Virus record (IMG/VR): IMGVR_UViG_3300006305_000003
Location: 1 to 44,636 of that record
Strand: one strand, 5' to 3'
Length of the DNA: 44,636 nt
Source: a virus
Made by a program: the position numbers and the translations under genes. Shown here piece by piece: positions 1 through 44,636 of this stretch (position 1 is the stretch's first letter; every line of letters starts with the position of its first letter). Under the pieces are notes generated by a model, which made no database searches, was not told the DNA's origin, and saw only the letters and a program-made list of their open reading frames with translations.

Positions 1-24
1 AATGTTACGAAAAGGAGGCGATAA

Positions 25-186
25 ATGGCATTTGATACATACATAGACGACAGAGCCATGATTCCAATACTACTAGCACATGATTGGATGATATACAATG
101 ACACATGGACTGACTGTCAATACGAGACGTATATGGCTCTCAAGAAGATGATGAGACATAACGGCAACGCTGTACCTATGGTATAG
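25..186 (+). CDS. Small early protein, unknown function (53 aa)
   Basis: An ATG at 25 opens a 53-codon frame ending in TAG. A near-perfect Shine-Dalgarno AAGGAGG at 12-18 fixes the start. The product is rich in Met, Tyr and Trp, with a mildly basic end (KKMMRHNG). I recognise no domain. If the window is circular, this is the first gene after the second early promoter (TATAAT at 44602), which would place it in the host-transcribed early operon. Small early proteins of T7-like phages often modulate host functions, but nothing in this sequence says which. Confidence 0.7.
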   Translation: MAFDTYIDDRAMIPILLAHDWMIYNDTWTDCQYETYMALKKMMRHNGNAVPMV

Positions 187-191
187 CACCT

Positions 192-263
192 GATTCTATG
201 GTCTAGTGGTCATGACTCTACCCTGTCACGGTAGCAACACGGGTTCAAATCCCGTTAGAATCG
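192..263 (+). tRNA. tRNA-Asp (anticodon GUC)
   Basis: The sequence folds into a cloverleaf. The acceptor stem is GATTCTA/TAGAATC with discriminator G. The D arm is short (GTC/GAC) with a GTGG-type loop. The anticodon stem CTACC/GGTAG has loop CTGTCAC, giving GUC. The T stem ACGGG/CCCGT has loop TTCAAAT. No CCA is encoded. It lies between two early genes in the same direction and is probably processed from the early transcript. The D stem has only three good pairs, the one weak point. tRNA genes are uncommon in small T7-like phages, so this is an accessory gene or a remnant of integration. Confidence 0.85.
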
Positions 264-290
264 TTCAGCAAATAATATTTTGTTGATTTA

Positions 291-308
291 CTGACATTTA
301 CTTGTCAG
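291..308. repeat. Perfect inverted repeat CTGACA-6 nt-TGTCAG
   Basis: Two 6-nt arms (291-296 and 303-308) are separated by TTTACT. The right arm overlaps a possible -35 box (TTGTCA, 302-307) of the promoter just downstream, so this may be an operator. A T-rich tract follows (311-322), so a weak terminator for the tRNA transcript is the alternative. Confidence 0.5.
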
Positions 309-333
309 ACTTTTAAATTTTTGCTATTATAAT
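302..333 (+). promoter_or_regulatory. Putative sigma70-type promoter before the gene at 337
   Basis: TTGTCA (302-307) is followed 17 nt later by TATTAT (325-330) and overlaps a perfect TATAAT at 328-333. The ATG of the next gene is at 337, only 3 nt after the TATAAT, so a transcript from here would be nearly leaderless or start within the gene. Either the true start codon is further in, or the promoter serves downstream genes. Confidence 0.5.
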
Positions 334-336
334 AGT

Positions 337-1200
337 ATGAATATCTTTGTTACAGACCCTGACCCAATACAGTCAGCACTCAACTTACCAGACAAGCACA
401 TAGTCAAGATGCCACTCGAGACTTGCCAGATGCTTGCTATTATTTACAGCGACTGGTATTATGGCGTCGGTAAGTTATACAAATCAGACGGCACACCCTA
501 TCGTACTGCACACGGTGCGTTTCGCAACCACCCTTGCACACAGTGGGCTGCTGCCAATCAGTACAATCTTGCATGGCTCATACGACACGGCTATGCTTTG
601 TGCAACGAGTACAGTGCACGCTATGACAAAACACATACCTGTCAAGATGTTATACACCAAGCTATCGACATCTACAACAAGTGCTTCGACTTACCAGTTT
701 CACAATCATACCACAGAGTCACACACTTTACACGTGCCATGCCAGAGTCTATCAAGTTCGACACTACTATCGACACTATCACTGCATACAAGCAATACCT
801 TAACACCAAGCCGTGGCTAGCTAGTAACTATCTACGCATACCATCACGTAAACCATCATTTATTATTACCACCATGACAACATCATTACCAGTATACGAT
901 TTCTCTACATCTCCAGAAGATAGAGCAGCAGAACAAGCCAAGCAAGACGCAGCTATCGCAGCAGCAGAAAAAGCTATGAAAGATGCACCAGCAGTCAAAG
1001 CTATCAAGTCTAAAGCTAGTGGTCTAGTACCAGCCAAGAAGCCAGCCGCTAAAAAGTCAGGCAAAGCAGGCAGAATCGTAGGCATCAGCAAAGACGAGAA
1101 CGAATTTATACAAGAAGTATTACATATGATTGCAGATGACCCAGAATTAGGTGCAAGCAACCCAAACTATGTTAAAATACAAGCAAGATACAACAAATAA
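337..1200 (+). CDS. Conserved phage-type protein with a Lys/Ala-rich C-terminal extension (287 aa)
   Basis: Residues 1 to about 178 resemble, from memory, a hypothetical family common in marine phages. It begins MNIFVTDPDP, then has DKHIVKMPLETCQML, a central FRNHPCTQWA, and an end of the type KPWLASNYLRIPSRKP. The conserved DKH, NHPC and His/Trp positions suggest an enzyme, but I know no demonstrated function. From about residue 180 the character changes to an Ala/Lys-rich linker (AAEKAMKDAP, KKPAAKKSGKAG) and a short C-terminal domain (DENEFIQEVLHMIADDPELG). This looks like a fusion or late extension. An internal ATG at 874 could express the tail separately. No Shine-Dalgarno is visible at 337. 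Confidence 0.75.
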   Translation: MNIFVTDPDPIQSALNLPDKHIVKMPLETCQMLAIIYSDWYYGVGKLYKSDGTPYRTAHGAFRNHPCTQWAAANQYNLAWLIRHGYALCNEYSARYDKTHTCQDVIHQAIDIYNKCFDLPVSQSYHRVTHFTRAMPESIKFDTTIDTITAYKQYLNTKPWLASNYLRIPSRKPSFIITTMTTSLPVYDFSTSPEDRAAEQAKQDAAIAAAEKAMKDAPAVKAIKSKASGLVPAKKPAAKKSGKAGRIVGISKDENEFIQEVLHMIADDPELGASNPNYVKIQARYNK

Positions 1201-1202
1201 TT

Positions 1203-1439
1203 ATGCAAGACTATTTCGAGGAGGTATATAAAGCTCTCAAGGACTTTCATAAGTACGATAAGTACAACAGGCAGATCAAACCACTATACATGCTCATCAA
1301 GGTCGATGTTGACGCAGACATAGTGTACGATCAATGTGAAGCTGACAAGTATGCTACTAACCATTGCGACAAGATGGAGTATGAGCTTGTCGATCACTTC
1401 TACCCTGACGAACTAGCATACCCATACATTGCAAAATGA
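1203..1439 (+). CDS. Hypothetical early protein (78 aa)
   Basis: The ATG lies 3 nt after the stop of the previous gene, and the stop overlaps the next ATG (ATGA), so translation is probably coupled on both sides. The protein is rich in Asp, Lys and Tyr (YKALKDFHKYDKYNRQ, KVDVDADIVYDQCEAD) with no membrane segment or signal peptide. I recognise no family. Position in a run of small coupled genes ahead of the RNA polymerase fits an early accessory protein. Confidence 0.65.
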   Translation: MQDYFEEVYKALKDFHKYDKYNRQIKPLYMLIKVDVDADIVYDQCEADKYATNHCDKMEYELVDHFYPDELAYPYIAK

Positions 1440-1696
1440 TCTGGAAGATATGGAAGTACGCACTTGGCAGCTTCGCAGATGACAAGACACGTGACTATGA
1501 CAATGTCGTAGCTATCGTTCGCACTATCATACTGTTCACATACCTTGTCACAAACATATTTATTATTAGCGGTGTAATCCGCCACTGGAACAATGCAAGT
1601 ACCAAATTATCTACACCACAGCAAGAAAGCACAAAAGCCTACCAAAAAGCCACAAGCTCTACGGGCAGCCAAGAAACGTGCCAAGATGCTAGTTAA
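1436..1696 (+). CDS. Small membrane protein of cyanophage type (86 aa)
   Basis: It starts in an ATGA overlap with the preceding stop. The N-terminus (MIWKIWKYALGSFADDKTRDYDN) and the following hydrophobic helix (about residues 26-47, ending VIRHWNN) match, from memory, a small hypothetical membrane protein frequent in cyanomyoviruses. The conserved block ends at about residue 52. The tail is Ser/Thr/Gln-rich and overlaps a basic gene in another frame, which may explain its biased composition. The single helix predicts inner-membrane location. Function unknown. Confidence 0.7.
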   Translation: MIWKIWKYALGSFADDKTRDYDNVVAIVRTIILFTYLVTNIFIISGVIRHWNNASTKLSTPQQESTKAYQKATSSTGSQETCQDAS

Positions 1697-1724
1697 AAAA
1701 CTACGTTCACAATCACACCCATGA
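1593..1724 (+). CDS. Very basic 43-residue protein
   Basis: An ATG at 1593 opens a 43-codon frame rich in Lys and Arg (HHSKKAQKPTKKPQ, RAAKKRAKMLVKKLRSQ). It overlaps the end of the membrane-protein gene in another frame, and its TGA overlaps the ATG of the next gene (1721), which continues the coupling pattern and supports it as real. The charge suggests nucleic-acid binding, but this is inference from composition only. Confidence 0.5.
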   Translation: MQVPNYLHHSKKAQKPTKKPQALRAAKKRAKMLVKKLRSQSHP

Positions 1725-1942
1725 CACCCATTTACCGCTACTATTGTGCCGACACCGATTGCGGCAAACACTTTTGCCTGATGGCAGCAGATGACATAGA
1801 AGCTGCATACAGAGCAGAGTCTATGGCAAAGGAGTGGTATCAATCCACTCTCAAGGACGTGTACCTTGACAAACACGCAAACCCACACAGAAGATACAGA
1901 CCAAATGACATCCAAGAAATACTTTCCCAACCAGTGGAATAA
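1721..1942 (+). CDS. Hypothetical early protein (73 aa)
   Basis: This frame starts in an ATGA overlap and encodes a soluble protein beginning MTPIYRYYCADTDCGKHFC. The early Cys and His residues (CADTDCGKHFC) could form a small metal site, though the second half (DIEAAYRAESMAKEWYQSTLKDVYLD) has no further cysteines. The 3' end overlaps the next gene. No family recognised. Confidence 0.6.
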   Translation: MTPIYRYYCADTDCGKHFCLMAADDIEAAYRAESMAKEWYQSTLKDVYLDKHANPHRRYRPNDIQEILSQPVE

Positions 1943-2243
1943 AATAGCCAAATGCCCTGCCGAATGGTTTGAGAGCATTGAATATGACGACCTCATGGAC
2001 TGGAAGATGAATGGTTGGGTTATCAGTCCACCATACGATATTATTATTCGTACAAAACACTGCGTGACTGGTAAAGTCAAGGAGTACACATACATTAGAC
2101 CAGACGCAGCTGGTCGTAGATTGAAGAAGTTGTTAGCTGGACAAGAGCATGAACTCGTAGTATGTACACACGATCACATACAACACCTAAAACCAGAACA
2201 ATACATCACAGACAATGACAAAGAAAACTTTTATCCCAAGTGA
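1905..2243 (+). CDS. Conserved cyanophage-type hypothetical protein (112 aa)
   Basis: The frame is open from 1866, but the ATG at 1905 is the preferred start because the product then begins MTSKKYFPNQWNKIAK, resembling the start of a family I know from cyanophages. That family has a core of the type FESIEYDDLMDWKMNGWVI followed by IIRTKHCVTGKVKEYTYI, as here. The earlier ATG adds only a Thr-rich stretch shadowing the previous gene. The protein is soluble and mixed alpha/beta by appearance. Function unknown. The gene overlaps both neighbours. Confidence 0.7.
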   Translation: MTSKKYFPNQWNKIAKCPAEWFESIEYDDLMDWKMNGWVISPPYDIIIRTKHCVTGKVKEYTYIRPDAAGRRLKKLLAGQEHELVVCTHDHIQHLKPEQYITDNDKENFYPK

Positions 2244-2433
2244 TGACGTCTACACTTATGAAAAACAGGCGTTAGATATGCTACCAAAATCACACCCACA
2301 CTACAGTGAGATATATACACACCTATACAACCAAGTACGAGACCAGTTAAATGACATATGTTACACCAGAGCAGATAGACCAGCAGATACAGCTGGAGAG
2401 GACACAGATTTCTCAGGGGCTGAAGCGTCTTAG
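2215..2433 (+). CDS. Hypothetical protein preceding the RNA polymerase (72 aa)
   Basis: The ATG at 2215 lies inside the end of the previous gene, and the last 83 nt overlap the start of the RNA polymerase in another frame. The first 50 residues (KQALDMLPKSHPHYSEIYTH, LYNQVRDQLNDICY) look like an amphipathic helical protein. The last 20 (DTAGEDTDFSGAEAS) are low-complexity and fall in the overlap. No family recognised. Translation is probably coupled to that of the polymerase. Confidence 0.55.
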   Translation: MTKKTFIPSDDVYTYEKQALDMLPKSHPHYSEIYTHLYNQVRDQLNDICYTRADRPADTAGEDTDFSGAEAS

Positions 2434-4690
2434 AGATCAGACACTCAAGTTAGAGCAACAGAACTATGCGTCTGCAAGTATATATGGTATAGCCTCGTTA
2501 CAAACTTTGTTACCACTTGTGGTTGACAAGATTATTTCGACAAATACCAAGATACATCAGGGTAAATATGGAGCAGCGTTCAAGGACATACACATATACC
2601 TCGCTACAATCGAGCCGTTGGCTGCGGCTACTATTGCATGTAAGATTACATTTGATAAAGTGTTCGGTTACAAGGAAGGTTGTAACATTGCAACGAATGT
2701 TTGCGAAGCCATTGGTAGGGCTATCGAAGACGAATGTAACATGCGACACTACGAAGAAAACGCACCAGCACTACTGGCAACACTTAAAGAGAACTATTGG
2801 CACAGAGCAATAGGTACACAACAGAAACTCACTGTTATCAAGACGTTGATGAACAGATACAAGGTCAAACCATGGACACCTTGGAGTAGAAGTATACGTA
2901 TCAAGCTAGGTGCATGGCTACTTGACTGTATTATGCAAGCAAGTGGTTGGTTTTACAAACAACGTATGCGTACAGGTCGTAAGACTACAGTGTTTATTGC
3001 ACCTACCGCAGAGTTCATGGACATCAAAGATGAAGTCATGGCAAATGCTGAAGTTTTTAGCCCTCTTGCATGGCCGATGTTGATACCTCCGAAGGATTGG
3101 ACTAACGAGTCACCCGGGGGCTACATGTTAAATGAGCTAATGCAAGGTCACGACTTAGTTCGTAGAGGCGATCCCTCCCGTATACAGGGGGAAATACCTA
3201 TAGCCTTTCTCAACAAAATACAACAGGTAAAATACCGGTTAAACCCGTTCATAGTAAATACAGCTATGCTGTTAGAGGAAAGGGGTATTAGTATAGGTAA
3301 GTTTCTCCCGATAATAAATTACGAACTGCCACCAAAGCCGTACGACATAGCAGAAAACAAAGAATCCCGTAAGAGGTATCGTAGGGAAGCGGCAGAAGTA
3401 ATGAATAAGCGAGCAGCAGAGTTCAAGAGATCCTGTCGCACCCGCATGACCATGGAAGCGGTACGTCGTTATGAGAATGAGGTGTTTTATATACCTTGGT
3501 CTTTCGACTACCGTGGTCGTGCATACCCTATCCCTGCCTTTCTTACACCACAAGATACAGACTTTGGAAAAAGTTTATTACAGTTTGCTGATGATGCAGA
3601 TGTGGTGTCTGAGAAATGGCTTGCCTTCCAAGTTGCTACCAGTTATGGTCTTGACAAAGCTACTATGGAAGAGAGACTTGAGTGGACAAGAGATAATGTC
3701 TCACTTGTCTCAGCTGTCGCAACCAATCCCATTGCTTTTATTGGCGAGTGGGAAGTTGCAGAAGAACCATGGCAGTTTCTAGCTGCCTGTGATGAGTACT
3801 ATCATTGCTGTGTCAAACAGGATAGACATACTACATCACTACCCGTGGCAACCGACGCTACATGCTCAGGCTTGCAGATACTTGCTGGTCTGGCTCGGGA
3901 TAAGTCCACCGCTACACTGGTCAATGTCGTCCCCTCTGATAAGCCGCAAGATGCGTATGCAAAAGTGGCAGAGACAGCACTAAGCTTAGGGATTCCAACC
4001 AGTGTACACCCTGTATGGGATAGAAAGTGTGTCAAACGTACTGTTATGACTATACCATACAACGCTAAACCATTCTCCAATAGGTCTTACATCAAGGAAG
4101 CACTACAAGAGAAAGGTATAGAGGTCGATAAAGATGACCTCACCACCATTGTCAAAGCTGTACGTGAAGCCATGCACATGATCGTGCCCGGGCCAATGTC
4201 AGTTATGAAATGGATCGAGACAGAGGTGTCTAAGTCTATCAAGCGTGGAGCAGACTACGTTGAATGGACAACACCATCAGGCTTCGTTGTTAAGCAACGG
4301 ATTATGAAGAAGAAAGTAGAACGTCTAGACCTACAACTTCTCGGCAGATGTCAACTTAGTGTTGCTACAGATGAGACAAACGACGTCGATCTCAGTAGGC
4401 ACAAGGCAGCCACTGCACCCAACCTGATACACAGTCTTGACGCATCACTCTTACACCTAGCTGTGCGTAGTTTTGATGAACCAATCGCACTAATCCATGA
4501 CAGTGTGTTAAGCAGATGTTGCGATATGGATAAACTATCTGCTATAATAAGGGAGAAGTACATGATTCTCTTTGCAGAACATGACTATCTCATTGACTTT
4601 GCCCGACAGATCGGAGCAGAGACAGAACCGCCTATCATTGGCGACTTACAACCAGAAACGGTTATAGAATCCACTTATTTTTTCTGTTAA
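2351..4690 (+). CDS. T7-like single-subunit DNA-dependent RNA polymerase (gp1)
   Basis: This enzyme transcribes middle and late phage genes from phage-specific promoters. The 779 aa product is shorter than T7 RNA polymerase (883 aa), mainly in the N-terminal domain. Diagnostic motifs are present: FDYRGRAYPIPAFL, motif A DATCSGLQ with catalytic Asp502 (T7 D537), motif B KRTVMTIPYN with Lys562 and Tyr570 (T7 K631, Y639), and motif C IHDS with His716-Asp717 (T7 H811-D812). The C-terminus is FFC where T7 has FAFA. It follows small early genes, as in T7, so it should be made by host RNA polymerase. Codons for DPSRIQG contain one copy of a 22-nt repeat found again after the terminase gene. Confidence 0.98.
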   Translation: MTYVTPEQIDQQIQLERTQISQGLKRLRDQTLKLEQQNYASASIYGIASLQTLLPLVVDKIISTNTKIHQGKYGAAFKDIHIYLATIEPLAAATIACKITFDKVFGYKEGCNIATNVCEAIGRAIEDECNMRHYEENAPALLATLKENYWHRAIGTQQKLTVIKTLMNRYKVKPWTPWSRSIRIKLGAWLLDCIMQASGWFYKQRMRTGRKTTVFIAPTAEFMDIKDEVMANAEVFSPLAWPMLIPPKDWTNESPGGYMLNELMQGHDLVRRGDPSRIQGEIPIAFLNKIQQVKYRLNPFIVNTAMLLEERGISIGKFLPIINYELPPKPYDIAENKESRKRYRREAAEVMNKRAAEFKRSCRTRMTMEAVRRYENEVFYIPWSFDYRGRAYPIPAFLTPQDTDFGKSLLQFADDADVVSEKWLAFQVATSYGLDKATMEERLEWTRDNVSLVSAVATNPIAFIGEWEVAEEPWQFLAACDEYYHCCVKQDRHTTSLPVATDATCSGLQILAGLARDKSTATLVNVVPSDKPQDAYAKVAETALSLGIPTSVHPVWDRKCVKRTVMTIPYNAKPFSNRSYIKEALQEKGIEVDKDDLTTIVKAVREAMHMIVPGPMSVMKWIETEVSKSIKRGADYVEWTTPSGFVVKQRIMKKKVERLDLQLLGRCQLSVATDETNDVDLSRHKAATAPNLIHSLDASLLHLAVRSFDEPIALIHDSVLSRCCDMDKLSAIIREKYMILFAEHDYLIDFARQIGAETEPPIIGDLQPETVIESTYFFC
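3169..3190 (+). repeat. 22-nt repeat, copy 1 (inside RNA polymerase gene)
   Basis: This segment contains CCCTCCCGTATACAGGGG and matches 43549-43570 at 21 of 22 positions, the difference being C at 3178 against A at 43558. Here it is also coding (DPSRIQG). A shared regulatory function such as a phage promoter is possible, see findings. Confidence 0.7.
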
Positions 4691-4692
4691 CT

Positions 4693-4914
4693 ATGATTTA
4701 CAATCCTTTTTTCTCATCTTCTGACAGTATATTTAGTAGTTTCTTTGCACCAACAGAGATCTACGTTGTAGCTAAAGAGGATTTAGAGAAAGCACAACAA
4801 GCTCAATACAAAGAGCAAGTCGAAGCAATCGACGCAAGAATAAAATACCTTCAAAGCAAAAAAGCTGAGGTACAAAAATTAATCACCCCCGCAAAGGAGA
4901 CCGCAAATGCCTAA
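4693..4914 (+). CDS. Small coiled-coil protein (73 aa)
   Basis: The gene starts 3 nt after the polymerase stop and ends inside the SSB gene. The N-terminal 20 residues are Ser/Phe-rich (NPFFSSSDSIFSSFF). Residues 28-65 are a charged helix with heptad-like spacing (AKEDLEKAQQ, KEQVEAIDARIKYLQSKKAEVQKL), so a coiled coil is likely. Its place directly before the replication genes suggests a minor accessory role, but I recognise no family. Confidence 0.65.
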   Translation: MIYNPFFSSSDSIFSSFFAPTEIYVVAKEDLEKAQQAQYKEQVEAIDARIKYLQSKKAEVQKLITPAKETANA

Positions 4915-5482
4915 AAACGTCCACGTGACTGACGAAATTAAACTAGAAGGCTTCCAAGCCATACTTGAACCCGGTAAGTTCGGTTACTCACTCGCTGCTA
5001 TTGTTGGCGAAGATGTAATCGACGCACTTGAGACTGAGAGACAAGCTGTCCTTACATGGGCACAGTCCAAGTTGAAGAACCCAAAGAGAGCTACACTCAA
5101 GCCAACACCATGGGAAGAGGTAGCTGAAGGTAAATACAAAATTAAGTTCTCGTGGGGAGAGGACAAGAGACCCGGTGTAGTCGACACTGAGGGTACACCG
5201 ATCACAGATAAGAAGACACCTCTATATGGCGGATCTACAGTTAAACTTGGTTTCTTTCAGAAGCCATACATACTCAGGGATGGCGTTACCTATGGAAGTT
5301 CTCTTAAACTACTTGGCGTACAAGTTGTTGCTGTAGGTGAAGGAGCAGCTGTTGATACAGACAGCATGGATGAAGCAGCTGTAGCCGACATGTTCGGTAC
5401 TACTGAAGGCTTCAGAACTACTGAACCTAAGCCAGTAACTACTGCACCAGTACCTGATGACGAAGAAGAAGAAGACTTTTAG
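4907..5482 (+). CDS. Single-stranded DNA-binding protein (gp2.5-like)
   Basis: The 191 aa product is the expected gp2.5-type SSB, which coats single strands and recruits polymerase and helicase at the fork. Support comes from position just before endonuclease I and primase-helicase, beta-rich composition with Lys/Arg/aromatic residues (KYKIKFSWGEDKRPGVVD), a GSTVKLGFFQKPY segment typical of the OB-fold core, and a strongly acidic C-terminal tail ending in Phe (DDEEEEDF), the feature that contacts polymerase and helicase in T7. T7 gp2.5 is 232 aa. A good Shine-Dalgarno (AAGGAG, 4894-4899) precedes the ATG. Confidence 0.9.
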   Translation: MPKNVHVTDEIKLEGFQAILEPGKFGYSLAAIVGEDVIDALETERQAVLTWAQSKLKNPKRATLKPTPWEEVAEGKYKIKFSWGEDKRPGVVDTEGTPITDKKTPLYGGSTVKLGFFQKPYILRDGVTYGSSLKLLGVQVVAVGEGAAVDTDSMDEAAVADMFGTTEGFRTTEPKPVTTAPVPDDEEEEDF

Positions 5483-5825
5483 GTCTAAACTCGAACAGAG
5501 TGTCGCAGAGGTACTCGACCAAGTAGGTGCTCAGTATGAGTATGAGACTCACAAGGTAGCATACACCATACAGCATCACTACAATCCTGACTTTGTCCTA
5601 GTCAATGGTGTAATGCTAGAGACTAAGGGCTATTGGGATTCAGAAGATAGACGTAAGATCAAGGCAGTCATGCGAGACAATCCTGACTTGGACTTACGAA
5701 TGATATTTCAAGCTCCTTTTAATAAGATCAGCAAGAAATCCAAAACAACATATGCCCAATGGTGTGAAAAGCATGGCATCAAGTGGGCAGCAGCACACGC
5801 AATCCCCATAGATTGGTTAACATGA
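5457..5825 (+). CDS. Endonuclease I / Holliday-junction resolvase (gp3-like)
   Basis: The 122 aa protein matches T7 gp3 (149 aa) through its length: FRSKLEQSV, VAYTIQHHYNPDFVL, LETKGYWDSEDRRK and WCEKHGIKWA. The PD-(D/E)XK-type catalytic set is visible as Glu13, Asp45, Glu55 and Lys57 (T7 E20, D55, E65, K67). It resolves branched DNA and helps degrade host DNA for nucleotide recycling. The start lies within the sequence for the acidic tail of the SSB, so the same bases encode DDEEEED in one frame and MTKKKKTF in the other. The T7 C-terminal basic extension is missing. Confidence 0.95.
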   Translation: MTKKKKTFRSKLEQSVAEVLDQVGAQYEYETHKVAYTIQHHYNPDFVLVNGVMLETKGYWDSEDRRKIKAVMRDNPDLDLRMIFQAPFNKISKKSKTTYAQWCEKHGIKWAAAHAIPIDWLT

Positions 5826-7414
5826 ACACAGAATCAGAATTTGTGGCACATGAACCATGTCCTAACTGTGGCTCGTCAGATGCTAACTCACGTTACTCTG
5901 ACGGACACACGTTCTGTTTTTCGTGCCACACATATACTCCAGCAGAAGACTGGACACACACCCACACCGGAATGAATACAAATGAACGAGTACAATTCCT
6001 CGGATCAGCTGAACAGCTGCACAAACGAAGAATCAGCGAAGCCACCAACCAGTTCTACCGTATTTACAGATATGGAAACACACTCCGCTTCCCATACTAT
6101 AATGATAGCGGCCAAGTTGTTGGATTCAAAATTAAATCAAAGAAGAAAGAATTTCACTACGAAGGTCAAGGAACAGATCAGCTCTTTGGACAGCATCTTT
6201 TCCCAACCTCCGGAAAGAGAATAGTAATTACAGAAGGAGAACTAGATGCCGCCAGTTGTTATGAGGTTATGTCAGGTTGGCCGATGGTCAGCCTACCTCA
6301 TGGTGCGGCAAGTGCCAAGAAAGACCTCCAAAAAGCAATCCCATTCTTACAGGGATACCAAGAGATCGTCCTCTTCTTCGACAACGATGAAGCAGGGCGT
6401 ACGGCCACTGAACTTGCCTCGGGAATACTCCCCGCCGGTAGGGTTAAGGTTGCTCGACTCGACAATTACAAAGATGCTTCAGACGCTCTCCAAGCTGGAG
6501 ATACTGACTGCATTAGAAAAGCCATCTGGGACGCCAAGCCATACAGACCAGACGGAATCATAGATGGTAAGAGTCTATTTGATGTAGTAACTGCACCAAC
6601 AGAGGAAGCAGTATGGGAGTATCCATTCAAGGGTATGAACGAGAAGCTACATGGCATAAGATATGGCGAACTTATAACTATCACTGCTGGTACAGGTAGT
6701 GGTAAGACATCGTTTGTAAGAGAGATAGCATCCAAGCTCTGCCAGAAGGGAGAGACTGTTGGTATACTAGAGCTCGAAGCAAACAACAAACGTACAGCAC
6801 TTGGCTTGATGTCAGCTGCTGTAGGTAAAGCACTCCACATTGGAGAACATGAACCAGAAGAACTAAAGGAGGCATTTGATGCAACGCTTGCTAATTGGAA
6901 CGTATATCTTTTTGATGGCTTTGGCTCTTTTGACCCGGATGTTATTTACAACAGGATCGAATACCTTGCCAGTGGATTGGAATGTCGTGTTATATTCCTA
7001 GACCACCTGAGCATATTGCTGTCAGGACTTGACGGCGATGAAAGACGTATGATTGACTCTACTATGACTAGACTAAGAAGTCTGGTAGAACGTACAGGCA
7101 TTACACTATACTTAGTATCACATTTACGGAGATCAAACAGTGACAGTAATTCGCACGAGGAGGGAGGACGTGTATCCCTCGGACAACTACGAGGCTCTCA
7201 TTCGATCTCTCAAATCAGCGATACAGTCATCGCTCTGGAGAGAGACCAACAAAGCGAAGATGCTAACAACATTACAACTGTTAGAGTTCTTAAAAACCGA
7301 TATTCGGGAGAAGTTGGCGTCGCAACGAGATTGACCTACGACCTATCCACTACTAACTTTTATGAAACTACGACCAAGGATGAGCCAGAGTTTGACCCAA
7401 CCGTCGACTTCTAG
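5822..7414 (+). CDS. Bifunctional primase-helicase (gp4-like)
   Basis: This protein makes RNA primers and unwinds DNA ahead of the polymerase. From the ATG at 5822 it has 530 aa (T7 566). In order: a zinc ribbon with Cys13, Cys16, Cys32 and Cys35 (CPNCG and CFSCH), a TOPRIM fold (ITEGELDAAS, then FFDNDEAGR near residue 187), and a RecA-type helicase with Walker A GTGSGKTS at 290-297, IFLDHLSIL as Walker B and a LRGSHSISQISD segment. An in-frame ATG at 5783 exists, but its extra 13 residues only shadow the endonuclease end. The chosen start places the first zinc Cys pair at the usual distance and gives a 4-nt overlap with the previous gene. Confidence 0.97.
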   Translation: MNTESEFVAHEPCPNCGSSDANSRYSDGHTFCFSCHTYTPAEDWTHTHTGMNTNERVQFLGSAEQLHKRRISEATNQFYRIYRYGNTLRFPYYNDSGQVVGFKIKSKKKEFHYEGQGTDQLFGQHLFPTSGKRIVITEGELDAASCYEVMSGWPMVSLPHGAASAKKDLQKAIPFLQGYQEIVLFFDNDEAGRTATELASGILPAGRVKVARLDNYKDASDALQAGDTDCIRKAIWDAKPYRPDGIIDGKSLFDVVTAPTEEAVWEYPFKGMNEKLHGIRYGELITITAGTGSGKTSFVREIASKLCQKGETVGILELEANNKRTALGLMSAAVGKALHIGEHEPEELKEAFDATLANWNVYLFDGFGSFDPDVIYNRIEYLASGLECRVIFLDHLSILLSGLDGDERRMIDSTMTRLRSLVERTGITLYLVSHLRRSNSDSNSHEEGGRVSLGQLRGSHSISQISDTVIALERDQQSEDANNITTVRVLKNRYSGEVGVATRLTYDLSTTNFYETTTKDEPEFDPTVDF

Positions 7415-7449
7415 GCTAATTAAACCTAACCCACCCACTAGGAGACAGA

Positions 7450-7998
7450 TTGACAGAGCACAATTCAAAGACAAAACCTATCACCCTCCTGTTCGATCTA
7501 GAAACAACGCCGATAACGGCAAGAAATAAAGAGATCCACTGCCTAGTCACGATGGACTATGAGACAGGTGAGATCACAAGATATAACGACACAGGAATGA
7601 CAGACCCTATAATCAGAGGAGTTCAGTATCTAGAAGCCGCTGATACTATTATAGGACATAACATCATTGGCTTTGACTTGCCAGTGATAAAACACATCTA
7701 CCCTTTCTTTGAACCAAAGGGTGTGATTGTAGATACACTTATACTATCAAGGCTATACCATGCTGACATGCTGAATACAGACAGAAGATCACAGCACAAA
7801 GGTATGCCTACCAAACTGTATGGTCGCCACTCTTTGGAGTCATACGGCTACAGGTTGGGAGAATACAAGGGGAACTTTGGAGAGACTTCCGACTGGCTGG
7901 AATGGAGCAAGGAGATGGAGGACTATTGCGAACAAGACGTTATTGTTACAAATAAATTATGCCAACATTTCCAGCCCTACCTGACTGGGTTCAACTAG
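7450..7998 (+). CDS. DNA polymerase 3'-5' exonuclease domain as a separate protein (gp5 N-terminal part)
   Basis: The frame starts with TTG at 7450, supported by AGGAG at 7440-7444. The 182 aa product matches the proofreading domain of T7 DNA polymerase: FDLETT with Asp16 and Glu18 (Exo I), GHNIIGFDLPV with Asp76 (Exo II), DTLILSRLYH, HSLESYGYRLGEYKG, and CEQDVIVT with Asp163 (Exo III). All metal-binding acids are kept, so it should be active. It stops with TAG at 7996-7998, while the polymerase domain is in another frame starting at 7959. In T7 these are one 704 aa chain. They probably associate as a complex. Confidence 0.93.
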   Translation: MTEHNSKTKPITLLFDLETTPITARNKEIHCLVTMDYETGEITRYNDTGMTDPIIRGVQYLEAADTIIGHNIIGFDLPVIKHIYPFFEPKGVIVDTLILSRLYHADMLNTDRRSQHKGMPTKLYGRHSLESYGYRLGEYKGNFGETSDWLEWSKEMEDYCEQDVIVTNKLCQHFQPYLTGFN

Positions 7999-9221
7999 AA
8001 CACCAAGTCGCACACATATTACAACGACAAGAAGAACATGGATGGTATTTCAACCAACAAGCCGCATACGAGCTCGAATCAACTCTGCGAAGAGAAATGG
8101 AAGAAGCTACAGAAGTATTACGCAGAAAATACGGGTTCGTTGCTGGAGCAATGTTTACACCTAAGCGAAATAACAGGACACAAGGGTACATACAAGGATG
8201 CCCATTTACAAAACTTAAACAGCTTAACCCAACATCAAGAGACCACATAGCATGGATACTGAAGACCCACGAGAACTGGAAACCGACACAACTCACTGCC
8301 ACAGGCAAAGCAGTCGTAGACGAGACAGTATTGAAAGATATTGGGTCGGAGACAGCCCTCTTGTTTCTGAGATGTCTCGATATTACCAAGAAATTGGGGA
8401 TGATCTCGGAAGGCGTGAACGCATGGCAGAAGCTTGTTACGACGTGTAACAGGATACATCACCATTGTTCAGTTGCCACCAACACATTTCGATGTGCACA
8501 CAGAAAACCAAATTTAGCCCAAGTACCAAGTGACGAAAGATTTAGAAAACTATTTCAAGCTACACCTACTAAAGTTCTGGTCAGTGCCGATCTTAGTGGT
8601 ATTGAGCTCAGGATGCTCGCCCACTACCTCGCCAGATACGATAAAGGACGTTATGCTCGAATCCTTACAACAGGAGATATACACCAAACCAATGCAGAAA
8701 GGATCGGAATTACTAGAAGACAAGTTAAAACAGTTACCTACGCCTTCCTTTACGGTGCCGGGAACATCAAACTAGGGAGGAGCTTTGATAAGTTACTACC
8801 CGAAGAAGCCGCTGCACGAAAGGGAGCGGATATACGTAAGGCTTATGTGGATGCCATTCCGGGTCTTGCGGAGCTGCTACAGGCTTGTCAGAAGTGTAGT
8901 CAGAGAGGTTATGCAAACGCCATCGACGGTCGTCGTATCGGCGTTGACAAAGGGCATAAGTTTCTCAATTACCTCCTACAGGGATCAGCAGCGACGATCG
9001 CCAAGAGATGGATGGTCACCATAAACAAGTGCCTACCACCTGACGGTCACCAGCTGTCGTTCATACATGACGAACTAAACTATGAATGTTATAGGCGTGA
9101 TTGTGAACAACTTGCACAATGGCTAGAGCTTGCAGCCAAAATGGCAGGCGAATATTACAACCTAAGATGCCCCATCGCAGCTGAAGCTAAGATTGGACAG
9201 ACTTGGGCTGACGTACACTAA
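7959..9221 (+). CDS. Family A DNA polymerase domain as a separate protein (gp5 C-terminal part)
   Basis: The 420 aa product carries the polymerase palm and fingers: motif A SADLSGIELRMLAHY with Asp211 and Glu216, motif B TRRQVKTVTYAFLYGAG with Arg253, Lys257 and Tyr261, and motif C IHDE with His370, Asp371 and Glu372. T7 residues after the exonuclease domain number about 517, so this chain is roughly 100 residues shorter. The thumb region seems too short for the thioredoxin-binding insert of T7. The start ATG follows an in-frame TAA by 3 nt and overlaps the exonuclease gene by 40 nt. No Shine-Dalgarno is visible, which suggests coupling. Confidence 0.95.
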   Translation: MPTFPALPDWVQLEHQVAHILQRQEEHGWYFNQQAAYELESTLRREMEEATEVLRRKYGFVAGAMFTPKRNNRTQGYIQGCPFTKLKQLNPTSRDHIAWILKTHENWKPTQLTATGKAVVDETVLKDIGSETALLFLRCLDITKKLGMISEGVNAWQKLVTTCNRIHHHCSVATNTFRCAHRKPNLAQVPSDERFRKLFQATPTKVLVSADLSGIELRMLAHYLARYDKGRYARILTTGDIHQTNAERIGITRRQVKTVTYAFLYGAGNIKLGRSFDKLLPEEAAARKGADIRKAYVDAIPGLAELLQACQKCSQRGYANAIDGRRIGVDKGHKFLNYLLQGSAATIAKRWMVTINKCLPPDGHQLSFIHDELNYECYRRDCEQLAQWLELAAKMAGEYYNLRCPIAAEAKIGQTWADVH

Positions 9222-9227
9222 ACCACC

Positions 9228-9992
9228 ATGAATTTACTAATAGATGCAGACTTCATAGTATATAAATGCTGTGCAGCCTGTGAAACAGAAATAGACTACG
9301 GGGAAGATGTTATATTTGTGACATCTAACTTTAGTGACGCTTACAAAGCAGTTACAAATGAGATTAGTAAGATAAGCTCTCAGTTTTACAATCTACATGA
9401 ACCTATACTCTTCTTTTCAGACACCAAAAATTTTAGGAAAAAAATTTCCCCAGATTACAAAGGTCATCGAAACAGAAAGAAGCCCTGTGGTTACAAACGT
9501 GTAATATCTAACCTAAAGATACAATACAACGTAATAATTATGAGAGAGTTGGAAGCTGATGATGCTATGGGTATCTACGCTACACAACACCCCGGTAATA
9601 TTATTGTCTCTCCTGACAAAGACATGAGACAGATACCCGGTAAATTATATGACCTCGAAACCACTAAAAACATCACCGCTGAAGAGGGTGCACAGTGGCA
9701 CTTGATACAGACACTAGCTGGCGATCAGACTGATGGCTACAGTGGAGTACCGGGCATCGGAGTCAAGAGAGCAGAGACACTGTTCAATAAAGAAGGCTAC
9801 AACTGGTCAACAGTTGTGAAAGCATTTACTGATAAAGGACTGACCGAAGACGACGCCCTTTTGAATGCAAGGCTAGCCAGAATACTTACCATAGATGACT
9901 ATGATACCAAAGAACAAACACCCAAACTCTGGACGCCCCAAGAAGCCTTTGCTATTAACAATGGAGCAACAGTTCAAGATGAGAGTGATTGA
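9228..9992 (+). CDS. 5'-3' exonuclease (gp6-like, FEN/PIN family)
   Basis: The 254 aa protein matches T7 gp6 (300 aa), which degrades host DNA and removes primers. Metal-binding acids appear in LIDADFIVYKC (Asp near residue 6), FSDTKNFRK, ELEADDAMGIYA, SPDKDMRQIP and the helix-hairpin-helix segment LAGDQTDGYSGVPGIGVKRAE. A KGHRNRKKPCGY segment corresponds to the DNA-binding arch (T7 NRKAVKKPVGY). It sits just after the polymerase, as in T7. The 3' end overlaps the next small gene. Confidence 0.95.
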   Translation: MNLLIDADFIVYKCCAACETEIDYGEDVIFVTSNFSDAYKAVTNEISKISSQFYNLHEPILFFSDTKNFRKKISPDYKGHRNRKKPCGYKRVISNLKIQYNVIIMRELEADDAMGIYATQHPGNIIVSPDKDMRQIPGKLYDLETTKNITAEEGAQWHLIQTLAGDQTDGYSGVPGIGVKRAETLFNKEGYNWSTVVKAFTDKGLTEDDALLNARLARILTIDDYDTKEQTPKLWTPQEAFAINNGATVQDESD

Positions 9993-10119
9993 AGATAACT
10001 TACGTAAACATTATGATAAGAAGGAGGACGTTGTGACTGTCTTCCTTGCTTTACAAAGACAGAACTTCGCATTAACAAATGCACTCAAAGATTTAATAGA
10101 AAACAGTATTATTATTTAA
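9979..10119 (+). CDS. Small conserved cyanophage-type protein (46 aa)
   Basis: The frame is open from 9895, but the start at 9979 is preferred. The product then begins MRVIEDNLRKHYDKKEDVV and continues VTVFLALQRQNFALTNALK, matching from memory a short hypothetical protein found between replication genes in cyanophages. It is mostly one or two amphipathic helices. The start overlaps the exonuclease end by 14 nt. Function unknown. Confidence 0.65.
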   Translation: MRVIEDNLRKHYDKKEDVVTVFLALQRQNFALTNALKDLIENSIII

Positions 10120-10120
10120 A

Positions 10121-11512
10121 ATGCCAGAACTAATCTCCCGCACTGGACGGGTACAATCTTGGATCGACGATCCTCATTCAAGACTACCTGTATCATGCAC
10201 GACCTTCGTTGTTGAAGACAGCATGGAAGGTCCCAACGGCATCGAAGCTAGCTGGAGGTTCGCAAGTCATGCACTACGATATGGTGCAGGCTGTGCAATC
10301 CACCTGTCTAAGCTAAGACCAGCCGGACATACAAATGACAAAGGACTTGTGGCTACTGGCCCAGTCAGCTTTGGCAAAATATACTCAGCCTTCAACGAGG
10401 TACTTCGTAGAGGTGGAGCTTACAAAAATGGTGCTATCGTATTGCACCTAGATCTATCACACCCAGATGTGGTAGACTTTATAACAGCAACAAGATCTGA
10501 GCTACCTTGGGTCAAGAGATGTGTCGACATTGATGATGAGATGTGGGCATTTGCAGATCAAACTACAAAGGATGCACTAATCTATGGAATCAAATCAGGA
10601 GATGTTTGGCTCAACAAAATCAAACACGACCCCAATACCGGGGAGCGTATCTATGGGAACGTCTGCCTTGAAGTATACTTGCCCTCACGTGGAACTTGCT
10701 TGTTACAGCATGTCAATCTCGGTGCCTGTACACTCGACAACCTACAAGAGGCTTTCGTATCAGGCATGTCCGAGTTGTGCGATCTCCATAGTCGGACAGG
10801 CGTTGGAGAATCTGGAGAGTACCTTACCCCAGAAGTCGACAGACAAGTTGGGCTCGGAATGCTCGGTCTTGCCAACTTCCTCAGAAGATACAACATCAGC
10901 TACAAAGACTTCGGAGAAGCCCTCCGCCTTGTCAACAGAGGATATAGTGCAACCAACGAAGCCGGTATGGCGGCTGTTGCCTTGGACAGAGCGATTTTTG
11001 AAGCGGCACAAGTAGCACACAATAACAATATGGTAAGGGCGTTTGCTATTGCACCCACTGCCAGCTGTAGCTATCGCAGTAGAGACCTAGACGGCTTTAC
11101 ATGCACACCCGAGATAGCACCACCAATAGCAAGAAAGGTTGACAGAGATTCCGGCGAGTTCGGAGTAGAGAGAGTCAACTATGGAGACGTTGAGATAGCA
11201 AGTGAAGTAGGATGGGACGCATACAAGCGTGTAGCAGACGAAATCATGACGATGCTCGATAGGACAGGATTGCTTCATGGCTACAGCTTCAACAGCTGGA
11301 GCGATGTAGTTTTATACAGTGAAGCATTTATAGAGGAGTGGCTAGGAAGCCCACAAACCTCGTTGTACTACAGCCTTCAGGTAATGGGAGACGTTCAGGA
11401 TAAGTCTGATGCTTACGCAGCGTTAGGAGATACTGACGTACAAGATTACTTGGCAAGCATTGTAGAATTAGAAAAGAATACAAATGAAATTACATGTGAC
11501 TGCCAACAATGA
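10121..11512 (+). CDS. Ribonucleotide reductase large (catalytic) subunit, compact
   Basis: This enzyme reduces ribonucleotides to supply dNTPs for phage replication. At 463 aa it is far shorter than NrdA of E. coli (761 aa) and lacks the N-terminal ATP-cone. Catalytic features are present: Cys26 in PVSCTTF (E. coli C225), N-x-C-x-E as Asn180, Cys182 and Glu184 in GNVCLE (N437, C439, E441), Cys203 in NLGACTL (C462), and paired Tyr416-Tyr417 in SLYYSL (Y730-Y731), the class I radical path. The C-terminus carries CDC, replacing the usual shuttle cysteine pair. Its ATGA overlap with a ferritin-like gene supports class I. Similar cyanophage reductases have been annotated as class II, which the Tyr pair argues against. 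Confidence 0.9.
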   Translation: MPELISRTGRVQSWIDDPHSRLPVSCTTFVVEDSMEGPNGIEASWRFASHALRYGAGCAIHLSKLRPAGHTNDKGLVATGPVSFGKIYSAFNEVLRRGGAYKNGAIVLHLDLSHPDVVDFITATRSELPWVKRCVDIDDEMWAFADQTTKDALIYGIKSGDVWLNKIKHDPNTGERIYGNVCLEVYLPSRGTCLLQHVNLGACTLDNLQEAFVSGMSELCDLHSRTGVGESGEYLTPEVDRQVGLGMLGLANFLRRYNISYKDFGEALRLVNRGYSATNEAGMAAVALDRAIFEAAQVAHNNNMVRAFAIAPTASCSYRSRDLDGFTCTPEIAPPIARKVDRDSGEFGVERVNYGDVEIASEVGWDAYKRVADEIMTMLDRTGLLHGYSFNSWSDVVLYSEAFIEEWLGSPQTSLYYSLQVMGDVQDKSDAYAALGDTDVQDYLASIVELEKNTNEITCDCQQ

Positions 11513-12225
11513 ACCCCTACATAAAATTACAAAACAGAAAAAGAACATGGACACCAGTCCAACCTACAAAAGGAGTACTGAAAGAAGGTGCTGAAGAAAC
11601 CATCAAACGTGCACTCGCAATACGTCATATGGAGCTACCAGTTGGAGAATTTATTTCTCAAGGTCTGGAGAAAGAAGTCCCGGAAGCAGCGAGGACACTT
11701 CTTGAGTCAAACGTACAAGACGAGATTAAACATGATCTCGCTTTGGGCTTCATTGTTGACGCCCATGGGGCTGATCCCCAAGCTGAACTGGAAGCAAAGA
11801 GGTTAAGAGATGCTTGGATTGCACACCCTGACCACACTATTACCAAAGCTCTCGTTGCAGAACGAGCTATATTTTTTGTTCTACTACCTATGTTTCGCTT
11901 TCTTGGTGACGCTGCTCTCAGAACAGTATCAGCTGATATATCCAGAGATGAACAAATACACGTTGCGACAAATAGTCTCGTATGTGCTGAGTTGGGTCTT
12001 GTTCCTAGCACTTCTTTGGATAAGCTTCGGAAGGCAACTATACACTGGGTACTACAACCCCTAAGAGAGAACCACACTGATAAATATTTAGCGAAAAAAT
12101 TTTGGCTGGATGCGAGCGATCAGTTAATGTATCAGGGCAAAGCCCCGCAGTTCTCAGACACAAAAGCAGCTCGTATGCCAGCGTTCTTTGAACATGCAAA
12201 CACCAACCTCCCACAATATGCTTGA
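11509..12225 (+). CDS. Ribonucleotide reductase small (beta) subunit, radical Tyr missing
   Basis: This ferritin-like subunit should hold the metal cofactor that starts catalysis in the partner subunit. The 238 aa product (E. coli NrdB 376 aa) shows the dimetal ligands: Glu42 (probable first carboxylate), Glu72 and His75 in DEIKHD, Glu118 in VAERAIFF, Glu148 and His151 in DEQIHV. Seven residues after Glu72, where E. coli has the radical Tyr122, there is Leu79. A Tyr near the C-terminus (LPQYA) is kept and could correspond to the inter-subunit relay Tyr356. The cofactor is therefore probably a metal-based oxidant rather than a tyrosyl radical. The start overlaps the large-subunit stop. Confidence 0.88.
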   Translation: MNPYIKLQNRKRTWTPVQPTKGVLKEGAEETIKRALAIRHMELPVGEFISQGLEKEVPEAARTLLESNVQDEIKHDLALGFIVDAHGADPQAELEAKRLRDAWIAHPDHTITKALVAERAIFFVLLPMFRFLGDAALRTVSADISRDEQIHVATNSLVCAELGLVPSTSLDKLRKATIHWVLQPLRENHTDKYLAKKFWLDASDQLMYQGKAPQFSDTKAARMPAFFEHANTNLPQYA

Positions 12226-12388
12226 GTCCATCATCGGACCAACCATTAGTTCTATACAAGTAGAGCTAGAAGAAAACTTCCCACCTGTGAATCCACATCC
12301 GAAGCAGAGCATCGGCGAAGTCATGTACTTAGCCGGTCAACGCTCGGTGGTCGAGTGGTATAACAAACGAATCAGTAAAGATGAGTAA
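12218..12388 (+). CDS. Small conserved cyanophage-type protein (56 aa)
   Basis: The ATG at 12218, inside the end of the beta subunit gene, gives MLESIIGPTISSIQVELEE and then SIGEVMYLAGQRSVVEWYN. From memory this matches a small hypothetical family widespread in cyanophages, which supports this start over the ATG at 12188. It is helical with no membrane segment. The TAA overlaps the next ATG (TAATG). It could be linked to the reductase by position only. Confidence 0.7.
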   Translation: MLESIIGPTISSIQVELEENFPPVNPHPKQSIGEVMYLAGQRSVVEWYNKRISKDE

Positions 12389-14547
12389 TGTCACATAAAC
12401 AAGCAGCCAAAAAACGGCACCAAAAGTTTAAACAAACCAGAGTGCAAACCTTTGGTGGTAAGAAAACTAAATTTAGTAAAGCAGAAAAGAAACGAATCGA
12501 AGCAGCAGGCTACAGTGTCAAGGGATACAGCTCTGCTTCACCAAAAAGTGATACATCAGTACAGATATCTAAAGATATTGCTAGGTACGGTAACACTGTA
12601 CCAGCTGGTTCGTTTGGTATTAGTAAAGCTGGTAGAGAACAGGCTGAACGTCAGAAGTCAGTGCAAGGTAGATTTATGCCTAGCAACCCTACTTTTAGAG
12701 GAGTGGGAGCATTCTCAGGACCAAGACCATATAGGGATAGTGATTATCTAACAGCTAAACCTTATGTCAATGCCCTTAAGCAGACGTTCGGACCAAACGC
12801 TACCTTACAAGGTAACAGATTTAATCCAGCAGACAGAGTAGCTGCACAAGGTGCTGGCTTGGTAGATTCTGGCGTAGGTCTGGTTAACGCATTTAAAAAC
12901 ATGGGTCCACAAGGGCTGCTTGGTTTTGGTAAAAAGATACCTAACGTACCTACGTTACCTAAGTTTCAAGATGCAAACTTACAGAAGTTAAGAAACTTTA
13001 GTTCGGTTGCTATACCAGCAGCTTTCACAGGAGGTGCAGCTAGTAGATTAAATAAGGTAGGGTTAGGTCAAGAGGTGAGTCAGATGACTCTAAGGAACTC
13101 AGCGTTTAATGCTGGAGTACGACCAACTCTGACTAAGACTGGTATCACAGGTGTAGGTCCGTTAACTATTGCTAAAGCATTTACACCGGGAATGTTAAAA
13201 ACAGGTCCAACAGCTGGAGGATCAGCAGCTATACTTGGTACAGCAACAGGACTATCAGCTGCACAACAAGCTAAGGCTACTGATACTCAGACTGGTGGTC
13301 TAAATATTGGTAGAGAAACACCAAGCAACACTGGAAGATCTCTAACCAGTAGAGCACTTGGTGCTGTTGATGCAGTAGTTGGTACTGATCTTGATGGACT
13401 AGGTGGTCGAACAACACCATTTGGTGAACGATTAACTTCAAGTATTGATTCGTTTGGTACACTTAGACAAAACATGTCTGACTTAGGTATGAATATGGGT
13501 GGCAAACTTAGTCTAAAAGGTCTTCAAAATACAGCTAAAAATATTAGTACTACAGGTAAGAAACTAAGCATGGAAGACTTGGCTACAAGCACAAGCTTTG
13601 CCAAATCATTTAAAGATAAACCTCTTGATGCTGTAGCAAATCTAAATCCTGATAGTAGTAAAAGAGTAATCAAGACACTCAGTGCCTTAGATAAGAATCA
13701 AGATGTTAGTGAAGCCTTAGCTAATTATGGTGGAGAAGGTTTCCAAAAAGGACTACGTGATACTGCTAGTCTTGCTCAAGATAGTTATGATAAACTAAGC
13801 ACTGATCCGAAAGCGAACCGCAAGGTTGTATCTAATATACTTAAAGCTGATGATCCTAAAGCAGACTTTATGAAAAGATTAGCTTTCCAACAGAAAGAAA
13901 ATCCACAGTTATCTTTAAGATCTAAAATAAGATATGCCTCAGACCCAAACTTTAAACAGTATATGGGTACAGATAGACAGGGAAATAAAGTCTTTGAAAA
14001 TAAAATTAAAGGCATCAATAGAAAAGAGATGGGTATTATTGGTGGCTTAGGTAACTTCGTACTATCTAATCAAGGTCGAGATGTAGTAACTGGTAACGTA
14101 CCGGGTACTAACAACGCACTTGACTTAGCATCTAACATTATTAATACTGGAAGAGATCCAAGCTCACCTACTTTTAACGCATCACAACGTTTCCTACGTA
14201 CGATAGGAGCTGGAGGTCAGCCTACTCCCGGTTCAATTATTAGAGGTATTAACCCGTTCAGACGTATCGGAAACACTCGGGGAAACAGCATAACACGAGG
14301 TTCTAACACACCAGTTGGTAGGGTACCACAACTACAAAACCCAGCCGAAGTAGAACTACCACTAATACCAGAGTCGCGACCACAACAACTAGGCACAGAT
14401 CCAAACAGGCTAGCTGATATACAGAATCAATCATATCAGAATACGTTTAATAACTTATCGGCTCAGTTCAGACCAAGATATACACCCCCAAGAAGAAGAA
14501 CTTTTAGAACATCATTTAACAGAGATTATTTCTCACAATATGCATAA
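12388..14547 (+). CDS. Large unknown protein, probably virion-associated (719 aa)
   Basis: I do not recognise this gene. It begins with a very basic segment (KQAAKKRHQKFKQTRVQT, then KKTKFSKAEKKRIEAAGY), continues as a Gly, Ser, Asn and Thr-rich chain with hydrophobic Gly/Ala stretches (TAGGSAAILGTATGLSAA), and ends Arg/Pro-rich (PRYTPPRRRTFRTSFNRDYF). Local AT content is raised relative to the replication genes. It lies between the reductase block and the portal gene, where T7 has only small genes, so a structural or DNA-ejected protein is the most likely role. Translation is coupled by a TAATG overlap. No enzyme motif is visible. Confidence 0.75.
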   Translation: MSHKQAAKKRHQKFKQTRVQTFGGKKTKFSKAEKKRIEAAGYSVKGYSSASPKSDTSVQISKDIARYGNTVPAGSFGISKAGREQAERQKSVQGRFMPSNPTFRGVGAFSGPRPYRDSDYLTAKPYVNALKQTFGPNATLQGNRFNPADRVAAQGAGLVDSGVGLVNAFKNMGPQGLLGFGKKIPNVPTLPKFQDANLQKLRNFSSVAIPAAFTGGAASRLNKVGLGQEVSQMTLRNSAFNAGVRPTLTKTGITGVGPLTIAKAFTPGMLKTGPTAGGSAAILGTATGLSAAQQAKATDTQTGGLNIGRETPSNTGRSLTSRALGAVDAVVGTDLDGLGGRTTPFGERLTSSIDSFGTLRQNMSDLGMNMGGKLSLKGLQNTAKNISTTGKKLSMEDLATSTSFAKSFKDKPLDAVANLNPDSSKRVIKTLSALDKNQDVSEALANYGGEGFQKGLRDTASLAQDSYDKLSTDPKANRKVVSNILKADDPKADFMKRLAFQQKENPQLSLRSKIRYASDPNFKQYMGTDRQGNKVFENKIKGINRKEMGIIGGLGNFVLSNQGRDVVTGNVPGTNNALDLASNIINTGRDPSSPTFNASQRFLRTIGAGGQPTPGSIIRGINPFRRIGNTRGNSITRGSNTPVGRVPQLQNPAEVELPLIPESRPQQLGTDPNRLADIQNQSYQNTFNNLSAQFRPRYTPPRRRTFRTSFNRDYFSQYA

Positions 14548-14550
14548 ACA

Positions 14551-16104
14551 ATGACAGCAAAATCTAGGTATGATAGTTTATCCAGCGATCGTTCCCAGTT
14601 TTTGACCGAAGCAGAAGACGCAACAAAACTTACATTACCATATCTTATCCGTGGTCACGAGGAGGATCACAAAGGTATGAAACAACTGAAGACACCTTGG
14701 CAGTCCGTGGGGGCTAAAGGAGTGGTAGCCTTAGCATCAAAGCTATCGCTATCACTCGTACCACCACAGACTAGCTTCTTTAAGCTACAGCTAGATGAAT
14801 CTCAGTTAGGTGAACAGTTTGAGCCACAGGTAAAATCAGAACTTGACTTATCCTTTGCAAAGATAGAGCGTACTATTCTTGACGCTATCGCTGCATCAGA
14901 TGATCGTGTAGTAATACACCAAGCATTACAACATCTAGTTGTAGGTGGTAATGCTCTTATCTTTATGGGCAAGACAGGACTAAAGCTTTACCCTCTTAAT
15001 CGCTACGTGATAGAACGAGACGGCAACGGCGACGTGATTGAAATTATTACAAAAGAAAGAATCAATAACAAACTTATTCCTAACTTTGAGATTACAAAAG
15101 AAATGTTAGGAGGAGATGATCCAGACACGCATGAATGTGATGTCTACACGCATTGCAAGCGTGACAATAACAGATTTGTATGGCATCAAGAAGTACACGA
15201 CAAACGTATACCCGGTACAAATGGTAAGGCACCAGTCGATAGCACACCATGGCTACCACTACGATTTAATACAGTAGATGGAGAAGCGTATGGTAGAGGC
15301 AGAGTCGGACAGTTTATCGGAGATCTTAAGTCTCTCGAAGCATTGTCACAGGCTATAGTAGAAGGTAGTGCAGCAGCAGCTAAGGTTGTATTTACTGTAT
15401 CACCATCATCTACAACCAAACCACAGACGCTAGCAGCAGCTGGAAATGGTGCTATCGTACAAGGTAGACCAGATGACATAGGTGTTATACAAGTCGGTAA
15501 GACAGCTGACTTTGCTACGGCATTGCAGCACATGCAGACACTCGAGAAGCGATTGAACGAAGCGTTCCTAATCCTGTCCGTTAGGCAGTCAGAACGTACA
15601 ACCGCAGAAGAAGTACGCATGACACAAATGGAACTAGAACAACAGTTGGGTGGGCTCTTCGGATTGCTCACGGTTGAGTTCCTAGTACCCTATCTCAATA
15701 GAAAACTTAGCATATTCCAGAAGACAGGTGAAATACCACGTATACCAAAAGGTATGGTCAAGCCTATCATTGTAGCTGGTATTAATAGTCTAGGTAGAGG
15801 TCAGGATGTACAAGCACTAGGTGGTTTCTTACAAACCATAGCGACTACTATGGGACCAGAAGCTATCTCAACATACATAAATCCAGACGAGGTTATCAAA
15901 AGACTAGCAGCAGCACAGGGTATAGACGTACTAAATCTTGTGAAGAGTGTAGAAGAAAGACAGCAAGAAGATCAGCAAGCAGCACAACAGCAAGCAGAAC
16001 TCGAAGCTATCAAGGGCACACCAGCTCTGATGAAAGCACCAATGCTAGATCCAAGTAAGAACCAGAATATGGCACAACAACAACAACCACCAGAAGAATT
16101 ATAA
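14551..16104 (+). CDS. Portal / head-tail connector protein (gp8-like)
   Basis: The dodecameric portal is the DNA entry and exit vertex and the base on which the prohead and tail assemble. The 517 aa product has the T7 family length (536) and typical segments: SRYDSLSSDRSQFLTEAEDA near the start, TPWQSVGAKGVVALASKL, FEPQVKSELDLSFAKIER, and a C-terminal helical region with TAEEVRMTQMELEQQLGGLFG, GINSLGRGQDV and a Gln-rich tail. It is followed directly by the scaffold and capsid genes, as in T7. The TAATG overlap couples it to the scaffold gene. Confidence 0.95.
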   Translation: MTAKSRYDSLSSDRSQFLTEAEDATKLTLPYLIRGHEEDHKGMKQLKTPWQSVGAKGVVALASKLSLSLVPPQTSFFKLQLDESQLGEQFEPQVKSELDLSFAKIERTILDAIAASDDRVVIHQALQHLVVGGNALIFMGKTGLKLYPLNRYVIERDGNGDVIEIITKERINNKLIPNFEITKEMLGGDDPDTHECDVYTHCKRDNNRFVWHQEVHDKRIPGTNGKAPVDSTPWLPLRFNTVDGEAYGRGRVGQFIGDLKSLEALSQAIVEGSAAAAKVVFTVSPSSTTKPQTLAAAGNGAIVQGRPDDIGVIQVGKTADFATALQHMQTLEKRLNEAFLILSVRQSERTTAEEVRMTQMELEQQLGGLFGLLTVEFLVPYLNRKLSIFQKTGEIPRIPKGMVKPIIVAGINSLGRGQDVQALGGFLQTIATTMGPEAISTYINPDEVIKRLAAAQGIDVLNLVKSVEERQQEDQQAAQQQAELEAIKGTPALMKAPMLDPSKNQNMAQQQQPPEEL

Positions 16105-16877
16105 TGGCAGAAACATTAACGATGGAGCCTAATGTAGAGAAGACAAGTATTGACAATCTCTCTGCTGAAGAACAGGACTCCTTACAAGTTGGTGAGCAGA
16201 TGCAAGAAGCTCAGGACAACCTACTAGCTGGTAAGTATAAAAATGCTCAAGAGCTAGAGAAAGGTTATCTTGAGTTACAACAAAAGCTTAACACAAAAAA
16301 TGAAGCACCACAAGAAGAAGCACAAGAGGAGAAGTCAGAAGCTCCAGCCGAAGTTAGTGTATTAGATAGAATGTGGGAAGAAGCTACATCAGGTAATGAG
16401 TTTAGTGAAGAGCTAACCAAGGAGATCAATGAAATGTCTCCTACTGATATAGCCAATGCTTACTTAGATTATAGACAAAAGCAAGAAGAGCAACAACCAG
16501 CTGCTCGTGACTTTTCTGAAGCAGACATAAAAGAACTGAAAGGTATAGTAGGTGGAGAACAGAACTACTCTAACATGATAGACTGGGCACAGAAATCTCT
16601 GAATGAACAAGAGGTTAAAATGTTTGATGCTGTCATGGAGCGTGGCGATCCACTTGCTGCGTTCTTTGCAGTCAGATCACTAGCCTATGCATACAATGAT
16701 GCAATAGGATACGACGGAAATATGGTACAAGGTAAAGCACCAAGACAAAGTAACGATCAGTTCCGTAGCCAACAGGAAGTTGTCAAAGCTATGGCTGACC
16801 CACGTTACGACGAAGATCCAGCATATCGTAGAGATATTATGGAGAAACTAGATAGATCACCAAACGTAAATTTTTAG
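16104..16877 (+). CDS. Capsid assembly (scaffolding) protein (gp9-like)
   Basis: This protein guides capsid shell assembly and is removed before packaging. The 257 aa product is acidic and helical (EEQDSLQVGEQMQEAQ, EAPQEEAQEEKSEAPAEV) with a conserved middle segment NYSNMIDWAQKSLNEQEVKMFDAVM and a KALAYAYND-like helix, typical for T7-type scaffolds (T7 307 aa). The C-terminal part is more basic and polar (DPRYDEDPAYRRDIMEKLD), the part that binds capsid protein in T7. Location after the portal supports the call. Four cyanophage-specific genes and the photosynthesis genes separate it from the capsid gene, unlike in T7. Confidence 0.92.
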   Translation: MAETLTMEPNVEKTSIDNLSAEEQDSLQVGEQMQEAQDNLLAGKYKNAQELEKGYLELQQKLNTKNEAPQEEAQEEKSEAPAEVSVLDRMWEEATSGNEFSEELTKEINEMSPTDIANAYLDYRQKQEEQQPAARDFSEADIKELKGIVGGEQNYSNMIDWAQKSLNEQEVKMFDAVMERGDPLAAFFAVRSLAYAYNDAIGYDGNMVQGKAPRQSNDQFRSQQEVVKAMADPRYDEDPAYRRDIMEKLDRSPNVNF

Positions 16878-16889
16878 GAGAAAAAAATT

Positions 16890-17018
16890 ATGCCAATGGG
16901 CAAAGGTACTTACGGCAGTAAGAAAGGTAGACCACCAAAGAAGGGTGGAAAGACGATGAACAAAGGCATGTCTAAATTACCACCAGCAGTACGTAAAAAA
17001 ATACTCAAGAAAAAATAA
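16890..17018 (+). CDS. Small Lys/Gly-rich basic protein (42 aa)
   Basis: The ATG at 16890 has AGGAG at 16876-16880, overlapping the scaffold stop, with good spacing. The product begins MPMGKGTYGSKKGRPPKKGG and ends PPAVRKKILKKK. The MGKGTYG..GRPPKK start matches a short protein family I know from marine phages, usually near structural genes. The GRPPKK element resembles an AT-hook, so DNA binding within the head is a reasonable inference. TAATG overlap with the next gene. Confidence 0.7.
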   Translation: MPMGKGTYGSKKGRPPKKGGKTMNKGMSKLPPAVRKKILKKK

Positions 17019-17548
17019 TGTCTTACCAAGAGGATCTAATATTATCTATCTATGGCAGAGGAGAGCCGGGGCTAGCTATGGCAGATCCTCTACCTAAAGA
17101 TGACCCTAACAAAAGGGTCCCTGCACCGGGTAAAGATGGAGTACCATCAAGCCCATATCTACCCGGTAAATCACCTATGCCTAGTAGACAAGATTTAGCT
17201 GGAGTTCCTAACTTTCCCGGAGGTGGATTTACTACTACAAGTGGAGCCTTCGTAGATTTAAGTGGAGAAGCTTACTATCTTGAGGATGGTGAGTTAATAC
17301 CAACAGGAGGATATGACCCTGCTATTCATGGTGATCTGATTCCAGAAGGAGGACCAGATCGAGTCATGATACCTAATGAAGGTATGATGATTGCTAAGAA
17401 AAAAAAGAAAAACAAAGAGTTAACTATTTATGATGAGGCAGCTCGAAGAGATGCTTTCAGAGATATGGCAGAAGAGCCTTATGATCCTGACACAGGTAGA
17501 CTCGGAGGAGGCTTTGACATCATGGATGATTTACTTGATGAAGTATAA
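17018..17548 (+). CDS. Pro/Gly-rich acidic protein near head genes (176 aa)
   Basis: The product is extended and Pro/Gly/Asp-rich (PKDDPNKRVPAPGKDGVPS, PMPSRQDLAGVPNFPGGGF), has a YYLEDGELIPTGG motif, then a Lys run (AKKKKKNKEL) and an acidic end (GGFDIMDDLLDEV). No fold is recognisable and disorder seems likely. Between scaffold and capsid genes, and coupled on both sides by TAATG overlaps, it is probably a minor virion or assembly protein, though this rests on position only. Confidence 0.65.
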   Translation: MSYQEDLILSIYGRGEPGLAMADPLPKDDPNKRVPAPGKDGVPSSPYLPGKSPMPSRQDLAGVPNFPGGGFTTTSGAFVDLSGEAYYLEDGELIPTGGYDPAIHGDLIPEGGPDRVMIPNEGMMIAKKKKKNKELTIYDEAARRDAFRDMAEEPYDPDTGRLGGGFDIMDDLLDEV

Positions 17549-17793
17549 TGGCAGTTAAAAAGAAAAACGTCTCCCTTAAGATTGGCGTACACAAGAGCCG
17601 CAAGGGAGGGCTCACCGCAGCCGGTAGAAAAAAATACAATAGGGCTACCGGCTCCAACCTCAAGGCTCCACAGCCCGGAGGTGGTCCACGCAAACGCTCG
17701 TTTTGTGCTCGCTTTAGAGGCATGAAGGGTCCTATGAGAAAGAACGGCAAGCCTACACGTAAGGCACTTGCTATGCGACGATGGAAATGCTAA
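17548..17793 (+). CDS. DUF6321-type basic protein (81 aa)
   Basis: The sequence begins VKKKNVSLKIGVHKSRKGGL and contains KYNRATGSNLKAPQPGGGPR, a C-terminal FCARFRGMKGPM and the end RKALAMRRWKC. I recognise this as the family labelled DUF6321 in phage genomes, normally encoded near head genes of marine phages. It has no established function. High Lys/Arg content and conserved Cys residues suggest a nucleic-acid-binding or small structural protein. TAATG overlaps on both sides. Confidence 0.8.
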   Translation: MAVKKKNVSLKIGVHKSRKGGLTAAGRKKYNRATGSNLKAPQPGGGPRKRSFCARFRGMKGPMRKNGKPTRKALAMRRWKC

Positions 17794-17861
17794 TGGCATA
17801 CAAAAAGAAAACCAAAAAGAGCAGCAAGTGTGGCTGCAAACACGGAGGCAAAAAACGCTAA
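17793..17861 (+). CDS. Tiny Lys/Cys-rich peptide (22 aa)
   Basis: A 22-codon frame starts in the TAATG overlap of the previous gene and ends in a TAATG overlap with the next. The product is YKKKTKKSSKCGCKHGGKKR after Met-Ala. A CGC.H arrangement could bind a metal ion. The precise coupling at both ends is the main reason to call it a gene, since length alone would not support it. Confidence 0.5.
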   Translation: MAYKKKTKKSSKCGCKHGGKKR

Positions 17862-18025
17862 TGGCTAAGAGAGGCTTGTACGCAAACATACACGCTAAGA
17901 GAAAGAGAATCGCTGCTGGCTCTGGCGAAAAGATGAGGAAACCCGGATCAAAGGGTGCTCCAACAGCAGCAAACTTTAGACGGGCTGCAAAGACCGCTAA
18001 ACCTTATAAGAGAAAGAAAAAATGA
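17861..18025 (+). CDS. Conserved basic phage protein (54 aa)
   Basis: The product begins MAKRGLYANIHAKRKRIAAG and continues SGEKMRKPGSKGAPTAANF, a small family I know from many marine phages, usually next to head genes. The ATG at 17861 is chosen from that match and the TAATG overlap. An open frame extends upstream but only shadows the preceding gene. It is strongly basic and probably binds DNA or another virion component. Function not established. Confidence 0.75.
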   Translation: MAKRGLYANIHAKRKRIAAGSGEKMRKPGSKGAPTAANFRRAAKTAKPYKRKKK

Positions 18026-18210
18026 TTACCACCGATACGGATGGTAGAGAAAACATCTACCCAAACGAACCACCCATACAACTATTACCACAACGAAAAC
18101 TAATGTCACCAGAAGCAGAAAGATTTAATGGCTGGGCAGCAATGCTCGGATTCGTAGCAGCTGTAGGAGCTTATGCTACAACAGGACAAATTATACCCGG
18201 TATATTCTAA
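18022..18210 (+). CDS. hli: High-light-inducible protein (Hli)
   Basis: Hli proteins bind chlorophyll and carotenoids in the host thylakoid and protect photosystem II, and phage copies are thought to keep the host alive during infection. The 62 aa product has a variable hydrophilic start and the family's helix [20 protein letters not shown], with the chlorophyll-binding pattern ExxNGxxAMxGF at Glu33 to Phe44 and the typical end TGQIIPGIF. It starts in an ATGA overlap and is coupled to psbA by TAATG. Confidence 0.95.
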
Positions 18211-19292
18211 TGGCAGCTATCTCTGTAACAAGAGGTACTAGCACTAGCAACTGGGAAAGATTTTGCCAATGGGTTACAAGCACAGAGAACCGCCTATATG
18301 TAGGTTGGTTTGGTGTACTTATGATCCCTTGCTTATTAGCAGCAACAACTTGTTTTATACTCGCCTTCATCGCAGCACCGCCTGTAGACATAGACGGCAT
18401 ACGTGAGCCTGTTTCTGGCTCGTTAATATACGGAAACAATATTATATCAGGAGCAGTCGTCCCCTCCTCTAACGCAATCGGACTACATTTTTATCCAATT
18501 TGGGAAGCCGGAACCATGGACGAATGGTTATACAACGGCGGCCCATACCAACTCGTTGTCTTCCACTTCTTAATCGGAGTAGCAGCTTATGCTGGTAGAC
18601 AGTGGGAACTATCATACAGACTTGGCATGAGACCATGGATCTTTGTTGCATATACTGCACCACTATCCGCAGCTCTTGCAGTCTTTCTTGTCTACCCATT
18701 CGGTCAGGGTTCATTCTCTGACGGCATGCCCCTAGGTATCAGTGGAACATTCAACTTCATGTTTGTCTTCCAAGCGGAGCACAACATCCTTATGCACCCC
18801 TTTCATATGCTCGGAGTTGCGGGCGTGTTTGGTGGTTCTTTGTTTAGTGCTATGCACGGAAGCCTTGTTACTTCCTCAATCCTTCGGGAGACCACGGAAG
18901 AGGTTTCACAAAACTATGGTTACAAGTTTGGTCAAGACGAGGAAACATATAACATTGTAGCTGCACATGGCTACTTTGGTAGACTTATTTTCCAATATGC
19001 CTCTTTTAATAATTCTCGTAGCTTACATTTCTTTTTGGCTACTTGGCCCGTGGTTGGCATATGGCTCACCTCGATGGGCATCTGCACCATGGCTTTCAAC
19101 CTTAATGGTTTTAACTTTAACCAGTCCGTCGTTGACGCAAACGGCAAGATCGTTCCAACATGGGCTGATGTATTAAACAGAGCTAACCTTGGCTTTGAAG
19201 TAATGCACGAGCGTAATGCTCACAACTTCCCACTCGACTTAGCATCAGCTGAGTCTACAAACGTAGCATTAACTGCACCAGTGGTAGGTTAA
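18210..19292 (+). CDS. psbA: Photosystem II reaction-centre protein D1
   Basis: D1 is the rapidly damaged core subunit of photosystem II, and phage copies replenish it during infection. The 360 aa product is full length and follows cyanobacterial D1 throughout: [18 protein letters not shown], the quinone and chlorophyll ligand helices ([40 protein letters not shown]) and the C-terminal [13 protein letters not shown], where processing after the Ala frees the manganese ligand. Position 131 here (130 in standard numbering) is Gln, as in D1:1 forms. The gene sits between hli and a 2OG oxygenase inside the late block, so it is probably expressed with head genes. No intron is present. Confidence 0.99.
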
Positions 19293-19855
19293 TGGTCGAA
19301 CTATCCACTCAAACACCAGCTAATTATACAGGGATCTTTGTTTATAAAGATTCAATAGAACCAGACTTTTGCAATCAACTTATTAAACTTTACAAAGATC
19401 ATAAAAATACACCTTTGTTACTTAAACAGGATTATGCTGTAGGTCGTAATGTAAAGTGTGATTATATTGAAACTAGGTTTTTTCCTGATATAGATAGTAA
19501 ATTGATAAAAGTTATTCATAAAATAGTAGTCAGAGCTATACAAGATAATCCTTATTTATATTGCACCTCAGATAGTGGTTATGACTTAAGAGAAATACAT
19601 GGAGCAACTAGACTTCATATTGATAGTATTATTGACCCAGATAAAGTTGGTAAAGCAAGAACAATAAGTATTATCATAGCTCTTAACAGTGATTACGAAG
19701 GTGGAGTGTTTAACTTTCCTCTTCAAAATTACAAAGTAAAGTTAAAGCAGGGTGATGCAATAATTTTCCCTGCTACTTATACACATCCGCATGAAGTATC
19801 TAGTCCACAGAATGGGACTTTAAGATATACTATTAACACGTGGATGTTTGGCTAA
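19292..19855 (+). CDS. 2-oxoglutarate/Fe(II)-dependent oxygenase superfamily protein
   Basis: The 187 aa product has the double-stranded beta-helix signature. Iron ligands are His109 and Asp111 in RLHIDS and His167 in HPHEV, and the 2-oxoglutarate-binding Arg is Arg178 in LRYTINTW. The pattern SIIIALNSDYEGGVFNF and LKQGDAIIFPA is typical of the prolyl-4-hydroxylase-like branch common in cyanophages. The substrate is unknown and could be protein, nucleic acid or a small molecule. It follows psbA with a TAATG overlap, although its base composition is visibly more AT-rich than psbA, which suggests a different origin. Confidence 0.88.
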   Translation: MVELSTQTPANYTGIFVYKDSIEPDFCNQLIKLYKDHKNTPLLLKQDYAVGRNVKCDYIETRFFPDIDSKLIKVIHKIVVRAIQDNPYLYCTSDSGYDLREIHGATRLHIDSIIDPDKVGKARTISIIIALNSDYEGGVFNFPLQNYKVKLKQGDAIIFPATYTHPHEVSSPQNGTLRYTINTWMFG

Positions 19856-19923
19856 CTCCGACGTCCGTTCATCGCTTTGCGACGCATGCAATCTAGTCAT
19901 GGAACGGGGGCTAGGTATCGGAG
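19856..19923 (+). ncRNA. Putative structured RNA element after the oxygenase gene
   Basis: Directly after the oxygenase stop, nested complementary arms can form one structure: CTCCGA (19856-19861) with TCGGAG (19918-19923), CCGTTC (19865-19870) with GAACGG (19902-19907), and an inner hairpin TCGC-TTT-GCGA. The last arm contains the Shine-Dalgarno of the tiny gene at 19930, so folding could control its translation. This is a prediction from pairing only. A 23-codon frame from the ATG at 19899 overlaps it. Confidence 0.4.
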
Positions 19924-19929
19924 GAGACT

Positions 19930-19983
19930 ATGACAGTAACTTACGTTTACCGTGGTGTTGTTTATACTAAAATTGTAAAGTAA
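19930..19983 (+). CDS. Tiny protein resembling DUF4278 (17 aa)
   Basis: An ATG at 19930 with GGAGGAG just upstream encodes TVTYVYRGVVYTKIVK after Met. The TYxYRGxxY pattern resembles the very short DUF4278 proteins of cyanobacteria, which begin with a KLTYRG-type strand. The stop overlaps the next ATG (TAATG). Short length keeps confidence moderate. Confidence 0.5.
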   Translation: MTVTYVYRGVVYTKIVK

Positions 19984-20114
19984 TGGCACATCAAAGCTCG
20001 GTTATGAGAGCAGCAGTCACAAGGTTAACACCTGAGACATACCCTGCTCCAGAACCAGAAAACAAAACTGAAGAAAAAAAAGAAGATGCTCAACTAGAGA
20101 TTCCTTCTTACTAA
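19983..20114 (+). CDS. Hypothetical protein upstream of the capsid gene (43 aa)
   Basis: The frame begins in the TAATG overlap and encodes MAHQSSVMRAAVTRLTPETY followed by a Pro/Glu/Lys-rich tail (PEPENKTEEKKEDAQ). I recognise no domain. The tail is likely disordered. Position just ahead of the capsid leader suggests a minor late protein. Confidence 0.55.
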   Translation: MAHQSSVMRAAVTRLTPETYPAPEPENKTEEKKEDAQLEIPSY

Positions 20115-20268
20115 ACAGCCGGGGAGCACCTCAGAGTCGGACTCCCCTGCCATTGGCATTTGCCCGGTACGCCGGATACCTCATGCCGTCTAGACGGTGG
20201 GATAGACCACAAAAAAATCTCGAGAAAAATTAGTACTAAGCAATATCAATCTTAACTAATCCATATCA
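20115..20268 (+). promoter_or_regulatory. Structured leader of the capsid gene
   Basis: This 154-nt gap, the longest in the structural block, holds several dyads: GGGGAG (20121-20126) with CTCCCC (20142-20147), GGTA (20166-20169) with TACC (20177-20180), and a perfect 12-nt palindrome CCGTCTAGACGG at 20186-20197. An A-rich and AT-rich stretch follows, up to the capsid ATG. The first hairpin lacks a U-tract, so it is not a standard terminator. A late promoter, RNA processing site or translation enhancer for the most highly made protein is likely, but I cannot identify a consensus. Confidence 0.5.
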
Positions 20269-21438
20269 ATGGCTCAACAGAATAGCACGTTGACCACGAG
20301 TTTAACTCGCCCGGGTCAACTGAATAGTGCAAACGACGCACGTGCACTATATTTAAAGTTGTTCAGTGGAGAGATGTTCAAAGGCTTCCAGCATAACGCA
20401 ATCGCTAGAGACCTTGTAATGAAGAGAACACTTACAAACGGTAAGTCACTTCAGTTCGTCTACACTGGACACACAAAAGCCGAGTACCATGTACCCGGAA
20501 ACAGCATCTTAGGTAACTCCGATGGAGCACCTCCAGTAGCTGAGAAGACCATCACTATTGATGACCTTCTAATCTCTAGTGCTTTCGTCTATGAACTTGA
20601 CGAGACACTTGCTCACTACGAATTACGTGGTGAAATTTCCAAGAAGATTGGATATGCTCTTGCACAGAAATATGATAGACTAATCTTTAGAGCTATCGCT
20701 AAAGGTGCTAGACAAGCTTCTCCAATTTCTAAAACAAACTTCGTCGAGCCCGGCGGAACACAAATCAGAGTTGGTACAAACAACCAAGCATCTGACGCAT
20801 ACGTTCCAGCTTCTCTAATCAACGCTTTCTATGATGCAGCTGCTGCACTAGACGAGAAAGGAGTAAGCTCTGAAGGACGTGTTGCTGTGTTGAACCCAAG
20901 ACAATATTACGAATTAATACAAGGTGTTGGTTCTAACGGTCTTATCAACAGAGATACACAAGGTACTGCACTACAGTCAGGACAAGGTATCATTGAAATT
21001 GCAGGCATCAAGATCTACAAGTCAATGAACATTCCATTCTTCGGCTCATACGGTACTAAGTACGGTTCTGCATCTGCAACAAACCCCGGTGTAACAAGCC
21101 CCGGAAACGTAGGATCATTCGTTGGTGAAACAGCTGAAGACGGTAGAGCTTCTGTAACTGGTATCAACAACAACTACGGTAATGCTACAGACTTCGCTAA
21201 CAGCTGCGGACTAATCTTCCAGAAGGAAGCCGCTGGTGTTGTAGAGTCAATCGGACCACAAGTTCAGATCACATCTGGAGATGTATCCGTAGTATACCAA
21301 GGTGATGTAATCCTAGGTAGACTCGCAATGGGAGCAGACTTCTTAAACCCTGCTGCTTGCGTTGAGTTAATCGCTGGTGCTGCTACTGGATCTACAGGTA
21401 ACGCTGCATTCGGTACATCATATCCAGCTAACGCTTAA
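20269..21438 (+). CDS. Major capsid protein (gp10-like)
   Basis: This protein forms the icosahedral shell. The 389 aa product (T7 gp10A 345 aa) shows the T7-type N-terminus (STLTTSLTRPGQLNSANDAR, ALYLKLFSGEMFKGF), the segment GKSLQFVYTGHTKAEYHVPG, IDDLLISSAFVYELDETLAHYE, and the C-terminal DVSVVYQGDVILGRLAMGADFLNPA. Codon use is biased to strong codons, in keeping with high expression. It has its own long structured leader and an intrinsic terminator 17 nt after the stop. There is no sign of a frameshift product like T7 gp10B. Confidence 0.97.
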   Translation: MAQQNSTLTTSLTRPGQLNSANDARALYLKLFSGEMFKGFQHNAIARDLVMKRTLTNGKSLQFVYTGHTKAEYHVPGNSILGNSDGAPPVAEKTITIDDLLISSAFVYELDETLAHYELRGEISKKIGYALAQKYDRLIFRAIAKGARQASPISKTNFVEPGGTQIRVGTNNQASDAYVPASLINAFYDAAAALDEKGVSSEGRVAVLNPRQYYELIQGVGSNGLINRDTQGTALQSGQGIIEIAGIKIYKSMNIPFFGSYGTKYGSASATNPGVTSPGNVGSFVGETAEDGRASVTGINNNYGNATDFANSCGLIFQKEAAGVVESIGPQVQITSGDVSVVYQGDVILGRLAMGADFLNPAACVELIAGAATGSTGNAAFGTSYPANA

Positions 21439-21454
21439 TTTTTATTTTTTATAC

Positions 21455-21477
21455 GGGAGCTTCGGCTCCCCTTTTTT
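21455..21477 (+). terminator. Rho-independent terminator after the capsid gene
   Basis: A 6-bp stem GGGAGC/GCTCCC with a stable TTCG tetraloop (21461-21464) is followed by CTTTTTT. This is a textbook intrinsic terminator, in the same position as T7 T-phi, where partial read-through sets the ratio of capsid to tail transcripts. Confidence 0.92.
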
Positions 21478-21480
21478 ATT

Positions 21481-22101
21481 ATGCCTTTTCCAACCACAAA
21501 CGCAGCCCAAGAGTTGCCAGCTATTAATCAAATACTTACATCCTGTGGTCAGGCTCCTGTAACTACACTAGACCAAACCAACCCGGAAGTTGCGATTGCC
21601 TATGCTACCCTGTTACAGGTGTCACGAGAGGTACAATCTGAAGGATGGACTTTCAACAAGGAGTACCACTACGAATTTAACAAAGATGTTAATAATGAAA
21701 TACTTATACCTAACAATGTAATACAAATTAAACTTACAGAAAACGCACAGAACTCACCCTACCATGCTGTACGTAGAAGTGGTAAATTATATGACAGACA
21801 GAACCACACATACAAATGGACATATAGTCCTATTGAATGTGACGTAATCTGGGAATTTGATTTTATAGATTTACCAGAACCAGTACAAAACTACATCAAA
21901 GCCAGAGCAGCTACTATTGTGTCTGGTAGAATTGTTGGTGACGACGATCAGTACACGCGTCTACAACAACAAGAAGTACAACAACGAGCTTTAGCTACGG
22001 AGTATGAAACTAGCCAAGGGCAGTTTACTATGTTTGGTCATCCGCAAGACTCCCAAAACTTCTACCAAAGCTATCAACCATTTCACGCTTTACAACGATA
22101 A
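21481..22101 (+). CDS. Tail tubular protein A / adaptor (gp11-like)
   Basis: This ring-forming protein joins portal and tail nozzle. The 206 aa length is close to T7 gp11 (196), and the sequence has family features: AAQELPAINQILTSCGQAPV, SREVQSEGWTFN, a WEFDFIDLPEPVQNYIKARA segment and the helix LQQQEVQQRALATEYE. It starts 4 nt after the capsid terminator U-tract with no evident Shine-Dalgarno, and is coupled to the next gene by TAATG. Confidence 0.93.
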   Translation: MPFPTTNAAQELPAINQILTSCGQAPVTTLDQTNPEVAIAYATLLQVSREVQSEGWTFNKEYHYEFNKDVNNEILIPNNVIQIKLTENAQNSPYHAVRRSGKLYDRQNHTYKWTYSPIECDVIWEFDFIDLPEPVQNYIKARAATIVSGRIVGDDDQYTRLQQQEVQQRALATEYETSQGQFTMFGHPQDSQNFYQSYQPFHALQR

Positions 22102-24719
22102 TGCCAGCAGTTACTCAGCGAGTTGACGATTATCTTGGTGGAGTATCTAGACAATCTGATGATAAGAAACTTCCCGGTCAAGTCGAGGAGTGTATCAACG
22201 GCTATCCTGATCCAACCTTTGGTCTTACAAAAAGACCGGGGTTTCAGCATATAGGAAATCTAGGTACTGGCACTACATATGACAACTCTAAGTGGTTCTT
22301 TATATCTAGAACCGATAATGAAAAATATATAGGATGCATTACACCAGCGTCAGGAGGCTCTACAGGAGCCATTGCTATATGGAACGCTGTAACCTTTGCC
22401 TCAGCTACTGTTACGTATGGTACAGGGGCACAGGCGTACCTTACAGGAGCACGTACAGATTATGACGTACTGACAATACAAGATAAGTCTATAATTACAA
22501 ACAAAACTACAACAGTAAATACCTTAGCTGCTCCTACATTTAATGCTAACAGACAAGGTACAATCAGAATTACAGGTACATCTATTAACACTACATATAA
22601 TGTAACTGTAGCTGGTCAACCTATTTCAGCATACACATCAGGTAGCACTACAACATACGATCAAGTTTTAACAGAGCTAAAAAGTCGTATAGATGGTTTA
22701 GGTATTTCTAACTTAACAGTTACTAAACTTAAAGATAATCTACGTCTAGTACGTACTGGTGCTACGTTTACATTAACTGGTTCAGCTGGACCATTTGCTA
22801 ACCAGTTAAATGTATTTCAAGATCAGGTTGCTACATTAGATGAGTTACCCGGTGAATCAGTGCATAATCATGTTGTTAAAGTTGTTAACAGTGGTGCACT
22901 TACATCAGCTTATTTTTTAAGATATGTAGCTAATGATGGTACATCAGGACCGGGTTACTACGAAGAAGCTGTATCTCCAGCTGTATCTACAGGATTAGAT
23001 GCTGCTACAATGCCGCATGAGTTAGTAAATACAAGTGTAAATAATTTTACATTTCAACGTGTAACATATGATGCACGTGCTGTAGGTGATGATGAAACTA
23101 ATACACACCCATCATTTGTAGGTAACAAAATAACTCAGTCATTCTTTCATAACAACAGACTCGGTTTTTTATCTGGCGACACAGTATCTATGAGTCAGTC
23201 AGCTAAGTTTTTTAATTTCTATCATACATCTGCACAAACTATTACAGACTCAGATCCTATTGATCTTAGTGCTAGTACAGTTAAGCCGGTTGCACTTCAT
23301 AGTGTACTACCATCTACTCAAGGTCTAGTACTATTTAGTGCTAACCAACAGTTTCTAATGGGAGCTGCTGATGGTATACTAACACCAGCTAAAACAGTGA
23401 TACGTACCATAGCTAACTATGAGATGGATACGATTATTGACCCTGTTGATACTGGTACTACAATTAACTTTATCAGTAAGACACCTAGTTATACTCGTGT
23501 CTTTGCTATGGTTACACGTGGAGAAAACGAAAACCCACAGGTAGCTGACATCGGTAGAGTTGTAAACGAATGGATACCATCCTCAGTCGATACATTAATC
23601 TCAAGTGCTCAAAACCAGTTTATTGCATTCTCAGGACAAAGTACAAGATACATATATTTCTTTAGACAGTATGCAGAAGGTAAAGATATAAAACTACAAA
23701 CATGGTTTAACTGGCTTGCACCCGGTAATGTACAAACTATAGCAACAGATTCTGATGAATTTTTTGCTGTAACAAAACAGGGCGGACAGTTTACACTTAG
23801 TAAAGCTAGCTTGAGTCAGAGTCCTGACGACGCTATTATTGTTAACAACGATGGTCAAAAACTAAATCCATGTATAGATTTATATGCTACAGCTAGTGCT
23901 GTTGAGTTTGATACAGCTGGTAACTTTAGTAAATGTTTTATACCTTACAACGATGCTACAAACCTAACACCTGTGATAGTAATTAAAGGTACTACAGCTA
24001 CAGGTCAGTTTATTGAATCTGGATTTACTATATCTCCAGAACGTGTAGTAGAATCTAGTGGTGCTAGAAGTGGTCAAACATATTTTAAAGTACCATTTAA
24101 AAACTTGACAAGTGTAGCAAGTGATGTTATTGTAGGATATAAGTTTGACTTTGATGTTATATTGCCTAAGACATATTACAAAATAGATCAAGAAATGAAG
24201 CGTAGTGACTTTACTGCTAATCTTACAATAGCTCGTATGAAGTTTGCTGTAGGTTTATCAGGAGTTATGGGTTTTAAATTAAGATCAAAAGGTATACGTC
24301 AAGGTAAAAAAGAATATACAGGTGATGGATCTACTACAGTATTTCCTTGGATTAATGAAGATATAAATTATATAGACGATGACCAGATCAAAGTTAAATT
24401 AAATAATGTGGTAACTACAGCATTTACAGTTGACAGAACTGGTGCACTACCTAAAATTACATTTAGCTCTGCACCCGGTGACGGTGTTGCTATACTTATA
24501 TACATTGATGAGTGGTATAATCTAAATCCAGTTATTATGGCTGATGATTATTTAGCTAATGATATCGCTATATCAGATCATACTATATTTACATTACCTA
24601 TACACCAAAAAACAGATAACTTTACATTACGGTTATTTAACGATTCGCCGTTCCCTGTCTCTCTAAACTCTATGATGTGGGAAGGAATATACTCACCTAG
24701 ATTTTACAGGAGGACATAA
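22101..24719 (+). CDS. Tail tubular protein B / nozzle (gp12-like)
   Basis: This is the hexameric nozzle at the tail tip. The 872 aa product (T7 794) starts with the family pattern VTQRVDDYLGGVSRQSDDKK, LPGQVEECINGYPDPTFGLT and KRPGFQHIGN, contains the beta-propeller-like middle (FSANQQFLMGAADGILTPAK, SKTPSYTRVFAM, RYIYFFRQYAEGKDIKLQTW) and ends with a beta-rich domain (GDGSTTVFPW), closing with PVSLNSMMWEGIYSPRFYRR. The insert GDGSTTVFPWINEDINYIDD resembles the T7 tail-fibre attachment fold that also begins the fibre protein here. Confidence 0.94.
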   Translation: MPAVTQRVDDYLGGVSRQSDDKKLPGQVEECINGYPDPTFGLTKRPGFQHIGNLGTGTTYDNSKWFFISRTDNEKYIGCITPASGGSTGAIAIWNAVTFASATVTYGTGAQAYLTGARTDYDVLTIQDKSIITNKTTTVNTLAAPTFNANRQGTIRITGTSINTTYNVTVAGQPISAYTSGSTTTYDQVLTELKSRIDGLGISNLTVTKLKDNLRLVRTGATFTLTGSAGPFANQLNVFQDQVATLDELPGESVHNHVVKVVNSGALTSAYFLRYVANDGTSGPGYYEEAVSPAVSTGLDAATMPHELVNTSVNNFTFQRVTYDARAVGDDETNTHPSFVGNKITQSFFHNNRLGFLSGDTVSMSQSAKFFNFYHTSAQTITDSDPIDLSASTVKPVALHSVLPSTQGLVLFSANQQFLMGAADGILTPAKTVIRTIANYEMDTIIDPVDTGTTINFISKTPSYTRVFAMVTRGENENPQVADIGRVVNEWIPSSVDTLISSAQNQFIAFSGQSTRYIYFFRQYAEGKDIKLQTWFNWLAPGNVQTIATDSDEFFAVTKQGGQFTLSKASLSQSPDDAIIVNNDGQKLNPCIDLYATASAVEFDTAGNFSKCFIPYNDATNLTPVIVIKGTTATGQFIESGFTISPERVVESSGARSGQTYFKVPFKNLTSVASDVIVGYKFDFDVILPKTYYKIDQEMKRSDFTANLTIARMKFAVGLSGVMGFKLRSKGIRQGKKEYTGDGSTTVFPWINEDINYIDDDQIKVKLNNVVTTAFTVDRTGALPKITFSSAPGDGVAILIYIDEWYNLNPVIMADDYLANDIAISDHTIFTLPIHQKTDNFTLRLFNDSPFPVSLNSMMWEGIYSPRFYRRT

Positions 24720-25621
24720 TGCCATTAGGAATAATAGCCCCAATAGTCGGGCTTGGCTTACAAGTTATAGGTGGCAGAAAGCAAGATAGAGCAGCTAGAA
24801 ATGCTGCTGAAGCACAAAATGCTGCAACCGAAGCTCAGTATCAATACGACCTAGAAGCATGGGACATGGCAAAGCAGTCAGCGATTGCTAAACGTGACTA
24901 TGCTGTACAAGAAATAGAAGAGAGAGCTAGACAAGAAGGTCTAATCGCAGCACATAAAGATGCAGCAAACTTACGTACTTATAATTACAATTTACAGATA
25001 CGTGACAGAGAGCAAGATCTAAACAATCGTATGTACCAGAAGTCTGAAGATATATTTTATAATCAGCTTGGTATTAATGCAGATAATGAAAGATCTGCTC
25101 GTATGGACGAGAGACGTCAGCTACGGGAAATAGAAACAGAAAACAGATATCAGAAGAATGATGCGTACCTAGAAGCTATAGAAGCTGAAGGTGCTATCAG
25201 AGCACGAGGTCAAACAGGTAGGTCAGTAGATAAAGCAAAAAGCGTAGCAGCATTAAAAGCATCTACAGCTTTATCTTTACTTGACTTATCTCTTGACAAT
25301 GCTACAGCAGCATCACGAAGTGCATTACAATCTATAGGTACACAACGTACGGTACAAGATCTTAACGCATACGCAGCTAAGATGTTAGACCCCGGCGTAC
25401 TACCAGAACCTATTGCACCATTACCAACACCACAAGCTACATTCTTATACCCAAGAGTATTTGAAGATTATGACTTTGGACCTGAGCCTATAAGAGGAGC
25501 TATGGTATCACCATCAGCTGCATCTGCACAGGTATGGGGCACAACAATTAGTAGTATAGCTGGCACAATCGGTGGTATGTTTGCAAACAATACAAAATCC
25601 ATTACAAATATTTATAACTAA
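24719..25621 (+). CDS. Internal virion protein (gp14-like)
   Basis: Internal core proteins are ejected first and form a conduit across the cell envelope. The 300 aa product starts with a hydrophobic segment (LGIIAPIVGLGLQVIGG), has a long Ala/Gln/Glu-rich helical body (NAAEAQNAATEAQYQYD, RARQEGLIAAHKDAANLRTY) and a Gly/Ser-rich end with a second hydrophobic patch (TTISSIAGTIGGMFA). Composition and position after gp12 match T7 gp14 (196 aa), though sequence identity must be low. TAATG overlaps bind it into the tail operon. Confidence 0.82.
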   Translation: MPLGIIAPIVGLGLQVIGGRKQDRAARNAAEAQNAATEAQYQYDLEAWDMAKQSAIAKRDYAVQEIEERARQEGLIAAHKDAANLRTYNYNLQIRDREQDLNNRMYQKSEDIFYNQLGINADNERSARMDERRQLREIETENRYQKNDAYLEAIEAEGAIRARGQTGRSVDKAKSVAALKASTALSLLDLSLDNATAASRSALQSIGTQRTVQDLNAYAAKMLDPGVLPEPIAPLPTPQATFLYPRVFEDYDFGPEPIRGAMVSPSAASAQVWGTTISSIAGTIGGMFANNTKSITNIYN

Positions 25622-28074
25622 TGGCAACAAAGAAATACTTAACCAAGTACGCTCGGGGAAGTAAAGCAATACCTAAACTTGACGACGGCTTACGAGCCAT
25701 GCAGATTCAATCGCAAACACAGACTCAAGCTTTAGAAAAACGAAAGAACGAACAGAAACTATTTGATGCAGCTTACGGTACAGGTCTTGATAGAGCTGCT
25801 AAAGCAGCAGAAGCTAACAGAAAACTTGTACGGCAAATAGAAGTAGAAACACCTGAGAAGTTACGAGAGGCAGCACTCAAGCGTAACAATGATACACAAC
25901 AAAAAAATTTTAAGGTTAAGATAAAAGAACAGCAAGAGCTAGCAAAAATGTGGGGGAGGCTATCCCCTACGCTTGCTGCTAATGTAGAAAAAGCAATCGG
26001 AAATGCTATAGATTACTTTCAGACAGAAGCTGGTATAGCTGAGTATGAAGATGAATTAGAAAAAGGTATAGTTGGCAGCACAAACCAAGTCTATAAAAAA
26101 TTATTAAGTAAAACTGATTTCTTAGATTTCTCTAACAGGAAATATGAAGATATGATGGATTACTTAAAAACTGGGGATATTGATGCTAAACAAAGATTTG
26201 ATTATTTAACACATGTAAATCAGTCTAATAATCCTGTTAATAAAGAAATAGTTTATATGAATCACGTCAAAACTTTTGACGGTCAAGAACGTGATTTTAG
26301 AAAATTTCTTGAACAACGAGGTATACCTCTAAATAAAAAAACTGTTGTAGGTTTATATCAGTTTCGTGCTCACGAATTTATGAAGCAAAACGGTATTAAC
26401 CCTAAGTCTGAGTTAGGTCTAAAACTACAAAATTTATACAGACAAAAAGGTTTTGCAGCTGAACACCAGTTAACACTTGGAGAAGATTACGAACGTAACA
26501 CACAAGTTATAAATGGTTTTAGTGAACGTATTAAAGCTATAAGTGGTGAGAAGTTTACACGTGCAGATTTTAGCAGTGATGCTGAATACGAAAATGTAAA
26601 GAAAGCATTTTACAATAGAAAGAACGCATTGTTTGTTGATGCTATAACTAGCGTTAATGCTAGACCTATACAGAAACGAGACGGTACATACTCTAACCCT
26701 ATTGTACCTAACACTCGAGCTAACATCGTAGGATGGGCAAAGAGTGAAATGGATAACTACAATGACTTTCAGACATATCTAGAGCATGTTATGGGTGTCA
26801 CACCTGAGAGTCCTGACGGATATCTTATACCCGGTGCTGACAAAGATTCACCTAAGAATCATATACTTGCTAAGTTTCCATATCTAAAACAAGAACTAGC
26901 TGATGACTTTGCTGAAAGATTTAGAAAAAAAGAAAAAGATCAAGAAACACTCAACAAAGCTAGATTACAAACTGATGCACTTAAGTATCAGCAGAGAATG
27001 AATGAGGGATACTACAAAGAAAATCCTGACGCATTTTTTGCAGACTGGGAAGCATCTAACGGTAATCAATATGCTAGAGAATTATTTGCTGGTAGTCTAG
27101 GATTTAAGAGTCAGTATATTAATGCTGAAACATTAAGTTCTACAATCGTACAGGCATATAAAAATGGTGACATGCGATTAGTATATCACGCATGGGCTGC
27201 ACTACCTGACGAACAGCAGAAGATAGGATTTATTTATGATGATCTTAATGGTCTTGCACAGGCAGTAGGTGTACAGTTTGAAGACTTAGATGACCACATC
27301 AAAAAGATTACAGATGCTACAATAGACGAAGTAGAGAAGGACGGAGTTTTAGATAAAGCTGCTGGTCCATCAGCGTCTACTATGGCTGACTACATGAGAT
27401 CTGAGTTACTGTCACGCTATGCAGCTGACCGTAATGGTACACCACAAGAAAGATACTCACGTGCTAAAGAGTCTATAGATAAACAGTTAGGATATGTTAA
27501 CGGTGTTCTTGTCAACTTTGACAAAGATGGATTTCGTGGATCTGGTTTATTTAAACAAAAGCAAGGTAAATCTGGTGCAACTAATAGAATTATATTTACA
27601 CGATTTGCTGGAGAAAACTTTGGTAACATATCTAGCTTTGAGATTGATGCTACACTAGGTGATACAAAAGGACAGTCACGAGTAAATGGACTGGTAGATC
27701 TAGTTGCAGCTGATATGGGATCTAATAGTCCTACAATTAACAACACACACTTATATAATTTACTTAAGACAGGTAAGACAAACAATGCTCTGTTAAATAA
27801 GTTGATGGATGAGAGTGTACTACAAGGTGTACAGAAAGAAGACTTTGTTAATACATTAAAAAACACAGTAGATGCAGATGCTAGAACAAAGAAAGCAGTC
27901 ATGCAATGGGGTGCTGACAAATGGTGTGATGAGATACTAGGAGTCAGAGCAGCTGGATTATCAAACGATCAAAAAGCTCTACAAGTATGTGTAGACGCAA
28001 TCGAAGCACAGTTTGATATGCCTGCATGGGAGTTTCTACTTAATGCTAAAAATAGAGAACAGCTACAGAACTAA
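25621..28074 (+). CDS. Internal virion protein (gp15-like)
   Basis: The 817 aa product (T7 gp15 747 aa) lies between the gp14-like and gp16-like genes. It is highly charged and helical, with LTKYARGSKAIPKLDDGLRA at the start, coiled segments (KAAEANRKLVRQIEVETPEK) and long stretches rich in Asn, Asp and Tyr. No signal, transmembrane helix or enzyme motif is seen. In T7 the equivalent forms part of the DNA ejection tunnel in the periplasm. The call rests on order, size and composition. Confidence 0.78.
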   Translation: MATKKYLTKYARGSKAIPKLDDGLRAMQIQSQTQTQALEKRKNEQKLFDAAYGTGLDRAAKAAEANRKLVRQIEVETPEKLREAALKRNNDTQQKNFKVKIKEQQELAKMWGRLSPTLAANVEKAIGNAIDYFQTEAGIAEYEDELEKGIVGSTNQVYKKLLSKTDFLDFSNRKYEDMMDYLKTGDIDAKQRFDYLTHVNQSNNPVNKEIVYMNHVKTFDGQERDFRKFLEQRGIPLNKKTVVGLYQFRAHEFMKQNGINPKSELGLKLQNLYRQKGFAAEHQLTLGEDYERNTQVINGFSERIKAISGEKFTRADFSSDAEYENVKKAFYNRKNALFVDAITSVNARPIQKRDGTYSNPIVPNTRANIVGWAKSEMDNYNDFQTYLEHVMGVTPESPDGYLIPGADKDSPKNHILAKFPYLKQELADDFAERFRKKEKDQETLNKARLQTDALKYQQRMNEGYYKENPDAFFADWEASNGNQYARELFAGSLGFKSQYINAETLSSTIVQAYKNGDMRLVYHAWAALPDEQQKIGFIYDDLNGLAQAVGVQFEDLDDHIKKITDATIDEVEKDGVLDKAAGPSASTMADYMRSELLSRYAADRNGTPQERYSRAKESIDKQLGYVNGVLVNFDKDGFRGSGLFKQKQGKSGATNRIIFTRFAGENFGNISSFEIDATLGDTKGQSRVNGLVDLVAADMGSNSPTINNTHLYNLLKTGKTNNALLNKLMDESVLQGVQKEDFVNTLKNTVDADARTKKAVMQWGADKWCDEILGVRAAGLSNDQKALQVCVDAIEAQFDMPAWEFLLNAKNREQLQN

Positions 28075-31000
28075 TGGAAGAAGAAACATACGTTCCCGGC
28101 GAACTGGTCGAAGAGGAACAAGAAGCCAAATCAGCACAGCCTGTATACCCTGCTCCTTTTGGGTATAAGTTTGGTAATAGCTCTGTAGACTTATCTATAG
28201 AGGATAATCATACTACCATGAAAGATGAGTACGAAGCATGGTGGAATCAAAAAGGAGACGAAAGAGACAAAGCACAGGAAGAGTTTAATCAGAAATATTT
28301 TGGTATGTCTACTGATGAAGTCAGACAAAACAAACGTAATCAAGCACTAGAAGCTAACAACCCACTTAAAAGATTAGATAATACATTTCAAGGTTTATCT
28401 GCACCGGGTCTAGGACTAGCTGATTTCGTACTGGATGCAGCTGGTACAATTATACCCGGCTTTAACAAGATAGACGAGAAGTACGATCAAGTTACAATGC
28501 TTGACAATCCTATGCACCAAGGCATCAGACGTGTATCTTCTATAGTATTACCTTCTATCATAGGTGGTAACGCAATACAGAATCAGCTTAATACTAGATT
28601 AGCTGGTGGTGCATTATTTAGTAAGCCTTGGTTTACAAAGCTATCAGCTACTATGGGTGCTCATGGATTAGGAGATGCTACTATATTAGGTCTAAGTGAT
28701 GTCGGTGAAGATGACACTTTGACTGATACATTAGTACAGATGTTTCCTGATACGTTTGGACCAAAGGGTAGATTACCTTTACCACAGTTATTTCAGACTA
28801 CTACAAGTGACAGTCCCGGTGTAAGAAAAGGTAAGAACATGTTAGAGTCTGCACCATTTAGTATATTTGGTAGTGTACTTGGAGCATTTCTTGACATCAA
28901 AGGTGGTCACAAGACCATGGACTGGATGATACCACTAGATGATACTGCACAAGCTTACAAGCAGCTTAACATTAACATGGGTGGTGATCCTGACAAACTG
29001 ATACGTATTGCTGAAATAGATGAATTATTATCACTAGGTAATAAGAATCTAAGTCGAGGTATGGAACAACAACTTATCAATGAAAAGTTAGCATTAGAGG
29101 AATCTTTAGCTAACATTGATAATATGGATGACTACTACCGTAGATACGAATACTTAGAAGATGTAGAAACACAGGCAGCTATCGAAAGAAAAACTGCTAA
29201 CAACTACGAACAGTTAGAACTTAACATAAACGGATTAGATCCTGACTTAAATGCTGATGTACTTGATGATGCAGCTAAAGCAAAGCAAAGTGTGCCTCCC
29301 GGTAACGTAGCACGTAACATAGCAGATACTACAGCTATCAAAGCTGGTACATCTAAGGGAGATCCAGCACCTATTATTACAGACTCTATGAGACGTAAAG
29401 GTCTGATGGTAGGGTCTACAAGTCGTGACTCTGTGATGGGTGTATCGGAAGCTGCTAGAGACGCTGGTAGATTTGATGCTGTTGTAGACGGTGTAAGATT
29501 TAGTGCTAAAGAAATGAACGCAGCAGCATGGGGTATATATCAAGATATTATAGACCCTGCAAAAACTGTTGATGACATTAGAGAACTATTTTTAGAAAAT
29601 AGAGATGTTAAAAATCTAATGTTAGGCAAGTTTCAAGTAGATGTTATAAATGAAGATCAGGCAAGAGCAGCAGCGTTTGCTATGCGTGATCTTGTTGACA
29701 GATTTTTAGGTAGAGAAGTTACAGCATCATCTGGTAGAGTGATGGATACTCTAGGTAGAGAAGCTGCTACTATTGCACAGTCAATTACAGACATGGCTCC
29801 ATACATAGATGATAACAGAGCTATGGATATTGTTATTGATAAGCTACTATTTTTAATGGATGAGTATGCACTGAATAAATATCTATCTGGTTGGTCACTA
29901 CGTAACAAGAACTGGTTTGACCAGATGCCACCACGTACAATGCAAGAAGGTATAGATACATTGTTATCTGAGTTTCAGACAGCAGAAAACTCTATACATG
30001 CTAAGAACCTAAAGTTTACAAAGGAGTTAAAACGATTAAGAGAAGTTAATCCTGATGCACTACGTCCACTGATTGACGCATATGCACATACTAAAGGTGA
30101 TGTAGATAGTCTTGCTAAACTATACAAATGGGCAGCAGAACAGATTACACCACTTGGATTACTGAAGAGTCCTGACCCTAAGAACATGAACTTGTTTGCT
30201 AAGGGTGCATGGGGTGTGAGATATAACAACATGCTATCTGGTATATCAGCATTTAGAGCTGGTGTAGGTAATGGCTCACAACTTATACTGAGACCTATTA
30301 CAGCTGTACTCGGTCACGCTATTAGGGGTGACATGGACAATGTAATGAAAACTATTTATTACAATGGTGCTGTATGGGAAACTAACAGACGTGCATTAAC
30401 TGACGCATTTGAAATGATGAAGAAAGTTAATCAAGATCCTACTGCTATGTTAAGTGCATTTCGTAAAGATTATGTATTTAAAACAGACAAGGCTTGGGAC
30501 ATCATGGAAGATGTTGCAAAGTTATATGAGAAAGATGGTAACTGGGGTAGAGCATATCAGCTTAAGACAGCAGCTGCATTAACTCAGATGTCTAAGATGA
30601 AAGGTCTACGCTATGGTATGACAGCTATGGTATTTCCTGACGTATTTACTAACACACACAACGCACATTACTATTCACGTGTCAAAGCGTATGAAGATGT
30701 GTTTAGTGAGTTTGGTTATGCAGACTGGGAGAAAATATTTGAAGCTGAGAAAATACATTACAATAACTTCTTTGATGAGAATGGACTGGTTAAAGATCAG
30801 GTACTACGATCATTTTCTGGTGAGATACAACTTAACCTAGATGATGGCGTAGCTAGCTATCTTACAGAAGCTACTACAGCATATCCTATACTAAAGGAGC
30901 TATTAGCGTTTCCACGTACTGCATCTAACTTTGTAAAAGCTGCATTGTCTTGGACACCTATTACTCTTATACCGGGTATTAATAAGTATGCTAAAACTAT

Positions 31001-32201
31001 ATATGCTAAATCAGCAGATGATATAGCAGCAGCACTTATGGAGCATGGTATAGACGCAAGTAGAGAACCATTTGCAGATGCTATCTTTAAACAGATACAA
31101 GCTGAATATGTAGGTAGAATGGCGTTTAGTAGTATACTTACATCTACATTATGGGGCTATGCGATGGGTGGTAACATCAGAGGTAACGGTCACTACAACG
31201 CATCTAAACGTAACAAAGAAAGAGACGAAATGGGTTATGTACCTAAGACTATACGTATCGGTAACAACTGGTATAGTTTTAAAGGTCTGATTGGTATAGA
31301 ACACATGCTTACATTAATAGGAGATCTTGCATACTACGCATCTGACATGGATGAGCATATGCTAGAAAACTTTATGTCTAAAGCTACATGGACTATTGGT
31401 GCTACATTCTTAAATGAATCACCATTGACTATGATAGAACCTTTGTTTGACGCACTAAATGGTAACGAACGTGCATGGGCACAGCTAGGAGCTGGTCAGA
31501 CATCTTGGATACCAGCGAGTGGAACATTAGGTGTACTTGCTAAAGCTATAGATTCTGCACAGAAAGACTTAGCTGGTGAAGTACAGTCATTTGTAGCTAA
31601 CAGACTACCCGGATTTAGAAACATGCTACCAGATCAAATAGATATATGGACTGGTAATGCACTCAACGACATTGACAACCCAGTACTACGTGCACTTAAT
31701 GCACTCAGTCCTATTAAAGTTAGTGGTACAAACGAACCATGGCGTGTATTCTTACGTGACATACGTTATGATGGTCTTAGTATGTTGAAGATGGATAGCA
31801 CTGGATCATATGAATGGAAGCCAGAAGACAGAGAACAGATAAATAAATACATAGGTGAACAAAACTTATCTAAACAAGTTGAACGCTTAATGAACAACAA
31901 AAGGTATAAGAAAGAGATTGATGCTCTACGTAAGTTTAGAAGATCTAGAGTCAGAAGAGCTGACGATAGAATTAAACTTAGAACTGAATTACTACCTATA
32001 CACCAAGAGCTAAACATGATAATACGTGAAGCTCAAAAACTTGCAGAGGCTAGATACCTTAGCGAGAATCCTAATATTGAACAGTCTATTATCAACGCTC
32101 AACTTGCAAGAGAAGAAATGAAAGTTGGTAACGTAGACGAAGCCGCCAATTTACAACAGAGGGATCAAAAAACACGACAATTAATTAATTACGGTAACTA
32201 A
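28074..32201 (+). CDS. Internal virion protein (gp16-like), 1375 aa
   Basis: This is the largest gene and occupies the position of T7 gp16 (1318 aa), the internal core protein that spans the inner membrane during ejection. The chain is helical and charged, with hydrophobic helices in the last third (MAFSSILTSTLWGYAMGG, LIGIEHMLTLIGDLAYYA) and a basic C-terminus (KRYKKEIDALRKFRRSRVRR). T7 gp16 has an N-terminal lytic transglycosylase domain. I cannot find its Glu-centred motif here (the start is EEETYVPGELVEEEQEAKS), so the wall-cutting activity may be absent or elsewhere. Confidence 0.82.
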   Translation: MEEETYVPGELVEEEQEAKSAQPVYPAPFGYKFGNSSVDLSIEDNHTTMKDEYEAWWNQKGDERDKAQEEFNQKYFGMSTDEVRQNKRNQALEANNPLKRLDNTFQGLSAPGLGLADFVLDAAGTIIPGFNKIDEKYDQVTMLDNPMHQGIRRVSSIVLPSIIGGNAIQNQLNTRLAGGALFSKPWFTKLSATMGAHGLGDATILGLSDVGEDDTLTDTLVQMFPDTFGPKGRLPLPQLFQTTTSDSPGVRKGKNMLESAPFSIFGSVLGAFLDIKGGHKTMDWMIPLDDTAQAYKQLNINMGGDPDKLIRIAEIDELLSLGNKNLSRGMEQQLINEKLALEESLANIDNMDDYYRRYEYLEDVETQAAIERKTANNYEQLELNINGLDPDLNADVLDDAAKAKQSVPPGNVARNIADTTAIKAGTSKGDPAPIITDSMRRKGLMVGSTSRDSVMGVSEAARDAGRFDAVVDGVRFSAKEMNAAAWGIYQDIIDPAKTVDDIRELFLENRDVKNLMLGKFQVDVINEDQARAAAFAMRDLVDRFLGREVTASSGRVMDTLGREAATIAQSITDMAPYIDDNRAMDIVIDKLLFLMDEYALNKYLSGWSLRNKNWFDQMPPRTMQEGIDTLLSEFQTAENSIHAKNLKFTKELKRLREVNPDALRPLIDAYAHTKGDVDSLAKLYKWAAEQITPLGLLKSPDPKNMNLFAKGAWGVRYNNMLSGISAFRAGVGNGSQLILRPITAVLGHAIRGDMDNVMKTIYYNGAVWETNRRALTDAFEMMKKVNQDPTAMLSAFRKDYVFKTDKAWDIMEDVAKLYEKDGNWGRAYQLKTAAALTQMSKMKGLRYGMTAMVFPDVFTNTHNAHYYSRVKAYEDVFSEFGYADWEKIFEAEKIHYNNFFDENGLVKDQVLRSFSGEIQLNLDDGVASYLTEATTAYPILKELLAFPRTASNFVKAALSWTPITLIPGINKYAKTIYAKSADDIAAALMEHGIDASREPFADAIFKQIQAEYVGRMAFSSILTSTLWGYAMGGNIRGNGHYNASKRNKERDEMGYVPKTIRIGNNWYSFKGLIGIEHMLTLIGDLAYYASDMDEHMLENFMSKATWTIGATFLNESPLTMIEPLFDALNGNERAWAQLGAGQTSWIPASGTLGVLAKAIDSAQKDLAGEVQSFVANRLPGFRNMLPDQIDIWTGNALNDIDNPVLRALNALSPIKVSGTNEPWRVFLRDIRYDGLSMLKMDSTGSYEWKPEDREQINKYIGEQNLSKQVERLMNNKRYKKEIDALRKFRRSRVRRADDRIKLRTELLPIHQELNMIIREAQKLAEARYLSENPNIEQSIINAQLAREEMKVGNVDEAANLQQRDQKTRQLINYGN

Positions 32202-32202
32202 A

Positions 32203-35200
32203 ATGAGTGCTGTTACACAGAACGAATATACCCAGAATGACACAACAACTGTCCTTCGCAATTTTACATTTCCATATCTTAAGACCTCGGACATTAAATT
32301 AAGTCTCGATGGTGTGGCTAGTACGGCATTTACTTTGCCTAACGCAACCACAATACAATTAAATACTGCTCCTCCAGTAGGAACCAAAATCAGAATATTT
32401 AGAGAAACCGGTATTGACGATCTAACAGCAACATTTTATGCTGGATCAGCTATCAAGTCAGAAGATCTAAACGACAACTTCACACAGAACTTGTTTGTTA
32501 CACAAGAGGTAAACCAAAGATTTATCAACACTCTTGGTGGATCTATGATCGGTGACCTTAACATGGGTGAAGATTCTGAGATTATTTTTGAAGGTGCTAC
32601 TGATAACGATAATGAAACTAAATTATCAGTAGTTGATCCTACAGCAGATCAAACATACAGATTACCTAACTTAGCTCAAGGTACTTATGACTTAGTAAGT
32701 ACTGGAGATACAGGTACTGTTTCTTCAACAATGATTGCAGGCGATGCAGTCAACGGTACAAAAATAGCTGACGATTCTATAAATTCAGAACATTATGTTG
32801 ATGGATCTATAGATACAGCACATATAGCAGACTTACAAGTTACTAATGCTAAACTAGGAGCTGATGCTGTAACTGGTGCTAAACTAGCTGACGATTCTAT
32901 CGACAGTGAGCACTATGTAGACGGTAGTATAGATACTGCACATATTGGTGATGCACAAGTAACTAATGCTAAAATAGCTGACACTGCTATAAATACAGCT
33001 AAGATAGCTAACAACAGTATTATATCAGCTAAGATAGCAGATGATGCTGTAAGTACTGCTAAAATACCAGACAACGCTATTACTCAAGCTAAAATGGCAG
33101 ACGATTCTGTCGGAACTAATGAACTTGTAGATGGTAGCGTAGGTGTAGATGCACTTGCAACTAACGCTGTGACTAATGCTAAAGTAGCTGATGACGCTAT
33201 TGGCACATCTGAATTAGTCAATGACGCTGTTACTACAGTTAAGATAGCAGACAATGCTGTAACAATGGCAAAGCTGAATAGTGGTACACTGCCTTCAGAT
33301 ATAAGTATAGCAAGTGCTAACATACCAGATAGTACAATTATTACAACTGATATAGCTGATGATGCTGTTACTGTAGGAAAGATTGCTGACTCAGAACTTA
33401 AAACTCTAGCTGGTATGCAATCAGGCACAGCATCTAAACTTGCTGATAGTACAGCTCTTACAGCTGACATAGCTGATCTTAACCAGATAGATGGACTTAC
33501 AAAGCAAACTACTATATCAGATAGTGATGCCAGTTTTCCAACATCCGGAGCTGTGGTAGACTATGTTGCTGCACAGCTCGCACCGCTTGGTGGTTTTGAA
33601 GCTATTGCAAACGAACAGTCATTTCCAAACACACAGCCAGCAGCTGGTGTCGTAATCAGTATCGCTGATGCAGGCGGATTAGCAGTAAGTAGTGGTTCAG
33701 CTTCTGGTCAAACAGTAGGTGGTACTACAGTTAATATTACAGGCATTGCATCTAACTTTAACGGTACAACTGTATCTAATGGTGTACGTTTTCTTGTAAC
33801 TTCTACAGGAAGCGGACAAAACTATACTTACCACAAAGCTACACTAAACGAAGATGACTTAACAAGTCTTAGTGGTGATATAAATGACTTCGCAGAAAGA
33901 TATCGAGTTGGTTCGTCGAATCCTACAACTAACCTTGATAACGGTGATTTATTCTTTAATACTGGCACAGGTAAAATGCTCGTATATAATGGAACAAACA
34001 CTGCATGGGAAGAAGTACAATCTATAGGTAACTTCTTTATTTCTACACTTAGTCCAGCATTTGATGGTACAACACAGAACTTTACTTTAACTAACGCACC
34101 TACTAACGCAGAGCAAGTATTGCTTGTTATTAATGGTGTCGTACAGAAACCTAACTCTGGTACATCAACACCATCAGAAGGATTTGCTTTAGATGGTAGT
34201 ACACTTAAATTAGGAGCAGCTCCAGCAACAGGCGACACTTATCATGCTGTGGTTATAGGTAGTACTGTAAATATAGGTACACCAAGTAACAATACAGTAA
34301 ACTCTGCTATATTGCAGAACGGAGCAGTTACTACAACTAAGATTGCAGACGATGCAGTTAATGCTGATAAACTTGCAACTAATGCAGTAGTTAACGCTTC
34401 TGTAGATGCAAGTGCAGCAATAGCTGGTACAAAGATTTCTCCGGATTTTGGATCACAAAATATAGTTACTACAGGTCATATAGATTTACCAAGTGATTCA
34501 GAAGTAAAATTAGGTGATAACGATGACTTAGTAATCAGGCATACCAGCGGTGGTAATGCAATGATAAGAGAAAATGGTGGTGGAAATCTTAGTATACAAA
34601 CAAACGGAAATAGCATAAATTTTTATGATATTACTAATAACCGTACTATGGCATCGTTCCAAACCGATGGACAACAGTATTTTAGATATGCAGCTGGAAT
34701 AAGGTTAAAAACTTCGCACGCCGGAGTTGACATAACAGGAACATGTGCAGTAGCTGGAGACATAACAGTAACAGGAACAGTTGATGGTAAGAATGTATCA
34801 AGTCTAATACAGCATGTACATCAAGATACAACACCACAACTAGGCGGTAACTTAGATGTAAATGGAGCTAATATTGTATTTCCAGATAGCTCTACTGCTG
34901 GTACTAATTTAAACAGATTAAAATTTGGTGCAGGCACAGATTTACAAATTTATCACGATGGTACAGAAAACAGGGTTGCAAGTTCTTCTGGAATAAATCA
35001 TAGAATTACAACAGATCAGTTAATAGTTAACAATGCAGCTAATAACGAAGAAATGTTTAAGGCTATTGGTAATGGAGCTTGCGAACTCTATTTTGATGCA
35101 GTAAAGAAAGCAGAGACAGTAACGGGTGGCTTTACAGTTACAGGAACTTGCACAGCTACAGCTTTTGCTGGTGATGGTTCTGCATTGACAGGTGTATCAG

Positions 35201-35529
35201 CATTTGTTAGCGGTATGATAATGATGTACAATAGTACAACTGCTCCATCTGGTTGGTACTTGTGTGACGGTAATAATGGTACACCAGATCTAAGAGATAG
35301 GTTTATAGTTGGTGCTGGTAGCACTTACTCTGTAGGAGATACAGGTGGTTCTGCTACTGTTACAGTATCAGGAACTACTGATGGACATAATACACCAATT
35401 AGTGCTAGTAATCAGATGCGTTTGCAACCAATATCTGGACAGTTTGATAACAACCATACCCACAACTTCTCAGGATCAGGTGATAATAGACCTCCTTATT
35501 ATGCACTTACATATATTATGAAATCATAA
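32203..35529 (+). CDS. Tail fibre protein 1 with T7 gp17-type anchor and tail-collar tip (1108 aa)
   Basis: This protein probably binds the host surface. Residues 1-120 match the T7 gp17 N-terminal anchor: NEYTQNDTTTVLRNFTFPYL, KTSDIKLSLDG, TKIRIFRETGIDDL and SEDLNDNFTQNLFVTQEVNQ. Residues about 180-370 are short imperfect repeats of the IADDAVTTAKI type, typical of a trimeric fibre shaft. A middle region carries beta-rich modules, including WEEVQSIGNFFI and DIDLP. The last 100 residues form a phage tail-collar domain (MYNSTTAPSGWYLCDGNNGT, PDLRDRFIVGAG, then NHTHNFSGSGDNRPPYYALT). T7 gp17 is 553 aa. A GDGSAL-type element occurs before the tip. Confidence 0.92.
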   Translation: MSAVTQNEYTQNDTTTVLRNFTFPYLKTSDIKLSLDGVASTAFTLPNATTIQLNTAPPVGTKIRIFRETGIDDLTATFYAGSAIKSEDLNDNFTQNLFVTQEVNQRFINTLGGSMIGDLNMGEDSEIIFEGATDNDNETKLSVVDPTADQTYRLPNLAQGTYDLVSTGDTGTVSSTMIAGDAVNGTKIADDSINSEHYVDGSIDTAHIADLQVTNAKLGADAVTGAKLADDSIDSEHYVDGSIDTAHIGDAQVTNAKIADTAINTAKIANNSIISAKIADDAVSTAKIPDNAITQAKMADDSVGTNELVDGSVGVDALATNAVTNAKVADDAIGTSELVNDAVTTVKIADNAVTMAKLNSGTLPSDISIASANIPDSTIITTDIADDAVTVGKIADSELKTLAGMQSGTASKLADSTALTADIADLNQIDGLTKQTTISDSDASFPTSGAVVDYVAAQLAPLGGFEAIANEQSFPNTQPAAGVVISIADAGGLAVSSGSASGQTVGGTTVNITGIASNFNGTTVSNGVRFLVTSTGSGQNYTYHKATLNEDDLTSLSGDINDFAERYRVGSSNPTTNLDNGDLFFNTGTGKMLVYNGTNTAWEEVQSIGNFFISTLSPAFDGTTQNFTLTNAPTNAEQVLLVINGVVQKPNSGTSTPSEGFALDGSTLKLGAAPATGDTYHAVVIGSTVNIGTPSNNTVNSAILQNGAVTTTKIADDAVNADKLATNAVVNASVDASAAIAGTKISPDFGSQNIVTTGHIDLPSDSEVKLGDNDDLVIRHTSGGNAMIRENGGGNLSIQTNGNSINFYDITNNRTMASFQTDGQQYFRYAAGIRLKTSHAGVDITGTCAVAGDITVTGTVDGKNVSSLIQHVHQDTTPQLGGNLDVNGANIVFPDSSTAGTNLNRLKFGAGTDLQIYHDGTENRVASSSGINHRITTDQLIVNNAANNEEMFKAIGNGACELYFDAVKKAETVTGGFTVTGTCTATAFAGDGSALTGVSAFVSGMIMMYNSTTAPSGWYLCDGNNGTPDLRDRFIVGAGSTYSVGDTGGSATVTVSGTTDGHNTPISASNQMRLQPISGQFDNNHTHNFSGSGDNRPPYYALTYIMKS

Positions 35530-37355
35530 TGACATTAACACAAGTAACTAAGGCTGGTCTACATGAGATAGCTCTGGACCATGTCTTTACAATAGGTGCT
35601 AGCGGTACTAGTGCCTACACATTTCAAGGAGAAGGGTTGAATGGCACTGTCAACAACCCTACTCTCTATCTTACAAGAGGTAAAACATATAGGTTTGAGA
35701 ACGGTACAGGTGCTCATCCTTTACGTATACAAAGCGTATCAGGATCAACTGGTACTGCATATAATACTGGCGTAACTAATAACAATACAACTGGTACAGT
35801 TATTGTAGAAGTACAGCATGATGCTCCTGATGTTTTATACTATCAGTGTACAGCTCACCCTGCAATGAATGGTATACTATATATTACTGGTGCACTTGCA
35901 GACGGTGGTGTAACTACAGCTAAAATAGCTGACGATGCAGTAGATAATGACAAGTTAGCTAACTCTGTTGTAGCAGCTATAGCAGCAAACACAGCTAAGA
36001 CTAGCAACGCTACACATACTGGTGATGTAACTGGATCTACGTCTTTGACTATAGCAGACGAAGCAGTAACATTAGCCAAACTAGAACATGGCACATCATC
36101 TAACGATGGGAAGTTTCTACGTGCAAACAACGGAGCAGATCCTACATTTGAAACTGTAGATTTTACAACCTTAAATGCTAGTAATCTGACATCAGGCACA
36201 GTTCCAGATGCTAGATTTCCAGCTACATTACCGGCAGCAAGTGGTGCTAACTTAACTAACTTGCCTGCTGCAAACTTGACTGGTACATTACCAGCAATTA
36301 GTGGTGCAAACCTTACTGGAATTGCAACAGCCGTAACAGCTATAAATACTCAAAGTAGTGCTTATACTTTAGTCGCTAGTGATGCAGGGAAAGCTATAAA
36401 CTTATCTGGAGACATTACCATACCAAATAATGTTTTTTCTGCTGGTGAAAAAATAATTCTTGTTAATAATAGTTCAAGCTTTAAAAATCTTTTTACAGCA
36501 TCAGGTCTAACTATATATAATACTAATGACGCTACTTACCCTACTGGAAATAATACTATACCAGCTAGAGGTTTTTGTACTGTATTTTTTATAGGTGCTA
36601 GTACTGCCTATATAGAAGGTAAAGTAGACATTGTACCAACATTTGAAGCAAGTAATAACTCTACAAATATAGTTTTATCAAGTGTATTTGGTTCAAATTG
36701 GAGTGCTAATATAGCAAAAATATACAACATTCCAAGCGGAGTTACAGTTGGTGGAACTAATGCTGGAGGTTCAGCTATATTAGTTTCTTCTGGTATGAGT
36801 GGTACACTAACAGTAAATGTATCAGGAACTGTAATAGGAAAAGGTGGTAATGGCGGTGATGGTGGTTTAGGTAACCAAGCCAACGTAACTAGCCCTCAAA
36901 ATGGTGCCGGTGGTCAAGCTGGTGGTAACGGAATACAAGTAGATAGTGCAAACGTAACAATAAACAACCTCTCAGGTGGTCAGATTTCTGGCGGCGGAGG
37001 AGGCGGCGGCGGCGGTGGTGCCGGTCGAACAGGACAGCAACTGTCTTACTTCTACGGTGGCCGTGGTGGTGACGGTGGTGCCGGCCAAGGCTACAACCAA
37101 AACCAGAGTAATGGTGCTTCTGGACAAAGTGGTAATTACAATATAGGTGGTACTGGTGGTACTGGTGGTAATGGTGGTACCCTTGGTAATGCTGGTACTT
37201 CTGGTTCTACTGGTGGTAATGCTACGTATAATAGTAACTTCGGTCCCGGATCAGGTGGAAGTGGTGGTGCTGCTGGAAAAGCTATTTGGAGTAATAACAG
37301 CAACTCATGGACAAACGGTACAACAGCCGGAACTTATCATGGAAGCTATACCTAA
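35529..37355 (+). CDS. Tail fibre or adhesin 2 with cupredoxin-like N-terminus and polyglycine C-terminus (608 aa)
   Basis: Residues about 12-120 form a cupredoxin-like domain with YLTRGKTYRFENGTGAHPLR and VLYYQCTAHPAMNGILY. His63, Cys107, His110 and Met113 match the type I copper ligand pattern. Residues 123-195 carry the same IADDAV..AKL shaft repeats as fibre 1. A long beta-rich middle follows. From about residue 430 the chain is extremely Gly-rich (KGGNGGDGGLGN, a run of Gly near 36990-37020, GGTGGTGGNGGT), as in polyglycine-helix adhesins of some T4-like phages. It follows fibre 1 with a TAATG overlap and probably is the second receptor-binding protein. Confidence 0.85.
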   Translation: MTLTQVTKAGLHEIALDHVFTIGASGTSAYTFQGEGLNGTVNNPTLYLTRGKTYRFENGTGAHPLRIQSVSGSTGTAYNTGVTNNNTTGTVIVEVQHDAPDVLYYQCTAHPAMNGILYITGALADGGVTTAKIADDAVDNDKLANSVVAAIAANTAKTSNATHTGDVTGSTSLTIADEAVTLAKLEHGTSSNDGKFLRANNGADPTFETVDFTTLNASNLTSGTVPDARFPATLPAASGANLTNLPAANLTGTLPAISGANLTGIATAVTAINTQSSAYTLVASDAGKAINLSGDITIPNNVFSAGEKIILVNNSSSFKNLFTASGLTIYNTNDATYPTGNNTIPARGFCTVFFIGASTAYIEGKVDIVPTFEASNNSTNIVLSSVFGSNWSANIAKIYNIPSGVTVGGTNAGGSAILVSSGMSGTLTVNVSGTVIGKGGNGGDGGLGNQANVTSPQNGAGGQAGGNGIQVDSANVTINNLSGGQISGGGGGGGGGGAGRTGQQLSYFYGGRGGDGGAGQGYNQNQSNGASGQSGNYNIGGTGGTGGNGGTLGNAGTSGSTGGNATYNSNFGPGSGGSGGAAGKAIWSNNSNSWTNGTTAGTYHGSYT

Positions 37356-37740
37356 TATAGTAATACCTAAAGTTGAAAAGATAGAAACAATATCTATACC
37401 TTTACCTACAGCTGACGTACCATACTATGAACCTATGGTAGTTCCTCCGAGCGATCTACGAGATCATGAAGAGGAACCAGTCAAGACTGTAGAAGAAACA
37501 CCCGAACCACCTACCCTTAAGATACCGTTTATTAAACAGCCAGTACCTCAACCTTCTGCGGAAGTTGTAGTTGCTGCTGTTACAACGGCAGTTACAGCTG
37601 TGGCTGCTACAACGCTAACACAGCCTCTAATTGAAAACATTAGAAAAAGAGCACAAAAATTTATACAAGGTAAAATAAACAAATGGAGACAAAACCGCCA
37701 GAAAAGAAAGGACTCCTCACAAAGCTCAAAGAAAACGTAG
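37339..37740 (+). CDS. Proline-rich protein with C-terminal membrane helix (133 aa)
   Basis: The ATG at 37339 lies inside the end of fibre 2. The frame is open further upstream, but that part reads the Gly-rich coding sequence in another frame and is not real. The product starts with MEAIPNIVIPKVEKIETISI, has PTADVPYYEPMVVPPSDLR, an acidic Pro-rich stretch, a hydrophobic helix AEVVVAAVTTAVTAVAATTL and a basic tail (KRAQKFIQGKINKWRQNRQK). This pattern matches, from memory, a protein found near the fibre genes of cyanophages. The membrane helix and basic tail predict a membrane-anchored protein. Function unknown. Confidence 0.7.
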   Translation: MEAIPNIVIPKVEKIETISIPLPTADVPYYEPMVVPPSDLRDHEEEPVKTVEETPEPPTLKIPFIKQPVPQPSAEVVVAAVTTAVTAVAATTLTQPLIENIRKRAQKFIQGKINKWRQNRQKRKDSSQSSKKT

Positions 37741-37976
37741 ATGACCATGAAGAGCAGATGGCAGTACTAGGTGCAGCAGTGCGTTTAGGTGTTGTTATCT
37801 GGTCCGGGTTTATTATTACATTAAGTTATGTTGAGCTGCCTATGGTTAAAAAGTCAGCTACGGCAGGCGATATCACGTTCGTGGCTTCGATTTTTACTGG
37901 AGCATTAGCTACGTTCGGCTTGTCTACTGGTAATGGTAAAAAAGATAAGAAAGAACCTACTACACCAAAGAAATGA
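37683..37976 (+). CDS. Small two-helix membrane protein, holin candidate (97 aa)
   Basis: The 97 aa product has two hydrophobic segments (LGAAVRLGVVIWSGFIITLS and ITFVASIFTGALATFGLS), a charged N-terminus (METKPPEKKGLLTKLKENVDD) and a Lys-rich C-terminus (NGKKDKKEPTTPKK). This size and layout fit a class II holin, and the VRLGVVIWSGF segment occurs in small cyanophage proteins I remember. No endolysin is recognisable next to it, so the role is an inference. It overlaps both neighbours. Confidence 0.6.
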   Translation: METKPPEKKGLLTKLKENVDDHEEQMAVLGAAVRLGVVIWSGFIITLSYVELPMVKKSATAGDITFVASIFTGALATFGLSTGNGKKDKKEPTTPKK

Positions 37977-38329
37977 AAAAATGGATTCTTCTCTTAGCAT
38001 TGTTGTCACCCGCAATAGCAAGAGCAAACACTGTCACGCCTCAGTTTACAACAGGGTCGATGCAGTCAACGACAACAACACAACAAACAATAACAGAAAC
38101 GATAGAGCACGACGTACTCGGAGCAGAAGTCAAAACTTGGGCTGGAACAAATATTACACCCAGTGGTGCGATTGGTGCAACCGATACAACCTATTCAGTT
38201 ACAACAGGTGCAACAGAATGGGATCTTTCAATAACAACGAGAGAAGCAGGCACAATCGAAACAATAACAATAGACAGAACTATCGAAACAGATTCTACTA
38301 CCAATTCTTACTCTATCTTCTCGCAATAA
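37973..38329 (+). CDS. Exported Thr-rich protein with signal peptide (118 aa)
   Basis: The product begins with a clear signal peptide (MKKWILLLALLSPAIARA, predicted cut after Ala18). The mature part is extremely Thr-rich (TTTTQQTITETIEHDVLG, ITTREAGTIETITIDRTIET) and beta-like, with no Cys. It starts in an ATGA overlap with the holin candidate. In the same region another gene starts in a different frame (38218), giving 112 nt of double coding. Periplasmic or outer-surface location is predicted. Role unknown, possibly in lysis or superinfection control. Confidence 0.65.
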   Translation: MKKWILLLALLSPAIARANTVTPQFTTGSMQSTTTTQQTITETIEHDVLGAEVKTWAGTNITPSGAIGATDTTYSVTTGATEWDLSITTREAGTIETITIDRTIETDSTTNSYSIFSQ

Positions 38330-38823
38330 GTACACCTGTATTTGCTGAAGGAGAAGATACAAATGTAAGTAATCCTGTAGCAGCTGCGACTGGTAACGTA
38401 ACTAATCAGGCTGTACAATTTCAAAACAATGGTGCATCGTCACGTCAGATATATGGTCCTAACATACAATGTAATGGATCTACTATGACGTTTAGTCCCT
38501 TTTATATGGGCAATCATACGAAACCATTAGATGAATTTATGCAGCCTACAAGTTACACACTAGCAGAAAACTGGGGGTTCCAAGTTAACTTTATGGTTCC
38601 ACTAGATAAGTCAGGATATAAACAGTGTAAAGAAATGGCGAAAAGATACGAAGAAAAGATGAAGCTCGAGTATGAAATTACACGAGCACATAAATGTGCA
38701 GACTTAATGAAAAAAGGTTTTATGTATAGACCCGGCTCAGATAATTATAAAATGTGTCAGGATATAGTACCTATTGTTAAAGTCAAGCCACCTAAAAAAG
38801 AAAAGAAATTTTTATTATTTTAA
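38218..38823 (+). CDS. Exported cyanophage-type protein overlapping the previous gene (201 aa)
   Basis: The C-terminal 150 residues match, from memory, a protein of cyanomyoviruses with a GPNIQCNGSTMTFSPF-type segment, a VNFMVPLDKS.. segment and an end like KLEYEITRAHKCADLMKKG then YKMCQDIVPIVKVK. The frame is open from 37933, but that early part shadows the preceding gene. The ATG at 38218, with AGGTG seven nt upstream, gives a long Asn/Arg-rich n-region, then the hydrophobic FLLYLLAISTPVFA and a cut before EGEDT. It would be an exported protein with several Cys. Alternatively it might be made by frameshifting from the gene at 37973, but no slippery site is visible. Confidence 0.65.
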   Translation: MGSFNNNERSRHNRNNNNRQNYRNRFYYQFLLYLLAISTPVFAEGEDTNVSNPVAAATGNVTNQAVQFQNNGASSRQIYGPNIQCNGSTMTFSPFYMGNHTKPLDEFMQPTSYTLAENWGFQVNFMVPLDKSGYKQCKEMAKRYEEKMKLEYEITRAHKCADLMKKGFMYRPGSDNYKMCQDIVPIVKVKPPKKEKKFLLF

Positions 38824-38976
38824 ATGAGCACACTATCAAAAATTATAGCAGACAGAGAAATTGCTGCAACAAAAGCTGAATTAGAAGCTAAAAGAAAGCC
38901 TAAGAAAAAGGCTGCAAAGCGAGACGAGAACGGACGCTATGTTAAAAAAGAAGTAGTTACACCCGGAGAAGAATAA
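38824..38976 (+). CDS. Small Lys-rich helical protein (50 aa)
   Basis: The product starts MSTLSKIIADREIAATKAEL and continues with a Lys-rich helix (EAKRKPKKKAAKRDENG) and a short end (KKEVVTPGEE). The frame directly follows the previous stop and is coupled to the next gene by TAATG. No family recognised, and DNA contact during packaging is a guess from position and charge. Confidence 0.55.
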   Translation: MSTLSKIIADREIAATKAELEAKRKPKKKAAKRDENGRYVKKEVVTPGEE

Positions 38977-39134
38977 TGTTTGCACTACTAAAACCATTAG
39001 TTCTAACAGGACTAAAAAGCGACAAGTTTAAGAAGTTTGTAGTTGATCTACTCGAAAAGTTAGTTGAGTCTACAGATAACGAACTTGATGACAGAGCATT
39101 ACAGATAGTTAAAAAAGGACTAGACATCGAATGA
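38976..39134 (+). CDS. Small conserved protein before the small terminase (52 aa)
   Basis: The product begins MFALLKPLVLTGLKSDKFKK, continues FVVDLLEKLVESTDNELDDR and ends IVKKGLDIE. Similar short proteins with LVESTDN.LDDRAL occur in cyanophages near the terminase genes, as far as I remember. It is amphipathic and helical. The TGA overlaps the next ATG (ATGA). Confidence 0.6.
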   Translation: MFALLKPLVLTGLKSDKFKKFVVDLLEKLVESTDNELDDRALQIVKKGLDIE

Positions 39135-39400
39135 ATGAAACCACAAGGGTAATACCTAAGAAAGCAGACGAAGAAAGTTTTAATGAACTGCACTACCTTG
39201 TCACCCAAGAATTTTTACGTTTAATAAAATGTGGCGAAGCAAAGACAGCAGATCTAAAAGCCGCATGTGATTGGCTAAAAACTAACGACATCACAGGTGT
39301 TGCCCTTGAGGGTAGTCCCTTAGATAGGTTAGCGTCAGTCATACCAAAAGTAGATCCATCTTTAGTTAAATCTAGATTATATGGCAAGAACCGGACCTAA
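39131..39400 (+). CDS. Terminase small subunit / DNA maturase A (gp18-like)
   Basis: The 89 aa product has exactly the length of T7 gp18 and lies a few genes before the large terminase. Its helical segments NELHYLVTQEFLRLIKCGEA, KTADLKAACDWLKTNDI and the C-terminal PLDRLASVIPKVD fit the T7-like small terminase fold seen in cyanopodoviruses, which recognises concatemer DNA for packaging. Pairwise identity with T7 must be low, so the call rests on fold, length and position. It overlaps the next gene by 20 nt. Confidence 0.72.
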   Translation: MNETTRVIPKKADEESFNELHYLVTQEFLRLIKCGEAKTADLKAACDWLKTNDITGVALEGSPLDRLASVIPKVDPSLVKSRLYGKNRT

Positions 39401-39647
39401 GCTGAGTCCTAATCCCGGACGAACAGCACGATTCTATAGAAAGAATAAGAAGTCACGTATGAAGCATAGGCGTACAAACAGAGCGATCAATAGTACACCA
39501 GCTAAGAAAGCATACAGACGTGACCTAATGAAGATACGTAGAGAACGCAAGCCCGGACCACAGACAGATATGTCACATAAAGGTGGAAAGATCGTTGCAG
39601 AATCACGTAAAGCAAACCGAGGTAGAGGCGGAGCAAGAAGAACTTAA
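39381..39647 (+). CDS. Highly basic phage protein of unknown function (88 aa)
   Basis: The product is dense in Arg and Lys: SPNPGRTARFYRKNKKSR then KAYRRDLMKIRRERKPGPQ and an end SHKGGKIVAESRKANRGRGG. The C-terminal pattern D.SHK.GKIV.E.R..NR.RGG is shared, from memory, with small proteins beside HNH and terminase genes in many phages. DNA binding during packaging is the obvious inference. A TAATG overlap couples it to the HNH gene. Confidence 0.65.
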   Translation: MARTGPKLSPNPGRTARFYRKNKKSRMKHRRTNRAINSTPAKKAYRRDLMKIRRERKPGPQTDMSHKGGKIVAESRKANRGRGGARRT

Positions 39648-39973
39648 TGACACCATTACTACCAAACCCTGATTACTATTTACACAATTTAATAACCATG
39701 ACAAGTTCAGAATCTAAACGGCTCTGGAGAAGAGCTATCAAAGAGCACTTCGATTGTCAATGCGTTTATTGCGGAGAATTTCATGAATTACACAACCTTA
39801 CAATCGACCATGTACGACCCAAATGCAAGGGAGGTACAGATACAACGACGAATGTTGTACCCTCGTGTCGACGATGCAATCAGGACAAAGGTAGTAGAGA
39901 ATGGCTCGACTGGATGAGAGCCACATTTGGTCAAACAGACCGAGAACATAAAATCTTATCACACATAAAATAA
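39647..39973 (+). CDS. HNH endonuclease
   Basis: The 108 aa product has a complete zinc-HNH module: CVYC (Cys39, Cys42), the catalytic pair Asp54-His55 in TIDHVRPKCKGG, Asn69, and the second pair CRRC (Cys74, Cys77) followed by NQDKGS. An in-frame ATG at the start of MTSSESKRLW could be the true start, which would drop 17 residues. HNH proteins near terminases can assist packaging cleavage, as HK97 gp74 does, whereas others are homing enzymes. The lack of an interrupted gene here favours the former. TAATG overlap with the next gene. Confidence 0.9.
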   Translation: MTPLLPNPDYYLHNLITMTSSESKRLWRRAIKEHFDCQCVYCGEFHELHNLTIDHVRPKCKGGTDTTTNVVPSCRRCNQDKGSREWLDWMRATFGQTDREHKILSHIK

Positions 39974-41808
39974 TGTCATATATCAAGCCTATACCGCTAG
40001 AAGAATTACCTTATACTCCAGTAGAACTCGGAGAGATGCTGGATAATGATGAAAAAGAAAGAGAAATCGAAATAGAAGGTTATGGTAAGGGTAGGCTTGT
40101 TATAAGTCCACAGAATAAGAACAAACCATTCTTCTATGCAGATGAAGCAAACTTACCAGCTAACCAGAAAGCTGCTAAACAGTTACAGGTAGCTGAGACT
40201 GCATTTAATGCACCACTGTTACTATCACCATTACTAGGTCTAGCTTCGGGTATACCTAAGATAGTTAAAGATAGAACACGAGCACAGATAAAGAAAGCTC
40301 GTATGAGTGCTGACGAAAGCAACCTAGAAGGTGCTATAAATCTAAAGCAAACTGTAGATGGTGTATTTAATATGCCATCTCAACAAGTTAGAGATATAGT
40401 CAGAATAGCTAAGAAAAACAAGATTAGCTACAAACAAGCAGAAGAGTATCTTAATTTAAAACTAAAGGGTGTAGAACCCTCTGGTACTCTTAACCCCGGA
40501 TCAAGCGTAGAGACGTTAACAAAGCGATTTATGAAGTCACCGAAGGACAGATTTCCGGGAGCTGATGACATAAAAGGACAAGAACAATCTAGACCTAAGT
40601 TACCTCCTAAAGTAACAACTAACGAAAAGATGAAACAAGCTTTATTAAATGATGAAGCTATTATACTTAATCCTACGTATAGAGGTGGTAAAATTACAGT
40701 TAGAGACGAAGCTGACTTTTTTGATGTTAGTGCTGCTTTAATCGGCCCCGGTCAAGAAACTAAGAAAGATTCTAAAGGTAGAAAAATACCTTACGACAGA
40801 AGAGGTGTAACTGAGTTTGGAAGTGCGAAATCTGCACAACGTGATAAAGTCTATAAACACTTACAAGCTGCACTAGGTCCTAAAAATATAACTCGTACAG
40901 AGTTTAACAAGTATGCTAAAGAACAAGTAGAAGCAGAAAAGGATTTACGTAAAGCTATTAAATTACTAAATCTTAGAGCCTATGCTGCTGAAAAAGGTAT
41001 AGACTTATCTGAATATCCTACAAAAGAAGCACAGCTAGAGTTTTTAAATCAAATTAATAAAGCTAAACGAGCTAAAACAAATTATACAGATTATAGAGAA
41101 ACATTTGATTATGGTCATATAATATCTGCTAAAACTGGATTTAGACTAGAAGATTTAGGTATGAACAGAATATCTAATACTGAGATTGAAGCTGCACACA
41201 ATATTGTTTCTCGTGATCCATACACTCAAAAAATTATTGAAATACTACAAGAAGGTAATAGAGAAAGAGGATCTAGAAGAGACTTTATTCCAGAAGTACA
41301 GATGATGAGAAATACAGCTGGTAGTGTAGTAGAAGACTTTGTAAAATGGAAATCTAATCAGCCCGGGGCGAAAGGTCCTAATCTTTATAAAATATTAGAT
41401 AAGTTTATACCAAGAGAACAACATGAAAACTATCTTAGATTTGTACAGAAAAGATTTTATGAAAAACGTCAGGTAGCAGGCAGTTTTAAAAACTATTTAG
41501 AATTTGAAGAAGGTATACCTTACGAAAGATTTAAAAAGCTAGGTAGAAAATTACAGCTAAAGCTTCGTAGAGCATATGAAAAAGAAGTTGCAGATGCTGG
41601 TATTGTTACAGGTCGACAACAGTACGATCAAGCTTATCAGTGGATGAGAGAAGCTATAGATGAATTTATAGGATTACATCATCTTGATAAAGCTAAAAGA
41701 ATACGAGGACCTAAAGAAGCTGGTGCTCTATATGACATTGAAGATCTTATGCCAAGAGATATAGAAACTCTTTTAGATATGATACTACCGGATTCTATTA
41801 ATGACTGA
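39973..41808 (+). CDS. Large unknown protein between HNH and large terminase (611 aa)
   Basis: I do not recognise this protein. It begins MSYIKPIPLEELPYTPVELG, has a probable hydrophobic or helical segment (NAPLLLSPLLGLASGI), then a basic helical region. A middle segment FDYGHIISAKTGFRLEDLGM followed by NRISNTEIEAAHNI has the D-GH..., N and H spacing of a degenerate HNH/beta-beta-alpha metal motif, so a nuclease-like role is a tentative idea. The C-terminal third is highly charged (KRFYEKRQVAGSFKNYLEFE). It is AT-rich like the 719 aa unknown and the internal proteins. It overlaps the terminase by 8 nt. Confidence 0.7.
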   Translation: MSYIKPIPLEELPYTPVELGEMLDNDEKEREIEIEGYGKGRLVISPQNKNKPFFYADEANLPANQKAAKQLQVAETAFNAPLLLSPLLGLASGIPKIVKDRTRAQIKKARMSADESNLEGAINLKQTVDGVFNMPSQQVRDIVRIAKKNKISYKQAEEYLNLKLKGVEPSGTLNPGSSVETLTKRFMKSPKDRFPGADDIKGQEQSRPKLPPKVTTNEKMKQALLNDEAIILNPTYRGGKITVRDEADFFDVSAALIGPGQETKKDSKGRKIPYDRRGVTEFGSAKSAQRDKVYKHLQAALGPKNITRTEFNKYAKEQVEAEKDLRKAIKLLNLRAYAAEKGIDLSEYPTKEAQLEFLNQINKAKRAKTNYTDYRETFDYGHIISAKTGFRLEDLGMNRISNTEIEAAHNIVSRDPYTQKIIEILQEGNRERGSRRDFIPEVQMMRNTAGSVVEDFVKWKSNQPGAKGPNLYKILDKFIPREQHENYLRFVQKRFYEKRQVAGSFKNYLEFEEGIPYERFKKLGRKLQLKLRRAYEKEVADAGIVTGRQQYDQAYQWMREAIDEFIGLHHLDKAKRIRGPKEAGALYDIEDLMPRDIETLLDMILPDSIND

Positions 41809-43546
41809 ACACGAAATAATTGATAGTCTAAAAAGTGATTTTAAGCTTTTCCTACAAGCACTGTGGGAAGAGCTTGATCTCCCTAGTCCTACCCGGGCAC
41901 AGTATGCTATTGCTGACTACTTACAGAATGGACCAAAGCGTTTGCAGATTCAAGCGTTCCGTGGTGTAGGTAAAAGCTGGATTACAGGTGCATTTGTGTT
42001 ATGGACACTATTTAATGATAACGAAAGAAAGATTATGATTATATCTGCGTCAAAAGAACGTGCAGACAACATGTCTATCTTTTTACAAAAACTAATTATA
42101 GAGACACCATGGTTAAATTATTTAAGACCCAAGTCAGACGACTCAAGGTGGTCTCGTATAAGCTTCGACGTGAACTGCTCACCACACCAAGCTCCTTCGG
42201 TGAAGAGTGTGGGTATTACAGGGCAGCTTACTGGAAGTCGTGCGGATCTTATGATTTTGGACGACGTGGAAGTACCGGGAAACAGTATGACGGAGTTGAT
42301 GCGTGAGAAACTTTTACAGCTATGTACTGAAGCTGAAGCCATCCTTACCCCCAAAGATGATAGCCGTATTATGTATCTCGGGACTCCTCAGACTACTTTT
42401 ACTATTTATCGTAAGCTGGCAGAGCGTTCGTATCGTCCCTTTATTTGGCCCAGCAGATACCCAAGAAGAAAGAAGCTCACACAGTACGAAGGACTCCTAG
42501 CACCACAGATACAAGAAGATCTGGATATGGGTGCAGAGGAGTGGGAAGTAACAGATCCAGACAGATTTAGCGAAGAAGACCTGATAGAAAGAGAAGCAGC
42601 TATGGGTCGGAGCAACTACATGCTTCAATTTCAACTCGACACAAGTTTAAGTGATGCAGACAAGTTCCCTCTTAAGATGGCTGACCTTGTGGTTACTAGC
42701 GTCAATCCTACTTCTGCTCCTGATAACGTGGTCTGGTGTTCAGATCCAGCAAATGTTATAAAGGATGCACCAACTGTAGGACTGCCCGGAGACTACTTCT
42801 ACAGCCCTATGAAGCTGCAAGGAGAATGGGGTCCATACGATGAGACCATATGCAGCGTAGACCCCTCTGGAAGGGGCTCAGACGAAACAGCAGCAGCCTA
42901 TATTAGTCAACGCCATGGCTTTCTATACCTACATGAAATGAGAGCGTATAGAGACGGTTACAGCGACAAGACACTACTAGACATACTAAGAGGATGTAAG
43001 AAGTTTAACGTAACTAAACTTGTAATTGAGACAAACTTTGGAGATGGAATGGTCAGTGAACTATTTAAGAAACATATTCAACAGACACAACAACATATTG
43101 ACATTGAAGAGGTTAGGGCAAACGTCAGGAAAGAGGACAGAATTATTGATGCTCTTGAACCTGTGCTCAACCAGCATCGTCTTGTTGTGGATCGTGCTGT
43201 TATCGACTGGGATTATAGGTCGAATAAAGACAGTGCACCTGAGAGTCGCCTCCTCTATATGCTCTTTTACCAGATGAGTCGGATGTGTCGTGAGAAAGGT
43301 GCTGTGAAACATGACGATAGGTTGGATACACTTGCACAAGGTGTAAAGTATTTTACTGATGCGTTGTCGATTAGTGCTCATGATGCAATTAAATTAAGAA
43401 AAAGAGAAGAATGGGATAGTATATTAGAAGATTTCTTGACTTGTCCTCAAAGATCTGCGAATCACCTTGTATTAGGCATGAATAAGCAACAAAGAGAGGA
43501 AGCAATGGGTCTAGAAGGCAATTCTAACGTCAAAACATGGATATAA
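41801..43546 (+). CDS. Terminase large subunit / DNA maturase B (gp19-like)
   Basis: This ATP-driven motor packages concatemeric DNA through the portal and cuts it. The 581 aa length equals T7 gp19 (586). The ATPase has Walker A RGVGKSW at residues 54-60, Walker B DLMILDDVE at 149-157, and a coupling segment MYLGTPQT. The nuclease domain starts with CSVDPSGRGSDET and continues with VIETNFGDGM and HDDRLDTLAQ, supplying the catalytic Asp residues. It is the last large gene, followed by the inverted-repeat-rich region where genome ends are expected. Confidence 0.97.
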   Translation: MTEHEIIDSLKSDFKLFLQALWEELDLPSPTRAQYAIADYLQNGPKRLQIQAFRGVGKSWITGAFVLWTLFNDNERKIMIISASKERADNMSIFLQKLIIETPWLNYLRPKSDDSRWSRISFDVNCSPHQAPSVKSVGITGQLTGSRADLMILDDVEVPGNSMTELMREKLLQLCTEAEAILTPKDDSRIMYLGTPQTTFTIYRKLAERSYRPFIWPSRYPRRKKLTQYEGLLAPQIQEDLDMGAEEWEVTDPDRFSEEDLIEREAAMGRSNYMLQFQLDTSLSDADKFPLKMADLVVTSVNPTSAPDNVVWCSDPANVIKDAPTVGLPGDYFYSPMKLQGEWGPYDETICSVDPSGRGSDETAAAYISQRHGFLYLHEMRAYRDGYSDKTLLDILRGCKKFNVTKLVIETNFGDGMVSELFKKHIQQTQQHIDIEEVRANVRKEDRIIDALEPVLNQHRLVVDRAVIDWDYRSNKDSAPESRLLYMLFYQMSRMCREKGAVKHDDRLDTLAQGVKYFTDALSISAHDAIKLRKREEWDSILEDFLTCPQRSANHLVLGMNKQQREEAMGLEGNSNVKTWI

Positions 43547-43548
43547 AC

Positions 43549-43570
43549 CGATCCCTCACGTATACAGGGG
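43549..43570 (+). repeat. 22-nt repeat, copy 2 (after the large terminase)
   Basis: Beginning 2 nt after the terminase stop, this segment has CCCTCACGTATACAGGGG and matches 3169-3190 with one mismatch. The CTCAC..TATA..GGGG arrangement resembles the T7 promoter core, and the position equals that of T7 phi-OR. It is not coding for any supported gene here. Confidence 0.7.
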
Positions 43571-43595
43571 ACGAGAAGGGTGGACTCGACCCCAA

Positions 43596-43617
43596 GAGGG
43601 AGACTAACATCTCCCTC
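43596..43617 (+). terminator. Strong hairpin downstream of the terminase gene
   Basis: GAGGGAGA (43596-43603) and TCTCCCTC (43610-43617) form a perfect 8-bp stem with a 6-nt loop. There is no U-tract, so it may be a pause, processing or recognition structure rather than a true intrinsic terminator. Confidence 0.5.
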
Positions 43618-43629
43618 AACCTATTACTG

Positions 43630-43650
43630 GTTATCATATGAGTTGATAAC
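43630..43650. repeat. Inverted repeat GTTATCA-7 nt-TGATAAC
   Basis: Perfect 7-nt arms at 43630-43636 and 43644-43650 lie between the terminase hairpin and the next small gene. It could be an operator or part of the terminal packaging signal. Confidence 0.55.
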
Positions 43651-43679
43651 TCTTAATATACTACCACTAACTCCTAAAA

Positions 43680-43802
43680 ATGAAATATATACAGAAATAT
43701 AAGGCTGCACTGAAGCTAAACAGATGGCCGATGATAGATTATGTCAAACAAGCTGAAGAGGAGCAGCAAAACCGTATAGATAGGCTCTATCCGAAAAAAT
43801 AA
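43680..43802 (+). CDS. Small charged protein after the terminase (40 aa)
   Basis: An ATG at 43680 gives MKYIQKYKAALKLNRWPMID then YVKQAEEEQQNRIDRLYPKK. The product is an amphipathic, charged helix with no recognised family. CTCCTA upstream is not a Shine-Dalgarno, so expression is uncertain. Confidence 0.5.
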   Translation: MKYIQKYKAALKLNRWPMIDYVKQAEEEQQNRIDRLYPKK

Positions 43803-44009
43803 CATAAATTTTGCTGCCCTATTGGCGTTGTAGCCGGGACGCACAGCCCCCCAGCGGCCTCCGTAATATTAATAAATAACAAGTTTTGCCAGTTACTCAC
43901 AAGAATTAATTATTATTACAGTGTAATTCTTATTAGTTTATGTCGTTATCTGTCGGCGTATCATCTTGCGACACAATAGATTCACAATCAATGCGACTCA
44001 GATAGGATG
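43803..44009. other. Non-coding right-end region, likely near the genome ends
   Basis: I see no gene here. It starts with a GC-rich patch (about 43812-43864) in an otherwise AT-rich area, then an AT-rich part with a perfect 8-nt inverted repeat AAGAATTA (43901-43908) and TAATTCTT (43924-43931). GCGAC motifs occur at 43967 and 43992, and AGATTCACAATCA at 43978 recurs at 44508. The location after the terminase and before the first early promoter is where T7-like phages have terminal repeats and the left-end control region. Confidence 0.5.
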
Positions 44010-44069
44010 TGTGGTACAGCTCAAATCTCAACACAGTCTCAAGTTAATAGACTATAATATGTATATAAG
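44010..44069 (+). promoter_or_regulatory. Early promoter within direct repeat, copy 1
   Basis: A perfect -10 box TATAAT lies at 44053-44058. The 60-nt block aligns without gaps to 44559-44618 at roughly three of four positions, including TGTGGTA, GCTCAAAT, CTATAAT and TATATAAGA. No good TTGACA is seen, so the conserved upstream block may bind an activator or serve as an extended recognition site. It drives the gene at 44089. Confidence 0.7.
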
Positions 44070-44088
44070 AGATAAGGAGATTCAAAAG

Positions 44089-44280
44089 ATGACAAACATT
44101 AAGACAGTTACAAACATTGCATTCGGTAGAGAATTACATTATGTTCTTGACAACAATTATGCAGATGCAATCACACAACTAACAGGTAAAAAGACTATTA
44201 ATAATAAAGATATTGCAGCATTATTACAGTTAGGGCTTGCAGTTAACGATGTTACAGCTGACAGTTTAGTTGCTGTTTAA
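44089..44280 (+). CDS. First early protein, unknown (63 aa)
   Basis: The ATG at 44089 has AAGGAG at 44074-44079 and lies just after the early promoter. An upstream TTG in frame would start inside the promoter and is rejected. The product begins MTNIKTVTNIAFGRELHYVL and ends with LLQLGLAVNDVTADSLVAV. It is small, soluble and without recognised motif. As the first gene transcribed by the host enzyme after entry, it is a candidate for host takeover. Confidence 0.7.
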   Translation: MTNIKTVTNIAFGRELHYVLDNNYADAITQLTGKKTINNKDIAALLQLGLAVNDVTADSLVAV

Positions 44281-44303
44281 TTATAAATAAGGAGAAATAT
44301 ATT

Positions 44304-44501
44304 ATGAACCATCAAAGATTTAAGTTTTACAAACATTCTACTGAGTATTATAAATCATTATACAATACGATTAAAGAGTTAGAAGAATTAGATTTAACTC
44401 CAAGTTTAAGTCAATACAATTCAACAATTAATTACAATCGTAAAAGTAAGTTTATTAAATCAAATAGTAATACAAATAAGACACATAATAAGGTTGGTTG
44501 A
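44304..44501 (+). CDS. Second early protein, Asn/Lys/Tyr-rich (65 aa)
   Basis: The ATG at 44304 is preceded by AAGGAG at 44289-44294. The product begins MNHQRFKFYKHSTEYYKSLY, has a helical TIKELEELDLTPSLSQ and ends in a disordered Asn/Lys-rich stretch (KSKFIKSNSNTNKTHNKVG). Basic and AT-rich coding. No family recognised. It sits between two copies of the promoter repeat, so it belongs to the early unit. Confidence 0.65.
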   Translation: MNHQRFKFYKHSTEYYKSLYNTIKELEELDLTPSLSQYNSTINYNRKSKFIKSNSNTNKTHNKVG

Positions 44502-44558
44502 GTCTTATGAGATTCACAATCATTATCACAATCAGTCTTATGCGACACATTATACTCA

Positions 44559-44618
44559 TGTGGTATTGCTCAAATATCATGTTAGACTCAATTTAAGATG
44601 CTATAATTAATATATAAG
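44559..44618 (+). promoter_or_regulatory. Early promoter within direct repeat, copy 2
   Basis: TATAAT at 44602-44607 stands 43 nt after the conserved TGTGGTA, the same distance as in copy 1. If the window ends join, it reads into the gene at 25 after a leader of about 50 nt. A -35 box close to TTGACA is again absent. Confidence 0.7.
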
Positions 44619-44636
44619 ACAATTTAACAATTAACC

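Follow-up and report, generated by a model that had tools for sequence, protein, structure and literature searches.

The stretch of DNA analysed here, referred to in full as the window (44,636 nucleotides), is a 44.6-kb virus contig encoding a T7-like RNA polymerase, primase/helicase, DNA polymerase A (polA), exonuclease, portal, scaffold, major head protein, and terminase, together with psbA, a high-light-inducible protein, and an NblA-like ORF, and its source phage is a T7-like cyanopodovirus. The window carries a ribonucleotide reductase (RNR) gene pair, nrdA and nrdB, with the ATG start of nrdB overlapping the stop of nrdA (ATGA). The nrdB ORF is real and encodes the 238 residues given for it in a preliminary description of this locus, and its product is, as judged from its sequence, the beta subunit of a class Ø RNR, the group known as Cyano SP and previously proposed as subclass If. 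The coordinates of both genes, and of the beta subunit residues discussed below, are given in Table 1.

Table 1. The RNR genes of the window and the codons of functionally relevant residues of the beta subunit.
Feature	Positions	Strand	Basis
nrdA: class Ø catalytic alpha subunit, 463 aa, no ATP-cone	10121..11512	+	7URG, alignment, PF02867
nrdB: class Ø / Cyano SP ferritin-like beta subunit, 238 aa	11509..12225	+	ORF, PHROG 6799, Foldseek
Trp14 codon: proposed equivalent of the radical-transfer Trp48 in E. coli R2	11548..11550	+	W in 248/249, one gap; motif, position
Glu42 codon: first metal carboxylate (Glu, the Ic/Id state, instead of Asp)	11632..11634	+	Invariant in 249; P-SSP7 E42 (PMC6370689 Table 3)
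Asp71-Glu72-x-x-His75: first ExxH metal motif	11719..11733	+	Invariant in 249; profile alignment
Leu79 codon: site of the radical Tyr122 in E. coli	11743..11745	+	Conservation, profile alignment
Glu118 codon: metal carboxylate	11860..11862	+	E in 248/249; = E. coli E205
Asp147-Glu148-x-x-His151: second metal motif	11947..11961	+	Invariant in 249; = E. coli D238-E239-x-x-H242
Tyr237 codon: penultimate, proposed equivalent of inter-subunit Tyr356	12217..12219	+	Y in 248/249, one gap; PMC9531940

The window beta matches PHROG 6799 from end to end (E=1.5e-127), and related proteins occur in 56 phage records at 37–78% identity, with the Prochlorococcus phages P-GSP1 and P-SSP7 being the closest isolates (76–78%). 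Searches of Pfam and NCBIfam with beta alone gave no match, which is attributed to divergence, as PHROGs and the predicted fold each identify the protein. A phmmer search of the PDB with beta returned no meaningful match, a PF00268 search of the window's own genome gave none, and a beta profile reached the class Ic R2 of C. trachomatis (NrdB) in the PDB at an E-value of no better than about 0.3–0.4, which is far below significance and was not counted as evidence by itself. The AlphaFold2 model of beta, based on 82 aligned sequences, has a mean pLDDT of 92.4 and a pTM of 0.88, with low confidence only in the C-terminal ~30 residues, and places the metal ligands on predicted helices 29–54, 59–86, 110–132, and 135–162. 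Comparison of this model with the PDB using Foldseek yielded 13 matches at E≤0.001, every one of them an R2 protein of a class I RNR, with R2 of B. halodurans ranked first and the Tyr-less class Ic NrdB of C. trachomatis at ranks 2–3, albeit at a modest similarity (TM of about 0.6 by query).

The alpha partner aligns over residues 3–449 with the structure of the alpha subunit of Synechococcus phage S-CBP4 (PDB 7URG; E=3.8e-217), to which it is about 69% identical as annotated, and also matches the PF02867 barrel (E=3.6e-20). In the alignment, alpha carries N180-C182-E184 (NxCxE), a C26/C193 redox pair, a Y416-Y417 dyad, and a C-terminal CDC, with the three catalytic cysteines and the tyrosine dyad conserved.

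Conservation in beta was assessed over 249 distinct near-full-length sequences from viral contigs, species-representative genomes, and phage records, and residues were related to known enzymes by a profile–profile alignment of 82 beta homologues with a set of nine class I betas headed by E. coli NrdB (pair E=9e-4); the global mode of hhalign gave no useful alignment. Residues E72, H75, and L79 align with E116, H119, and Y123 of E. coli with Met counted (equivalent to E115, H118, and Y122), E118 aligns with E205, and D147, E148, and H151 align with D238, E239, and H242, such that residue 79 occupies the radical-tyrosine position and is a leucine. Residues E42, D71, E72, H75, D147, E148, and H151 are invariant in 249/249 betas and E118 is Glu in all but one, which argues against the ligand pattern having arisen by chance. 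Position 79 is Leu in 239 and Phe in 10 of these sequences, and Tyr in none. Leu79 and the ligands E72, H75, E118, E148, and H151 had been named correctly in the preliminary description, however a sixth ligand, the invariant Glu42, was left out of that list. Published work aligns Glu42 with the first carboxylate, which is Asp in Ia/Ib and Glu in Ic/Id (PMC6370689 Table 3).

The window beta contains four tyrosines (Y4, Y193, Y208, and Y237), with none in the four ligand-bearing core helices according to the sequence and the AlphaFold2 helix bounds. Alignment with class I betas, the predicted fold, and the literature agree with the earlier proposal, and support the view that beta would be unable to form a standard Tyr122-type radical. 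Position 81, two residues past Leu79, was considered as the site of a substitute radical tyrosine and rejected; this position is Tyr in 196/249 sequences and Phe in the window and 51 others, and hence is not an essential radical site.

A tyrosine-less beta is already known, and is not the new finding that had been implied. Harrison et al. (2019) assigned the homologue from P-SSP7 to the class I betas, noted that it lacks an equivalent of Tyr122, and proposed the novel subclass If for the Cyano SP RNR, which occurs in cyanopodo- and cyanosiphoviruses (PMC6370689), whilst Burnim et al. (2022) reclassified the Cyano SP group as class Ø and solved the structure of the S-CBP4 alpha subunit (PMC9531940). 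The ligands of the P-SSP7 beta are E42, E71, H74, E117, E147, and H150, with D70 and D146 in the second sphere (PMC6370689), and an Asp at the second-sphere position before the first ExxH is diagnostic of Cyano SP (PMC6370689 Tables 3–4). This protein (YP_214198.1) is 77% identical to the window beta over its whole length and shares with it the six ligands, the second-sphere Asp pair, the absence of a radical-site Tyr, and the gene order exo-nrdA-nrdB-portal. The two differ in sequence divergence only, with NblA-like and 719-aa ORFs around the gene pair in the window and other small ORFs in P-SSP7.

The betas of class Ø are ferritin-like, measure ~240 aa, carry Phe or Leu in place of the radical Tyr, and have a terminal Tyr but no tail (PMC9531940). 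In the window, a short alpha (463 residues, with a clade average of ~412) without an ATP-cone carries the NxCxE, YY, and C-terminal CXC/CXXC motifs, and a ferritin-like protein of ~240 residues lies directly downstream, with ligands E-E-H-E-E-H, Asp at both second-sphere positions, Leu at the Tyr122 position, where class Ø has Phe or Leu, and an end one residue past the terminal Tyr. The CXC C-terminus, ~240-aa beta, terminal Tyr plus one residue, and Phe/Leu are common to the window and class Ø as represented by S-CBP4, with no substantial difference seen between them. In contrast, classes Ia and Ib have a radical Tyr and an Asp as the first carboxylate where the window has Leu79 and Glu42, and class Ie has replaced metal-site carboxylates and a DOPA radical at the Tyr position, whereas the window beta keeps all of its carboxylates and has no Tyr at the site. 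The window is one more sequence in a described family, and alone does not change the cofactor question; what is new here is minor, namely a conservation table of 249 sequences that excludes Tyr at the site, and evidence placing the 'cellular' members in species-representative genomes on phage contigs. Class Ø is placed near the root of the class I and class II RNRs, and its metal and oxidant are a live question. The group is described as still biochemically uncharacterised in a 2026 preprint (PMC12918982), the biochemistry of the ferritin-like subunit is difficult, with the subunit at times unstable without metal (PMC9531940), and no reports of activity, metal content, or EPR for a class Ø beta were found in the papers retrieved.

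We consider it highly probable that the locus encodes a class Ø beta with a metal-only oxidant and class-I-like radical transfer, borne by a T7-like cyanophage that carries psbA. A metal-only oxidant is the likeliest mechanism for the window beta, which would bind a dinuclear metal site through E42, E72, H75, E118, E148, and H151. The cluster would react with an oxygen species and then itself hold the oxidising equivalent, with no tyrosine, as in Ic and Id. From here, the hole would travel from the W14/D147/H75 region to Y237 of beta, on to Y417/Y416 of alpha, and finally to Cys182, which would start nucleotide reduction; both this order of transfer and the activity of the enzyme are what we infer. 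The equivalences proposed for W14 and Y237 lie outside the coverage of the profile alignment and draw on motif and position together with conservation; published work adds to the case for Y237 (PMC9531940). As the window beta ends one residue past Tyr237 (LPQYA, then the stop codon) and has no alpha-binding tail of ~10 residues, docking of the subunits must differ from the usual arrangement. No activator of the NrdI or ferredoxin type was seen among the window proteins scanned, in which small ORFs were partly covered.

The sequence cannot pick between Mn/Fe, Mn/Mn, and Fe/Fe, since the first sphere equals that of both Ic and Id, Asp71 is found in neither, and Id keeps its Tyr. The choice offered in the preliminary description, of a metal-only oxidant like that of Ic or Id or something new, is a reasonable proposal and is the view already published, with membership of Ic considered unlikely on the basis of published trees. 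That the oxidant is an Ic-like heterodinuclear Mn(IV)/Fe(III) cluster, generated by reaction with O2, is possible though doubtful. The Mn/Fe R2 of C. trachomatis shares the EEHEEH ligands, a Glu as first carboxylate, a residue other than Tyr at the radical site (Leu/Phe in the class Ø betas, as in Ic), and the R2 fold, and is among the best fold matches, with its appearance in the PDB profile search far below significance. This protein is, however, ~100 residues longer, has a C-terminal alpha-binding tail, and is ~14% identical to the window beta, and the second-sphere Glu of Ic (E119) before the first ExxH is replaced by Asp71, invariant in 249 betas. Furthermore, Cyano SP is set apart from Ic in published trees, with its beta not grouping with NrdBzc (PMC6370689). 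An Mn2(IV,III) cluster formed with superoxide, as in Id, appears somewhat unlikely as the oxidant. A photosynthetic host would supply both manganese and superoxide, the window alpha resembles the small alpha of Id in lacking an ATP-cone, and the scanned window proteins included no NrdI. The first-sphere ligand pattern is also that of Id, as in the Mn2 R2 of Flavobacterium johnsoniae, and Cyano SP falls near NrdAi/NrdAk in the published alpha tree (PMC6370689). Id was, however, wrongly taken to be Tyr-less in the earlier account; Id betas normally retain the Tyr, simply without a radical on it (PMC6370689), and have Cys or Ser in the second sphere, whereas class Ø betas lack the Tyr and have Asp71. 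A further suggestion, that manganese would suit iron-poor oceans, is conjectural; Cyano SP phages anti-correlate with iron, but this is attributed to host distribution and intracellular metal pools (PMC12918982).

A di-iron cofactor, or one that oxidises Trp103, Trp180, or Tyr237 in place of Tyr122, is improbable. Both W103 and W180 are invariant in 249/249 betas and neither is accounted for by the standard class I path, however an invariant Trp may be structural, and a stable resting Trp radical has, to our knowledge, not been described for any R2 protein. Even less credence can be given to a class-II-like alpha using host-made B12, with the ferritin-like beta not the radical source but a metal store or a protein of other role, a reading that we regard as very improbable. 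NCBIfam does score alpha higher with a class II model (NrdJ_Z, 64.9 bits) than with a class I model (NrdE_NrdA, 51.7 bits), and some phage records still annotate alpha as class II; class Ø alphas have likewise been reported to be slightly nearer to class II than to class I models (PMC9531940). Against this, the stacked YY dyad of 7URG lies beside the catalytic Cys, in the space taken by the cobalamin adenosyl group in class II (PMC9531940). Class II enzymes have no beta, and an open cobalamin pocket with no YY filling it. Y416-Y417 of the window alpha and Y237 of beta are conserved, and nrdB overlaps nrdA here and lies beside it in the annotated podovirus records consulted and in S-CBS4. Beyond the metal-only oxidant favoured here, a broader proposal comprises two separate parts, namely that class Ø betas employ a cofactor or oxidant chemistry unlike that of Ia–Ie, and that class Ø is wholly phage-borne; taken jointly, these are unlikely. 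Such a chemistry could, for example, involve a metal-only oxidant whose properties are set by the invariant Asp71, or a relay by the invariant Trp103/Trp180.

The 'cellular' set comprises 16 relatives (L141–L156) in species-representative genomes, MAGs, or single-cell genomes, with taxonomic labels of Flavobacteriales, Bacteroidetes, Dehalococcoidia, Euryarchaeota, Planctomycetota, Gammaproteobacteria, and others, Prochlorococcus and Synechococcus single cells included. Fifteen of these loci are found on T7-like cyanophage contigs, with exonuclease, portal, scaffold, or psbA arranged as in the window, and the sixteenth (L152) has only phage-type neighbours (methyltransferase, kinase, and phosphoesterase). 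This suggests that class Ø may be phage-borne throughout, with its 'bacterial' members, as far as these 16 relatives go, being phage contigs binned into MAGs, and truly bacterial class Ø genes were rejected on the same neighbourhoods. If true, this would make class Ø a weaker argument for an ancient cellular RNR.

Some nrdB loci show irregularities of their own. In L153:4145-4381 (NYUL01000043.1), nrdB is interrupted by a 237-nt insert that matches a group I intron (RF00028, 86.5 bits, E=1.9e-22) and falls precisely at the junction of the Asp and Glu codons in the DExxH metal motif. The nrdB genes of S-CBP4 and P-GSP1 (L083:3583-3611 and L089:3580-3608) are one base short, with the frame broken near codon 198, where an A5T4 run stands against A6T4 or A5T5 in 66 other loci. 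A programmed frameshift in these two genes was considered and rejected, the one-base deficit in the A/T run being most likely a sequencing error, though in its reading frame (A_AAT_TTT) the run could serve as a slippery site.

Elsewhere in the window, a Gly/Ser/Asn-rich ORF of 719 aa (12388-14547), between the nrdB region and portal, has no match in Pfam or PHROG, and a tblastn search of 50,697 phage records likewise gave none. An ORF of 74 aa (9895-10119) overlaps the end of the exonuclease just before nrdA, and weakly resembles NblA, a protein of phycobilisome degradation, with a match (E=9e-5) that falls slightly short of the Pfam cut-off. The DNA polymerase A of the window is split between different frames, with an exonuclease ORF at 7450-7998 (TTG start) and a polymerase ORF at 7959-9221, and the annotation of P-SSP7 gives a comparable split, or possible programmed frameshift.
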